Position numbers and translations under genes: made by a program. Under the pieces are notes generated by a model that was not told the DNA's origin, searched no databases, and was given only the letters and a program-made list of their open reading frames with translations. From Pseudomonadota bacterium (GTDB lineage Bacteria; Pseudomonadota; Gammaproteobacteria; Burkholderiales; Ferrovaceae), in contig JAJZFH010000027.1 of NCBI GenBank assembly GCA_021805445.1, positions 1-55,417 on the forward strand: a stretch of 55,417 bases of DNA, given 5' to 3'. This document shows, one piece after another, positions 1 to 55,417 of this stretch (its first letter is position 1; each line of letters begins with the position of its first letter).

Positions 1-40
1 AGAGTGGTGTTCAAAATTACCCTTCTGGTTGTCACCGTGT

Positions 41-80
41 CAGGCCACGCAAAGGCCAAATCAAGGCCATTTTAAGGCCA
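41..80. repeat. Four helically phased AGGCCA repeats
   Basis: The heptamer C/A-AGGCCA occurs at 41-47, 52-58, 63-69 and 74-80, exactly 11 bp apart each time. The first copy is CAGGCCA and the other three are AAGGCCA; the 4-bp spacers differ. One-turn spacing puts all copies on one face of the helix, as in operators of OmpR/PhoB-type regulators, which bind 11-bp direct repeats. The regulator and the target gene are unknown, and the repeats lie upstream of a candidate terminator. Confidence 0.5.
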
Positions 81-114
81 TGGGGCAAAACCCGGCGCTT
101 GGAGGCTCTTGGGT

Positions 115-152
115 GAGCGAGGAGGGGGGGTATATCCTCGCTCGAGGTTTTT
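115..152 (+). terminator. Candidate Rho-independent terminator
   Basis: GAGCGAGGA (115-123) pairs perfectly with TCCTCGCTC (135-143) around an 11-nt loop, and TTTTT follows at 148-152 after a 4-nt GAGG spacer. The spacer makes it less than ideal. It would end transcription entering from left of the window, before tRNA-Val. Apart from this hairpin and the phased repeats, bases 1-224 hold no convincing gene. Confidence 0.4.
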
Positions 153-224
153 CTGAAAAATCCTTTATTGACTGGACTCGCGGGCCATAATCGATTAGAA
201 TCGCTGTCCTGAAACACGATCCGT

Positions 225-301
225 AGGCGCGTAGCTCAGTTGGTTAGAGCACCACCTTGACATGGTGGGGGTCGTTGGTTCGAATCCAATCGCGCCTACC
301 A
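225..301 (+). tRNA. tRNA-Val(GAC)
   Basis: A full cloverleaf of 77 nt. Acceptor AGGCGCG pairs with CGCGCCT, the anticodon stem-loop is CCACC-TTGACAT-GGTGG with anticodon GAC, the T arm contains GGTTCGAATCC, and the CCA end is encoded at 299-301. The body closely matches enterobacterial tRNA-Val2. Confidence 0.97.
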
Positions 302-473
302 GATTTCTTCCCGTTTTATTCCTTCATGCCCCCCTGATTTTTTCTGAACCGTTGAACCGGGTATCGGGAACTCTTTGCCCGGTGACGGCTCGAATCCGGT
401 AGAATGCACAGTTCACCTCTCGGTGAGAGGGTTGCTTTGCTGACAATACAACCAAATTCAACAAGGAATCATG

Positions 474-716
474 ATGAGCGCCAAAGGGCAACTGTTACAA
501 GACCCGTTCCTGAATGCACTCCGCAAGGAGCATGTCCCCGTTTCCATCTATCTGGTCAATGGCATCAAGTTGCAAGGTCAGGTGGAATCCTTCGATCAAT
601 ACGTGGTGCTGCTCAAAAATACCACGACCCAGATGGTCTATAAGCACGCCATCTCCACAGTCGTCCCGGCGCGGAGCATTACCCTCCATACTCCGGAACC
701 CGGTACCGAAGATTGA
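474..716 (+). CDS. hfq: RNA chaperone Hfq
   Basis: Hfq is a hexameric Sm-like RNA chaperone that pairs small RNAs with mRNAs in the cytoplasm. The product is 80 residues. The Sm1 region contains [15 protein letters not shown] and [19 protein letters not shown], and the Sm2 region contains the conserved VYKHAISTV with the KH motif of the uridine-binding pocket. The short acidic tail (HTPEPGTED) is typical of betaproteobacteria. Two ATG codons are adjacent (471 and 474); I chose 474 because AAGGA at 463-467 is then 6 nt away. The gene lies 4 nt before hflX, the usual hfq-hflX arrangement, so the two are probably cotranscribed. Confidence 0.96.
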
Positions 717-720
717 CTTC

Positions 721-1950
721 ATGACGGATTTGGGCCCACTTCTGGGTCGAGGCCGTGCATCCGCGCGCACCAAGGCGGGACCGGGGGGCTTGGAGCGCGT
801 GGCGGAGGAGGCATCCGCCAATGCCGACCGTGCGTTGCTGGTTCGTCTGGTTCTGGGGCGTGGCCCTGCGGAGTCCTCCCTGGACGAGTTGCAGCGCCTG
901 GCACAAAGTGCCGGTCTCACGGTGGTGGGGTGGATGGAAGGACGCCGCGAGCGTCCCGACCCAGCCACTTTCCTGGGGTCGGGTAAGGTCGAGGAAGTAG
1001 CCGCGCGCGTTCAGGCCGAGGCCATCGGGCTGGTTATCGTGGACGATGAACTGTCCCCCGTGCAGGAACGCAATCTGGAACAGCGTCTGGGCTGTCGGGT
1101 CATCGACCGGACCAGTTTGATCCTGGATATCTTTGCCCAGCGTGCGCGCAGCCATACCGGTCAGTTACAGGTGGAGTTGGCTCAGTTGAAGCGTTTGTCC
1201 ACGCGTCTGGTGCGGGGCTGGACACACCTGGAGCGGCAGAAGGGAGGCATTGGGCTGCGCGGGCCGGGGGAGACCCAGCTGGAGACGGACCGGCGTTTGC
1301 TGGCAGTGCGTGTCAAAATGCTGCAGGCCCGTCTCGTCAAGGTGCGCCGCACCGTTCAGTTGCAGCGTCGTGCGCGACAACGGGCCGGGGTATTGAATGT
1401 CTCTCTGGTGGGGTATACCAATGCGGGCAAGTCCACGCTCTTCAATCGCCTGACCCAGGGAGACAGTTATGTGGCGGATCAGTTGTTTGCGACCCTGGAT
1501 ACCCTGACCCGGCGCGTATATCTTGCGCCGGGTTTGCAGGTCACGCTCTCTGATACGGTGGGTTTCGTGCGCCGTCTGCCCCATACCCTGGTGGATGCGT
1601 TTCGTGCCACTCTGGAAGAGACCCGGGAGGCGGATCTGTTGGTGCTGGTGGTGGACCATGCCGATCCTGAGCGCGCGGCCCAGATCGAGGCGGTCAACCT
1701 CGTGCTGGCGGAGATCGGCGCGGATCAGGTCCCTCAGTTACGCGTCTATAACAAGGTGGACCTGCTGACCCAGGAGGGTGGGCGGATAGAACGGGATGCC
1801 TGTGGTACAATCTCGGCGGTTTGGGCCAGCGCACTGACAGGCTTGGGCATGAACGAGATCCGGCAGGCCTTTCTGGAACGGTGCCAGTCCCCAGGCAGGC
1901 CGGGTGAATTGCCGGTCCTTCAGGAAATACAGGATATTCATGGCACATAA
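721..1950 (+). CDS. hflX: Ribosome-associated GTPase HflX
   Basis: HflX is a GTPase that splits stalled 70S ribosomes, notably during heat stress. The product is 409 residues. An N-terminal glycine-rich HflX domain contains FLGSGKVEE (about 84-92), then a helical linker with GPGETQLETDRR (181-192). The G domain has the P-loop GYTNAGKST (231-239), G3 DTVGF and G4 NKVD. The start at 721 is the first ATG after the hfq stop and gives the normal N-terminus; the reading frame is open further upstream but that part overlaps hfq. The 3' end overlaps hflK by 11 nt, which suggests translational coupling. Confidence 0.96.
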   Translation: MTDLGPLLGRGRASARTKAGPGGLERVAEEASANADRALLVRLVLGRGPAESSLDELQRLAQSAGLTVVGWMEGRRERPDPATFLGSGKVEEVAARVQAEAIGLVIVDDELSPVQERNLEQRLGCRVIDRTSLILDIFAQRARSHTGQLQVELAQLKRLSTRLVRGWTHLERQKGGIGLRGPGETQLETDRRLLAVRVKMLQARLVKVRRTVQLQRRARQRAGVLNVSLVGYTNAGKSTLFNRLTQGDSYVADQLFATLDTLTRRVYLAPGLQVTLSDTVGFVRRLPHTLVDAFRATLEETREADLLVLVVDHADPERAAQIEAVNLVLAEIGADQVPQLRVYNKVDLLTQEGGRIERDACGTISAVWASALTGLGMNEIRQAFLERCQSPGRPGELPVLQEIQDIHGT

Positions 1951-3163
1951 ACATTCCCGTTGGTGGATTTTCAATCAGGGCCCGCCCGATCTGGATGAGG
2001 TATGGCGGCAGTTCTTGCGTCGTCTAAAAGGGGGTAAGCCAGGGGCAGGCGCACCCCCCCCTCGTCCCGGCAAGGGAATTCCCCTGATCCCCTTGCCGAC
2101 GCCCGAACGCATGGTTCTGGTCGGAGTGGCGGTGGTGTTGGTCATTTGGCTGCTGTCAGGGTTTTATATCGTGGATGCGGGGCGGGTGGGCGTCATCCTG
2201 CGTTTTGGCAAGTTTCAGGAACTGACCGACCCTGGACCTCATTGGCACCTGCCTTACCCTGTCGAGGCGCAAGCTGTGGGGAGTCCACTCAATGTGGCGC
2301 AGGTGCGTACCGTGGAACTGGGGTATCGAAATACCCTCAAGTCCAAGGTCTTGCATGAATCTCTCATGTTGACCGATGACGAGAATATCATCGACAACCA
2401 GTATGCCATTCAGTACACCATCAAGGATCCCAAGGATTTTCTGTTTAATAACCGCAATCCTGACGGGGCCGTGGTCCAGGCCGCTGAAACTGCCATTCGT
2501 GAAGTGGTGGGACGCAGCAAGATGGACTATGTACTGTATGAAGGACGTTCCCAGATTGCGGCCGAATCGGAAAAATTGATGCAGCAGATCCTCGATCGCT
2601 ATCATACCGGCATTGCCATCAGCAAGGTCAACATGCAGAATGCCCAGCCCCCCGAACCCGTTCAGGCGGCTTTTGACGATGCAGTCAAAGCCGGACAAGA
2701 CCGTGACCGACAGAATAACGAAGGGCAGGCCTATGCCAACGATGTCATTCCCCGCGCACGCGGCGCGGCTTCCCGTTTGAATGAAGAAGCCAAGGCGTAC
2801 GCGCAGCGCGTCGTGGCCCAGGCCGAAGGCGATGCCAGCCGTTTCAATCAGGTGTTGGTGCAGTACCTCAAGGCCCCGGAAGTCACGCGCCAGCGCCTCT
2901 ACCAGGACATGATGCAACAGGTACTGACCAACACCAGCAAGGTCGTGGCTGACCGGAAATCCGGGACGGGTCTGTTGTATCTTCCTCTGGATAAATTGAT
3001 CCAGGCCAGTGCCTTGGCCAATCTGGCGGGTTCCGACTCCACTGCGAATGCCGTTTCCCCGGCGGGAGGAGGGACGTCCGCTTCTCCTCAGGAGACTCCT
3101 CCCGAGAGTGACTTGCGCGGGCGTGATGCCCTGCGCACCCGGGAGCGGGAGGTACGGCCATGA
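1940..3163 (+). CDS. hflK: FtsH protease modulator HflK
   Basis: HflK forms with HflC a large membrane assembly on the periplasmic side that surrounds FtsH and tunes its proteolysis. The product is 407 residues: a soluble N-terminus rich in Pro/Gly, one transmembrane helix at about residues 56-75, then the SPFH/band-7 domain (IVDAGRVGVILRFGKF) and a long Ala/Glu-rich coiled coil (AKAYAQRVVAQAEGDASRF). The start at ATG 1940 has AGGA at 1931-1934. The stop overlaps the hflC start (ATGA), consistent with 1:1 synthesis of the partners. Confidence 0.96.
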   Translation: MAHKHSRWWIFNQGPPDLDEVWRQFLRRLKGGKPGAGAPPPRPGKGIPLIPLPTPERMVLVGVAVVLVIWLLSGFYIVDAGRVGVILRFGKFQELTDPGPHWHLPYPVEAQAVGSPLNVAQVRTVELGYRNTLKSKVLHESLMLTDDENIIDNQYAIQYTIKDPKDFLFNNRNPDGAVVQAAETAIREVVGRSKMDYVLYEGRSQIAAESEKLMQQILDRYHTGIAISKVNMQNAQPPEPVQAAFDDAVKAGQDRDRQNNEGQAYANDVIPRARGAASRLNEEAKAYAQRVVAQAEGDASRFNQVLVQYLKAPEVTRQRLYQDMMQQVLTNTSKVVADRKSGTGLLYLPLDKLIQASALANLAGSDSTANAVSPAGGGTSASPQETPPESDLRGRDALRTREREVRP

Positions 3164-4053
3164 AGCGGAATTGGGGCTTGGGCGTCATTTTCATTGCCGG
3201 ATTGTGCCTGTTGCTGTTGGGGTCCCTGTATACGGTCAACCAGATTCAGTATGCGGTGGTTTTTCAACTGGGAGAGGTGGTGGCAGTCCGGACTCAGCCG
3301 GGCCTCTATTTCAAATTTCCCCTGGTTCAGAACGTACGTTTGTTCGATAACCGTATCCGTACGCTGGACAATAATGATCCGGAGCGGTTCATCACGGCCG
3401 AGAAAAAACCTCTGTTGGTGGATTATTTCGTCAAGTGGAAGATCGATGATCCCAAACAGTACTATGTGAGTGTGGGCGGCGATGAACAGCGGGCCAAGAT
3501 TCGCCTGACTCAAACGGTCAATGATGACCTGCGTGCAGCCTTTGCCCAGCGCACGGTGCATGAAGCGGTATCCGGGGACCGTGAATCCGTCATGGAATCC
3601 ATGCGTCAGCGGGCGGAAAAAGATGCCCGGCAGATTGGGGTGCACGTCCTGGATGTGCGCATTCGTCGTGTCGAATTGCCGCCGGAGGTGACGGAATCGG
3701 TATATCGGCGCATGGAAGCGGAACGCAAGCGGGTGGCCAATGAATTGCGTTCCACCGGTGCGGGTGAAGCAGAAAAGATTCGGGCCGATGCGGATCGACA
3801 ACGCGAGGTGATTTTGGCCGACGCTTTCCGCACAGCCCAGGAAATCAAGGGGGGAGGGGATGCCAAGGCGGCGGCCCTCTACAGTGCGGCCTATGGCAAG
3901 AACCCGGAGTTCTATACTTTTTACCGCAGTCTGGAAACCTACAGGCAGGGCTTCAAGAGCAAGGCCGATGTGTTGGTTCTCGACCCTGCTTCACCTTTTT
4001 TTCGCTATTTCAATTCTCCCACGGGGGCGGGCTCATCGCCCCTCAAGCACTGA
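3160..4053 (+). CDS. hflC: FtsH protease modulator HflC
   Basis: Partner of HflK in the SPFH-family HflKC complex that modulates FtsH. The product is 297 residues with an N-terminal signal anchor (VIFIAGLCLLLLGSLYTV, about 9-26), the band-7 domain (YAVVFQLGEVV, GLYFKFPLVQNV) and the Ala-rich helix EAEKIRADADRQREVILADA. It ends with the family feature EFYTFYRSLETYRQGF. It starts in the ATGA overlap with hflK, and the next gene begins 2 nt after its stop, so this is part of the same transcript. Confidence 0.96.
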   Translation: MKRNWGLGVIFIAGLCLLLLGSLYTVNQIQYAVVFQLGEVVAVRTQPGLYFKFPLVQNVRLFDNRIRTLDNNDPERFITAEKKPLLVDYFVKWKIDDPKQYYVSVGGDEQRAKIRLTQTVNDDLRAAFAQRTVHEAVSGDRESVMESMRQRAEKDARQIGVHVLDVRIRRVELPPEVTESVYRRMEAERKRVANELRSTGAGEAEKIRADADRQREVILADAFRTAQEIKGGGDAKAAALYSAAYGKNPEFYTFYRSLETYRQGFKSKADVLVLDPASPFFRYFNSPTGAGSSPLKH

Positions 4054-4055
4054 CT

Positions 4056-4250
4056 ATGGAAGTGTTGCTGAGAACCTTTGCGCTGGTCCTGGTACTGGAG
4101 GGGATTCTTCCTTTTCTGGTTCCCGAGCGATGGCGTCAAACGGTGATTCGGTTGAGCCAGATGAGCGACCGTCAAGTTCGTTCCTTCGGTTTTGGCGCGA
4201 TCGTGCTGGGGGTTGTCCTGTTTCAATGTGTGGTCTGGATGGCGGGTTAG
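4056..4250 (+). CDS. DUF2065 (YjeT-like) small membrane protein
   Basis: A 64-residue protein with two hydrophobic helices (LLRTFALVLVLEGILPFL near the start and FGFGAIVLGVVLFQCVVWMAG at the end) joined by a basic loop with the family motif PERWRQTV. This matches DUF2065/YjeT, which commonly follows hflC in proteobacteria. Function is unknown; the position suggests a link to the HflKC-FtsH membrane assembly, which is inference. It starts 2 nt after the hflC stop. Confidence 0.88.
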   Translation: MEVLLRTFALVLVLEGILPFLVPERWRQTVIRLSQMSDRQVRSFGFGAIVLGVVLFQCVVWMAG

Positions 4251-4274
4251 GCGCCCATTCCGGAAAGGAGAATC

Positions 4275-6769
<2,495 letters not shown>

Positions 6770-6781
6770 GTCTGATCGCGT

Positions 6782-7414
6782 TCAGCGCACCAGACTCAGG
6801 GGATGTCCCCCGGACGAACGGCGAACTTTCGAGATCCAGCAGCGGCGTGCATGGTCATGGATCTGATCGAAAGGGATCGGTTTGGGAAGGATGGGGATGC
6901 CCTTGGGAAATTTCGGGTGTTGTGCCACTTCCTGCGGATCCAGGCCAGTGACCACCAAAATACTCATGAAGGTGAGACTGGGAATGGTGGGAAGGGTATG
7001 GAGCATTTCGAATCCATCCATATTGGGCATGTGCAGGTCGGTGATGAGCAGATCGGGGGCATGTTGTCCCATCTGAACGAGCGCGTCGTAACCGTTACGT
7101 GCCGAACGCAGGCATGGTTTCATCGACCACAGGCGAGCCTGTGCCAGGTACAATGCACGCAGCGTTTCATCGTCTTCCACGAACAGGATTTCAAAGGGCG
7201 CCCCTGCGACGATGCCGGGCAGGTTCTGTTCCCGTTTCGAGACCAGGCTTTCCACGGAGTCTCGGCAGATTCGGCGGTGTCCACCGTGGGTTTTCCATGC
7301 CTCGAGAATCCCCTGTTCCACCCAAAGTTGCGCCGTACGCAGAGAAACCCCCAGTCGCTTCGAGGCTTCACGCGTGGTGCAGTAGGATTTCAGAACCTGG
7401 TCCTGATGAGACAT
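6782..7414 (-). CDS. Regulator with N-terminal excisionase-type HTH and C-terminal receiver
   Basis: A 210-residue protein with inverted domain order compared with classic response regulators. Residues 10-50 form a MerR/excisionase-like winged HTH (TTREASKRLGVSLRTAQLWV, then HGGHRRI). Residues 74-200 form a receiver domain: acidic pocket ED-D at 80-82, phospho-acceptor Asp126 in ITDLHMPNMDG, Thr156 in VVTG, and Lys178 in LPKPI. All the residues needed for phosphorylation are present. It converges on the HisKA-only gene, making that protein a plausible phosphodonor or partner (inference). The targets are unknown. It lies about 80 bp downstream of tRNA-Leu on the same strand. Confidence 0.85.
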   Translation of the reverse strand: MSHQDQVLKSYCTTREASKRLGVSLRTAQLWVEQGILEAWKTHGGHRRICRDSVESLVSKREQNLPGIVAGAPFEILFVEDDETLRALYLAQARLWSMKPCLRSARNGYDALVQMGQHAPDLLITDLHMPNMDGFEMLHTLPTIPSLTFMSILVVTGLDPQEVAQHPKFPKGIPILPKPIPFDQIHDHARRCWISKVRRSSGGHPLSLVR

Positions 7415-7495
7415 TATGCGAATCTCGCCAAAAACCTGCAGACCTCATTAGGGTCGATATGTTATAGTTCGCTTCGGGAATTTTCCCTCTATTGC

Positions 7496-7582
7496 TGGTG
7501 CCGAGAAGAGGACTCGAACCTCCACAGTGTTGCCACCGCCAGGACCTGAACCTGGTGCGTCTACCAATTTCGCCATCTCGGC
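7496..7582 (-). tRNA. tRNA-Leu(CAG)
   Basis: An 87-nt class II tRNA. Acceptor GCCGAGA pairs with TCTCGGC, the D arm is typical for Leu (AATTGGTAGACGC), the anticodon loop is CCAGG-TTCAGGT-CCTGG with anticodon CAG, a variable arm follows, the T loop is GGTTCGAGTCC, and CCA is encoded. It is divergent from rnr. Confidence 0.96.
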
Positions 7583-7597
7583 CCTACAAGCCCAAGC

Positions 7598-7625
7598 ATT
7601 CTATAGGATCTATAAACTTTGTCAA
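7598..7625 (-). promoter_or_regulatory. Sigma-70 promoter of tRNA-Leu, overlapping the rnr start
   Basis: On the minus strand a perfect -35 TTGACA (7625-7620) and -10 TAGAAT (7603-7598) are separated by 16 bp, 15 bp before the tRNA-Leu 5' end. The -35 box lies across the first codons of rnr (TTG start at 7619), so tRNA transcription and rnr translation signals share DNA. Confidence 0.65.
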
Positions 7626-9823
7626 CCGAAAAATCACTCCGTGCCCAGGATCCATTTTTGGAGCGGGAACAAGCCCTATATGACGAGCCCTTGCCCAGCC
7701 GGGAATACATCCTGATGATTCTGGAGCGGGAAGGGGTCCCTCTGACAGTGGAACACCTGGAACGTCTGCTGTCCATCCGGAGCCAGGAACGAGATCCCTT
7801 TGGGCGCCGGTTGCGCGCGATGGAACGGGAAGGCCAGTTGATGCGCAATCGCAAGAATGCGCTATGCCTGCCCGCCAAACTGGATTTGGTGCGGGCGCGG
7901 GTGGAAGCCCACGCCGAGGGTTTTGGTTTTGCGCTGCGGGAAGACGACGGCCCGGATATCTTTCTCAGTCCCAAGGAAATGACGCGCGTCCTGCATGGCG
8001 ATCGTATCATGGTCCGCCCGGTGGGAACGGATCATCGGGGACGCCCCGAAGGCGTGATCGTGGAGGTTCTGGAGCACGTCAATACCCGTTTGGTGGCCCG
8101 CCTTGCCAAAGAGCATGGGGTGCTCTTTGCCGTGGCGGAGAACCGGCGTATCCACCAGGACATTCTGGTGGCACCAGGGCAGGAAGGGGGGGCAGAACCT
8201 GGTCAGGTGGTGATGGTGGAATTGCTGTCCCAACCCAGCCGACAGTCCGAGCCGGTGGCCCGGGTCACGGAAATTCTGGGGCGCTACGCCGACTCCGGCA
8301 TGGAAGTGGAGATTGCTCTGCGCAAGCATGATCTGCCCCATACCTTCGGGCCTGAGGTGGAAGAGTCGGTGGCCCGTCTGCCCCGTACCGTGATGCCGAC
8401 CGACCTGGAGGGGAGGGAAGATTTGCGCGCTTTGCCCCTGGTTACCATCGATGGGGAGACAGCGCGAGATTTCGACGATGCGGTGTATGCCGAACGTCAG
8501 GGCGAAGGATTTCGTCTGGTGGTGGCCATTGCAGACGTGTCGCATTATGTACAGCCGGGGGATGTCCTGGACCAGGAAGCCTACTCCCGGGGCAACAGCG
8601 TGTATTTCCCGCGCCGGGTCATCCCCATGCTGCCCGAGGTTCTGAGCAATGGATTATGTTCCCTCAATCCCGAGGTGGATCGTTTGTGCATGGTCTGTGA
8701 CCTGCAGGTTTCTTCTCGTGGGGAAGTGCAGGGGTATCGTTTTTACCCTGCGGTGATGCACTCCAAAGCGCGTCTGACTTATACGGAAGTGGCGGGCATT
8801 TTGGCGCATCCTCAGGCCCCCCCGCCGGCACGGCGCTCTTTGGTGCCCCATCTGCTGGATTTGGATGGGGTTTTCCGGGCTTTTCTGATTGCCCGCCAGA
8901 AGCGTGGCGCCATTGATTTTTCCAGCGCAGAAACACGCATGATCTTCGATGATTTCGGCAAGATCGAGAGCATTGAACCTGTGGAGCGCAATGATGCCCA
9001 TCGCTTGATCGAAGAGTGCATGCTGGCGGCCAATGTGTGTGCGGCAGACTTTCTGGACCGGCATCACCATGCCACCCTCCTGCGGATCCATGCGGCTCCC
9101 GCTCCCGAGCGGGTCCAGGCAGTACGGGACTTTCTGGGGGAATTTGGTCTGCATTTGCCCGGCGGAGATAAACCCGGCGCCGCAGACTACGCGCAACTGA
9201 TCCAGCGCATTGCTGGCCGTCCCGATCAACGCCTGCTCGAAACCGTCCTGCTGCGTTCCTTGCAACAGGCGCAATACAGCCCGGAGAAAATCGGTCATTT
9301 TGGATTGGCCTACGAAGCCTACACGCACTTTACCTCGCCGATCCGGCGTTATCCCGATCTGCTGGTGCACCGCGCCATTCGGGCGGTACTGGGCGGGCGT
9401 ACGTATACGCCACGCACGGCCTGGAAAGACATCGGGATTCACTGCTCCCATACGGAACGACGGGCCGATGAAGCGACGCGCGAGGTGGAGGGCTGGCTCA
9501 AGTGCTTCTTCATGAAGGATCGGGTTGGGGAGTTGTTCCATGGCTCCATCAGTTCGGTCACGCACTTCGGGTTGTTCGTGGCGCTGGATGAGGTCTATGT
9601 AGAAGGATTGGTACACATCTCGGAACTGGGGTCGGACTATTTTCATCATGATGCGGCCCGCCACCAGTTGCTGGGTGAACGCACGGGCCAGCGTTATCGC
9701 CTGGGAGACCGTCTGCGGGTGCGCTTGGTGCGCGTCGACATGGAAACCCTCAAGATCGATTTCGTGCCGGCAGAGGAAGAAATCCCTGCGGGCAAGCCGG
9801 CCCGTGCAAAGCGCAAACGCTGA
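7619..9823 (+). CDS. rnr: Ribonuclease R
   Basis: RNase R is a processive 3'-5' exoribonuclease that degrades structured RNA and takes part in rRNA quality control and tmRNA-linked decay. The product is 734 residues: N-terminal HTH (REYILMILEREGVPLTVEHL), two cold-shock domains, the RNB catalytic domain with TIDGETARDFDDAVY (active-site aspartates) and FTSPIRRYPDLLVHRAI, then an S1 domain (LFHGSISSVTHFGLFVALDE) and a basic tail ending KPARAKRKR. The start is taken as TTG 7619 with AGGA at 7605-7608, because the family-like DPFLERE...EPLPSREYIL precedes any ATG in frame; the next ATG would remove it. This start lies inside the tRNA-Leu promoter. Confidence 0.95.
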   Translation: MSTEKSLRAQDPFLEREQALYDEPLPSREYILMILEREGVPLTVEHLERLLSIRSQERDPFGRRLRAMEREGQLMRNRKNALCLPAKLDLVRARVEAHAEGFGFALREDDGPDIFLSPKEMTRVLHGDRIMVRPVGTDHRGRPEGVIVEVLEHVNTRLVARLAKEHGVLFAVAENRRIHQDILVAPGQEGGAEPGQVVMVELLSQPSRQSEPVARVTEILGRYADSGMEVEIALRKHDLPHTFGPEVEESVARLPRTVMPTDLEGREDLRALPLVTIDGETARDFDDAVYAERQGEGFRLVVAIADVSHYVQPGDVLDQEAYSRGNSVYFPRRVIPMLPEVLSNGLCSLNPEVDRLCMVCDLQVSSRGEVQGYRFYPAVMHSKARLTYTEVAGILAHPQAPPPARRSLVPHLLDLDGVFRAFLIARQKRGAIDFSSAETRMIFDDFGKIESIEPVERNDAHRLIEECMLAANVCAADFLDRHHHATLLRIHAAPAPERVQAVRDFLGEFGLHLPGGDKPGAADYAQLIQRIAGRPDQRLLETVLLRSLQQAQYSPEKIGHFGLAYEAYTHFTSPIRRYPDLLVHRAIRAVLGGRTYTPRTAWKDIGIHCSHTERRADEATREVEGWLKCFFMKDRVGELFHGSISSVTHFGLFVALDEVYVEGLVHISELGSDYFHHDAARHQLLGERTGQRYRLGDRLRVRLVRVDMETLKIDFVPAEEEIPAGKPARAKRKR

Positions 9824-9920
9824 GCGGGAACCGGTATGGGTCGCCCGACACTCTGCCCATGGGTATAGAGGGTAAGGGCGGCAGGCTATCATCGACCTTT
9901 GGTCGGTCCGAGAGAGTGCG

Positions 9921-10676
9921 ATGTCAAAATTTCAGTTGTTGTACGGTTTTCATGCATTGACCAGTCGTCTGCGCCACCATCCTGCTTCCATCCATACCCT
10001 GTATGTGGATGGCGAGCGTCAGGATGCGCGTCTGCGCGAGTTTCTTGCCCAAGCCACGGCAGCGGGCCACCATCCCCGTCTGGTGGCAGGCGAACGGCTC
10101 GACCGCATGGCAGGGACTCGTCGTCATCAGGGGGTGGTGGCCGAGGTGAGCCCCATCCATGCGGCCCTCGATCTCGATACTGTGGTGGACGAGGCTGGGG
10201 CAGACCTTCTGATCCTGGCCCTGGATGGGATCCAGGATCCGCATAATCTGGGTGCCTGTCTGCGGGTGGCCGATGCCATGGGGGTGCATGCGGTCGTGGC
10301 GCCGCGCGACCGTTCCGTTGCCCTGACGGCCACGGTGGCCAAGGTGGCTTCTGGCGCTGCGGATACCGTGCCCTACCTGACCGTGACCAATCTGGTGCGC
10401 ACCTTGCGGGATTTGCAGGATCATGGCGTTTGGGTGGTGGGAACGGATGACCAGGCAGAAACGGATCTGGAAGGAGTCGCCGTGGCGCAGCCCATGGTGT
10501 GGGTGCTGGGGGCGGAAGGAAGCGGTTTGCGGCGACTGACACGCGAGGCCTGCGATCAGCGTGTGCGCATTCCCATGCTGGGTTCGGTGGAATCGCTCAA
10601 TGTCTCGGTGGCAGCAGGGATCTGTCTGTATGAAACGCGTCGGCGTCGTCCGCACGGCGCATCGGACCCCGGTTGA
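9921..10676 (+). CDS. rlmB: 23S rRNA (Gm2251) 2'-O-methyltransferase RlmB
   Basis: RlmB methylates the ribose of G2251 in the P loop of 23S rRNA. The product is 251 residues: an N-terminal substrate-binding domain ([16 protein letters not shown] ... RHQGVVAEV) and the SpoU knot domain with motif 1 [25 protein letters not shown], motif 2 [19 protein letters not shown] and motif 3 [22 protein letters not shown]. Placement after rnr is the usual one in proteobacteria. Confidence 0.96.
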
Positions 10677-10701
10677 TGCGCCGGGGAAAATGAGATAGAC
10701 T
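10673..10701 (+). promoter_or_regulatory. Putative promoter of the rpsF operon
   Basis: TTGATG (10673-10678) and TAGACT (10696-10701) are separated by 17 bp, a good sigma-70 spacing with 5/6 and 4/6 matches. The -35 box overlaps the rlmB stop codon. It sits about 85 bp before rpsF. Confidence 0.5.
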
Positions 10702-10722
10702 CCACCCTCCCTCAACCCCTTG

Positions 10723-10763
10723 TCGAAGAAAACGAATTTCTTCGATTGAGTCGCCCCAGGCGA
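10723..10763 (+). promoter_or_regulatory. Two hairpins in the rpsF leader
   Basis: TCGAAGAAA (10723-10731) pairs with TTTCTTCGA (10737-10745) around a 5-nt loop. TCGCC (10751-10755) then pairs with GGCGA (10759-10763) around a 3-nt loop. Both precede the RBS AAGGAG of rpsF. Many bacteria autoregulate this operon by S6:S18 binding to a leader RNA; whether this leader is such a site is inference. Confidence 0.4.
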
Positions 10764-10784
10764 TTTCATCCATAAGGAGATGTT

Positions 10785-11162
10785 ATGCGGCATTATGAAG
10801 TTGTATTTATCGTTCACCCGGATCAAAGCGAACAGGTTTCGGCCATGGTGGAACGTTACCGAGGCCTGATCACCCAGGGCGGCGGAACCATTCACCGTCT
10901 CGAGGACTGGGGACGGCGTCAATTGGCCTATCCCATCCAGAAAATTCACAAGGCGCACTACGTGTTGATGAACGTGGAGTGCGAACCTGCAGTTCTGACC
11001 GAACTGGAAAATGCCTTTCGCTTCAACGACGCAGTGTTGCGTCATCTGACCATTCTGATGAAGGATGCGGTGACCGCTCCCTCACCCATGTTGCGGGAAG
11101 AGAAACGGGCTCCCCGTGAAGATCGTGAAGTGGAGAGTGTGGAAGCTGCGACACCTCGTTGA
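10785..11162 (+). CDS. rpsF: 30S ribosomal protein S6
   Basis: S6 binds the central domain of 16S rRNA as a heterodimer with S18. The product is 125 residues, with [18 protein letters not shown] at the start, the conserved [19 protein letters not shown] and HYVLMNVEC. The C-terminal tail is basic then acidic ([18 protein letters not shown]). RBS AAGGAG is about 6 nt upstream. Its stop overlaps the TTG start of priB. Confidence 0.97.
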
Positions 11163-11482
11163 ACCGCAATATCGTCGTAGTGAGCGGCGCGGTGGTGAAA
11201 GTCGAACCCCTGCGTTATACGCCCAGTGGCTTGTCCGTTATCGAAATGGTTTTGCACCATCGCTCGACCCAGCAGGAAGTGGGGCATGAGGTGGTTACGG
11301 ATTTCGAGATCAGGGTCTGGGTAGCCGGGGACATGGCGCACCGTCTCAGTACACTTTGCGTCGGGCAGCGGTTGGTGTGTCGGGGCTTTTTGGCCCCCCC
11401 CAGTCGCCAGAGCCGACAGTTGGTCTTGAGGGCCAACACTTACCAATTGATTGAAGGAAATGGAGATCATGAGAGCGAATAA
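11159..11482 (+). CDS. priB: Primosomal replication protein N (PriB)
   Basis: PriB is a single-stranded DNA-binding OB-fold dimer that stabilises PriA at stalled forks. The product is 107 residues, with [41 protein letters not shown] and the C-terminal [13 protein letters not shown]. The start is TTG at 11159 inside the rpsF stop (TTGA overlap), which fits the betaproteobacterial PriB N-terminus. The 3' end overlaps rpsR by 14 nt. The order rpsF-priB-rpsR-rplI is the standard one. Confidence 0.93.
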
Positions 11483-11741
11483 AAAGGATGCCAAAAAGGA
11501 TACTCGGGGTGGCAATCGCGGGGGGATGTTCCGCCGTCGCAAATTTTGCCGCTTCACCGTGGAAAAGATCGAGTGGGTGGATTACAAGGATGTGGAAATC
11601 CTGAAAGATTTTGTCAACGAGAACGGCAAGATCATTCCTGCCCGTATCACCGGCACCAAATCCCGTTTTCAGCGCCAACTCGGTACCGCCATCAAGCGTG
11701 CCCGTTTCCTGGCCCTGATGCCCTACACTGACCTGCACTAA
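11469..11741 (+). CDS. rpsR: 30S ribosomal protein S18
   Basis: S18 pairs with S6 on the 30S platform. The product is 90 residues. The core [21 protein letters not shown] and [16 protein letters not shown]...[16 protein letters not shown] is canonical. It carries an N-terminal Lys/Gly-rich extension ([18 protein letters not shown]). Start choice: ATG 11469 follows GGAG at 11462-11465 and AAGGA at 11454-11458; an ATG at 11460 and a TTG at 11451 are possible but have poor spacing. Confidence 0.95.
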
Positions 11742-11755
11742 GGAGAGGAAAGATA

Positions 11756-12202
11756 ATGGAAATCATCCTCATGGAAAAAGTGGTCAACCTCGGCCAACTG
11801 GGCGATATCGTCAAGGTCAAGGAAGGCTATGCGCGTAATTTTCTGATCCCCACGGGCAAGGCCAAGCGCGCCACGACCCATAACAAGGAAGCCTTCGAGG
11901 CGCGCCGTGCGGAACTGGAAAGGGTGCAGACCGAATTGTTGGCCCAGGCCCAGGCCCGGGTTGAAAAAATGACCGGACTGCGGGTTCAGATCACCCAGAA
12001 AGCCGGGGTCGATGGACGTCTGTTTGGTTCCGTCACCAATCAGGACATCGCCACTGCCCTGCAGGCTCAAGGCTTTGACACCCATAAGTCGGAAGTTCGG
12101 TTACCCAATGGTCCGCTCAAGATGATCGGGGATCATGCCGTTGTTTTGGCCCTGCACAGCGATGTGACAGCGGACATTACGGTGGTGGTCGTGGCCGAGT
12201 AA
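11756..12202 (+). CDS. rplI: 50S ribosomal protein L9
   Basis: L9 is an elongated two-domain protein near the L1 stalk that helps keep frame during translation. The product is 148 residues. The N-terminal domain has [32 protein letters not shown] (split here: [14 protein letters not shown] then [13 protein letters not shown]), followed by the connecting helix and a C-terminal domain with [32 protein letters not shown] is upstream. Confidence 0.97.
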
Positions 12203-12212
12203 TTCTCCCTTC

Positions 12213-13583
12213 ATGGACAGCGCGCTCGATTCCCTGCGGGTTCCGCCTCACAGCATCGAAGCGGAGCAGGCGGTGTTGGGCGGGCTGCTCCTGGATAATC
12301 AGGCGTGGGACAAGATCGGCGATTTGATCGCCGATTCCGATTTTTATCGCGAGGATCATCGGCGCATTTACCGTGCCATTCTGTTGTTGCTGGAGCAGAA
12401 TCGACCTGCGGATCTGTTGACGCTGTCCGACTTGCTGGGCCAACGCCAGGAACTGGAAGGCGTGGGCGGCATGGCCTATCTGGCGGCCATGGCCCAGAAT
12501 ACGCCCAGTGCCGCCAATATTCGGCGCTATGCCGAAATCGTGCGGGAACGTGCCCTGATGCGCAGTCTGGTGCAGGCGGGGACAGAAATCACCGAAAGTG
12601 CTTTCACCCCCACGGGACGCTCCGCTCGTGCCCTGCTGGATGAAGCCGAAGCCAGAATCTTCCATATCGCCGAACATGGCTCCCGAGGCGCCCAGGGGTT
12701 TCGTCCCCTGAGCACTTCTCTGGCAGAAACCGTTACCCGTATCGATGAACTCTACCGGGCAGGCAACCATGATCCGGTGACCGGGGTCCCCACGGGATTT
12801 GTGGATCTGGATAAAATGACGGCCGGTTTGCAGGCCGGGGATCTGGTCATCATCGCCGGACGTCCCTCCATGGGGAAAACCGCCCTGGCACTGAACATGG
12901 CGGCGCATGTCGCTCTGGGCCCCAAGTTGCCCGTGGGGATTTTCAGCATGGAAATGTCGGCGGGACAGTTGGCCCTGCGCTTGTTGAGCCTGCATGGGCG
13001 CATCGATCAGCAAAGTTTGCGTACCGGGCGCATGCAACCCGAGGATTTCAGTCGTTTGACACGGGCCATGGGGGATTTGAGTCAGGCGCCCCTGGAAATT
13101 GACGAATCCGCCGCGTTGAATCCTCTGGATCTGCGGGCAAGGGCACGCCGCTTGCACCGTCAGTATGGGGGATTGGGGTTGCTGGTCATCGATTACCTGC
13201 AATTGATGTCCAGTTCGGGGTCGGGGGAGAACCGCGCCACGGAAATTTCGGAAATATCCCGCTCCCTCAAAGCCCTGGCCAAGGAACTCAAGGTTCCGGT
13301 GATTGCGCTGTCACAGTTGAATCGCAGTCTGGAACAGCGCCCCAACAAGCGTCCGGTCATGTCGGACCTGCGCGAATCCGGCGCCATCGAGCAGGATGCC
13401 GATGTGATCCTGTTCATCTACCGGGATGAGGTCTACAACGAGAACAGCCCGGACAAGGGATCGGCGGAAGTCATCATCGGCAAGCAACGCAATGGTCCCA
13501 TCGGGACGGTGCGTCTGACCTTCCTGAACCATTACACCCGCTTCGAAAACTTCGCCCAGACGTACTCGGGCCGCCCGTTCTGA
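12213..13583 (+). CDS. dnaB: Replicative DNA helicase DnaB
   Basis: DnaB is the hexameric 5'-3' helicase of the replication fork. The product is 456 residues: an N-terminal DnaG-interacting domain (PPHSIEAEQAVLGGLLLDN), a linker, and the RecA-like domain with Walker A GRPSMGKTALAL, Walker B LLVIDYLQLM, and SQLNRSLEQRPNKRPVMSDL followed by SGAIEQDADVILFIYRDE. No intein or insertion is seen. It starts 10 nt after the rplI stop, so it may be cotranscribed with the ribosomal genes. Confidence 0.97.
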   Translation: MDSALDSLRVPPHSIEAEQAVLGGLLLDNQAWDKIGDLIADSDFYREDHRRIYRAILLLLEQNRPADLLTLSDLLGQRQELEGVGGMAYLAAMAQNTPSAANIRRYAEIVRERALMRSLVQAGTEITESAFTPTGRSARALLDEAEARIFHIAEHGSRGAQGFRPLSTSLAETVTRIDELYRAGNHDPVTGVPTGFVDLDKMTAGLQAGDLVIIAGRPSMGKTALALNMAAHVALGPKLPVGIFSMEMSAGQLALRLLSLHGRIDQQSLRTGRMQPEDFSRLTRAMGDLSQAPLEIDESAALNPLDLRARARRLHRQYGGLGLLVIDYLQLMSSSGSGENRATEISEISRSLKALAKELKVPVIALSQLNRSLEQRPNKRPVMSDLRESGAIEQDADVILFIYRDEVYNENSPDKGSAEVIIGKQRNGPIGTVRLTFLNHYTRFENFAQTYSGRPF

Positions 13584-13590
13584 GCCGGCA

Positions 13591-14955
13591 ATGGCCCGCG
13601 CCAAAAGTGTTTTCGTCTGTCGGGAATGCGGCGGGGAATCCCCGCGCTGGCAGGGTCAATGTCCCCATTGTCAGGCCTGGAATGCCCTGGCCGAGTTTCG
13701 GACCGGAGAAGGAAAGGGGGGCGCACAGCGCTCTTCCCTGACGCCTCCGTCCGTTGTTCAGCCTCTCCATCAGGTCAAGGCCGAATCCTTGCGGCGTTTG
13801 TCTTCCGGACTTCCGGAATTCGACCGGGTCCTGGGCGGTGGGTTTGTGCCGGGAGGGGTGGTGTTGCTGGGCGGGGATCCGGGGATCGGCAAGTCCACCC
13901 TTTTGTTGCAATCCCTGGCTCAGGTAGGAAAACAGCACGGCGTGCTGTACGTGACCGGGGAAGAATCGGCAGAGCAGGTGGCAGAGCGGGCACGTCGTCT
14001 GCAACTGTCTGGGGCTGCGGTGGACCTGTTGGCCGAAACGCATCTGCAGGCCGTGGAAGCGGTGATTCGGCAGCGTCAGCCGCAACTGGTGGTCATCGAC
14101 TCCATACAGACCCTGTACAGTGATGCACTGGAAGCCGCGCCGGGTTCGGTATCCCAGGTGCGTGACTGTGCGGCCCAACTGACTCGCCTGGCCAAGAGTG
14201 GCGGTCCGGTCATGATCCTGGTGGGCCATGTCACCAAGGAGGGCACCCTGGCCGGCCCGCGGATCCTCGAGCATATGGTGGACACGGTGCTGTATTTCGA
14301 GGGAGATGGCAGTTCCAGTTACCGTTTGATTCGCGCGATCAAGAACCGTTTCGGGGCGGTGAATGAATTGGGGGTCTTTGGAATGACCGAGACGGGTTTG
14401 CGCGAAGTCAGCAATCCCTCTGCCCTGTTCATGTCCCGTCATGCCCAACCGGTGCCCGGTTCTTGCGCCACGGTGACCCTGGAAGGCACACGTCCTCTGG
14501 TGGTGGAGATCCAGGCGCTGCTGGATGAGAGCCGACTGGGTATTCCGCGCCGACTCACGGTGGGGTTGGAGCAAAACCGACTGGCCCTGCTCCTGGCGGT
14601 GCTGCATCGCCATGCCGGGGTGTCCTGTGGGGATCAGGATGTTTTTGTCAATGCGGTGGCTGGGGTGCGCATCGGCGAACCTGCCGCAGATCTGGCCATC
14701 TTGCTGGCCATCGTCTCCAGTTTGCGCAGCCGACCCCTGCCTCCGGGCTGGGTGGTGTTTGGGGAAGTGGGGTTGGCGGGGGAGGTGCGACCCGTCCAGC
14801 GTGGCCTGGAGCGCTTGCGCGAAGCTGCGAAATTGGGCTTTGCGGTGGCTCTGATGGCGCGCGCCAACGTCCCCCGGCAGGTACCGGACGGGATTCGCCT
14901 CATTGCGGTGGAACGGGTCGAAGAAGCGGTTCAGGCTTTTCGGGAGGGATCGTAG
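13591..14955 (+). CDS. radA: DNA repair protein RadA
   Basis: RadA (Sms) is a DnaB-like helicase that drives branch migration of recombination intermediates. The product is 454 residues: a zinc finger with Cys10, Cys13, Cys24 and Cys27, Walker A GGDPGIGKSTLLLQ, the RadA-specific KNRFG motif (IKNRFGAVNELGVF) and a C-terminal Lon-like domain (DVFVNAVAGVRIGEPAADLA). It starts 7 nt after dnaB. Its last 25 nt overlap the end of the convergent SDR gene. Confidence 0.96.
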   Translation: MARAKSVFVCRECGGESPRWQGQCPHCQAWNALAEFRTGEGKGGAQRSSLTPPSVVQPLHQVKAESLRRLSSGLPEFDRVLGGGFVPGGVVLLGGDPGIGKSTLLLQSLAQVGKQHGVLYVTGEESAEQVAERARRLQLSGAAVDLLAETHLQAVEAVIRQRQPQLVVIDSIQTLYSDALEAAPGSVSQVRDCAAQLTRLAKSGGPVMILVGHVTKEGTLAGPRILEHMVDTVLYFEGDGSSSYRLIRAIKNRFGAVNELGVFGMTETGLREVSNPSALFMSRHAQPVPGSCATVTLEGTRPLVVEIQALLDESRLGIPRRLTVGLEQNRLALLLAVLHRHAGVSCGDQDVFVNAVAGVRIGEPAADLAILLAIVSSLRSRPLPPGWVVFGEVGLAGEVRPVQRGLERLREAAKLGFAVALMARANVPRQVPDGIRLIAVERVEEAVQAFREGS

Positions 14956-15674
14956 TCACTCTCGCACTGGATGATTTCGCCGCTTCGTCCGCGACTGTCC
15001 GGACCCAACCAGTACCGGTAATGGGGCATGAGGGATGAAATATTCGGCAGGCATTCCGGCAATTCGCCGGGGTGGGTGCGATGGCGCATCGGGGATGCGA
15101 TGGGGCCTGGAATCAGGACATTGAAGCGCAGGTTGGGGTCATCCCGGTGCTCCTGGGCAAAGAGTCGCGCCAAGGCAATCAGGCTGGCCTGGCTCAATCC
15201 AAATCCGCCCCAGTAGACCTCCGGGGACAAGCCATGCTGTTCGGCGGTAAACAGAACCGCACCATCCGGTGCCGCTTCCAGCAGGGGCAGACAGGCGCGC
15301 GTGAGCGCGAAGGGCGCGAACAGGTTGGTGGTGAAAGCCTTTTCCCAATGATTCAGTCTTTGCTGGGAAAGTTTGCTTAACTTTACGAATTGACTGGCAC
15401 TATGCAGAATTCCATCGAGTCTGCCAAAGGCCTGTTCCAGGGTGGCCGCCAGGGCATCGAAACGAGCATCGTCGGCCTTGGCCAGATCGAAGGGAAGAAT
15501 CACCGGCTGGGGGTGTCCAGCGGCGACGATATCGTCGTATACCCCATCGAGGCGGGATTCATTTCGGCCAAGCAGGACCGTGGTGGCCCCTGCGGCTGCC
15601 AGCGCGCGTGCGGCATGGCGTCCCAGTCCGGAACTGGCACCGGTGATCAGAATGACCCGATCGTTCAATGTCAT
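14931..15674 (-). CDS. YciK-like short-chain dehydrogenase family protein, catalytic residues replaced
   Basis: A 247-residue Rossmann-fold protein like Escherichia coli YciK (LNDRVILITGASSGLGR, LLGRNESRL, RLDGILHSAS, and the family-specific WLGPDSRGRSGE near the C-terminus). The cofactor motif TGASSGLG (11-18) is intact. The SDR active site is not: the YxxxK motif, YAASK in YciK, reads FGLSQ (Phe158, Gln162), and the catalytic-Ser stretch TSSS reads TAEQ (about 143-146). It may therefore be a nucleotide-binding or regulatory protein, not an oxidoreductase. The start at 15674 has GGAGAGG about 8 nt upstream; the frame stays open further upstream but that part looks non-coding. Confidence 0.88.
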   Translation of the reverse strand: MTLNDRVILITGASSGLGRHAARALAAAGATTVLLGRNESRLDGVYDDIVAAGHPQPVILPFDLAKADDARFDALAATLEQAFGRLDGILHSASQFVKLSKLSQQRLNHWEKAFTTNLFAPFALTRACLPLLEAAPDGAVLFTAEQHGLSPEVYWGGFGLSQASLIALARLFAQEHRDDPNLRFNVLIPGPIASPMRHRTHPGELPECLPNISSLMPHYRYWLGPDSRGRSGEIIQCESDYDPSRKA

Positions 15675-15850
15675 GGTTGAAGCCTCTCCAATGTTTCCTG
15701 TCGCTGCCATTGTAATCCAGCGGAGGGTTCCGTATTTGACGATCAGTCGGGAACAGGAGTAAGGTTGCCACAGTACGGTGGGCGCCGGGAAGGGTTTTTT
15801 GTTACAATTAAATATTATTAAAAACAAATTCAATTTACATTTCAAAGGCC

Positions 15851-16042
15851 ATGGAAAATCGTACGGCTCGTTTGAGCATCCTCATCGATCCCGTCAAGAA
15901 AGAAATTTTTGAGGAGATCTGTCGTTTGCATGATCTGACGCCCTCGCAGGTGGTGCGCCAGATGATCCGCGAATTCATCCACAGCCGGGGTTCCCCCGAT
16001 CAAATGGCACGCATGCCGCGCGGCCGCTTGTCGCAGGACTGA
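15851..16042 (+). CDS. Ribbon-helix-helix (CopG-like) putative regulator
   Basis: A 63-residue protein. Residues 4-12 (RTARLSILI) form the beta strand and the following helices (KKEIFEEICRLHDLTPSQVVRQMIREFIH) match the ribbon-helix-helix fold of CopG/Arc regulators. It has no toxin partner beside it. Its stop is 4 nt before the ATG of the first Ehr-complex gene, so it is very likely the leader gene of that operon and a candidate for autoregulating it. The DNA just upstream (15795-15845) is very AT-rich compared with its surroundings, which suits a promoter or operator. Confidence 0.75.
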   Translation: MENRTARLSILIDPVKKEIFEEICRLHDLTPSQVVRQMIREFIHSRGSPDQMARMPRGRLSQD

Positions 16043-16046
16043 ACCC

Positions 16047-18068
16047 ATGTCCCTGCTGCCTCTCGATCTCATTGGCTCGATCCTGATAGGGTGGGGCGGA
16101 CTGGGACTGTTGGGGCTGGTGGTGCCCGCCCGCTGGGGGCGGTGTCTGCTGTTTCCCCTGATCACGGGGTTATCCGCCCTGATGGCGGGGGCAGGGCTTT
16201 GGGCCTTGCAGGGAGGGGCACAGACTTTGGTCCTGCCCATGGGTTTGCCGGGCATGCCGTTTCATCTGCGTCTCGACGTCCTGTCGGCGTTCTTTCTGAC
16301 TCTGTTGGGTCTGGCAGGCAGTGGGATCAGTGCTTATGCGACGGGGTATTTTCGGCATATGGCAGAAACTCGAGCAGGGGATTTTCAACGCCTGATCTTG
16401 CTCTATGCGCTTTTTCTCGCCAGCATGGGGACAGTACTGGTGGCGGATGATGCCTATTTCTTCATGGTGGCCTGGGAAGGCATGGCGCTTTCCTCCTATT
16501 TTCTGGTGACCACCGATCATGAGATCCCGGCGATTCGTGATGCGGGTTTTCTTTATCTCCTGATGGCGCATCTGGGCGCCATCGCCTTGCTGCTGTGTTT
16601 TGGCCTGTTACAAAGCGGCGCGGGCGGCGATTATGCTTTTGCCACGCTCCGGCATCATTCCCTGACGGGTTTCTGGTCGAGCATGACGTTTCTTCTGGCG
16701 CTGATCGGGTTTGGTGCCAAGGCAGGCTTGCTGCCTCTCCACTCCTGGTTGCCCGAAGCCCATCCGGCAGCGCCTTCTCCGGTGTCGGCGCTGATGAGCG
16801 GGATCATGCTCAAAATGGCCCTGTACGGCTTGCTGCGGGTACTTTTCGATCTGCTCGGGCAGCCCTTGTGGTGGTGGGGCGCACTCCTGGTGGGATTGGG
16901 TTCCTTGACGGCACTCTTCGGCGTGCTTTTTGCCGCTGTCCAATCCGATATCAAGCGTCTGCTGGCCTGGTCTTCCGTGGAGAACATGGGGCTGATTCTG
17001 AGTGGACTGGGTTTGACCTTGCTGTTCCATGGGGCAGGGCAGGAAACGGTGGCCGCCCTGGCCCTGGCGGCGGTGTTGTATCACGCCCTCAACCATGCTT
17101 TTTTCAAGGGATTGCTGTTTTTGGGCGCAGGATCGGTATTGCATGCCACAGCGGAACGGAACATGGCCAAATTGGGGGGGCTGATCCGTGTCATGCCCTG
17201 GGTGGCGGGATTGAGTTTGATAGGCATCCTGTCACTGGCTGGATTGCCGCCTTTCAACGGGTTCATCTCGGAATGGCTGTTGTTGCAAGCCTACTTGCTG
17301 CGTCCGGACCTGCCGCAGCCCTGGCTCAATATGGTATTGCCCCTGGGGGCTGCAGTGCTGGCGTTGGTCGGGGCCTTGGCAGGTTTTGCCATGGTCAAGT
17401 TTTACGGCATCATTTTTTTGGGGCAGACGCGGGGTCTGGTGCTTGGCGAGGTACACGATATCGGTCTTTGGGAGCGTTTCGGGATGGGGTGGATGGCTCT
17501 GGGATGTGTGCTGTTGGGGCTGTTTCCCAGTTCGGTCATCCTGCAACTGGATACGGTGACCCATGTGCTGGTGGGACAGGGGTTGGGCGCCAGTGCTGCC
17601 CGACACGGCTGGTTGTGGGTCACCCCGGTTGCGGCCAGTCGGGCGAGTTACAGTCCGCTGATCCTGTTTGCCGTCATCGTGGTGAGTGTGGGATTGACCT
17701 TTCTGGGGGTGCGCCGATTTTTCCATGGCCGTTGGCGGCGGGCACCGGCCTGGGACTGTGGCTATCCTTTCCAGACTGCGCGCATGCAGGACAGTGCCGA
17801 TGGATTCGGGCAACCGATCAAGCAGATTTTCGAGTCGTTCTTTGGCTTGTCACGAGAGATTCCCAGCCCCTTCGATCCTCATCCGCACTACCACAGCGAG
17901 GTCCGGGACCCTCTTTGGGGCCTCTGTTATCTGCCGCTGGTGCGGGGCGTGGACCGCTTGGTGAAAATGGTGGGGGTATTGCAACAAGGGCGCATCTCCA
18001 TCTATCTGCTGTTCAGTTTTACCACCCTGCTGGCCTTGTTGGCACTCGTGACGGGGACCCTGCCATGA
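16047..18068 (+). CDS. hyfB: Hydrogenase-4 B-like / Ehr antiporter-like membrane subunit
   Basis: A 673-residue polytopic membrane protein of the NuoL/M/N-Mrp antiporter family, closest to HyfB/HycC. The channel residues are visible: the Glu helix FMVAWEGMALSSYF and the Lys helix GFGAKAGLLPLHSWLPEAHPAAPSPVSALMSG (shown in part: GFGAKAGLLPLHSWLPEAH). The C-terminal hydrophilic stretch DCGYPFQTARMQDSADGFGQP is typical of HyfB. It should form one of two ion-translocating modules of the complex. It is cotranscribed with the RHH gene (4-nt gap) and overlaps the next gene by ATGA. Confidence 0.92.
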   Translation: MSLLPLDLIGSILIGWGGLGLLGLVVPARWGRCLLFPLITGLSALMAGAGLWALQGGAQTLVLPMGLPGMPFHLRLDVLSAFFLTLLGLAGSGISAYATGYFRHMAETRAGDFQRLILLYALFLASMGTVLVADDAYFFMVAWEGMALSSYFLVTTDHEIPAIRDAGFLYLLMAHLGAIALLLCFGLLQSGAGGDYAFATLRHHSLTGFWSSMTFLLALIGFGAKAGLLPLHSWLPEAHPAAPSPVSALMSGIMLKMALYGLLRVLFDLLGQPLWWWGALLVGLGSLTALFGVLFAAVQSDIKRLLAWSSVENMGLILSGLGLTLLFHGAGQETVAALALAAVLYHALNHAFFKGLLFLGAGSVLHATAERNMAKLGGLIRVMPWVAGLSLIGILSLAGLPPFNGFISEWLLLQAYLLRPDLPQPWLNMVLPLGAAVLALVGALAGFAMVKFYGIIFLGQTRGLVLGEVHDIGLWERFGMGWMALGCVLLGLFPSSVILQLDTVTHVLVGQGLGASAARHGWLWVTPVAASRASYSPLILFAVIVVSVGLTFLGVRRFFHGRWRRAPAWDCGYPFQTARMQDSADGFGQPIKQIFESFFGLSREIPSPFDPHPHYHSEVRDPLWGLCYLPLVRGVDRLVKMVGVLQQGRISIYLLFSFTTLLALLALVTGTLP

Positions 18069-19012
18069 CGCTGATAAACGGGTTGCTCCAGGGGGGGCAA
18101 GAGATCCTGGGTATCCTGCTGGCGCCGCTGCTGATGGGCTGGGTGGGGATCTGGCGGGCCTGGTTGCAAAACAGACAGGCTCCTCCCTTGATACAGCCTT
18201 ATCGACAGTTGTTCAAGTTGTTTCACAAGGAAGTGGTGCTTGCGGAAACGGCCTCTCCTCTGTTGCGTGTGACGCCTTATCTTCTGTTCGGGTGTATGGG
18301 ACTGACCGCCAGCCTGATTCCCATGGTCATCACCGACCTCCCTCTGGCTGGCGCGGTGGACGTGATCGCACTGGTGGGATTGCTGTCCCTGGCCAGGGTA
18401 TTTTTGGCACTGGCAGCCATGGATGTGGGGACGGCTTTCGGTTCGCTGGGGGCACGTCGTGAAATGTTGGTGTCCTTTCTGGCAGAGCCGGCACTTCTCA
18501 TGGTCTTTTTTACCGTCGCGTCCCTCAATGCCAGTACCTCCCTGCGTTTTATGGTGACCGGATTTGCTGCACGCGGATTTTACCTCTATCCCAGTCTGGC
18601 TTTTGCCGGGGTTGCTTTCCTGATGGTGCTGCTGGCGGAGAATGGACGGATCCCGGTGGACAACCCGGAGACACATCTGGAGTTGACGATGATCCATGAA
18701 GCCATGATCCTGGAATATTCAGGGCGTCATCTGGCCCTCATCGAATGGGCCAATGCCCTGAAACTGCTGATCTATTTCAGCCTGGGCTTTGCCCTGTTCC
18801 TGCCCTTTGGCCTGACGGACAGTCTGCAGGGATGGGGGATCCTGAGGGCATTGATCCTGTTTCTGCTGAAATTGACGGTGATGGGCGCGGGCTTGGCCGT
18901 GCTGGAAACCGTTTCGGCCAAACAGCGTTTGTTTCGCGTCCCGGAATATCTGGGGACGGCTTTTCTGCTGGCGGTGTTGGCCATTCTATTGCATTACCTG
19001 CTGGGTTCGTGA
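18065..19012 (+). CDS. hyfC: Hydrogenase-4 C-like / Ehr NuoH-like membrane subunit
   Basis: A 315-residue membrane protein homologous to HyfC/HycD and NuoH, the subunit that joins the redox arm to the membrane arm. The conserved loop NRQAPPLIQPYRQLFKLFHK is near residues 37-57, and the family motif region NGRIPVDNPETHLEL followed by EAMILEYSGRHLALIEW is present. The start ATG 18065 lies in the ATGA overlap with the preceding gene; the frame is open upstream but that part lies inside hyfB. Confidence 0.92.
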   Translation: MTLINGLLQGGQEILGILLAPLLMGWVGIWRAWLQNRQAPPLIQPYRQLFKLFHKEVVLAETASPLLRVTPYLLFGCMGLTASLIPMVITDLPLAGAVDVIALVGLLSLARVFLALAAMDVGTAFGSLGARREMLVSFLAEPALLMVFFTVASLNASTSLRFMVTGFAARGFYLYPSLAFAGVAFLMVLLAENGRIPVDNPETHLELTMIHEAMILEYSGRHLALIEWANALKLLIYFSLGFALFLPFGLTDSLQGWGILRALILFLLKLTVMGAGLAVLETVSAKQRLFRVPEYLGTAFLLAVLAILLHYLLGS

Positions 19013-19014
19013 GA

Positions 19015-19689
19015 ATGAGTCACTGGAACCCGGCGCCCTTCGCACAGCAACTGCTCGATCTGTTTGCCTCGTTGTTGCTTCTGATCGCCTTTGCCATGCT
19101 GTCCCAGCGCCGCATTCTGACCTTGATCCACCTCTTTGCCTGGCAAGGCTTGATCCTGACCCTGTCCATTGCGGACAGTGCCTGGCTGACGCATCAACCC
19201 CATTTGTATTATTCGGCGGTCTTGACCCTGATCATCAAGGTCCTGATCCTTCCCCTGCTGTTGCATCGCCTGATTCGCCGTCTCGACGTGGTATGGGACG
19301 TGGAAACCTTGATCAACATTCCCACCACGATGCTGGTCGGGATTGGCCTGGTGGTTTTCTCCTTCAATCTGGCTTTGCCCATCTCGCACTTTTCCAGCAC
19401 CATCCTGCGCAATACCCTGGGCATTGCCCTGGCCAGCGTATTGCTGTCCTTCATGATGATGATCACGCGACGCAAGGCGGTGCCCCAGGTGATCGGTTTC
19501 CTGGCCCTGGAAAATGGCCTGTTCCTGGCGGCCACCTCAGCCACTTATGGCATGCCCATGGTGGTGGAACTGGGGGTGGCCCTCGACGTGCTGGTGGGAA
19601 TGTTCATTTTCGGGATCTTCTTTTTTCAGATTCGTGAAACCTTCGACAGTCTGGATATCCGCCATATGGAAAAACTCAAGGAAGAATGA
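19015..19689 (+). CDS. hyfE: Hydrogenase-4 E-like / Ehr membrane subunit
   Basis: A 224-residue membrane protein resembling HyfE (NuoK-like in its C-terminal half). It has about seven hydrophobic helices, with SAVLTLIIKVLILPLLLHRL in the N-terminal half and VIGFLALENGLFLAATSATYGMP carrying the conserved Glu of the NuoK helix. It starts 2 nt after hyfC. HyfD is absent, so this is probably the only small membrane subunit. Confidence 0.88.
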   Translation: MSHWNPAPFAQQLLDLFASLLLLIAFAMLSQRRILTLIHLFAWQGLILTLSIADSAWLTHQPHLYYSAVLTLIIKVLILPLLLHRLIRRLDVVWDVETLINIPTTMLVGIGLVVFSFNLALPISHFSSTILRNTLGIALASVLLSFMMMITRRKAVPQVIGFLALENGLFLAATSATYGMPMVVELGVALDVLVGMFIFGIFFFQIRETFDSLDIRHMEKLKEE

Positions 19690-19690
19690 C

Positions 19691-21139
19691 ATGGAGATTT
19701 GGGTACTGTTGAGTTTTCCGTTGTTGGGGGGGCTTTGGTTGGGCGCAACGGGGCAACGGGCGCAGGCACCGCTGGCCAATCTCCTGGTCAGCATCGCCAC
19801 GTTGGGGGCCGCAGGATTCCTGGCGGCGCGGGTGCTGCAGGAGGGCCGGGTGAGTGCCTGGGATGAACAGTTCGTGGTCGACCCCTTCAATGTCTTTCTG
19901 GTGGGGTTGACGGCTTTTGTGGGCATGACGACGGCATGGTTCTCGCGCCCCTACGTGCGGAATGAAGTGCAGCATGGGCGATTGTCGGCGAGCCGTCTGC
20001 GCCTTTACCACGGCATGTACCAGGCCTTCCTGTTCACGTTATTGGTGGCCTTGACCACCAATAATCTGGGACTGCTGTGGGTGGCCATGGAGGCGGCGAC
20101 CTTGACCACGGTATTGTTGGTGTCTTTGTATCGAACTCCGGCCAGTCTGGAAGCGGCCTGGAAATATTTCATTCTGTGTGGGGTCGGTATCGCCCAAGCC
20201 CTCTTTGGCACCCTATTGCTCTATTTTGCGGCGGAAAAAGTTCTGGGAGAGGGGGGCGGTGCCTTGCTCTGGACCCATCTGGCCCAGGTCAAGGGGCAAC
20301 TGGAGCCCACCATCGTTTCTTTGGCCTTCGTATTTTTGCTGGTCGGGTATGGCACCAAGGTGGGACTTGCCCCACTCCATAACTGGTTGCCGGATGCCCA
20401 TGCCGAAGGTCCAACGCCCATTTCGGCCGTACTGTCCGGTTTATTGCTCAATGTGGCCCTGTATGCGGTATTACGCACCAAAGTACTGGTGGATGGCGCG
20501 CTGCACCAACCTTTTGCCGGGCATCTGATGATGGGTTTTGGAGTCTTCAGCGTGGCCGTGGCAGCACTTTTTCTGATGCGACAGAAGGACATCAAGCGCC
20601 TTTTTGCTTATTCTTCCATCGAGCACATGGGGTTGATGACGTTTGCCTTCGGGATGGGGGGGGCGGTGGCCAATTTTGCCGGACTGCTGCACATGACGAT
20701 GCATTCCCTCACCAAATCCGCCATTTTTTTTGCGGTGGGACATGCCAGCCAGAAAAGCGGGACACAACTCATGGTGCAGATTCGGGGCTTGATCCGTACC
20801 AGCCCCACCATCGGCTGGGGGTTATTGCTGGGCGCACTGGCCATCCTCGGCATGCCCCCTTTTGGCGTCTTTGCCAGCGAATTCCTGATCCTGACCACGG
20901 CCATGCATGAGCAACCCTGGGCTACCCCCCTTTTGCTGGGGGCCTTGGGCGTGGCCTTTGCAGCGATTTTTGGCAAGATTCAACCCATGGTTTTCGGTCC
21001 GGCAACCGGGCAGCGCCTGCCCCATCCTCCGGCCATCCTGCCGGTATTCCTGCACTTGACCCTGGTCCTGATCCTGGGTCTTTACCTGCCCCCGGCTTTG
21101 GCGCTCTGGTATCGTCAGGCCGCCGCGCTACTGGGTTAG
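19691..21139 (+). CDS. hyfF: Hydrogenase-4 F-like / Ehr second antiporter-like subunit
   Basis: A 482-residue NuoN/HyfF-type membrane protein, the second antiporter-like module. It has the Glu helix LLWVAMEAATLTTVLLVSLY and the Lys helix with GYGTKVGLAPLHNWLPDAHA followed by EGPTPISAVLSGLLLN. The DIKRLFAYSSIEHMG loop is canonical. ATG 19691 is preceded by AAGGAAG and follows the hyfE stop directly. The frame is open upstream, but that part overlaps hyfE. Confidence 0.92.
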   Translation: MEIWVLLSFPLLGGLWLGATGQRAQAPLANLLVSIATLGAAGFLAARVLQEGRVSAWDEQFVVDPFNVFLVGLTAFVGMTTAWFSRPYVRNEVQHGRLSASRLRLYHGMYQAFLFTLLVALTTNNLGLLWVAMEAATLTTVLLVSLYRTPASLEAAWKYFILCGVGIAQALFGTLLLYFAAEKVLGEGGGALLWTHLAQVKGQLEPTIVSLAFVFLLVGYGTKVGLAPLHNWLPDAHAEGPTPISAVLSGLLLNVALYAVLRTKVLVDGALHQPFAGHLMMGFGVFSVAVAALFLMRQKDIKRLFAYSSIEHMGLMTFAFGMGGAVANFAGLLHMTMHSLTKSAIFFAVGHASQKSGTQLMVQIRGLIRTSPTIGWGLLLGALAILGMPPFGVFASEFLILTTAMHEQPWATPLLLGALGVAFAAIFGKIQPMVFGPATGQRLPHPPAILPVFLHLTLVLILGLYLPPALALWYRQAAALLG

Positions 21140-21143
21140 GACC

Positions 21144-22679
21144 ATGACGACCCCGATGCCCCTCGTACGGACCTTGCCTGGCGCTGTACCCGCCTGGCAG
21201 GAAACGGTATCCCGGGAGGATCTGCGGAGTCTCTGTCTGACGCAAAAGGAACGCGGAGCGCGCCTGGTTTCTCTGTGGGGCAGTGATGAAGGGGAAGAAA
21301 ATTTCGACCTGCACCTGGCCCTGGCGGTGCAGGGAGGACTATGCTGGTTGCGTGTACCTCTTCCCACCCATGACCCCACCTACCCGGCACTGGACGATGT
21401 GTTTGCCAATGCCAATCGTCTGCAACGCGCTACTCAGGATCTGCTGGGCCTGCTTGCCCAGGGTGCCGCAGAGGGGCGTCCCTGGTTGCGTCACAACGCC
21501 TGGCCCGTCGATCGTTTCCCTTTGCGGAAAGGAGAAGAGGGACAGGCTTACCCCCTTTTGGAACAGAAACCCTACCCCTTTGTTACGGTGAGTGGGCAAG
21601 GGGTGCATGAGATTCCCGTGGGACCAGTGCATGCCGGCATCATCGAGCCTGGGCATTTTCGTTTTTCCGTGGTGGGAGAACGGGTACTGCGTCTCGATAC
21701 TCAACTGGGCTATACCCACAAGGGGATCGAAAAACGGGCTGAATCCCTTGCGCCCACCGAGTTGATCCATCTGGCCGGCAGGGTGTCTGGCGACAGTACG
21801 GTGGCCGGCGCCTGGGCGACGGCTCAGGCGCTGGAATCCATTCTGGGACGGCAGGTTCCGGAACGAGCCGAGTGGCTGCGCGCCCTTTGGCTGGAGCGGG
21901 AGCGTCTGGTCAATCATTTGGGAGATTTGGGATATCTGTGCAACGATGTGGGGTTGAGTGCCGGGTTTTCCCTGTTCTGGGCGCTCAAGGAAACCGCCTT
22001 GCGTACCCACGAAGGTCTGGTGGGGCATCGTTATCTGTACGATCAGATTCTGTTGGGAGGCGTGGCCCAGGGATTGACGGTCAGAGACTGTCAATCCCTG
22101 CGGGAGGAATGTGCGACTCTGGAGCGGGAAGTTCATCGTTTGCAGGATCTCTTGCAGGAACACGCGGGGGTGCAGGACCGCTATTTGAACACGGGGCAGG
22201 TGACCCCGGCGTTGGCTGCCCGCCTGGGTCTGGTGGGGTTGGCGGGACGAGCCTCGGCCCAGGCTTGGGATCTGCGCGTGTCCTGTCCCACGGTACCCTA
22301 TGCGCAGGCTGAAGTCCGCATGGCGACTCGCACTCAGGGCGATGTGGCCGCAAGGGTAGCCGTACGCTTCGATGAGATTTTTGAATCCTTGCGCCTGATC
22401 CGTTATTTCATCGAGTATTTGCCGCCCGGACCGAGCCTTTGGGACGCCTTGCCCCCACCGCGTGCAGGGGTCGGGGTGGGTTGGGTGGAGGGATGGCGTG
22501 GCGAGGTATTCGTGGCTCTGGAACTGGGGGCGCAGGGACAAGTACGGCGCTGGCACCCGGAAGACGTATCGATGAGTAACTGGCCCGTTCTGGAACATGC
22601 GGTGCAGGGCAATATCGTGCCGGATTTTCCTTTGATCAACAAGTCCTTCAACTTGAGTTACAGCGGGCAGGATGGATGA
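21144..22679 (+). CDS. hyfG: Ehr large subunit: HyfG/NuoCD-like, all Ni-Fe ligands lost
   Basis: A 511-residue protein homologous to HyfG/HycE (NuoC plus NuoD fused). An N-terminal NuoC-like domain (about 30-130) precedes a NuoD-like domain with IPVGPVHAGIIEPGHFRFSV (158-177) and LGYTHKGIEKRAE. In true [NiFe] hydrogenases, four cysteines (RxCGxC and DPCxxC) bind Ni. Here the first motif is RVSGDS (213-218, Ser215 and Ser218) and the last is NLSYSG (503-508, Ser505 and Gly508). It cannot carry a Ni-Fe centre. This is the known mark of Ehr complexes as described in Geobacter. No hyp maturation genes are nearby. Confidence 0.92.
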   Translation: MTTPMPLVRTLPGAVPAWQETVSREDLRSLCLTQKERGARLVSLWGSDEGEENFDLHLALAVQGGLCWLRVPLPTHDPTYPALDDVFANANRLQRATQDLLGLLAQGAAEGRPWLRHNAWPVDRFPLRKGEEGQAYPLLEQKPYPFVTVSGQGVHEIPVGPVHAGIIEPGHFRFSVVGERVLRLDTQLGYTHKGIEKRAESLAPTELIHLAGRVSGDSTVAGAWATAQALESILGRQVPERAEWLRALWLERERLVNHLGDLGYLCNDVGLSAGFSLFWALKETALRTHEGLVGHRYLYDQILLGGVAQGLTVRDCQSLREECATLEREVHRLQDLLQEHAGVQDRYLNTGQVTPALAARLGLVGLAGRASAQAWDLRVSCPTVPYAQAEVRMATRTQGDVAARVAVRFDEIFESLRLIRYFIEYLPPGPSLWDALPPPRAGVGVGWVEGWRGEVFVALELGAQGQVRRWHPEDVSMSNWPVLEHAVQGNIVPDFPLINKSFNLSYSGQDG

Positions 22680-23203
22680 TGGCCAATATTCTGAACGAGA
22701 TTTTACGCCATGGAGTGCGCAGCGAATCTTTTTCCTGGCCGCAGGCCGACCTGGAAACCTGGCAACAGGCCTTGTGGCAGCGCTTTGGACGGGCATTGGT
22801 GATTCGGCATGTGGATGCAGGGTCGTGCAATGGCTGCGAATTGGAAATCCATGCGCTCAATGCCCCCCAGTACAACCTGACGGGGTTGGGCCTGCGTTTT
22901 TCTGCCAGTCCGCGCCATGCCGATCTGCTATTGGTGACCGGCCCCGTCTCCCGTCACATGGAGGAGGCCCTGCGCCGCACCTATGCAGCGCTACCGGAAC
23001 CCCGCTGGGTGGTGGCGGTAGGGGACTGTGGGCACGATGGAGGGGTGTTCGGGAAATCTTATGCCTGTCTGGGTGGGGTCAGTCAGGTCGTTCCGGTGGA
23101 CGTGGTGGTGGTGGGGTGTCCCCCGACTCCTCTGCAACTGCTGGAAGGGATTTGGCGGGCAGTGACGAGCGCCAGAGGCTCGATCCTACCCCGGCCAGAA
23201 TGA
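22676..23203 (+). CDS. hyfI: Ehr small subunit: HyfI/NuoB-like Fe-S protein
   Basis: A 175-residue NuoB/HyfI-type protein. The four ligands of the N2-type [4Fe-4S] cluster are present: Cys51 and Cys54 (DAGSCNGCELEIHAL), Cys118 (VGDCGHDGG) and Cys148 (VVGCPPTPLQLLEGI). So a redox cluster is retained although the partner large subunit has no metal centre. ATG 22676 overlaps the previous stop; the second ATG at 22679 is equally possible. The last 125 bp, including the GCPP motif, overlap the end of a DMT-family gene on the other strand. No NuoI/HyfH ferredoxin subunit is encoded here. Confidence 0.92.
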   Translation: MMANILNEILRHGVRSESFSWPQADLETWQQALWQRFGRALVIRHVDAGSCNGCELEIHALNAPQYNLTGLGLRFSASPRHADLLLVTGPVSRHMEEALRRTYAALPEPRWVVAVGDCGHDGGVFGKSYACLGGVSQVVPVDVVVVGCPPTPLQLLEGIWRAVTSARGSILPRPE

Positions 23204-24044
23204 CGACCCCAATTCCGAGCCAGGTTGTCGGGGCGGGGTGTTCGGTAAAAAAAACCATCCCCAGCAGAGTGGAGAAGACGATGGTGCCATAGGCCAGATT
23301 GGCCACCACCAAGGTGACTCCGGTGCGGTAGGCGCGCGTCATGGTCAGTTGTCCGAGTGTGGCAAACAGCCCCAGTCCGGCCAGGATGCCCAGGGAATGA
23401 AGGGACCAGGCATGGGCTGGTTGAAAGGGCAGGGCCAGACCCGTGACCACGGTGGAGAGGGTGGTGAAATAAAACACCACCCGCCAGTCCGGTTCACCCA
23501 GATGGGCCATGCTGCGAATCTGGGCGTAGGAGAGTCCCGCACCCATGCCCGACAGAAGACCGATTCCTGCATAACTCCACTGTTGTGGTGTCAGATGGGG
23601 TTGTAACAACAGTATCACGCCACCGAATCCCAGTCCCAGAAGCCCCAGCAATCCGGGGCGGGAATCGTGCGGGTGGGTGAAGCGCAGAATGGCCGCCAGA
23701 AAGAGGGGTGAGGTGTAGTTGAGGGTGACGGCGGTGGCCAGAGGCAAATGGGCCAAGGCCAGGAAATACAGCCAGAGAGAAATCAGTCCGGACAAACTGC
23801 GTCCCAGATGGCGCAGCCAGTGTATTGTGGCATAGGCCCCGAGGGGTTGGCGAGCCACGATCAGCAGAAACAGCATGCCAAACAGTGAACGGTAGAACAC
23901 CAGTTCCGAAGCGCTGAAATCCTGAGCGCCCCATTTGACAAAGACGCCCATCAGAGCGAAGTTCAGGCCCGCCACCAGCATCCAGAGAGAACCTGAAAGG
24001 GTAGGGGGGTGTGCAGGCGTCAAGGTCACGGGAAGGTCGGTCAA
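23079..24044 (-). CDS. EamA/DMT-family transporter
   Basis: A 321-residue protein with ten predicted helices in two EamA repeats, starting at LWMLVAGLNFALMGVFVKWGA, with the usual SALVF-like ASELVFYRSLFGMLFLL and TAVTLNYTSPLFLA. Substrate unknown (the family exports amino acids, nucleosides and others). The start is uncertain: TTG 24044 is used here but has no clear RBS; an ATG about 57 nt further in, at the first helix, is possible. The soluble C-terminal tail (about 30 residues, Pro-rich, TPPPPRPPERPD) is encoded antisense to the conserved end of the Ehr small subunit. A TATAAT box lies at 24066-24061. Confidence 0.85.
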   Translation of the reverse strand: MTDLPVTLTPAHPPTLSGSLWMLVAGLNFALMGVFVKWGAQDFSASELVFYRSLFGMLFLLIVARQPLGAYATIHWLRHLGRSLSGLISLWLYFLALAHLPLATAVTLNYTSPLFLAAILRFTHPHDSRPGLLGLLGLGFGGVILLLQPHLTPQQWSYAGIGLLSGMGAGLSYAQIRSMAHLGEPDWRVVFYFTTLSTVVTGLALPFQPAHAWSLHSLGILAGLGLFATLGQLTMTRAYRTGVTLVVANLAYGTIVFSTLLGMVFFTEHPAPTTWLGIGVVILAGVGSSLWRSSLPAKSLPAVAEESGDTPPPPRPPERPD

Positions 24045-24250
24045 TGAAGGGAAGGGAGCATTATAAGCGGAGATATTCTTGCGTACTGTAACTGTCTCGT
24101 CTCGGGGGCTAATTCTGGGTTAAGATCAAGGGTTCATGATGTTCGCTCTCCTGAAGGAACCTCACCCGGGAAGAACCATTTGTTACAATCGTAAGAGTGC
24201 CCGTTGGTATAATTGGCTGGTACAAATTACCACTCATACAGGATCCGTTC

Positions 24251-25294
24251 ATGAGAATTTCCGACTATGACATCGGCCCGGATCACCCCCCGTTCGTCAT
24301 TGCCGAGGTCGCTCAAAGTCACGAGGGCAGTTTGGGGCAGGCCATGGCTTTTATCGAAGTGGCCGCCGAGTGTGGGGTGCAGGCCGTCAAATTTCAGACT
24401 CATTTGGCAGCGGAAGAAAGTACGATACATGAACCCTGGCGCGTTCCGTTCAGTCAACAGGATCGTTCCCGTTATGAATACTGGCAGCGTATGGAATTTA
24501 CGCTCGAGCAGTGGAAGATGCTCAAACATCATGCGGAGCGTCATGGCCTGGTGTTTTTGAGCAGTCCTTTTTCCGTTCGTGCCTGTGAATGGCTCGATGC
24601 TCTGGGCATGGTTGCCTGGAAAATTGCCTCCGGCGAAGTCCATAACCCGGAATTGCTGGAATGGGTGGGGCGTACCGGCAAACCTCTCCTGCTCTCCAGT
24701 GGCTTGATGGCGCCCGAACGTTTACTGGCGTTGGCGCAGGAATTCCAGGGCCATGGTTCACCTGTGGCGCTGATGCACTGTACCAGTCGTTATCCCACGC
24801 CCCCACAGGAAGTGGGCCTCAATCTGCTGGAAGCCTTGCTCGAAGCGGAGCCTTCCTTTCCGGTCGGATTGTCCGACCATTCGGCCTCTCCTGTTCCAGG
24901 TATCGTGGCGACCTATCTGGGCGCTTCGCTGCTGGAAGTCCATCTCACGTTGCATGAGCGCATGTTCGGACCGGATGTTCCGGCTTCCCTCACGCCCGCT
25001 GGGCTCAAAGCGCTGGTGGACGGCGCACTCTTTGCGTGGAGCATGCGTACCTCGCCCGTTTCGAAGTCGGTGCAGTTGGAACGATTGGGCTTTGACCCTG
25101 CCATTTTTGGCCGGTCCTGGGTGACTACCCGGAATCTGCCGGCCGGACATTCCTTGACACGTCCAGATCTGGCGTTCAAGAAACCGGGAGGCGGATTGAG
25201 TTACGAAAAGTTACCTCATCTTCTCGGTCAGGTGCTGACCCGTACTCTCCCCAAAGATCATCTCATGGAAATCAATGATGTCCGTTGCCCGTAA
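24251..25294 (+). CDS. neuB: NeuB-family nonulosonate (sialic-acid-like) synthase
   Basis: NeuB-family enzymes condense phosphoenolpyruvate with ManNAc or a related hexose to form a nine-carbon acid sugar. The product is 347 residues: a TIM barrel with FVIAEVAQSHEGSLGQA, AVKFQTH, KIASGEVHNPELLEWV, PVALMHCTSRYPTPP and GLSDHS, then the C-terminal SAF antifreeze-like domain (VTTRNLPAGHSLTRPDLAFKKPGGG). It could be NeuB (Neu5Ac), LegI or PseI; with a NeuC-like epimerase next door, NeuB or LegI is likelier than PseI. The start 24251 has AGGA at 24240-24243. TATAAT at 24208-24213 may be its -10. No cytidylyltransferase (NeuA) is in the window. Confidence 0.88.
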   Translation: MRISDYDIGPDHPPFVIAEVAQSHEGSLGQAMAFIEVAAECGVQAVKFQTHLAAEESTIHEPWRVPFSQQDRSRYEYWQRMEFTLEQWKMLKHHAERHGLVFLSSPFSVRACEWLDALGMVAWKIASGEVHNPELLEWVGRTGKPLLLSSGLMAPERLLALAQEFQGHGSPVALMHCTSRYPTPPQEVGLNLLEALLEAEPSFPVGLSDHSASPVPGIVATYLGASLLEVHLTLHERMFGPDVPASLTPAGLKALVDGALFAWSMRTSPVSKSVQLERLGFDPAIFGRSWVTTRNLPAGHSLTRPDLAFKKPGGGLSYEKLPHLLGQVLTRTLPKDHLMEINDVRCP

Positions 25295-26441
25295 AATCCT
25301 TGTCGCCATCACCGCTCGTCCCAGTTATTCCCGTATCCGCAGTACCTTGCAAGCCTTGAATCGGTTGGAAGGTATCGATTTGCACTGTCTTTGCTCCGGT
25401 TCCGCTCTCTCGGACCGGCATGGCCGGGTGGCCGACCTGATCCGTGAAGACGGATTCCATGTGGCAGCGGAAGGGGAGACTCTGGTGCTGGGGAATGAAC
25501 CTGGACGTATGGCAGAAACTACGGCACAGACCATTTTGTTTACGACGCGCCATCTGGAGACCCATCGTCCGGATTGGGTCATCACCATCGCCGATCGCTA
25601 TGAAACTCTGGGTACGGCGGTGGCCACTTCCTATTTGGGGATTCCCCTGATTCACGTGCAGGGTGGAGAAATCACAGGAAATATCGATGAGCGGGTACGA
25701 CATGCCGTAACCAAGTTGTCCGACATCCATCTGGTGGCCAATGCCCAGGCGGCAGCGCGCCTCATGCGCATGGGGGAACACCCGGACAGCATCTATGTGA
25801 CCGGGTGTCCTTCCATCGATCTGGCACGGGAAGCCTGCCAGATCTCCCTGGATGATCTGGCGCTGGCGTTGGTCGGACAGGAGGGATTGGAGCATTTCGA
25901 TCTCGAGGGCGAATTCATCATGGTATTGCAGCATGCGGATACCACGGAACATGAATCCAGTTATCGTCACATGATGATGACCCTGCATGTGGTCAATGCC
26001 AGCGGTTTGCCTTTCGTGGTCTTCAATCCCAACAGCGATGCGGGATCAGAAGCCACCTCCCGGGCGGTGACCGATTTTCGGCTCGATCACCCCCATGTGC
26101 CCATGGGAATGATCACCAATCTGGAGGGGCGTCTGTTCTTGCGTTTATTGCGTCAAGCGCGCTGTTTGATCGGTAATTCCAGTGTGGGGATTCGGGAATG
26201 CGCCTTTCTGGGTACGCCGGTGGTGAATCTGGGCGAGCGCCAGAATGGGCGGGAACGTGCCAGTAACGTACGCGACAGTCCCTGGAAACCTCAGGCCATG
26301 ACACAGGCCCTGACCTATCAGTTGCAACAGAGTTATGCCGGGAGCCAGATCTATGGTTCAGGCCATTCGGGAGAATTGATGGCCGATATCGTCGCCCATC
26401 TGTCTCTCCCGCGTAAAAAGCGTTTTCACGACCCCGCCTGA
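25275..26441 (+). CDS. neuC: UDP-N-acetylglucosamine 2-epimerase (hydrolysing), NeuC-like
   Basis: NeuC-type enzymes hydrolyse and epimerise UDP-GlcNAc (or a derivative, LegG) to give the ManNAc-type substrate for NeuB. The product is 388 residues with the GT-B fold of the family: KILVAITARPSYSRIRSTL at the start, RYETLGTAVATSYLGIPLIHVQGGE, VTGCPSIDLA, and the C-terminal UDP-binding LIGNSSVGIRECAFLGTPVVNLGERQNGRERASNV (shown in part: GNSSVGIRECAFLGTPVV). It overlaps neuB by 20 nt, so the pair is translationally coupled. A second ATG at 25278 is an alternative start. Confidence 0.9.
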   Translation: MMSVARKILVAITARPSYSRIRSTLQALNRLEGIDLHCLCSGSALSDRHGRVADLIREDGFHVAAEGETLVLGNEPGRMAETTAQTILFTTRHLETHRPDWVITIADRYETLGTAVATSYLGIPLIHVQGGEITGNIDERVRHAVTKLSDIHLVANAQAAARLMRMGEHPDSIYVTGCPSIDLAREACQISLDDLALALVGQEGLEHFDLEGEFIMVLQHADTTEHESSYRHMMMTLHVVNASGLPFVVFNPNSDAGSEATSRAVTDFRLDHPHVPMGMITNLEGRLFLRLLRQARCLIGNSSVGIRECAFLGTPVVNLGERQNGRERASNVRDSPWKPQAMTQALTYQLQQSYAGSQIYGSGHSGELMADIVAHLSLPRKKRFHDPA

Positions 26442-26451
26442 TGCGGCGGGG
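26432..26451. terminator. GC hairpin between convergent neuC and glgP
   Basis: CCCCGCC (26432-26438) pairs with GGCGGGG (26445-26451) around TGATGC, which contains the neuC stop. No U-run follows on either strand, so intrinsic termination is uncertain. Its location between convergent genes fits a shared terminator. Confidence 0.4.
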
Positions 26452-26459
26452 CCGGCGGG

Positions 26460-28925
26460 TCAGTCGTTCAATTGCCAGATATCCCTGGCATATTCCTGGA
26501 TACACCGGTCGCTGGAGAAAACGCCCATGTGGGCGACATTGAGAATGGAACGCCGCGTCCATTCCGTGGGGTTGCGGTAGACGTCATCCACCCGTTCCTG
26601 GGCAGCAATGTAGGCTTCGTAATCCGCCAGCAGGAAGAAGCGATCGCGGGTGGTGAGTTCTTCCACGATGGGGGCGAAGCGGTGGGGCTGATCCGGCGAA
26701 AAATACCCCTGGGCGATCATGTCCAGTACCTGACGCAACTCCTCGTGGGTATGAATCAGTTCCTGCGGGTGGTAACCACTTTCTTGAAGTTGGGCAATCT
26801 GCTCGGCAGTTTCACCGAATACGAAGAAGTTATCCCATCCTACGGCTTGTCCGATCTCTATATTGGCCCCGTCCAGGGTCCCCAGGGTGAGCGCGCCATT
26901 GAGGGCCAGTTTCATGTTGCCCGTTCCCGAGGCTTCGGTACCGGCGGTAGAGATCTGTTCCGACAGTTCGGCCGCAGGAATGAGACGCAGGGCAATGGTG
27001 ACGTTGTAGTTGGGAATGAAGACGACCTTGAGCCGGTCATGGACCAGAGGGTCGTTATTGATGACTTCGGCCACGGCATGGATCAGGGCGATGATGCGCT
27101 TGGCTGCGACATAACCGGGGGCTGCCTTGCCGCTGAAGATGACGGTGCGGGGAACCATGTGATCACCCTGTCCCGAACGCAGGCGGTTGTAGCGGGTGAT
27201 GACCCCCAGCACATTGAGCAGTTGTCGTTTGTATTCGTGGATTCGTTTCACCTGTACATCAAACAGGGTATCCGGATCGAGCGTCATGCCATGGCGCTGG
27301 AGCAGATACGCGGCCAGGGCCTGCTTGTTGGCCTGTTTTACCGTGCGAAAACGACGCTGGAATGTTTCATCGTCGGCCCGGTGGGCCAGTGCCGAAAGTT
27401 TGGACAGATCGTTTTTCCAGGCTTCTCCCAGAGTTTCCGAAAGCAGGGCAGAAAGACGGAAATTGGCTTCATTGAGCCAGCGCCGTGGGGTGATCCCATT
27501 GGTGACATTGAGAATCTTGCCCGGATAGAGGGCATCGAATTCGGCAAAGGTTGTGGTCCTGAGCAACTGGGTGTGTAATTGGGCGACTCCATTGACATGA
27601 TGGCTTCCGACGATGGAGAGATGGGCCATGCGAATACGCCGTCCGCCAGTTTCATCGATGAGCGAGAGACGTTGCAGCAAACCGGGGTCGCCGGGGTGAC
27701 GGTGGCGTACCTCTTCGAGCAGGCGGTGGTTGATTTCATAAACCAGTTGCAGATGGCGGGGCAGTAACTTTTCCATCAAGTCGACGCTCCATGTTTCCAG
27801 CGCTTCGGGCATGATGGTGTGGTTGGTATAGGAAAACAGGCGGGTCGTGAGGTTCCAGGCCGAATCCCAATCCCAGTGATACACGTCCAGCAACAAGCGC
27901 ATCAGTTCCGGGATGCACAGGCTGGGGTGGGTATCGTTGAGTTGGATGGCTACCTTGTCGGCCAGTCCGCTCAGGTCGGGATGATGATTCAAATGACGCT
28001 GCACGATGTCCTGCAGGGAGGCGCTGACAAAAAAGTATTGTTGCTTGAGACGCAACATCCGGCCTTCCATGCTGGAATCATCGGGATACAAGACCATGGA
28101 AAGATTTTCGGAGTCGTTTTTGTTGGCGACGGCCTCCATGTAATCGCCTTCATTGAAATAGCGTAGATCGAATTCATGGGTGCCTTTGGCCGACCATAAA
28201 CGCAAACTGTTGGTAGTCGGGGTGGCGTGTCCGGGTACGGGAAGATCATAGGCCAGGGCGAGGACGACCTCGGTGTCTACCCAATGATAGCGGGCGATGC
28301 CATCTTCTTCGCGGTAATGGGTGACCTTTCCGCCGAAGTGAATTTCGTAACTCACTTCGGGGCGGCGGAATTCCCAGGGGTTGCCAAAACGCAACCAACT
28401 GTCCGGACGCTCGACCTGCTCACCATTTTCGATGTCCTGATGGAACATGCCATATTCATAGCGAATGCCATAACCACAGGCCGAGTAGTTCAGAGTGGCC
28501 AGGGAATCCATGAAACAGGCGGCCAGACGCCCCAGCCCTCCATTGCCCAGGCCCGCGTCCTCTTCCACGGCGCGGATCGATTCGAAGTCCGCCCCCAGAT
28601 CGGACAGACATTCCCGACAGATGTCGAGCAGCCCCAGATTGTAGAGGCTATTGACCAACATCCGACCGAGGAGAAACTCGAGGGAGAGGTAATAGACCCG
28701 TTTTCCTTCGTGCTGGTGAAACCGCTCCTGGGTTTGAATCCAGTTTTCTGTCATGCAGTCGCGAATGGCATGGGCAACGGCCATGAACCAATCATGGTGA
28801 GAGGCTTTGTCCCGGGTCTTGCCGACGGTAAAGAGCAAGTGATTGGAAATGCTGCGCTGGAGCGATACTTTGTCCAGTCCTGGGCGATCATGGGGAAGGG
28901 GCGGAGTCGAAGCACGTTTTGCCAT
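26460..28925 (-). CDS. glgP: Glycogen/starch/alpha-glucan phosphorylase
   Basis: GlgP releases glucose 1-phosphate from alpha-1,4-glucans using pyridoxal phosphate. The product is 821 residues, normal length. Key regions: EEDAGLGNGGLGRLAACFMDS, GYGIRYEYGMFHQ, HEYKRQLLNVLG, and the PLP site EASGTGNMKLALNGALTLGT with the Schiff-base Lys. ATG 28925 is preceded by GAGGTG; the frame is open upstream to 28994, but the added residues do not fit the family. It lies 130 bp after cyoE on the same strand. No other glycogen gene is in the window. Confidence 0.95.
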   Translation of the reverse strand: MAKRASTPPLPHDRPGLDKVSLQRSISNHLLFTVGKTRDKASHHDWFMAVAHAIRDCMTENWIQTQERFHQHEGKRVYYLSLEFLLGRMLVNSLYNLGLLDICRECLSDLGADFESIRAVEEDAGLGNGGLGRLAACFMDSLATLNYSACGYGIRYEYGMFHQDIENGEQVERPDSWLRFGNPWEFRRPEVSYEIHFGGKVTHYREEDGIARYHWVDTEVVLALAYDLPVPGHATPTTNSLRLWSAKGTHEFDLRYFNEGDYMEAVANKNDSENLSMVLYPDDSSMEGRMLRLKQQYFFVSASLQDIVQRHLNHHPDLSGLADKVAIQLNDTHPSLCIPELMRLLLDVYHWDWDSAWNLTTRLFSYTNHTIMPEALETWSVDLMEKLLPRHLQLVYEINHRLLEEVRHRHPGDPGLLQRLSLIDETGGRRIRMAHLSIVGSHHVNGVAQLHTQLLRTTTFAEFDALYPGKILNVTNGITPRRWLNEANFRLSALLSETLGEAWKNDLSKLSALAHRADDETFQRRFRTVKQANKQALAAYLLQRHGMTLDPDTLFDVQVKRIHEYKRQLLNVLGVITRYNRLRSGQGDHMVPRTVIFSGKAAPGYVAAKRIIALIHAVAEVINNDPLVHDRLKVVFIPNYNVTIALRLIPAAELSEQISTAGTEASGTGNMKLALNGALTLGTLDGANIEIGQAVGWDNFFVFGETAEQIAQLQESGYHPQELIHTHEELRQVLDMIAQGYFSPDQPHRFAPIVEELTTRDRFFLLADYEAYIAAQERVDDVYRNPTEWTRRSILNVAHMGVFSSDRCIQEYARDIWQLND

Positions 28926-29037
28926 GGAACACCTCTTGTCGATAGGGGGAGCGGCCCTTATGGTAATCCTGACACTTTGGCAGAAGTGTTTCATTCTGTG
29001 ACGGAATTGACGGACCTCATCACTGCTCGGGAAGGCG

Positions 29038-29071
29038 GTTCCGGGCGCGTGATGCTCAAGAGCCCCGGAAC
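29038..29071. terminator. Hairpin at the end of the cyo operon
   Basis: GTTCCGGG (29038-29045) pairs with CCCGGAAC (29064-29071) around an 18-nt loop that holds the cyoE stop codon. There is no U-run. It could attenuate read-through from cyoE to glgP or protect the 3' end. Confidence 0.35.
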
Positions 29072-29955
29072 AGGAGGGTCGGATCCACCACCAGCATGAA
29101 GTTGAGGATCATGATGGCCAGAATCGAAAACAGAAAATGACCTCGAGCCCAGGATTTCAGGTGGGGGTGATGACGGGTCTTCCAGGTGAGGACCAGCCAA
29201 CCTCCCCCCGCCGTCAGCACCACAAGCAGATAGGAGGGTCCGGTCAGGCCGTAGAAAAAGGGCAGCAGGGAAGCCAGCAGGAAGGCCCCGATGTAGTAGG
29301 GCATGCGTTGGCGCACCACTTTTTCCCCATGCGTGAGGGGCAAGAGACGGAGTCCGGCCCGGCGATAATCTTCGAGGTGCAGGAGAGCGATGGCATGGGC
29401 GTGGGGAATTTGCCACAGGCAGAAGATCAGAAACAGGCACCAGGCCCCCGGCCCCAGGTGGTGGGTGACCGCCGTGTAGCCCATCAGGGGCGGAATGGCG
29501 CCAGCGATGCTGCCGACCCAGATCCCCAGCCAGGAGTGACGTTTGAAATACAGGCTGTACAAACCAACGTAGACGAAAATACCCGTCAGAGAAACGGCCA
29601 GGGTCAGGAGGTTGGTCTGGCATCCCAGCACCCAGGCACCGCTACCCAACAACAGGGTGCCCCATGCCAGGGCTTGAGTGGGGGTGATTCGCCCCTGCGC
29701 CAGAGGGCGCTGTCGGGTGCGTTGCATGAAGGAGTCGATATCCCGGTCGACGAGGTTGTTGAAGACGCAGCCAGCGCTGAGGATCAGGGCAGCACCCCAG
29801 AGGGTGGCATCGAGCAGGGACCAGGCGACTTGTCCTCGAGCGGCCAAACCAAATCCTCCGGTTACGGAAACCAGGTTGGCCAGCACGATGCCCGGTTTGA
29901 TCAGGGACAAGAGATCCCGGCTGGAGGGGGAAACTTTGAACGCGAGGGTGTTCAT
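29056..29955 (-). CDS. cyoE: Protoheme IX farnesyltransferase (heme O synthase)
   Basis: CyoE is a membrane UbiA-family prenyltransferase that converts heme B to heme O for the oxidase encoded upstream. The product is 299 residues with about nine helices. Conserved features: LIKPGIVLANLVSVTGGF, the first Asp-rich motif VFNNLVDRDIDSFMQRT with RPLAQGRITP, and the second loop region with AIALLHLEDYRRAGLRLLP. It follows cyoD by 2 nt in the cyoABCDE order. Confidence 0.95.
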   Translation of the reverse strand: MNTLAFKVSPSSRDLLSLIKPGIVLANLVSVTGGFGLAARGQVAWSLLDATLWGAALILSAGCVFNNLVDRDIDSFMQRTRQRPLAQGRITPTQALAWGTLLLGSGAWVLGCQTNLLTLAVSLTGIFVYVGLYSLYFKRHSWLGIWVGSIAGAIPPLMGYTAVTHHLGPGAWCLFLIFCLWQIPHAHAIALLHLEDYRRAGLRLLPLTHGEKVVRQRMPYYIGAFLLASLLPFFYGLTGPSYLLVVLTAGGGWLVLTWKTRHHPHLKSWARGHFLFSILAIMILNFMLVVDPTLLFRGS

Positions 29956-29957
29956 CC

Positions 29958-30287
29958 CTAGGGGTCCATCCCGGACATCATGTGCAGGTTGGCGTTATGC
30001 ATGATCCACAGCGTGCCGCCCACCAGCAGGATGACGATGAGGAGGGTATAGAGGAGGGGAAGCAGGTGCCAGAGTTGTTCGGAAGAGGTATCGACATGCA
30101 GGAAAAAATAAATCTGCACGGTGATCTGGAGGATGGCCAGAAGCGCGAGCGTTCCGAACAGGAACGAAGGTTCCAGGGGGGGGCCATAGAGAACCAGCCC
30201 AAAAGAGGCCAGGGTCAGGAACAGGGAGGCGGCAAATCCCCCCAGATAGGAGCGCAGGGAGCCGTGATGGGCGGCAGAAGTTTTCAT
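29958..30287 (-). CDS. cyoD: Cytochrome o ubiquinol oxidase subunit IV
   Basis: Subunit IV of the bo3 oxidase, thought to help assembly of CuB with subunit I. The product is 109 residues with three transmembrane helices and the family core [21 protein letters not shown] and [15 protein letters not shown]. Its start overlaps the cyoC stop by 4 nt. Confidence 0.93.
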
Positions 30288-30901
30288 GAGCGGACTCCCA
30301 TGAGATAAACGAGGGTAAAGACACCGATCCAGATCAGGTCGAGAAAATGCCAGAACAGACTGAGGCGGATCAGGCGTGACCGGATGGGAAGGGTGATTCC
30401 CCGGCGCCCTATTTGCAGGATCATGTTGATCATCCAGATCAGACCGACGGTGACGTGCAGCCCATGGGTTCCCACCAGAGTGAAGAAAGCAGACAGAAAG
30501 CCGCTGCGCTGGGGGCCATTCCCTGCGCTCAGGAGGCGGAAGAATTCATGGAGTTCCATTCCGATGAACCCCACGCCCAACAGAACGGTCAATCCCAACC
30601 CGTAGAGCAGGCGAGTACGGTCCAGGCGTTGCATGGCCAACAGGGCCAAGCCGACGGAAGTGCTGGACAGAAGCAGGCATAGGGTTTCGACGAAGACATA
30701 GGGAATATCGAATAGATCCTTGCCGGTCGGCCCACCGGCAAAATTTTGATGGAGCACGGCATAGGTGGCAAAGAGTGCGGCAAAGAGCACGCAGTCCGTC
30801 ATCAGGTAAAGCCAAAAGCCGAAGGTCGCAAGACCCACCGAATCATGGTCCTGTTCCCGCCCGGTGTTTGCGAGTTCAAGAGGGGGGTGGGCAGGGGTCA
30901 T
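30284..30901 (-). CDS. cyoC: Cytochrome o ubiquinol oxidase subunit III
   Basis: Subunit III of the bo3 quinol oxidase, a five-helix COX3-family protein. The product is 205 residues. [23 protein letters not shown] is the family signature near residues 28-50, and [14 protein letters not shown] is in the fourth helix. It overlaps both cyoB and cyoD by 4 nt, which indicates coupled translation. Confidence 0.95.
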
Positions 30902-32940
30902 GGCAGGGGAGATCTCTCAAAAGTGAGGTTTTGGATGGGCGGAGATTTTTCTGCGAAGGAGACGGAGGCGCCGGGATGGCGCAACGCCGTCTCGATGGCG
31001 CGGACCTCCTGCGCGGAGAGTTCCTCCTCGGTATGCTCGTCCCAGGAGCGGGCAATGACGCAGCCTATCAGTCCCGCCAGGGCAAGGATGGCCGACCACC
31101 ACAGGTACCAGACCAGAGAGAACCCCAGAACGAAGGTCAATCCTCCCATGATCGGTCCCAGGCTGGAAGAACGGGGCAGGAGGATGGCTTCATAATCGAC
31201 CTCTTCGGTGCGGCGTGCCTGCTTTTTCATGGAGTGGAAGGCATCCCGCGTGTGGATTTGGGGAATCCGGGCAAAATTATAGGCCGGCGGGGGAGAGGGG
31301 GTGGACCACTCCAGGGTACGCCCATCCCAGGGATCACCGGTTTCGTCGCGCAACCGGGCACGGTTGCGAATGCTGAGGGTGAGTTGCAGGATTTGGCACA
31401 GAATTCCTCCAAAGATGATCAAGGTCCCGCTCAGAGCCACCACCAGATACGGTTGCCAGTGAGAATTGTCATAATGGATGAGGCGGCGGGGCATGCCCAT
31501 GAAGCCCAAGGCATACAGAGGCATGAAAGCGAGGTAGAAACCGACGATCCAAAGCCAGAAGGCCCGTTTGCCCCATGTTTCATCCAGTTTGAAGCCAAAA
31601 ACCTTGGGGAACCAGTAGGCATAACCGGCAAAATAGCCGAACAGGGCACCCGGGATCAGCATGTTATGGAAGTGGGCAATGAGAAATTCGGAATTGTGCA
31701 ATTCGAAATCGGCACCGGGGACCGCCAGCAAGACACCGGTCATGCCACCGATACAAAAAGTGACGATGAAGCCCAGGGTCCACAGTACGGGCGTAGTGAA
31801 TTCGATCCGCCCCCGGTAGAAAGTGAAGAGCCAGTTGAATATCTTGACCCCCGTGGGAATGGCGATGACCATGGTGGCAATGCCAAAGAAGGCGTTGACG
31901 TTGGCTCCTGCCCCCATGGTGAAGAAATGGTGCAACCAGACCATGAAGGAAAGCGTGGCAATGGCGACGGAAGCATAGACCATGGAGGTATAACCAAAGA
32001 GCCGCTTTTTGGAAAAGGTGGCGGCCACTTCCGAATAGATGCCAAAGGCAGGCAGGATCACGATGTACACTTCAGGATGTCCCCAGATCCAGAACAGATT
32101 GGTGAACATCATCAGGTTTCCCCCACCGTGGTTGGTGAAGAAATGCATTCCCGTGTAGCGGTCCAGGGCCAGCAGGGCGAGAACTACCGTGAGGACGGGG
32201 AAGGCCAGCATGATGAGTACATTGGTGACCAGGATGGTCCAGGAGAAGATCGGCATTTTCATGAGGGTCATGCCGGGTGCGCGCAGGCGCAGGATCGTCA
32301 CAAAGAAGTTGATGCCGGTCATGAGGGTTCCCACCCCTCCCAGTTGCAAGCCCCAGATCCAGTAGTCCACGCCCGGTCCCGGACTATAATATTTTTCCGA
32401 GAGGGGCGGGTATCCTGACCAGCCCGCGTGAGAAAAATTGCCCAGTCCCAGGGAGAGCATGACCAGAGCGGCGCTGGAGGCAGTCAACCAGAAACTCACC
32501 GAGTTGAGGAACGGATAGGCCACGTCCCGGGCTCCGATCTGCAACGGGACGATGATATTCATCAGGCCAATGAAAAAAGGCATGGCGACGAAAATGATCA
32601 TGATCGTTCCATGGGCGCTGAAGATCTGGTTGTAATGGTCCGGGGGCAGATAGCCCTGCGCACTGCCTTCGGCCAGGGCCTGCTGGGTACGCATCAGAAG
32701 CGCATCGGCAAAACCGCGCAGGAGCATGACCAGGGCCAGTACGACATACATGATGCCAATCCGTTTATGGTCGACGCTGGTGAACCATTCCTTCCACAAA
32801 TAGGACCATTTGCCGTGGTACCAGATCAGGAATGCAATGCACAACAGGAGCATGGTGGACCCGCCCAGAGTTGCCATGATAATGGGGTTGTCATAGGGGA
32901 TTTCGCGCAGGGTCAGACGACCGAAAATGAGTTCTTCCAC
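30898..32940 (-). CDS. cyoB: Cytochrome o ubiquinol oxidase subunit I
   Basis: Catalytic subunit of the proton-pumping bo3 quinol oxidase. The product is 680 residues, slightly longer than E. coli CyoB (663). It has the quinol-site region [19 protein letters not shown], the heme ligand region FSAHGTIMI, the CuB site [17 protein letters not shown] with the His-Tyr crosslink pair, the [15 protein letters not shown] pair of CuB histidines, and the heme ligands in [13 protein letters not shown]. The K-channel part reads [20 protein letters not shown]. Fifteen helices are expected. It follows cyoA by 4 nt. Confidence 0.97.
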
Positions 32941-32944
32941 AGGG

Positions 32945-33850
32945 TTAGTCCTCGATGGCAGTCATGGGCGCAGGGGAATGAGACGTCATCGTCCTGAGTG
33001 TGGTGTCCTTGGACAGGATGCTGTCGAAAAGGTCCGGTAGCGCCAGGGAGTAGAGGCGGGGTGCCTCGTTGATGGAGGGTTTTTCCAGGATGGCGAAGGT
33101 GGCGCGATCGAGTACTTGACCTCCGGTTTCGACCTGATGAACCCATTGACGAAATGCCTCTCCGGAAGTTGCCACGGTTTCAAATGTCATACCGGAAAAA
33201 CCCTGCCCGCTGAACTGGGTGTTATAGCCTTGAAAGACGCCGGGCCGGTCAGCGATCAGATGCAGGTGGGTTTTCATTCCGGCCATGGCATAGATCTGTC
33301 CGCCCAGTTGGGGGATGAAAAAAGAACTCATCACCGCATCGGACGTCAGACTGAAATGGATGGGAACACCGGCGGGAATGACCAGCCGATTGACGGTGGC
33401 AATGTGCCACTCGGGGTAAATGAATAACCATTTCCAGTCCATGGCCACCACTTGCACTTCGAACTGGGGTTGGCTCGAAGCAATGGGTCGATAGGGGCTC
33501 AAGGTATGGGAGGAGGTCCAGACGAGGTATCCCAGTACGGCAACGATCAAGGTCGGGATGGTCCAGACCACCCACTCGATGAGGGGGGAATGATCCCAGT
33601 CAGGATCGTAGTCTGCCCGTGGGTTGGACGCTCGGTATTTCCAGGCAAACAGGAAGGTCATGAGAATGACGGGAACCACCACCAGCAGCATCAGACCCAG
33701 GGCTGTCAAAATCAGGGTTTTTTCCTGGCCGGCAATCGTGCCGCGCGGGGTCAACACCGCCCACTGATCCCCACAATTCCCGGTACAAGCCCATAACCAG
33801 GAAGGACAGAGCAACAGCGCACCCATCCATGGAATGATCCATTTCTTCAT
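32945..33850 (-). CDS. cyoA: Cytochrome o ubiquinol oxidase subunit II
   Basis: Subunit II of the bo3 quinol oxidase. The product is 301 residues: an N-terminal signal sequence ending [11 protein letters not shown] that may be a lipoprotein site, two transmembrane helices, and a periplasmic cupredoxin domain. The CuA ligands of cytochrome c oxidases are absent (for example [18 protein letters not shown]), which marks a quinol oxidase. GGGGAG lies 6 nt before ATG. First gene of cyoABCDE, divergent from the cobalamin riboswitch. Confidence 0.95.
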
Positions 33851-33974
33851 CGAGTTCTCCCCAAATGATCGCTTGTCATGATCTCAGAACCCGAGTGCGC
33901 CAGTTGTATCAAATCCTTTTCAGGATAAAGCGGGAAGTTCCGGATGAAAGTCACGAGGATCCTGGCGAATGGTT

Positions 33975-33980
33975 TATACT
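33975..33980 (+). promoter_or_regulatory. -10 box of the cobalamin operon
   Basis: TATACT lies 10 bp before the first base of the riboswitch P1 helix (33990), so transcription would begin just ahead of the aptamer. The -35 region is not recognisable. Confidence 0.45.
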
Positions 33981-33989
33981 GTGTCCCTT

Positions 33990-34186
33990 GATACAGGTGC
34001 CCCTGTGCGCGCTTGTCGCGCCCAGAGGTGAAACGGGAAGTTCGGTGAATGCGGGCAACACCCTGCATGATTCCGGCGTAGCCCCCGCTGCTGTGATCCT
34101 GAGAAGTCCCTGAGAGCCACTGCGTCGTTGAAGGCGTGGGAAGGTGGGTGCTTCGTCGAAGGTAAGCCAGAAGACCGGCCTGTATC
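33990..34186 (+). promoter_or_regulatory. Cobalamin riboswitch
   Basis: An adenosylcobalamin-class aptamer. The P1 helix is perfect: GATACAGG (33990-33997) with CCTGTATC (34179-34186). Conserved blocks are present: AACGGGAAGTTCGGTGAA, GCCCCCGCTGCTGTGA, GTCCCTGAGAGCCACTG and the B12 box AAGCCAGAAGACCGGCC. The distance to the first ORF is about 147 nt, which holds the expression platform. There, GGCCGG at 34225-34230 (and at 34236-34241) could pair with CCGGCC of the B12 box (34175-34180), suggesting an alternative fold. It should repress the downstream operon when cobalamin is plentiful. Confidence 0.93.
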
Positions 34187-34333
34187 CATGGAAGTGTTGT
34201 AGCCACGGGGTGTGGGCGGTAACGGGCCGGGCGAAGGCCGGGTTCTTTGCGATGGCTTGAAGATCGGAGTGTTTTCCGGTCGTGTGATATTCCTGCCCAC
34301 TCCCTGACTGTCTTGATCATAAAGGGAGCCGTC

Positions 34334-34972
34334 ATGCATATCGAACCAGGTTATATTTCTTCTGCCAAAATCGCTGCGGCGAATGTGACTGCGCTTGGAA
34401 TCTTGGGAAGCCAGAGTCTGGCTCTGCTACGCCAGCCTTCGCTGGTGATTCGTACCGCCATCGCTGCGGTTTTTTTCACCCTGTTCATGCAGATGTATCA
34501 CCTTCCGGTCGGACCGTCGGAACTACATTTCGTTGGGGCCATGCCCATCTACCTCATTTTCGGCTTCGTGCCGACTTTGTTGGGCTTCGGTCTGGGTCTA
34601 CTGCTGCAGGGGCTTCTGTTCGTTCCCACGGATCTCGTGCATTTGGGGGTGAATACCCTGTCGCTGGCCATCCCCCTGGTGCTGTTGCATGGGACGGTGG
34701 GACACCGTTTGAAAACGGTCGACATCAAAACCCTCCTCAAACTCGATGCATTTTATTACAGTGGTGTGACCTTGATGGTCGGGTTCTGGCTGTCGCTCAG
34801 CGAGATTCCTACGCCACTTTCGGCCTGGGCTGCCTTTGCGGCTTCGTACCTGGTGTTGGTCATGATCGAACCGGTGTTTACCTGGACTCTGTTGGTCGCT
34901 TTCAAAGGTCGTCGGAATTCTCCCATTGCCCGCCACTGTCTCGAGTACCGTGTTGAAGCCCTCGTGCGCTGA
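34334..34972 (+). CDS. Stand-alone CbiM-like cobalt transporter
   Basis: A 212-residue membrane protein of the CbiM/NikM substrate-binding family of ECF transporters. The N-terminus MHIEPG corresponds to the MHIxEG of CbiM, in which Met1 and His2 bind the metal, and His65 in GPSELHFVGA matches the third ligand region (GTSGHLLGA in typical family members). Later helices include GLLLQGLLFVPTDLVHLGVNTLS. No CbiN, CbiQ or CbiO is present here, so it may act alone or with a module encoded elsewhere. First gene after the riboswitch; AGGGAG lies 5-6 nt before ATG 34334. Confidence 0.85.
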   Translation: MHIEPGYISSAKIAAANVTALGILGSQSLALLRQPSLVIRTAIAAVFFTLFMQMYHLPVGPSELHFVGAMPIYLIFGFVPTLLGFGLGLLLQGLLFVPTDLVHLGVNTLSLAIPLVLLHGTVGHRLKTVDIKTLLKLDAFYYSGVTLMVGFWLSLSEIPTPLSAWAAFAASYLVLVMIEPVFTWTLLVAFKGRRNSPIARHCLEYRVEALVR

Positions 34973-35028
34973 GTATCGGGCATTGTCCGGGTCATCGAAT
35001 CATTTCAGGCAAGATCGGGAATCCCAGG

Positions 35029-35823
35029 GTGGGTAAGGTATGGTTCGTTGGTGCGGGCCCCGGGGATCCGGAACTTCTGACCGTCAAGGGGGTGAAGTTG
35101 CTACAGCAGGCAGGCGCCATCCTGTATGCAGGATCTTTGGTGGATAGAGCTGCTACCTGTCATGCGCCCAGCCACTGTGAAGTCCTGGACTCCAAGGACA
35201 TGACCCTGGAGGAGATCACGGTCTGGTTGATCGAACAGGCAGCGCGCCATGCCACCGTGGTTCGCCTTCAGACGGGAGATCCCGGACTCTACGGTGCCTT
35301 GGTGGAAATGGTGCGGGCGTTGGACCAAGCCCAGGTCGAGTGGTCGGTGGTGCCCGGTGTTTCTTCCGCATTGGCCGCTGCCGCTGCGGCAGGAGAGACC
35401 TTGACCCTGCCGGAGGTTACCCAGACCGTGATTTTGACCCGGGTGGCGGGACGCACACCGATGCCTCCCGGAGAAGATCTGGAATCCCTGGCCGCGCATC
35501 ATTGTACCTTGTGCCTCTTTCTTTCCATCACGCTCTTCCCGGAGATCCAGCGTGCCTTGCGCAAGGCGGGATGGGCGGAAGACAGTCCGGTGCTGGTGGT
35601 ACAAAAAGCCAGTTGGCCGGGTGAAGAAAAGATCGTGCGGGGGACACTGGCCGATATTCGTGAGCGGTGTCGACGGGAGAAAATCGGTAGTCAGGCCATG
35701 ATCATCGCCAGTCCCGCCTTGGGTGCCCGGGGGTGGGCCGAGATCAAACGTTCGAAACTGTACGACGGTACGTTTTCCCATCGTTATCGCAAGGCAAACA
35801 AGGAACCCGGAGACCTCTCATGA
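35029..35823 (+). CDS. cobM: (Cobalt-)precorrin-4 C11-methyltransferase CobM/CbiF
   Basis: Adds the C11 methyl group with S-adenosylmethionine. The product is 264 residues of the tetrapyrrole methylase fold: VWFVGAGPGDPELLTVKG at the start, LDSKDMTLEEI, VVRLQTGDPGLYGALVEM and VVPGVSSALAAAAA. The start is GTG at 35029, as no ATG lies before the conserved strand. The stop overlaps the cbiX start (ATGA). Part of the riboswitch-controlled operon. Confidence 0.93.
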   Translation: MGKVWFVGAGPGDPELLTVKGVKLLQQAGAILYAGSLVDRAATCHAPSHCEVLDSKDMTLEEITVWLIEQAARHATVVRLQTGDPGLYGALVEMVRALDQAQVEWSVVPGVSSALAAAAAAGETLTLPEVTQTVILTRVAGRTPMPPGEDLESLAAHHCTLCLFLSITLFPEIQRALRKAGWAEDSPVLVVQKASWPGEEKIVRGTLADIRERCRREKIGSQAMIIASPALGARGWAEIKRSKLYDGTFSHRYRKANKEPGDLS

Positions 35824-36686
35824 AGAATGAAACTATTTTACTGGTGGGACATGGTTCCCGGGAACAAAGCGGCAATCAGGAAATTGAATTCTTTGCGGAA
35901 CAATGGCGCAGCCGTCAACCCCAATTGAACATCGAGGTCTGTTTCATTGAATTTGCGGCGGTCCTGGTCGAGGAGGGGTTGAGCAAAGCGGCCCGGCGCG
36001 GTGGGCGGGTCGTGGTCGTTCCCCTCATTCTGAATGCGGCCGGTCATGTCAAAATGGAGATTCCGGAGCACCTCGAGCAGGCGCGCCTGCGTTATCCGGC
36101 GGTGGAGTTTGTCTACTGCCCGCATCTGGGGGCCAATACCCAAATTCTGGCGATTCTCAAACGCAATCTGGCGCATGCCCTGGCCCAATTGGATATGCCG
36201 GATCCCCGAAATACGGGGATCGTTCTCCTGGGACGGGGTTCTTCGGATCGTGTGGCCAATGGCGAGGTGGCAAAAATGGCACGCTGGCTCTATGAAGAGG
36301 GAGAGCATCCCTGGGTGGACATCGCTTTTACGGGGATTACCCATCCACGCCTGGAATCGGTGATCCAACGGCAGGTCAAACTGGAGGTCCGGCAAATCAT
36401 CGTGTTGCCTTTCTACCTGTTCACCGGTACCCTGATCGAGCGCATCCGTCGTCAGGTCCAGGCGCTTGAAATACAATATCCACAGGTGCGTTTTGCCCTG
36501 TCCGGTTATTTTGGGTTCGAGGAAGAGATCTATGCCCTGCTGGAGCAACGAATCCGGGAGGCGACGGATCCGACCGCCCATCGCATGATGGAATGCGATG
36601 GCTGCAAGTACCGTGAATTTTCCGCTGATCATGGACAGGGAGGGCATGCGCATGATCATCCTCCTGTCGTTGCTTCCGTACAGTAG
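35820..36686 (+). CDS. cbiX: Sirohydrochlorin cobaltochelatase CbiX (long form, Fe-S/His tail)
   Basis: CbiX inserts cobalt into sirohydrochlorin, the entry step of the early-cobalt route. The product is 288 residues with two CbiX repeats: ILLVGHGSREQSGNQE (His11) with LNAAGHVKMEIPEH (His76) in the first, and IVLLGRGSSDRVANGE in the second, where Arg replaces the His. The C-terminus has a MxCxxC motif (Met257, Cys259, Cys262) then a His-rich stretch (HGQGGHAHDH), the arrangement reported for Bacillus megaterium CbiX with a [4Fe-4S] cluster. Start at the ATGA overlap with cobM. Confidence 0.93.
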   Translation: MKNETILLVGHGSREQSGNQEIEFFAEQWRSRQPQLNIEVCFIEFAAVLVEEGLSKAARRGGRVVVVPLILNAAGHVKMEIPEHLEQARLRYPAVEFVYCPHLGANTQILAILKRNLAHALAQLDMPDPRNTGIVLLGRGSSDRVANGEVAKMARWLYEEGEHPWVDIAFTGITHPRLESVIQRQVKLEVRQIIVLPFYLFTGTLIERIRRQVQALEIQYPQVRFALSGYFGFEEEIYALLEQRIREATDPTAHRMMECDGCKYREFSADHGQGGHAHDHPPVVASVQ

Positions 36687-36695
36687 ATCCGGCCC

Positions 36696-37364
36696 ATGAA
36701 AACTCCGATCATCACCGAACAACTCACGGATGCAGGACGACGCATCGAACACGACTCCTTTGCCATCGTGGATCGTGAGGCAGGCCCCCATGCATACTCT
36801 GACGCCCAGTGGCAGGTGGTACGTCGCATGATTCATGCATCGGCGGATTTTGACTTCAATGGGTTGACCCGTTTCCATCCCCAGGCCATCGAGGCGGGGC
36901 TGCAAGCCATCCAAAGCGGGGCCCCCATCGTTGCCGACGTGGAAATGATCTGTGTGGGATTGTCCAAACCCCGTCTGGAACACTATGGCATGCACCCCCA
37001 TCAGTTCATTTCTGATGAGGATGTGATCGCCCAAGCCCAAATCCGGCATACGACGCGCGCGGTCCAAGCCATGCGCAAAGCTCAGGCACAACAGTTGCTG
37101 GAGGGAAGTATCGTGGCCATTGGAAATGCGCCCACCGCGTTGCTCGAGATTTTGCGGATGGTGCGGGAAGACCGGGTTCGGCCAGCTCTGATCATCGGGA
37201 TGCCCGTAGGTTTCGTCTCTGCGGCCGAATCAAAAAACTTGTTGAGCCAGTGCACGGAGTGCCCCTGGATGCTCATCGATGGTCGAAAAGGAGGATCCAC
37301 TCTGGTGGTGGCCGCCCTCCACGCCTTGTTGGCTCTGGCTGAAGTTCACGCCGATCCTCTTTGA
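36696..37364 (+). CDS. cobH: (Cobalt-)precorrin-8X methylmutase CobH/CbiC
   Basis: Moves the methyl group from C11 to C12 to form (cobalt-)hydrogenobyrinate. The product is 222 residues with VVRRMIHASADFDFNGLTRF (catalytic His47), GAPIVADVEMICVGL, ALLEILRM and IIGMPVGFVSAAESK. The gene is 9 nt after cbiX and 9 nt before cbiD, within the same operon. Confidence 0.93.
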   Translation: MKTPIITEQLTDAGRRIEHDSFAIVDREAGPHAYSDAQWQVVRRMIHASADFDFNGLTRFHPQAIEAGLQAIQSGAPIVADVEMICVGLSKPRLEHYGMHPHQFISDEDVIAQAQIRHTTRAVQAMRKAQAQQLLEGSIVAIGNAPTALLEILRMVREDRVRPALIIGMPVGFVSAAESKNLLSQCTECPWMLIDGRKGGSTLVVAALHALLALAEVHADPL

Positions 37365-37373
37365 ACTGCGTCC

Positions 37374-38483
37374 ATGGAAAAAAAGCCAAAGGGCACGCGC
37401 AAGGGGTTCACCACCGGCGCTTGTTCCGCTGCAGCCGCCCGGGCCGCAGTACTCGGGTTGATCCAGGGTTCGGTTCCGGAAGTGGTGGAATGTGATTTGC
37501 CCAACGGGGAACGAGTCAGGTTTTCCGTATCTGAAGGACAGTCGGATGGTGCTTTGGCCCATGCGGTCGTGATCAAGGATGCAGGAGATGATCCGGACGT
37601 GACGGATAAGGCTGCGTTGACCGCAGACGTCCGGTGGTTGCCGGATGCTCCCGGTGCCGTACACCTGAAAGGGGGGGCAGGGGTGGGTACGGTGACCATG
37701 CCCGGTCTTGGACTGGAAGTGGGAGGGCCAGCCATCAATCCAGTGCCGCGCCGCAATATCGAGGCCAATGTGCGTCAGGTGGCGCAGGAGGCTCTGGAGC
37801 GGCAGGGGTTGGAGGTCTGCATCTCGGTGCCGGGCGGCGAGATCCTGGCCAAGCGGACATTGAATTCCCGTCTGGGCATCGTGGGGGGGATTTCCATTCT
37901 GGGGACGACGGGCATCGTGCATCCTTACTCGACAGCGGCATTTCGTGCCAGCGTCATCCAGGGCATCGAGGTGGCTGCCAACCAGGGACAGGACACCGTG
38001 GTGCTGACCACCGGGGGAAGAACCGAGAAATTTGTCATGGGCGCCTTGCCTCACCTGGCTCAATCCTGTTTCGTGCAGATGGGGGATTTTTTGAAATATG
38101 CGCTCGATACCGTCGTGAAGTGCGGTATTGCACGGGTCATCATTGGCGGGATGGTGGGCAAATTGACCAAGATCGCCCAGGGAGAAACCATCACCCATGC
38201 GCATCGCAACCCGGTGGATACGGATCTGCTGGCAGAGATTGCGGCCTCTGTAGGGGCTCCTGCAGACGTATGCGGCGCCATTCGGCAATCAGAGATGGCG
38301 CGCTATGCCAGTGAACGAATGGAGGCGTTGGGGTTGATCACGGAATTTTATGAGGCCTTGGGTCAGCGGGTGATACAGACCTTGTACGGTCGTTATCCGG
38401 GGAAATTTGCCCTGCAGGTGATGATGTGCGATTTTGACGGCCAACCGTTGGCACAGGTATCTGGAGAGAACTGGTATGGTTGA
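37374..38483 (+). CDS. cbiD: Cobalt-precorrin-5B C1-methyltransferase CbiD
   Basis: Methylates C1 in the early-cobalt pathway, a step with no counterpart protein in the CobF-based aerobic route. The product is 369 residues: GFTTGACSAAAARAAVLGL near the start, GGAGVGTVTMPGLGLEVGGPAINPVPR (part shown: GVGTVTMPGLGLEVGGPAIN), LGIVGGISILGTTGIVHPYS and VIIGGMVGKLTKIAQGE. Its presence, with CbiX and CbiG, argues for the oxygen-independent pathway. It overlaps the next gene by 8 nt. Confidence 0.94.
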   Translation: MEKKPKGTRKGFTTGACSAAAARAAVLGLIQGSVPEVVECDLPNGERVRFSVSEGQSDGALAHAVVIKDAGDDPDVTDKAALTADVRWLPDAPGAVHLKGGAGVGTVTMPGLGLEVGGPAINPVPRRNIEANVRQVAQEALERQGLEVCISVPGGEILAKRTLNSRLGIVGGISILGTTGIVHPYSTAAFRASVIQGIEVAANQGQDTVVLTTGGRTEKFVMGALPHLAQSCFVQMGDFLKYALDTVVKCGIARVIIGGMVGKLTKIAQGETITHAHRNPVDTDLLAEIAASVGAPADVCGAIRQSEMARYASERMEALGLITEFYEALGQRVIQTLYGRYPGKFALQVMMCDFDGQPLAQVSGENWYG

Positions 38484-39771
38484 ACCTTGTCTGGTCGTCG
38501 GGGTATTGGACAACGGGGTGGAGAGTTTGGCACCCGAGGCTCTTGACGGCGTGCAGGCGGCGGATCTGATCATTGGGGGGCGACGGACCCTGGAATTATT
38601 CCATGCGGTGATTCGGGCCGATGCCGAGTGCAAGGATTTGACGGGGTGTTTGTCCCAGGTCCCCCAGTGGGTCGTCGAGGCCCAACAGGGACATCGGCGG
38701 GTGGTCATTCTGGCCAGCGGAGACCCCCTTTGCCATGGGATCGGGGGCTATCTGGTCGAGAAATTGGGCCGCCCGGCTGTCCGTCTTCTGCCCAATCTTT
38801 CGTTGATCCAGGTGGCTTGTGCCCGTTTGAAGCAACCTTGGCAGGCGTTACGGATTGCTTCCGTGCATAGCCGTGATGTGGGCGAATGGCATGTGGGGGC
38901 AGGCCCTGAGCATGGGCTTCATGGGTTGTTGCAAGTGCTCGTCCGGGAAAAATTGGTGGGGATTTTCACCAGTCCGGAGAATACGCCTGGGCGGATTGCA
39001 CGGATGTTATTGACGGAAGAGTTGGCGGGAGACTGTGAGATGGCGGTGGCGGAATGTCTTTTGCAGGATGGGGAATGCATTCATGACTGGATGGACGTTG
39101 CGGCGGTATCCCAACGCGTCTTTGCTGAGCCGAATGTGGTACTGGTGCGGCGTTGCGCCGTTCCGAAGGATGCCTTGTTTGGTTTGGAGGATGCGCGCTT
39201 CGACCAACGCAAACCCGACAAGGGGTTGATCACCAAGCGCGAAGTGCGTGCGGTTTCCCTGGCCAGAATGGCTTTGCAGCGGGACAGTGTGGTCTGGGAC
39301 ATCGGGGCGGGTTCAGGGGCGGTGGGGCTGGAAGCGGCTCGGCTGTGTACTCGGGGGCATGTTTACGCCATCGAGAAGAACGCTGAAGATGGCGCCATCA
39401 TCCTCAGAAACCGGGCCAGTTTGCAGGTGACCAATTACACCCTGGTGCAAGGGAAAGCCCCGGCGGGCCTGACAGAATGGCCTGATCCCGATGCCATTTT
39501 CATCGGCGGTTCGGGGGGGGAATTGCGCGAATTGATCCAGATCTGTCTGGCAAGACTTCGTCCGGGCGGACACTTGGTCATGAACTTTGCCACCCTGGAA
39601 AATCTGGGCACGGCCCTGGCCTGTCTTGCCGCTTCGGCCACCGTGTGGGACGTCACTCAATTACAGGCGGCGCGGAGTCGTCCCATTCTGGAGATGCACC
39701 GCTTGCAAGCAGAGAATCCGGTCTGGATTCTCTGTGCCGAAAAGTCGGTATCTGCGGCAGGTGGCGCATGA
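38476..39771 (+). CDS. cobL: (Cobalt-)precorrin C5,C15-methyltransferase CbiE-CbiT fusion (CobL type)
   Basis: A 431-residue fusion. The N-terminal CbiE part (1 to about 225) has VVILASGDPLCHGIGGYL and LPNLSLIQVACARL; the C-terminal CbiT part (about 235-431) is a Rossmann methyltransferase with VVWDIGAGSGAVGLEAARL near 272-290 and AIFIGGSGGELREL. It methylates C5 and C15 and decarboxylates the C12 acetate. ATG 38476 overlaps cbiD by 8 nt. The stop overlaps cobI (ATGA). Confidence 0.93.
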   Translation: MVEPCLVVGVLDNGVESLAPEALDGVQAADLIIGGRRTLELFHAVIRADAECKDLTGCLSQVPQWVVEAQQGHRRVVILASGDPLCHGIGGYLVEKLGRPAVRLLPNLSLIQVACARLKQPWQALRIASVHSRDVGEWHVGAGPEHGLHGLLQVLVREKLVGIFTSPENTPGRIARMLLTEELAGDCEMAVAECLLQDGECIHDWMDVAAVSQRVFAEPNVVLVRRCAVPKDALFGLEDARFDQRKPDKGLITKREVRAVSLARMALQRDSVVWDIGAGSGAVGLEAARLCTRGHVYAIEKNAEDGAIILRNRASLQVTNYTLVQGKAPAGLTEWPDPDAIFIGGSGGELRELIQICLARLRPGGHLVMNFATLENLGTALACLAASATVWDVTQLQAARSRPILEMHRLQAENPVWILCAEKSVSAAGGA

Positions 39772-40559
39772 GCGCGCGCACTTGCGGTCGGCTGTATGGG
39801 GCTTCCCTGGGGCCGGGGGATCCGGGTTTGATCACCCGGCAGGTTTGGGCATTGCTGCAACGGGAGGACCTCTACTGGACCTATCCTGTGCGTCGCAAGG
39901 GCGCAGACAGTCATGCACTCGGCATCGTCCAGCGTGCCGGACGGGAACTGCCCGGCATGAGTTGTCCGCTGATTTTTCCCATGACCCACGATCCGGAAAT
40001 TCTGGCCGGTTATTGGTTGCGGGCGGCTGAAGTGGTGCTCGAGCAGTTACGGACGGGACAGGATGTCATATTTTTGGTCGAGGGAGATGCCTCGACCTAC
40101 TCCACCTTCGGACACTTGTCCCGGACCGTGCGGGCGTTGGCGGCGGAAGTGCGCATCGAAACTCTGCCCGGAGTTTCCTCCTACCATGCTGCTGCAGCCA
40201 CCGTGGGCATGCCGCTGGCCGAGACGGATGAAACCGTTGCCATCATTCCGGCCAGTTATGGGATCGAGATGATCGAGCGCCTGTTGCCGGATTTCGATAC
40301 GCTGGTTTTGCTCAAGGTCAAGCCCTTGCTGGACGATATTCTGGATCTTCTCGAACGGCGTGACTTGTTGGTCCATGCGGCGTTCATCGAAAAAGCCGGC
40401 ACCCCGCTGGAACGGGTGGAACGTGCACTCACCCGTTTGCGTGGGCATAAGGTCAACTATCTGTCCTTGATGCTGGTGCGTAACCCGGCGCGGGTGCGCG
40501 GGACGATCCTGCGCGGCTGCCGAAAAAAATCTTCCCCAATGGATACGACTTACCCATGA
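39768..40559 (+). CDS. cobI: (Cobalt-)precorrin-2 C20-methyltransferase CobI/CbiL
   Basis: Adds the C20 methyl group. The product is 263 residues of the tetrapyrrole methylase fold: GRLYGASLGPGDPGLITRQ at the start, CPLIFPMTHDPEILAGYW, VIFLVEGDASTYSTFGHL and TLPGVSSYHAAAATVGMPLA. The start is ATG 39768 in the ATGA overlap; the frame is open upstream, but that part lies inside cobL. Confidence 0.92.
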   Translation: MSARTCGRLYGASLGPGDPGLITRQVWALLQREDLYWTYPVRRKGADSHALGIVQRAGRELPGMSCPLIFPMTHDPEILAGYWLRAAEVVLEQLRTGQDVIFLVEGDASTYSTFGHLSRTVRALAAEVRIETLPGVSSYHAAAATVGMPLAETDETVAIIPASYGIEMIERLLPDFDTLVLLKVKPLLDDILDLLERRDLLVHAAFIEKAGTPLERVERALTRLRGHKVNYLSLMLVRNPARVRGTILRGCRKKSSPMDTTYP

Positions 40560-41299
40560 ATCCCATGACTGCTCCCCAGGTCGCTCTCGTTGCGATTACC
40601 AAACATGGTCTGGCCCACGCCCTTGCCCTGCTTCCCCTATTGCCCGAAGCCCATCTGGTCGTCACGGAGAAATTTGCTCCAGTTGTTCCGCCTGCGTTGC
40701 CCAATACGGTCAAGATCCTGTCCGGGGCATTGAGTGGTCATATGGCAGACCTGTTTTCTTGCTACGATCAACTGGTCCTGTTCATTTCCCTGGGTGCCGT
40801 GGTGCGTTTGATGGCTCCCCATCTCAAGTCCAAGGATGAAGATCCAGGGGTGGTGGTGATCGACGATGCGGCCCGCTACGTGATTCCTGTTCTGTCCGGC
40901 CATGTGGGAGGAGCCAATGCCTTTGCCTTGTACCTGGCTGAACTGCTGGGCGCCGAAGCCGTCCTGACGACGGCCTCCGATGTGGGGAAAACCCTCCCCG
41001 TGGATATTCTGGGGCGCGAATTGGGCTGGCGGGTGGAGGCCCCCAAGATCAACATTACCCGGGTTTCGGCCCATGTGGTCAATGGAGAACCCATCGCTTT
41101 CGTGCAGGAAGCCGGGAGTCGGCAATGGTGGACGCGTCCCACACCCCTCCCTTCCAATATCCACCTGTTCGATGAATTTGAGCAGGTGGATCTGAACGCG
41201 TTCAAAGCCGTACTTTGGGTGACGCGGCGTGAAATTTCGGCACCGGTATGGGAACGGTTGAAAGAGCGGCTGGTCGTGTATCGTCCCCCTCTGGAGTAG
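40556..41299 (+). CDS. cbiG: CbiG N-terminal and central domains (split gene)
   Basis: A 247-residue protein covering the CbiG N-terminal and middle domains. CbiG opens the delta-lactone of cobalt-factor IV and releases acetaldehyde after ring contraction in the anaerobic route. Features: LFISLGAVVRLMAPHLKSKDEDPGVVVID (part: ISLGAVVRLMAPHLKSKD), VIPVLSGHVGGANAFALYLA and AVLTTASDVGKTLPVDILG, the signature of the family. The C-terminal CobE-like domain is a separate gene starting 4 nt after the stop. Confidence 0.92.
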   Translation: MNPMTAPQVALVAITKHGLAHALALLPLLPEAHLVVTEKFAPVVPPALPNTVKILSGALSGHMADLFSCYDQLVLFISLGAVVRLMAPHLKSKDEDPGVVVIDDAARYVIPVLSGHVGGANAFALYLAELLGAEAVLTTASDVGKTLPVDILGRELGWRVEAPKINITRVSAHVVNGEPIAFVQEAGSRQWWTRPTPLPSNIHLFDEFEQVDLNAFKAVLWVTRREISAPVWERLKERLVVYRPPLE

Positions 41300-41303
41300 C
41301 AGG

Positions 41304-41702
41304 ATGAAAGTCATGGTGGGCGTGGGATGCGATCGGGATGTTGCCTTCGCTACCCTGAACGAAAGCGTGCGGTTGGGCCTCCGGCGGGTGGGGCTGACGG
41401 AAGGTGCCGTTGCTGGCTTGGCGACCATCGACAAAAAGAATGATGAGGTGGCCGTGCTGGAACTGGCCGAGGTGAAAGGCTGGCCGCTATTTTTTTTCAA
41501 TGCGGCGCAACTGTCTCAAGTCCCGGTTCCCAATCCTTCGGAGACGGTGCGCCGGTATATGGGGACTCCGGCGGTGTCTGAAGCCGCTGCATTATTGGCA
41601 GCGGGCGTCGGGTCGGAAGGTCTGATACTGGAAAAATTCAAATACCGTGGCGCAGACCGGAAACATGCCACGGTGTCCATTGCACTCATGAAAGAGAATT
41701 GA
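41304..41702 (+). CDS. cbiG: CbiG C-terminal / CobE-like domain as a separate protein
   Basis: A 132-residue protein matching the CbiG C-terminal/CobE family: MVGVGCDRDVAFATLNESV, LATIDKKNDEVAVLELAE, LFFFNAAQLSQVPVPNPSE, the GTPAVSEAAALLAAG motif and LILEKFKYRGADRKHATVSIA. AGG lies 1-3 nt before ATG. Together with the preceding gene it reconstitutes full-length CbiG; the break falls between domains and each part has intact start and stop, so this is a natural split and not a frameshift (inference). Confidence 0.9.
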   Translation: MKVMVGVGCDRDVAFATLNESVRLGLRRVGLTEGAVAGLATIDKKNDEVAVLELAEVKGWPLFFFNAAQLSQVPVPNPSETVRRYMGTPAVSEAAALLAAGVGSEGLILEKFKYRGADRKHATVSIALMKEN

Positions 41703-43076
41703 ATGAAAACAGGAAAAATTTTGATGGTGGGTTTTGGCCCAGGAGCCACGGAACATATGACCTACCGCGCGCGCGCGGCCATTGCCGAGGCGGATGTGGT
41801 CATCGGATATTCCACTTATATCAAGTTGGTGCAGGATCTCCTGGTCGGCAAGGAAATCATTCGCAAGGGAATGACGGAAGAGATCGATCGTTGCGTCGAA
41901 GCCTATGAACAGGCATGTCAAGGCAAAACGGTCGCCCTGATCTCTTCGGGAGATATTGGTATTTACGGGATGGCGGGTCCCACCTATGAGGTGCTGCTTC
42001 AGGCCGGCTGGACGCCGGAAAGCGAGATCAGGGTGGAGGTCATCCCCGGTGCCAGCGCCTTGAATGCCTGTGCGTCCCTGGTGGGAGCTCCTTTGACCCA
42101 CGATTTTTGTTCCATCTCCCTGTCTGATCTCTTGACGCCCTGGCCGGTGATCGCCCAACGTTTGAGGGCGGCTGCACGCGGAGATTTTGTCATCGCCCTC
42201 TATAATCCAAAAAGTGGGCGGCGCACCCAGCAGATCGTGGAAGCCCAGCGTCTGCTGCTGGAATACCGGTCACCCCGGACGCCTGTGGCCGTGGTCAAAT
42301 CCGCCTATCGCCGCCGCCAGAATATTCAACTCGTCACTCTGGAAACCATGGCAGACCAGGACATCGGCATGCTGACCACGGTATTGATCGGGAATAGCAG
42401 CACCTTCGTGCGCGCCGGATTGATGGTGACCCCCCGGGGGTATACCAATAAATACGAAGGATTGACAGGGGAGACCAAGCCCGGAGAGCAGGCCGGGCGT
42501 TCTCTGACCCTGGGGTTGGAAGGGTGGCATGAATTCGTTCGAGTTCACCTGCAAACCCACCCCGACCACTCCTTGCGGCAGGTGGCGGACCATTTCGATA
42601 CGCCGCTCGCACAGATTATGGAGGCTTTGGCGGGCCCCTTGGGAGACGCCACCCTCGACGGCATTGTGATTCGTCACTTTGCTCCGGAGGAACTGGAGTG
42701 TCTCCTGCAGGAAATGCGCCAATGGGGGAAGTTGCGCGCAGTGGTACGCCATGGCGGGGCCGTTGCGGAACTCTTGTTTCATGCCCGGGATTTGACCCTG
42801 AAGTCAGGTCGACTGAATCTGATTCATGAGCATTTCCATTTACACGTGGATGTGTCCTCCCTGGCCCATGGCTGGTTTGTCTGCCAGAAGGCACGTCAGG
42901 CTGGAGTCTATTTTACGGATTCGCACGGAGAGTTTGTGGCGTCCTTTCTTTTGACCAAGAATGGAGAAGGACAGTGGTCGGCGGAAGCCTGGAAAAGTTT
43001 TTACGGTTCGTTGACGACGGTGGGGACGGGGAACGAAGACGTTCAGATAAATGGAAACAGAGGGGAAGAAGCATGA
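41703..43076 (+). CDS. cobJ: (Cobalt-)precorrin-3 C17-methyltransferase CobJ/CbiH fused to a ChuX/HutX-like domain
   Basis: A 457-residue two-domain protein. Residues 1 to about 258 are CobJ/CbiH, which methylates C17 and contracts the ring: LMVGFGPGATEHMTYRARAA, SSGDIGIYGMAG, VIPGASALNACASLVGAPLTHDFCSISLSD (part: IPGASALNACASLVGAPLTH) and DFVIALYNPKSGRR. Residues about 273-437 resemble the ChuX/HutX heme-carrier fold: FVRVHLQTHPDHSLRQVADHF, then QWGKLRAVVRHGGAVAELLF and a His-rich strand IHEHFHLHVDVSS (His375, 377, 379, 381), then a strand pair with VYFTDSHGEFVASFLL. There is no Cys cluster motif in this half, unlike CbiH60 of B. megaterium. Starts 1 nt after cbiG-C; overlaps the ferredoxin gene (ATGA). 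Confidence 0.85.
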   Translation: MKTGKILMVGFGPGATEHMTYRARAAIAEADVVIGYSTYIKLVQDLLVGKEIIRKGMTEEIDRCVEAYEQACQGKTVALISSGDIGIYGMAGPTYEVLLQAGWTPESEIRVEVIPGASALNACASLVGAPLTHDFCSISLSDLLTPWPVIAQRLRAAARGDFVIALYNPKSGRRTQQIVEAQRLLLEYRSPRTPVAVVKSAYRRRQNIQLVTLETMADQDIGMLTTVLIGNSSTFVRAGLMVTPRGYTNKYEGLTGETKPGEQAGRSLTLGLEGWHEFVRVHLQTHPDHSLRQVADHFDTPLAQIMEALAGPLGDATLDGIVIRHFAPEELECLLQEMRQWGKLRAVVRHGGAVAELLFHARDLTLKSGRLNLIHEHFHLHVDVSSLAHGWFVCQKARQAGVYFTDSHGEFVASFLLTKNGEGQWSAEAWKSFYGSLTTVGTGNEDVQINGNRGEEA

Positions 43077-43426
43077 GTGAGGGCGCGGATCATTTTCCGA
43101 TCAAACCCACCATCGGGAACTATAAACGTCACGTCCTGGTGTGCACAGGCCCGCGGTGTACCTTGCAGGGGGAGTCACAAACCCTCTTCGACAGCCTGGG
43201 AGAAAAATTCAAGGCGGCGGGGCTCGACAAGGGAGCTCTGCGTGTCAAGCGTACCCGGGTGGCATGTTTTGCAGCCTGTAAAGGCGGGCCCATTCTCTGT
43301 GTGCAACCGGATGGGGTGTGGTATTACAACGTCACTTCAGAGAACCTCGAGCGGATCGTTCAGCAACATCTGGTGGAGGGGATGCCCGTGGAGGATCTGG
43401 TTTTTCATCAGCAGATGAAGGAGTGA
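43073..43426 (+). CDS. Thioredoxin-like [2Fe-2S] ferredoxin of the cobalamin operon
   Basis: A 117-residue protein with the pattern of thioredoxin-like [2Fe-2S] ferredoxins: HVLVCTGPRCTLQGE (Cys24, Cys29), then VACFAACKGGPILCVQPDG (Cys65, Cys69, with an extra Cys76) and VWYYNVTSENLERIV. A small ferredoxin accompanies CbiH in some anaerobic B12 operons (CbiW of B. megaterium). It may supply electrons for a step of ring contraction or for corrin reduction; this is inference. ATG 43073 overlaps the cobJ stop. Last gene of the operon. Confidence 0.85.
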   Translation: MSEGADHFPIKPTIGNYKRHVLVCTGPRCTLQGESQTLFDSLGEKFKAAGLDKGALRVKRTRVACFAACKGGPILCVQPDGVWYYNVTSENLERIVQQHLVEGMPVEDLVFHQQMKE

Positions 43427-43447
43427 CCCTCGGATCGGCCCGGTTCT

Positions 43448-44647
43448 TCAAAGGTGCGGGGCCTTGAAATTCCACTTGGCGGGGTCTTCGACATTCAAAA
43501 TGACGTCGCCGCATTTGTTCAAGTCGAGCGTGATCGGTTCGATGAAAACGTTTTGTCGGGTTGAATAGAACGCCTTGACCAAGGGAGTCATCAGACTGCT
43601 CGGGTGTTGTTCCACGACATAAGCCAAGCGTCCGGACTTTAGTTGGACGAGCGTTCCCGACGGATAGAGTCCCACCGTTCGGACGAAGGCGTGAAAGACG
43701 GTGCGATTGAATTGGCCTTCTTGCCATTCGGCCATTTTTCGGATGGCTTGTCCCAATGCCCACCCTGTCTGGTAACTGCGTTCCGAAGTGATGGCGTCAT
43801 AAACGTCGCAGCAGGTGCCCATATTGGCATAGATCGAAATTTTTTCTCCGGGTAGCCAATCCGGGTAGCCCTTTCCGTCCATTCTTTCGTGGTGATGGGC
43901 ACAAACATCAAGGATGATTTCATCGTCGATACCCAGGTTTTGCAGGAGATGGTACCCCAGCAGAGGATGGGATTTCATCATCTCGAATTCCTCCTCGGTC
44001 AAGCGGGCCTGTTTGTTGAGGAGGCTCAGAGGGAGCAGGGTTTTTCCGATATCGAGCAACAGTCCGGCCATGCCCAGTCGTTTCAACAGATTATTGTCAA
44101 ACCCCATCTGTTTTCCCAGGGCGATCATCAAAGCACACACGGCTACCGCATGGAGATAGGGGTAGGTTTTTTTGGTCTTGGCGTGAAGAAGACTGATGAG
44201 TGCTTCCGAATTACGCAGTACGGAATTGCAGATATCCTCGACGAGGTGGTGGGCAGCCGTCAGGTTGACCGGGATATCCATGCGGGCTTCGGTCAAGAGG
44301 CTATGGATGACGCCGCGAGATCTTGCATGAATGCCCCGTGCAAGAACCAGTTCATCCTCAAAACTGGTTTTTTGCGTGGCAATCTTGACCGCCCTGGCTT
44401 CCTTGATCGTGTCCATCAATAATGACGGAACCGGAGAGGGGGAAACGACCGGAGCAGAAGGGTCCGTGTCCCTCCCTTTGTCGGGATCGATCCATACCTC
44501 GCGGATGCTGCTTTTTTGGAGTGCGGTCAAGTCACTTCGGTCACTGATCACAAACGAGGAGACCCAAAAGGGGTGATCCATCCAACTCCCACAGATTTCG
44601 TGGACGAACATTCCGATTCTCAGATCATCGACGGATATCTTTTTCAT
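43448..44647 (-). CDS. HD-GYP domain protein with a changed HD motif
   Basis: A 399-residue protein with an N-terminal DUF3391-like domain (KKISVDDLRIGMFVHEICGSW) and an HD-GYP domain (about 150-330). HD-GYP proteins usually hydrolyse cyclic di-GMP at a multi-metal site. His166 (LHAV), HHHERMDGKGYP (251-262) and DVYDAITSERSY (281-292) are conserved. The HD pair, normally LLHDIGK, reads LLLDIGK: Leu198 stands in place of the metal-binding His, a one-base change (CTC for CAC). Activity may be lost or altered, or it may serve as a sensor. It converges on the B12 operon. Confidence 0.88.
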   Translation of the reverse strand: MKKISVDDLRIGMFVHEICGSWMDHPFWVSSFVISDRSDLTALQKSSIREVWIDPDKGRDTDPSAPVVSPSPVPSLLMDTIKEARAVKIATQKTSFEDELVLARGIHARSRGVIHSLLTEARMDIPVNLTAAHHLVEDICNSVLRNSEALISLLHAKTKKTYPYLHAVAVCALMIALGKQMGFDNNLLKRLGMAGLLLDIGKTLLPLSLLNKQARLTEEEFEMMKSHPLLGYHLLQNLGIDDEIILDVCAHHHERMDGKGYPDWLPGEKISIYANMGTCCDVYDAITSERSYQTGWALGQAIRKMAEWQEGQFNRTVFHAFVRTVGLYPSGTLVQLKSGRLAYVVEQHPSSLMTPLVKAFYSTRQNVFIEPITLDLNKCGDVILNVEDPAKWNFKAPHL

Positions 44648-45003
44648 GAAAGTTTGACAATACGACTGTGATTTCTTGTTGAATCAATAGAGTGATTGTT
44701 CGACAGGCACTTTCCGCTCCGGTTGGTGAGGCGCGCTGGGCCCCCCTGCCATGGTACAGGATTTCAGGAGAGGAAAGCAGTCAGTGATGGCGGTCGGACG
44801 GAATGGACACGATGAGAAAAAGGGAAATGACGCTTTCGCCCAGCAGGGCAAGATACGGTTCGATATTACCCTCGGGGCGCATGGGAAAAACCTTGCTTTC
44901 TTGCCCATCATTGGTCTTGACAAGTGGGCACGCTTTGGGTTCCACTTGTCCGGGTAGGTGAAGCGGTAAACATTAAGGATATAACCACCCACAGGAGACC
45001 GTC
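44648..45003. other. Intergenic region with a 9-bp inverted repeat
   Basis: No convincing gene: the short ORFs here have no family features and no good RBS. GACAAGTGG (44919-44927) and CCACTTGTC (44942-44950) form a perfect inverted repeat with a 14-bp spacer, 54 bp before the exported-protein gene at 45004. It could be an operator or an RNA hairpin. Confidence 0.5.
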
Positions 45004-45366
45004 ATGAAGAGAACAGGAAAAAGGATGTATGGCATGTTGTTCGCGGCACTCTGCGCTTTGCCGCTGGGGTCCTACGCCGCAGGGGGCGCAAGTATCGAAA
45101 TTCTGTCACCCAAGGAAGGAGAAACCTGGACGGCGGGTGCCCATGTGGTGAAGTACCAGGTGCATCCCAGTCCCAATGGGAACCACCTGCACGTCTATGT
45201 GGACCAACAGGATGAGCCTATCATCAGCCACCAAATGAGTCATTGTCCCTGTTCGGAACAGTTGCCTGATCTGGGACCAGGGACACACCGGGTCACGATC
45301 AAGGAAGCCACCGCAAGTCACAGTCTGACCGGGGTAGAGAGCAGCGTTTCTTTTACCGTGAAATAA
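45004..45366 (+). CDS. Exported small protein, probable Ig-like fold
   Basis: A 120-residue protein with a Sec signal peptide (MKRTGKRMYGMLFAALCALPLGSYAAGG, cleavage near Ala25-Ala26). The mature part is beta-rich: SIEILSPKEGETWTAGAHVV, HVYVDQQDEPIISHQMSHCPC and GTHRVTIKEA, which suggests an immunoglobulin-like domain with a His/Cys-containing loop (HQMSHCPCSE) that could bind a metal. I do not recognise a characterised family. AGGAG is 6 nt before ATG. It is followed by a membrane protein gene and a lipoprotein gene, probably one transcription unit. Confidence 0.72.
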   Translation: MKRTGKRMYGMLFAALCALPLGSYAAGGASIEILSPKEGETWTAGAHVVKYQVHPSPNGNHLHVYVDQQDEPIISHQMSHCPCSEQLPDLGPGTHRVTIKEATASHSLTGVESSVSFTVK

Positions 45367-45375
45367 GGATGATGC

Positions 45376-45783
45376 ATGGGCACCCTGCTCGAATATGCCC
45401 TCATCCAAGTCGTTCATAACTTTGGAGCCTTGCTGGTCGTTGGATTGAGTGGCCATGGATTCCGGGTTGCCCTGCGTCGTCCGCCTCCCCAGACGCTTGC
45501 GTTGTTTGTCATGCTGGCATGGCTGGCGCAAGGGGTGACGGGGGCTACTTTTGGCTGGGTGACCTATCGTTCGGATCACCGGCTTCCCGATATCCATGGG
45601 ATCGCCTTGAGTGCGCTCATGGTCAAGGTTTCCTGTGTGTGTGCGGGCGCAGGGCTGATGGCCACTTGCCTGCGCTGGGGGCCCTCCTGGTCGGCCTCTC
45701 GTCGGATGGCGATTTGGGCAGGGGCTATCGTGTTGGCTTGTCTGGCGTTGACGGCCGCCGCATTCCTGCGGTGGTTTTCATGA
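45376..45783 (+). CDS. Small integral membrane protein of unknown function
   Basis: A 135-residue protein with four hydrophobic helices: VVHNFGALLVVGLSGHGF, TLALFVMLAWLAQGVTGATFGWV, GIALSALMVKVSCVCAGAGLMATCL and MAIWAGAIVLACLALTAAAFL (first 20 residues: MAIWAGAIVLACLALTAAAF). The conserved-looking His in VVHN and in PDIHG might be heme or metal ligands, as in small cytochrome b-like proteins, but this is a guess. Starts 9 nt after the exported protein gene. Confidence 0.65.
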   Translation: MGTLLEYALIQVVHNFGALLVVGLSGHGFRVALRRPPPQTLALFVMLAWLAQGVTGATFGWVTYRSDHRLPDIHGIALSALMVKVSCVCAGAGLMATCLRWGPSWSASRRMAIWAGAIVLACLALTAAAFLRWFS

Positions 45784-45809
45784 CGGGGAATCTTGGGAAT
45801 GGAGGTTTT

Positions 45810-46166
45810 GTGAAAAAAACGATCCTGTACATGGTGTTGGCGCTGGTCCTGGCCTCTTGCGAGCAAAGCAACCCACTCCTCGGAAAGTGGAAATCAGAGG
45901 CCATTCTGGGCGCTTCCCGTATGGTTGAATTCAAGCCGGACTCTGTAATCACGACCTCCAGTGCTTTTGGCGTCGACGAGAGCCGGGAGGAAAAGGTGAG
46001 TGACTACCAAATTGAAAAAGAGGGGAATGGTCAGGAAAAAGTCGGGGTCTCCGTCAAAAAAGGCAATGACACCGAAACAGTTTGGTACAAAGTCCTGAAT
46101 AAGGATACCCTACAATTTGATGCGGGTTTGGTCAGTATGACTTATCATCGTTTGGGCAACCAGTGA
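45810..46166 (+). CDS. Small lipoprotein of unknown function
   Basis: A 118-residue protein with a lipoprotein signal KKTILYMVLALVLASC; the lipobox Cys is followed by EQSNPLLGKWKSE. The rest is a hydrophilic beta-rich domain of lipocalin-like length (VEFKPDSVITTSSAFGVDES ... VWYKVLNKDTLQFDAGLVSM). Start GTG 45810 follows GGAGG at 45801-45805; an ATG at 45780 overlapping the previous stop is an alternative but would spoil the signal peptide. A weak GC hairpin with a short T-run follows near 46180-46200. Confidence 0.68.
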   Translation: MKKTILYMVLALVLASCEQSNPLLGKWKSEAILGASRMVEFKPDSVITTSSAFGVDESREEKVSDYQIEKEGNGQEKVGVSVKKGNDTETVWYKVLNKDTLQFDAGLVSMTYHRLGNQ

Positions 46167-46281
46167 ACGGTAGAGGAGGGGGGCGGCGAAAAAAAGCGCC
46201 CTTCTCGTCGGGTTCCGGAGAACTGCCCTGTTCTCGCTCTTCCAACGAATTCACCCTCATTCATAACTCAGGAGTTTCTTG

Positions 46282-47235
46282 ATGACTGTAGAAACACTGC
46301 TCGATCAGTTGAAGTCCATGACGGCCATTGTTGCCGATACCGGCGACATCGAAGCGATCCGGCATCACCACCCGGAAGATGCAACGACGAACCCTTCCCT
46401 TTTGCTGAAAGCGGTCGCATTGCCTGAATACGGCCCTCTGATCGATGATGCGATCGTTTGGGCAAAGGCGCAGGGCAACCCGGCAGAGCAGCAGATTCAT
46501 GACGCCACGGACAAGTTGGCCGTGGATGTCGGTCTGGAAGTGCTCAAGATCGTGCCAGGACGTGTCTCTACTGAAGTGGACGCGCGCCTTTCGTTTGATA
46601 CGCAAGCCACGCTGGCGCGGGCAAGAAAACTGATCCGCCTGTATCACGAGGCGGGGATCGGTAATGAGCGGGTTCTGATCAAGATCGCTTCAACTTGGGA
46701 AGGAATCAAGGCAGGAGAAATTCTCGAGCACGAGGGCATTCATTGCAATCTGACCTTGATGTTCGGTTTTTCTCAGGCACGCGCGGCTGCTGAGGCGGGT
46801 GTGACGCTGATCTCGCCCTTTGTGGGACGCATCATGGATTGGTACAAGGCCAAGGGCGACGTTTTTACGCCAGAGAAAGATCCTGGAGTACTGTCCGTTC
46901 AGAAAATCTATCAATACTTCAAGGAGCATGGTTATCCCACCACGGTCATGGGCGCTTCTTTCAGAAACGTCGGCGAGATTCTGGAACTGGCTGGATGCGA
47001 CCGACTGACGATCGGTCCCAATTTTCTGGAAGAACTGCAGAACACACGGAGTGTGCTGGTGCGTCGCTTGAAACCTGTGGGAGAAGTCAAGCCCCGTCCC
47101 CCTTCGATGACGGAAGCCGAATTCAGGTGGGAAATGAATGAGGACGCCATGGCCACGGAAAAACTGGCGGAAGGCATTCGCGGATTTACGGTGGACCAGA
47201 TAAAGTTGGAAAAATTGTTGGCCAATCGACTGTAA
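46282..47235 (+). CDS. tal: Transaldolase
   Basis: Transaldolase moves a dihydroxyacetone unit between sugar phosphates in the pentose phosphate pathway. The product is 317 residues, TalB type. [10 protein letters not shown] (33-42), [14 protein letters not shown] with the Schiff-base Lys134, [29 protein letters not shown] and [12 protein letters not shown] are all present. ATG 46282 is preceded by AGGAG at 46270-46274; an upstream TTG at 46279 is less likely. Confidence 0.96.
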
Positions 47236-47281
47236 ATTTTTGAACTTGTGTAGGTAATGAGGATTCCGAGGAAGATGAGAG

Positions 47282-47908
47282 ATGCAAATTATTCTTACCC
47301 GCCATGGTCAGGTTGAAGGCATCGATCCTCCGCGTTTTAGAGGGCGCATGGAGTTGGAATTGACTTCTGTTGGACGGCAACAGGCCGTCGCCCTTGCCAA
47401 AGCGGTCGCCAGGCAGTTTCAACCGGATGTGGTCGTTACGAGTCCCCGAAAACGCTGTCAAGCCACAGGGAGGGAGGTTGCACAGGAGTGTGGGGTTCGG
47501 ACTCAAGTACAGGAGGGGTTCGACGACTTTGACTATGGTCAATGGCAGTGGAAAACCCATGCGGAGGTGGAGGCTGAATTTCCTGCGGAGTCGGAACGTT
47601 GGCAGCGTGCTCCCCAATGGATGCAATTTCCGGAGGGCGAGTCGTTACAAGCCGTCGCCTTGCGCACCACAGATGCTTTGCGTGCCTTGTTTGCCCGGCA
47701 CAAGGGCCAGACGGTGGTACTGGTGGCCCATGACAGCGTCAATCGAGTCATTTTGACGCAGGCCCTCGATCTGCCCTTGTCTGCCTACTGGCGGATCCAG
47801 CAAGAGCCCTGTTGTATCAACCTGCTGACTTTTGATGGGGATATGCAGATGAGGGTGCTTCGACTCAATGACATCGCACATTTGCATGATCTGAACCGCG
47901 ACCAGTGA
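47282..47908 (+). CDS. Histidine phosphatase family protein, possible alpha-ribazole phosphatase CobC
   Basis: A 208-residue phosphoglycerate-mutase-like phosphatase. The catalytic RHG is at residues 7-9 (IILTRHGQVEG), the second region VVTSPRKRCQATGRE supplies the Arg, FDDFDYGQWQWKTHAEVE follows, and the second catalytic His is in VVLVAHDSVNRVILTQAL. In the CobC subfamily it would remove phosphate from alpha-ribazole phosphate in nucleotide-loop assembly. The B12 operon lies 4 kb away and is not contiguous, so the assignment is open. Confidence 0.85.
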   Translation: MQIILTRHGQVEGIDPPRFRGRMELELTSVGRQQAVALAKAVARQFQPDVVVTSPRKRCQATGREVAQECGVRTQVQEGFDDFDYGQWQWKTHAEVEAEFPAESERWQRAPQWMQFPEGESLQAVALRTTDALRALFARHKGQTVVLVAHDSVNRVILTQALDLPLSAYWRIQQEPCCINLLTFDGDMQMRVLRLNDIAHLHDLNRDQ

Positions 47909-47982
47909 GCCATCGAGGGTGTCCGCCCGTGCCTTGCAAAGAAAAAAGACCTGGGCGATGATGCTCTAACTCTTTGATTTTA

Positions 47983-48061
<79 letters not shown>

Positions 48062-48068
48062 GGTTAAC

Positions 48069-49946
48069 TCAACTTTCTGAATTTTCGATGAAACTGCGCA
48101 GTCGTTCCGAACGGGAAGGATGGCGTAGTTTACGCAGGGCTTTGGCCTCAATTTGACGAATGCGTTCTCGGGTCACATCAAATTGCTTACCCACTTCTTC
48201 CAGGGTATGGTCCGTACTCATTTCGATGCCAAAACGCATTCTCAGCACCTTGGCCTCCCGTTGCGTCAGAGAGTCCAGCACATCTTTGGTGGCATCCCGC
48301 AAACTGGCATACAGGGCAGAGTCGGCTGGAGCAACGGTCGCATTGTCTTCGATGAAATCGCCCAGATGGGAATCGTCATCATCGCCAATGGGCGTTTCCA
48401 TGGAAATGGGTTCCTTGGAAATTTTGAGGATCTTGCGAATCTTGTCCTCGGGCATCTCCATTTTTCGTGCCAGTTCCGACGCGTCCGGTTCCAATCCGGT
48501 TTCTTGCAAAATCTGGCGGGAGATGCGGTTCATCTTGTTGATGGTTTCAATCATGTGCACCGGGATTCGGATGGTGCGGGCTTGATCGGCAATGGATCGG
48601 GTAATGGCCTGGCGGATCCACCAAGTGGCATAAGTAGAGAACTTGTAGCCACGCCGGTATTCAAACTTGTCCACGGCCTTCATCAGGCCGATATTTCCTT
48701 CCTGAATCAGGTCAAGGAATTGCAGGCCGCGATTGGTGTATTTCTTGGCAATGGAGATGACCAGGCGCAGGTTGGCTTCGATCATTTCACGCTTGGCGCG
48801 GCGTGCACGGGCCTCTCCCGTGGACATCTGGCGCGCTATTTCCTTGAGGTCGCGGATGGGGATGCCCACTTCTCTTTGCAGTGCAAGGATGCGTTCCTGT
48901 TCTTCAACAATCGCATACTTGAAACGTTCCAAGGCCGCACTGTGACTCCGCTTGGCGCTGATTTCATCACTCAACCAGTGCAGATTGACCTCATTGCCCG
49001 GAAAGGATTTGATGAAGTAGTTCCGCGGCATTCCCGCCGAACTGACACAGAGGTGCATGATGTTGCGCTCGTGAGCTCGGACCCTGTCCACTAACCGACG
49101 CAGGCTGCTGCACAAAAATTCCACTTGTTTGGCTGTGAAACGAATGGCCATGAGTTCTGTCGAGACGGATTGCTGCAACGACTTGTATTCTTCACTGGCA
49201 TGGCCTGCGTTGACGAGGGTCTGCTGTAATTGCCGATTGAGTTCGCGAACTCGGGAAAAGCGAACCAAGGCTTCGTTTTTCAGATGTTCGAGGCTGGCAT
49301 TGGATGCGCTATCGTCTTCATCCCCCTCTTCGTCTTCATCTTGAGCGAGGTCGATTTCGGTGTCTTCAGTCAGTTCTTCGTCAGAGAGGAGTGCGCCGTC
49401 GCTGTCGATCAACCCATCGATGACTTCGTCGATTCGCAAAGTCCCCACAACCACGGAGTCCACCAGGGCCAGAATTTCATCGATGGTGGAAGGGCAGGAA
49501 GAGATGGCCTGAATCATGTGCTTGAGGCCATCTTCGATGCGTTTGGCGATCTCGATTTCCCCCTCGCGGGTCAGCAGTTCGACCGAACCCATTTCGCGCA
49601 TGTACATCCGCACTGGATCCGTGGTCCGACCAAAATCCGAATCCACCGTGGACAGCGCGGCCTCGGCCTCTTCCACCACATCCTCATCGGCCATGGGGGG
49701 AGGCGCTTCCGACATGAGCAATTGCTCGCTATCCGGTGCTTCGTCATACACCGCAATACCCATATCGTTGATCATGCCGATGACGGACTCGATTTGATCC
49801 GAGTCGAGCATTTCATCGGGGAGATGATCATTGATTTCAGCGTAGGTGAGAAACCCCCGGTCCTTTCCCAGTACGATGAGGTTCTTGAGCCGGGTGCGTT
49901 GCGCGTCGACGTCGGATTGTCGCGTCTCGGGTTTGTCTGCAGCCAT
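48069..49946 (-). CDS. rpoD: RNA polymerase primary sigma factor RpoD (sigma-70)
   Basis: The housekeeping sigma factor. The product is 625 residues: region 1.1 ([22 protein letters not shown]), region 1.2 ([22 protein letters not shown]), an acidic non-conserved region ([13 protein letters not shown]), region 2 ([34 protein letters not shown]; part [20 protein letters not shown]), 2.4 ([20 protein letters not shown]), and region 4.2 ([21 protein letters not shown]). In the rpsU-dnaG-rpoD operon; 75 bp separates it from dnaG and holds its own -10 box. Confidence 0.97.
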
Positions 49947-49991
49947 AGGCGGGCATACTCCTGTCAGGCAGAATCGTTAAAATAACAGAGG

Positions 49992-49997
49992 ATTATA
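49992..49997 (-). promoter_or_regulatory. -10 box of an internal rpoD promoter
   Basis: On the minus strand a perfect TATAAT (49997-49992) lies in an AT-rich stretch between dnaG and rpoD, 45 bp before the rpoD ATG. The -35 region is weak (TGGAAG at 17 bp). An rpoD-specific promoter within this operon is known in enteric bacteria, where it lies in dnaG. Confidence 0.4.
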
Positions 49998-50021
49998 ACT
50001 TATTATCGAGAACTCTTCCAG

Positions 50022-51776
50022 TCACTGTGTCAGACGATTGAGTGTCAACCATTGTAAACGTTCCTTTTCCTGCTGATCCAGAGGACGGCTCTGCGCCAAC
50101 TGGAGCAGTCCCTTGGCCTCCTGTTGGCGCCCCAGACTTTGCCAGCGCTTCAGACCATCTTGGTAGACCACAATCAATTCCTCCGTTGGAGTATCCTGGA
50201 GGGTCAAAAATTCCCTTTTCAGAACCGCTTCTATCAATTTTTCTTCATCCTGGGCACGGAAGTGCTCAAGAATGTGCGACAGATTGGGAATGGGATCCTG
50301 ATGCCGCAGATAACTGGCCAAATGGTGCAGGGCCAAGACTTCAGGAAGGGGCGAGGTCTGGGTATCCGGTTCAGGAATGCCGACTTGCTGGGCAAGGGTG
50401 GGTTCGACCAGCAGACAGGCCATCAACTGATGGGCGATGGAACTGGGGGCCTGGCGCGGGCGAAGAGTGGGGCGCGACCGTGGTTGTGGCGGTTGAATCG
50501 GAGGGATGGCAGTCGTTCCGAGAAATGAATTCAATTGGTCGGGGGTGATTTCCAGCCAGGCAGCCATCAATCGTTTCAGCGAGAAGGTGAGCCAGGGGGA
50601 AGTCAGCGTCGTCAGAAGTTCCCGTGCCTGACGCAGAAATTGACCCTGGTGTTCGGGTTGGCTGCGTATCAGTCCTTGCGTCAGTCGTTCCATGACAAAG
50701 TTGGAGAGCGGGAGGGCCGTGCGGATTTTGGCATGCAGTGCAGCGGGGCCATGCTGGCGCACGAAACTGTCCGGGTCTTCTCCTTCCGGAAAAAACAGGA
50801 AACCGATTTCCTTGCCTTCTTCAAAAAGAGGGAGAATCAGGTGCAGGGCACGTTCGGCGGCTTTACGTCCGGCCTTGTCGCCATCAAAGGCAAAGAGGAT
50901 CTGGTCCGTGCTGCGCAACAAACGTTTCGCCTGATCGGAAGTGGTGGCTGTCCCCAAGGTGGCGACCACGTTGCCGATCCCTGCCTGGGACAGGCTGACG
51001 ACGTCCATATATCCCTCAACCACGAGAATCTGGTTATTCTGACGCAGTGCCTGACGGGCCTGGGGCCAACCGTACAACTCCTTGCCTTTTTCAAACAGTT
51101 CGGTTTCAGGCGAATTCAGATACTTGGGTTCCCCGGAATCGAGGACCCGTCCACCAAAGCCAATGACCTGCCCTTTATGGTCATGGATGGGGAACATGAG
51201 ACGGTCGCGAAAACGGTCATAACACTTGCCGTTCTCATTGCGGACCATCATCCCCAGGGCCAGCCAGATATCGACGGTGACCTGGGGGAATTTTTCTTCC
51301 AGTTCGTGCCATGCATCGGGGGCATAGCCCAGACCGAAATGTTGTGCAGTCTCCGGTGTTACTCCGCGTCTCTTGAGATATTCCTGAGCATGGGGGGTTT
51401 GAGCCAGTTTTCCCTGGTAATGGGTGGTGACTTGTCGTAATAGGTCGAGACCACTTCTGGAGGGGGCCTGACGGGCCGGTTCTGTACCCGAGGGGACTGT
51501 CAGGCCGGCCTGATCTGCCAGATGCTGGACCGCTTCCACAAAACCGGCGCCGGTATGTTGCATGACGAAACCCAGGGCATTGCCACTGGCACCACAACCG
51601 AAGCAGTGAAAAAACTGACGTTGGGGACTGACTGAGAAGGAGGGCGTTTTTTCCTGATGGAAGGGACAACGGGCAACATAATTGACGCCCGACTTTTTGA
51701 GCGGAACCGACTGCCCGATCAGATCGACGATATCCGTACGATCCAACAGGGTTTGAATGAAATCGTTGGGGATCAT
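50022..51776 (-). CDS. dnaG: DNA primase DnaG
   Basis: DnaG makes RNA primers at the fork with DnaB. The product is 584 residues: an N-terminal CHC2 zinc finger (Cys37, His40, Cys58, Cys61 in ARCPFHQEKTPSF and FFHCFGCGAS), the TOPRIM domain with ILVVEGYMDVVSLSQAG and ILFAFDGDKAGRKAAERAL, then the helicase-interaction domain. Start ATG 51776 is preceded by AGGGA; the frame is open for 15 more codons, but MIPNDFIQTLLDRTDIVDLI is the family N-terminus. Confidence 0.96.
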   Translation of the reverse strand: MIPNDFIQTLLDRTDIVDLIGQSVPLKKSGVNYVARCPFHQEKTPSFSVSPQRQFFHCFGCGASGNALGFVMQHTGAGFVEAVQHLADQAGLTVPSGTEPARQAPSRSGLDLLRQVTTHYQGKLAQTPHAQEYLKRRGVTPETAQHFGLGYAPDAWHELEEKFPQVTVDIWLALGMMVRNENGKCYDRFRDRLMFPIHDHKGQVIGFGGRVLDSGEPKYLNSPETELFEKGKELYGWPQARQALRQNNQILVVEGYMDVVSLSQAGIGNVVATLGTATTSDQAKRLLRSTDQILFAFDGDKAGRKAAERALHLILPLFEEGKEIGFLFFPEGEDPDSFVRQHGPAALHAKIRTALPLSNFVMERLTQGLIRSQPEHQGQFLRQARELLTTLTSPWLTFSLKRLMAAWLEITPDQLNSFLGTTAIPPIQPPQPRSRPTLRPRQAPSSIAHQLMACLLVEPTLAQQVGIPEPDTQTSPLPEVLALHHLASYLRHQDPIPNLSHILEHFRAQDEEKLIEAVLKREFLTLQDTPTEELIVVYQDGLKRWQSLGRQQEAKGLLQLAQSRPLDQQEKERLQWLTLNRLTQ

Positions 51777-51790
51777 TCGATTCCCTGTCA

Positions 51791-51814
51791 CCCCATCCCG
51801 TGGGCGAGATGGGG
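51791..51814. other. Hairpin between rpsU and dnaG
   Basis: CCCCATC (51791-51797) pairs with GATGGGG (51808-51814), loop 10 nt. It sits in the 60-bp gap between rpsU and dnaG where enteric bacteria have a partial terminator that lowers dnaG relative to rpsU. No U-run is present, so attenuation or RNA processing here is inference. Confidence 0.4.
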
Positions 51815-51836
51815 AAATCAAATGGTAGAGAGTCCT

Positions 51837-52049
51837 TTAATACAACTTGGGCGGTAACATTTGGCTGCGCAGACGCTTGTAACGGCGCTTGATGGCAGCG
51901 GCCAATTTTCGTTTGCGTTCGGCGGTGGGCTTTTCGTAGAATTCTCGGGCACGCAACTCGGTCAACAGACCGGTTTTTTCAACGGCGCGCTTGAAACGGC
52001 GCATGGCAACATCGAAAGGTTCGTTTTCCTTGACGCGGATGTTCGGCAT
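51837..52049 (-). CDS. rpsU: 30S ribosomal protein S21
   Basis: S21 helps initiation near the anti-Shine-Dalgarno region. The product is 70 residues, canonical: [39 protein letters not shown] and [16 protein letters not shown]. First gene of the rpsU-dnaG-rpoD operon. Confidence 0.96.
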
Positions 52050-52090
52050 TCAGACCTCGTATTCAATCAGTTAGGGTTATCAATCTTTCA

Positions 52091-52096
52091 AGTATA
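52091..52096 (-). promoter_or_regulatory. -10 box of the rpsU operon
   Basis: TATACT on the minus strand (52096-52091), 42 bp before the rpsU ATG, in an AT-rich stretch. The -35 region is not clear. Confidence 0.35.
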
Positions 52097-52127
52097 GCAG
52101 TTTTTATGGAATATGGCGCAGAAAACG

Positions 52128-52532
52128 CTATTTTTTCAGAGGGAACGGCGAAACGTAGGGGGTGAGGGGACGGACGGGATTTTTTTCTTCGAGTTGGGCC
52201 AAGGCCCGCTCAAATTCTGCCGGGAGCCGTACCTTCAGTTCCAGGCCCTGAGGATGATAGTAGTGGCCCTCAAACTGGACGGGGGCTTGAAGGTCCAGAC
52301 GGTCCTGTGGGCGGAAGTGAACCCAACGTAGAAGGGCGCGCTGTTTGTTGTCCTGATGGAGGAAGGTGATTTCATGGTGCTCAAGAATGGCCAATACCTG
52401 CAGGGAACGGAGGGGCAGAAACAGGGGAGAATCCGCACGATGGACCAAACCATGAAATGAGCGGTAAGTAGCGGCAGGCATCCCCCGCACTTCGCTCAGG
52501 ATGGGGGGGCCATATTCGACGGTCAATTTCAT
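52128..52532 (-). CDS. Hypothetical cytosolic protein
   Basis: A 134-residue soluble protein, beta-rich in the first two thirds (KLTVEYGPPILSEVRGMPAA, LRSLQVLAILEHHEITFLHQD, LRWVHFRPQDRLDLQAPVQF) with a helical acidic stretch (LPAEFERALAQLEEKNP). I do not recognise the family. ATG 52532 follows a weak RBS. It is 13 nt after sppA on the same strand and so probably cotranscribed with it. Confidence 0.6.
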   Translation of the reverse strand: MKLTVEYGPPILSEVRGMPAATYRSFHGLVHRADSPLFLPLRSLQVLAILEHHEITFLHQDNKQRALLRWVHFRPQDRLDLQAPVQFEGHYYHPQGLELKVRLPAEFERALAQLEEKNPVRPLTPYVSPFPLKK

Positions 52533-52545
52533 CAACGTACATGGC

Positions 52546-54414
52546 TCAGGGAATTTGACACAAACAGTGCGTGAGGGGAATGAAGGGGGCAGTCCCTTTC
52601 AGTAGCGGACTGATCAGGACATCCAGGTCAGTCCGCAGTTGGGAAGACGAGGCGACTGTCAGCGCGGGGTTCAGCACGAGCGTTCCCTGGGATAACCAGG
52701 TGACCAGGGGATTGGGCAACAAACTTTGCCCAATCAGGTTGAGCCAACGTTGCCAGGGACTGGGGTTGGGATCGTAATAGTGAACGGGGGAGTTTTCTGC
52801 GAGATGTGCACGTCTGCGTGCACTCTTCAGTGCATCCTGAAACAGACCGAGATGATCGATCAGATGGTAATTCAAAGCCTGGGCTCCGGTCCATACCCGA
52901 CCTTGGGCGACTGTATCGACGGCTCGAGGAGAAAGCCGACGGGCAGTGGCCGTGCGCTGAATGAAGTCCTGGTAGAGATGGTTCACGCTGCTTTGCAGGA
53001 TCTGGGTGAAGCGAGGATTCAAGGGGCGCAACAGATTGTCGGCATCGCTCAGCCAGGTCGTGGTGACTCCCCCGGTATGAATGCCCGCCTTGTTCATGAG
53101 ACCATCGGCGGTGGGGATCAAGGCGAATACACCGATGGAACCCGTGACCGTATCCGGGTCGGCAATGACTTCATCCGCGGATAAGGAAAGCCAGTATCCT
53201 CCAGAGGCCGCCAGATTGCCCATGGATACCACCACCGGCTTCCCCGCCGCCTGGGTGAGGGCCAACTCGCGCCGAATCAGTTCCGAGGCATGGGCGCTGC
53301 CCCCGGGCGAATCGACGCGCAGCACCAAGGCTTTGACCTGATCGTCTTCCCGTGCGGCCCGAACCAAGTCTGCGGTGGTGGTTCCACCAATCGTCCCGGC
53401 CGGTGCATCCCCGTCCTGTATTTCCCCTTCGGCGACGATCACGGCAACGCCATCGTCGCTTTTGGGATCGGGAAGACGGGAGACATAGTCATCCAGGGAA
53501 ATTTGGCGAAAATCCTTGGCCTTGCTATCCTCATGGCCGTTTTTTTTCAATAAGTTGGTCAGTTCGTCGGGGGTGACCAGAGCATCGACCCAATGCTGGG
53601 AAAGAGCGAGTTTGGCGGCATTTCCTTGCAGTGCGGCGAGATCCTGGGGAAGGTGATCGATGGACTGGTCGATCATTCCCGCGGGTTGGTGGCGTGCGTT
53701 TTCTATGGACTGATCAAAATCCGCCCAAAGTGCGTGGTAGAGGGTTTGATCCTCCTCCAAAGCGGCGGGCGAGGGACCGTTGGCAACGTAAGATTCGCCG
53801 AAACTCTTGTATGTGCCCACCCGAATCAGGTTGACCTTGATTCCCAAACGATCGAGGGCGTCACGGTAATAATTGCGATAATGTCCGAATCCTTGAAAGA
53901 GCACCTGCCCCAAGGGGTCGAGGTAGAGACGATCTGCATGAGCCGCCAGAAAATATTGGCGCTGATCATAATGGTCAGCCCAGGCAATGACGGGTTTCCC
54001 GGTTTTTCTGAAGTGGTCCAACGCATGAGCGACCTCGTGCAGGATGGCGATTCCCGAAACTTGCAGACCATCGGTCTTGAGTAGCACACGATCGATGGCG
54101 GGATCCTGAGCCGCCGCATCCAGGGCTGCCAGAACATCGCGCAACTCGATATCTCCGGAATCGGTTTGATGTAACAGGCTTGCACTCAGAAGATTGTCGG
54201 TACGGGGAGCCGCCTGCTCCACCAGATGCGCGTTCAAATCAATGACCAGAGTGGTTTTTGGCTTGGGGGCCGGAATACGGTTACTCAGGTAGGTCGTCAG
54301 GCCTGCGGCCAGAAGCAACACAAATGCAAGACTGACAGCCAATTGGCCGAAGCCCATCAATCCACGCCAGATCCAGTACAGGGAACGCCCCAGCCAATGA
54401 AACAGCGATGCCAT
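52546..54414 (-). CDS. sppA: Signal peptide peptidase SppA, 67K type
   Basis: A membrane-bound serine protease that degrades cleaved signal peptides. The product is 622 residues with an N-terminal anchor helix (AVSLAFVLLLAAGLTTYL) and two tandem S49 domains. The catalytic Lys is in LIRVGTYKSFGESYVANGP in the first domain; the catalytic Ser is in VVSMGNLAASGGYWLSLSAD in the second, as in E. coli SppA. ATG 54414 follows GGAG; the frame is open upstream but that part overlaps psiE. Confidence 0.95.
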   Translation of the reverse strand: MASLFHWLGRSLYWIWRGLMGFGQLAVSLAFVLLLAAGLTTYLSNRIPAPKPKTTLVIDLNAHLVEQAAPRTDNLLSASLLHQTDSGDIELRDVLAALDAAAQDPAIDRVLLKTDGLQVSGIAILHEVAHALDHFRKTGKPVIAWADHYDQRQYFLAAHADRLYLDPLGQVLFQGFGHYRNYYRDALDRLGIKVNLIRVGTYKSFGESYVANGPSPAALEEDQTLYHALWADFDQSIENARHQPAGMIDQSIDHLPQDLAALQGNAAKLALSQHWVDALVTPDELTNLLKKNGHEDSKAKDFRQISLDDYVSRLPDPKSDDGVAVIVAEGEIQDGDAPAGTIGGTTTADLVRAAREDDQVKALVLRVDSPGGSAHASELIRRELALTQAAGKPVVVSMGNLAASGGYWLSLSADEVIADPDTVTGSIGVFALIPTADGLMNKAGIHTGGVTTTWLSDADNLLRPLNPRFTQILQSSVNHLYQDFIQRTATARRLSPRAVDTVAQGRVWTGAQALNYHLIDHLGLFQDALKSARRRAHLAENSPVHYYDPNPSPWQRWLNLIGQSLLPNPLVTWLSQGTLVLNPALTVASSSQLRTDLDVLISPLLKGTAPFIPLTHCLCQIP

Positions 54415-54416
54415 GT

Positions 54417-54854
54417 TCACTCCTGGGGAGGGGGGAAAAAGAGGGAAGCAACCCGGGTTCCCACCAGAACGGCAATGAGTAGACTCAGCGCCAGAATGTC
54501 GCGCCATTCCAGACTGTGGCTGTAGAGTCCAATGAACACATCACGCAGCACGAAGACGATGGCGACTTCGGAAATGACGCGCAAGCGCAAGCGGTGAAAT
54601 TCCAAATAGTCGGTGAAACTGCGAAACAGTTCGATCAGGACGAAGACGGACAGGATCGACTCGACCAGGGTTTGGATGGCAATTTCGTGCCGCAGGTTAC
54701 GTAGCGCATCATAAAGGTCCACCAGAACGCTGAACAGCGCTACCCCCAAGGTGATCAGCATCACCATGATCAGGAACACGACAATCAGGTCGATCATGGA
54801 ACCGTAAATTCTCAGGATGCGACCCTTGAAGCCAAGGATGTTTTTGAAGCGCAT
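54417..54854 (-). CDS. psiE: PsiE-family membrane protein
   Basis: A 145-residue protein with four hydrophobic helices (IDLIVVFLIMVMLITLGVAL, SILSVFVLIELFRSFTDYLE, VISEVAIVFVLRDVFIGLY, ILALSLLIAVLVGTRVASLF). It matches the phosphate-starvation-inducible PsiE family, whose function is unknown. ATG 54854 is chosen; an ATG at 54887 is in frame but has no RBS. It ends 2 nt before the sppA start, so the two are probably cotranscribed. Confidence 0.85.
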   Translation of the reverse strand: MRFKNILGFKGRILRIYGSMIDLIVVFLIMVMLITLGVALFSVLVDLYDALRNLRHEIAIQTLVESILSVFVLIELFRSFTDYLEFHRLRLRVISEVAIVFVLRDVFIGLYSHSLEWRDILALSLLIAVLVGTRVASLFFPPPQE

Positions 54855-55034
54855 GGGACACTGATCCGGTAAGGATGAAAAACACATTCGAAGAGTTCAT
54901 GACGAACGCTCAGAATAGCAGAAAATGAGGAAAATCTGTCCTGATCCAGAACCGATTCCAAAAGGACCATGCTAGAATCCACTCGGGCCGTAACGCTTGC
55001 CCCTGAATCTTTCATGCCGACCAGAGGGTGTATC

Positions 55035-55417
55035 ATGAAAAACAAATTATCGCCCACTCAGGCAGAAAAAGTCATGCGTGATAATGACTTTATCGTTTCG
55101 ATGACGGATGTCAAGGGTCGTATCACCTACGGAAATCGCATCTTTATCGAGTTTTCAGGCTACACATGGCAGGAATTGGTTGGGGTGCAGCATAATATCA
55201 TTCGTCATCCCGATATGCCACGATGCGTGTTCAAACTGCTCTGGGATGTCATTTCCGGGGGGAATGAATGCCATGCCTATGTCAAGAACCTGGCCAAGGA
55301 CGGAAGTTTCTACTGGGTTTTCGCCAATATTACTCCGCTCTTTGATCTATCGGGTCAAATCGAGGGGTATTTTTCCGTACGACGCAAACCCAAGGCCGAG
55401 GGGGTCAAGGTGATGGC
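55035..55417 (+). CDS. PAS-domain protein, truncated by window end (Aer-like sensor N-terminus)
   Basis: ATG 55035 opens a frame that runs through the last base of the window; 127 residues are visible. They form a PAS domain close to that of aerotaxis receptors: NDFIVSMTDVKGRITYGNRI, FIEFSGYTWQELVGVQHNII, RHPDMPRCVFKLLWDVISGG and KDGSFYWVFANITPLFD. Aer binds FAD in this domain. The rest could be a methyl-accepting domain or a GGDEF/kinase output, which cannot be seen. The next gene to the left, psiE, is divergent. Confidence 0.85.
   Translation, partial: MKNKLSPTQAEKVMRDNDFIVSMTDVKGRITYGNRIFIEFSGYTWQELVGVQHNIIRHPDMPRCVFKLLWDVISGGNECHAYVKNLAKDGSFYWVFANITPLFDLSGQIEGYFSVRRKPKAEGVKVM

Follow-up and report, generated by a model that had tools for sequence, protein, structure and literature searches.

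The stretch of DNA analysed here (the window, 55,417 nucleotides) carries a B12 operon in which the gene for a predicted ring-contraction methyltransferase, CobJ/CbiH, runs on into a second domain. The features are given below, with residue numbers referring to the fusion protein.

34247 to 34972, + strand: CbiM-like cobalt transporter permease (ORF as listed), with a counterpart in L146 (energy-coupling factor permease)
35029 to 35823, + strand: CobM/CbiF (TIGR01465, 313.6 bits over 259.65)
35733 to 36686, + strand: CbiX-like sirohydrochlorin chelatase (ORF as listed, start probably later), with annotated counterparts in L146 and L152
36696 to 37364, + strand: CbiC precorrin-8X methylmutase (PF02570, 240.1 bits)
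37374 to 38483, + strand: CbiD (TIGR00312, 392.3 bits over 200)
38434 to 39771, + strand: CbiE-CbiT fusion (ORF as listed, start may be later; TIGR02467, 179.6 bits over 92.9; TIGR02469, 125.3 bits over 78.3)
39645 to 40559, + strand: CobI/CbiL (ORF as listed, true start later; TIGR01467, 202.6 bits over 163.25)
40556 to 41299, + strand: N-terminal and middle part of CbiG, a separate gene (PF11760, 110.4 bits; PF11761, 58.6 bits)
41304 to 41702, + strand: C-terminal part of CbiG, a separate gene (PF01890, 107.9 bits)
41703 to 43076, + strand: fusion of CobJ/CbiH with a ChuX/HutX-type domain, 457 aa (ORF, profile matches)
41718 to 42446, + strand: CobJ/CbiH methyltransferase domain, residues 6-248 (TIGR01466)
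42462 to 42515, + strand: linker with tail motif GExxGRSL, residues about 254-271 (AF2, alignment)
42516 to 43028, + strand: complete HutX-type domain, residues 272-442 (AF2 model, VIA-align, Pfam)
42735 to 42749, + strand: R345 to R349, putative ligand site, in strand 343-350 (AF2, alignment)
42768 to 42770, + strand: E356, putative ligand site (alignment)
42837 to 42845, + strand: H379-L380-H381, putative ligand site, in strand 379-383 (AF2, alignment)
43073 to 43426, + strand: thioredoxin-like [2Fe-2S] ferredoxin (PF01257, 30.0 bits over 24.8)

Upstream of the fusion the genes follow in the order CbiM-like, CobM, CbiX-like, CbiC, CbiD, CbiET, CobI, CbiG-N and CbiG-C. The permease ORF (34247 to 34972) has no NCBIfam match, and with related NCBIfam chelatases the chelatase ORF stays under the cut-offs (87 against 120); both take their names from the annotated counterparts. 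Judged by its gene content, the operon is an oxygen-independent, cobalt-early set, as described in PMC7242693. CobG did not exceed its cut-off in any of the 40 genomes searched, that of the window included; weaker matches to the CobG model were present in 38 of the 40 and are taken to be related reductases.

The fusion ORF has 457 codons, from ATG to TGA, with no internal stops. Its N-terminal part matches the full profile (1-239) of TIGR01466 (cobJ_cbiH) with 320.8 bits (E 5.2e-96), above the curated cut-off of 246.35, and on this basis it is assigned as CobJ/CbiH, with ring contraction as the predicted reaction. The C-terminal part matches PF06228 (ChuX_HutX) over residues 327-431 with 39.2 bits (cut-off 25, E 7.9e-10) and PF05171 (HemS) over residues 329-433 with 29.6 bits (cut-off 24). 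The first-pass annotation had described a CobJ/CbiH fused to a ChuX/HutX-like domain, and the matches to TIGR01466 and PF06228 confirm this within a single ORF. The equivalog model for HutX, TIGR04108, has a cut-off of 110, whereas the protein scored 23.7 bits and the isolated domain 26.8, and the fusion protein has no match to the CbiJ/CobK reductase family PF02571. An assembly artefact is unlikely, because the same fusion occurs in six further members of the genus and also in isolates with names, such as Methylomonas and Methylobacter. A make-up of PF00590 with PF05171/PF06228 is already precomputed for such proteins in a protein database; no paper among the matches listed pointed to a CobJ-HutX/ChuX fusion by its title, the start of its abstract or term counts, in a search that subscription literature lay mostly outside.

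In the AF2 model the HutX-type domain consists of helices (275-309), a beta sheet (321-417) and a last helix (427-439), preceded by a linker with low pLDDT (<50 at 248-258 and 262-268). The domain is predicted to have the ChuX/HutX fold: as had been supposed from the sequence, the model aligns with HutX and ChuX, and it does so across the whole domain (VIA-align: 5exv, 2ovi), at 16-19% identity to the HutX/ChuX structures. A profile built from six family members found solved structures of HemS (E 5.6e-08, the best match), ChuS (E 3.7e-05; 1u9t in the structural comparison), an Agrobacterium relative (E 0.0017) and ChuX (E 0.013). A PDB search with the single domain sequence gave a best E of only 1.5, and a protein search with the domain only found one fragment. 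HemS, PhuS and ChuS (PF05171) are relatives by sequence profile, but they match the profile with two repeats whereas the fusion domain is a single repeat. From the HutX/ChuX carriers (PF06228) the domain differs in its attachment to CobJ and in R345 and R349, which are new, and it sits in a B12 operon and not, like HutX carriers, beside heme-utilisation genes. Several relatives (P0005, P0006, P0008 and others) also match PF22684 (LFE_1968-like), a family that overlaps the HutX-type domain; the available part of a Leptospirillum gene paper (PMC9080137) held no lead for the domain.

The fusion is present in seven of eight genomes of the genus, the eighth (G007, 73% complete) having no match to the protein, and P0003, named Ferrovum sp., is 88% identical to it across its length. 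A scan of genome contigs gave 149 stretches and from these 88 relatives, of which 80 were kept, making 81 loci with the window. In all 81 an ORF contains both CobJ and the domain, some of these ORFs being fragments at the end of a contig. The carriers are Ferrovum, Methylomonas, Methylobacter, Sideroxydans and Gallionella MAGs, Zetaproteobacteria, Chromatiales, Spongiibacter and others; Methylotuvimicrobium buryatense 5G (L040) is among them. As had been expected of relatives with B12 synthesis, many carry the domain within a similar B12 operon. In the methane-oxidising endosymbiont of Gigantopelta (L080:8246-9555) cobJ is in two ORFs, and just the second piece holds CobJ and the domain.

Two further samples were analysed, one of the class, which we take to be Gammaproteobacteria as GTDB draws it, and one of the order, presumably Burkholderiales. 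CobJ exceeded its cut-off in 40 of the 369 genomes of the class sample (21 fusions and 19 non-fusions) and in 18 of the 250 of the order sample, where the types were 4 fusions, 6 linker-only, 6 CobJ::CbiJ and 2 other. Linker-only denotes the same CobJ type with a short tail and without the HutX beta domain. Eight of nine linker-only rows were nested among the fusions in a quick tree, and in seven of the nine a stretch still aligns with the beginning of the HutX-domain profile, though with no more than 12-18 bits. For these proteins loss of the domain is favoured over primary absence; a firmer claim of certain loss was dropped, as an AU test does not reject the HutX rows as one clade (p 0.376). 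The CobJ of Thermus (2zvb, 287 aa) is, unlike the fusion, without a HutX domain. In Leptospira, CobJ (L151:12001-13494) is 497 aa long and extends at its C-terminus into a part that no Pfam family matches.

A candidate ligand site, R345, R349, E356, H379 and H381, was picked out of the alignment post hoc. The alignment had 77 rows, being the 81 loci minus L064, L078, L080 and L082 (left out for length), and was extended to 101 with 24 rows from the class and order samples. The 101 rows overlap, L100 and L154 being one gene and the window having been entered twice. The five residues occur together in 93 of the 101 rows. Each of the other eight lacks two to five of them: H379 and R349 are gone in all eight, E356 and H381 in seven and R345 in five. 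These rows represent four lineages, L092/L095/L096/L098 (one clade), L100 = L154 (G004), L102 (G162) and L116 (G291), the last losing R349 and H379 only. General decay is not indicated, because the other conserved columns of the domain mostly stay: G271, W275 and A308 show no losses in these eight rows, F298 one and G342 two, with W341 and L371 lost in three. V347 (8/8) and F378 (7/8), on the same strands as the site, are lost along with the site residues.

The first-pass annotation had drawn attention to a strand with four histidines. H375, H377, H379 and H381 are all present in the window, but conservation is limited to H379 and H381 (each in 72 of 77 rows, against 5 for H375 and 37 for H377, in rows biased toward HLH by a locus scan pattern that contained this motif). 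Among 24 genomes sampled without the HLH pattern, 21 have both. In eight free HutX/HemS segments H381 was found six times, E356 twice, H379 once, and R345 and R349 not at all. We infer that the five residues may form one pocket, in which an old family His is joined by new arginines that would suit a tetrapyrrole with many carboxylates.

Five close genes of the genus were compared in 10 pairs; dN/dS ranged from 0.010 to 0.033 in the CobJ core, against 0.15 to 0.38 over residues 320-442. The HutX-type domain is kept by selection, far more loosely than the core; it evolves roughly ten times faster, and its role is therefore weaker than that of the enzyme. In G004, of the same genus, the domain was found by the family profile (148 bits, L154) and missed by Pfam (L008).

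What the analysis shows is the fusion itself, the operon around it, how widely it occurs and a set of five conserved residues that are lost jointly. Binding of a corrinoid by the domain, or its handing on, is plausible given the candidate site. The reading that we prefer, at a probability of roughly 0.45, is that the C-terminal domain is a holding or hand-over site for the cobalt-tetrapyrrole of CobJ and not a heme-uptake part. In the oxygen-independent route to B12 the difficult step is ring contraction, whose intermediates are sensitive to air. On the preferred reading the pocket of the HutX-type domain would take up cobalt-factor III and/or the ring-contracted product, cobalt-precorrin-4. 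H381 and H379 would lie close to the metal, and R345 and R349 would form pairs with the numerous carboxylates. Through the linker, for which flexibility is predicted, the domain could move up to the methyltransferase site and also towards the next enzyme, CobM/CbiF, and an oxygen-sensitive intermediate would thus be kept from release. Several of the above observations count against a holding site: the beta domain is dispensable, 6 of 18 CobJ genomes of the same order having the same CobJ type without it; the site is wholly or partly lost in 8 of 101 rows; and the rapid evolution of the domain and its escape from Pfam in G004 point the same way.

Some of these observations would also fit a domain with no ligand, a leftover or an assembly or stability part (dimer contact) that is slowly disappearing, as seen in linker-only CobJ without the domain, in the four lineages where the site is gone and in the relaxed selection compared with the CobJ core. 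The charged and His set is, however, whole in 93 of 101 rows, unlike a pure scaffold, and dN/dS is still well under 1. A domain without a ligand is therefore considered quite unlikely.

It could also be that the domain binds heme, either making CobJ activity heme-responsive or using heme as a cofactor. A Tyr serves as a heme ligand in HutX; the Tyr located shortly before the His strand in one free HutX (L190) is Leu in the fusion domain, and R345 and R349 are absent from free members, both of which argue against heme. H381, on the other hand, is common to six of eight free members and H379 to one free HutX, the predicted fold is the same as that of HutX and ChuX, and HutX hands heme to other enzymes according to PMC12670364. 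The suggestion, made from the sequence, that the domain supplies heme for the oxidation step found no support: CbiD and CbiG mark the oxygen-independent route, and it was rejected because this route lacks the C20 hydroxylation and CobG was over its cut-off in 0/40 genomes. The same absence of a C20 oxidation weighs against heme binding in general, which is judged rather improbable.

Nor is there any sign in these sequences of a heme uptake role. The single PF06228 match in the genome of the window is the fusion domain. PF06228 was over its cut-off in 32 of the 369 genomes of the class sample; 17 of the 21 fusion genomes there match it through CobJ and four not at all, matches outside CobJ being found only in G289. 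A profile search of 5.8 billion proteins for shorter relatives (7,993 candidates scored) gave 17, of which 11 keep the CobJ tail and 6 are pieces starting at or inside the domain; it returned no free-standing sister of the domain.

The ferredoxin gene that follows begins with an ATG overlapping the cobJ stop (ATGA). Of the 81 loci, 67 have a ferredoxin ORF next to the fusion, on its strand and between -300 and +1500 bases, and 2 of the 14 misses had no room for one; the four Cys of the ferredoxin are kept in 99-100% of 72 rows. In the class sample an adjacent ferredoxin was found in 14 of 21 fusion loci against none of nine non-fusion loci (1.5-kb flanks). Genome-wide, the ferredoxin reached 171 bits or more in 19 of the 24 genomes with the fusion and in 3 of the 6 linker-only ones, whereas none of the 27 with CbiJ had such a copy.

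This association and the overlapping start in the window are consistent with a two-piece redox module, in which the adjacent ferredoxin would pass electrons to a cobalt-tetrapyrrole in the HutX-type domain and so permit ring contraction of oxidised cobalt-factor III. The module would play in trans the part that the Fe-S domain of CbiH60 from B. megaterium is said to play in cis. We regard such a module as unlikely, as 5 of 24 fusion genomes are without the high-scoring ferredoxin and five CbiJ-bearing genomes, all with CobJ::CbiJ, have a relative at 92-112 bits, in four of them within 13 kb of cobJ. Ferredoxin domains fused to BluB (L116) and to CbiX (Leptospira) mean that the protein may serve other steps. 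An association between the His pair and the ferredoxin (Fisher p 0.001 in the scan set) was discarded, being driven by one clade and absent from the 24-genome sample (17/4 vs 2/1). The Leptospira CbiX (L151:4776-5942) has its [2Fe-2S] ferredoxin domain at the C-terminus (PF01257, 33.6 bits over 24.8), and Thermus CbiX (L148:12314-13414) perhaps has one too (15.1 bits, below cut-off).

CbiH60 of Bacillus (Priestia) megaterium, which we take to be UniProt O87689, reportedly has an Fe-S domain with Cys ligands as its C-terminal extension, and the organism is said to be an aerobe that uses the oxygen-independent pathway with this extended CbiH. The named carriers of the fusion (Methylomonas, Methylobacter, Ferrovum, Gallionella and Sideroxydans MAGs) are regarded as aerobes or microaerophiles, despite the air-sensitivity of the ring-contraction intermediates. 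Both proteins are thus CbiH with a C-terminal extension, said to be Fe-S in CbiH60 but HutX-type in the window, where the Fe-S protein is a separate gene. The absence of a Cys motif, noticed at first inspection, was borne out: after residue 248 there are only C333 and C394, which does not correspond to a CbiH60-type Fe-S domain. A C-terminal extension of UniProt O87689 is noted in section 3.3 of PMC8305020. The HutX-type domain would be a second, unrelated kind of CbiH C-terminal domain; its defined five-residue site opens the holding of intermediates to a direct test. The holding site and the ferredoxin could be combined: a heme-chaperone fold would have been captured as a corrinoid chaperone, through two new Arg and the old His, while the ferredoxin reduces the cobalt-tetrapyrrole and enables aerobic ring contraction. 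This is speculative and seems rather unlikely; if true, corrin-ring assembly would have here its first built-in domain for carrying an intermediate.

The genome of the window has no match to PF02571 (CbiJ). Over 57 distinct genomes from the two samples PF02571 was present in 0 of 24 with the fusion, 0 of 6 linker-only and 27 of 27 others. In a further set of 26 genomes selected for the fusion (seven of the genus Ferrovum, three of these already counted in the samples) 25 were without CbiJ, the exception being G425, Spongiibacter. A missing CbiJ has precedents: Methylocaldum marinum S8 lacks only cbiJ-cobK according to PMC10974252, and a gap at EC 1.3.1.106 is given for haloarchaea in section 3.3 of PMC8305020 and in PMC6719526. 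The absence of CbiJ is matched by a motif in the linker, GxxGxSL, found in 37 of 38 HutX rows (L086 narrowly misses it), in all 9 linker-only rows and in all 3 rows that come from other phyla (Thermus, Manganitrophus, Leptospira), against 0 of 27 CbiJ-bearing rows. The motif is nearly invariant despite lying in a low-confidence, probably disordered stretch (residues 254-271). In the tree the CbiJ-less rows are almost one clade, with one long-branched CbiJ-bearing row among them, so the match between CbiJ and the motif counts as one or two events.

The HutX-type domain, alone or with the ferredoxin, might therefore be thought to stand in for the missing cobalt-precorrin-6A reductase CbiJ, which is absent from all 24 fusion genomes and present in all 27 with neither the HutX domain nor the tail motif; in six genomes of the same order CbiJ itself is joined to CobJ, at the C-terminal place that the HutX domain takes elsewhere. 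The pattern in the class sample (0/21 vs 19/19) is, however, broken by the six HutX-less genomes of the same order and CobJ type, which are also without CbiJ, so the domain is not a clean substitute. Three of these six (G621, G033, G547) are also without a high-scoring ferredoxin, the fusion genome G425 has CbiJ, and one or two events are all that the near-single clade provides. The ferredoxin as replacement was rejected: five of the 24 fusion genomes and three of the six linker-only ones are without a high-scoring copy, and five CbiJ-bearing genomes have a relative. Replacement of CbiJ by the domain is thus very improbable. The survey sharpens a known gap: which enzyme catalyses the CbiJ step in organisms whose CobJ belongs to the GxxGxSL-tailed lineage.

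In the CobJ::CbiJ proteins (L122, L156, L160, L161, L165, L166, L167) the second domain follows TPRGY, in the place occupied by the HutX domain in the fusion of the window, but is CbiJ (PF02571) and not HutX-type. A BluB ORF is present in 26 of the 81 loci. BluB is joined to the C-terminus of CobJ-HutX in one genome (L078/L119/L143; TIGR02476, 218.2 bits over 150), and in another (L116/L144) there is a ferredoxin-BluB fusion, with BluB at 198 bits.
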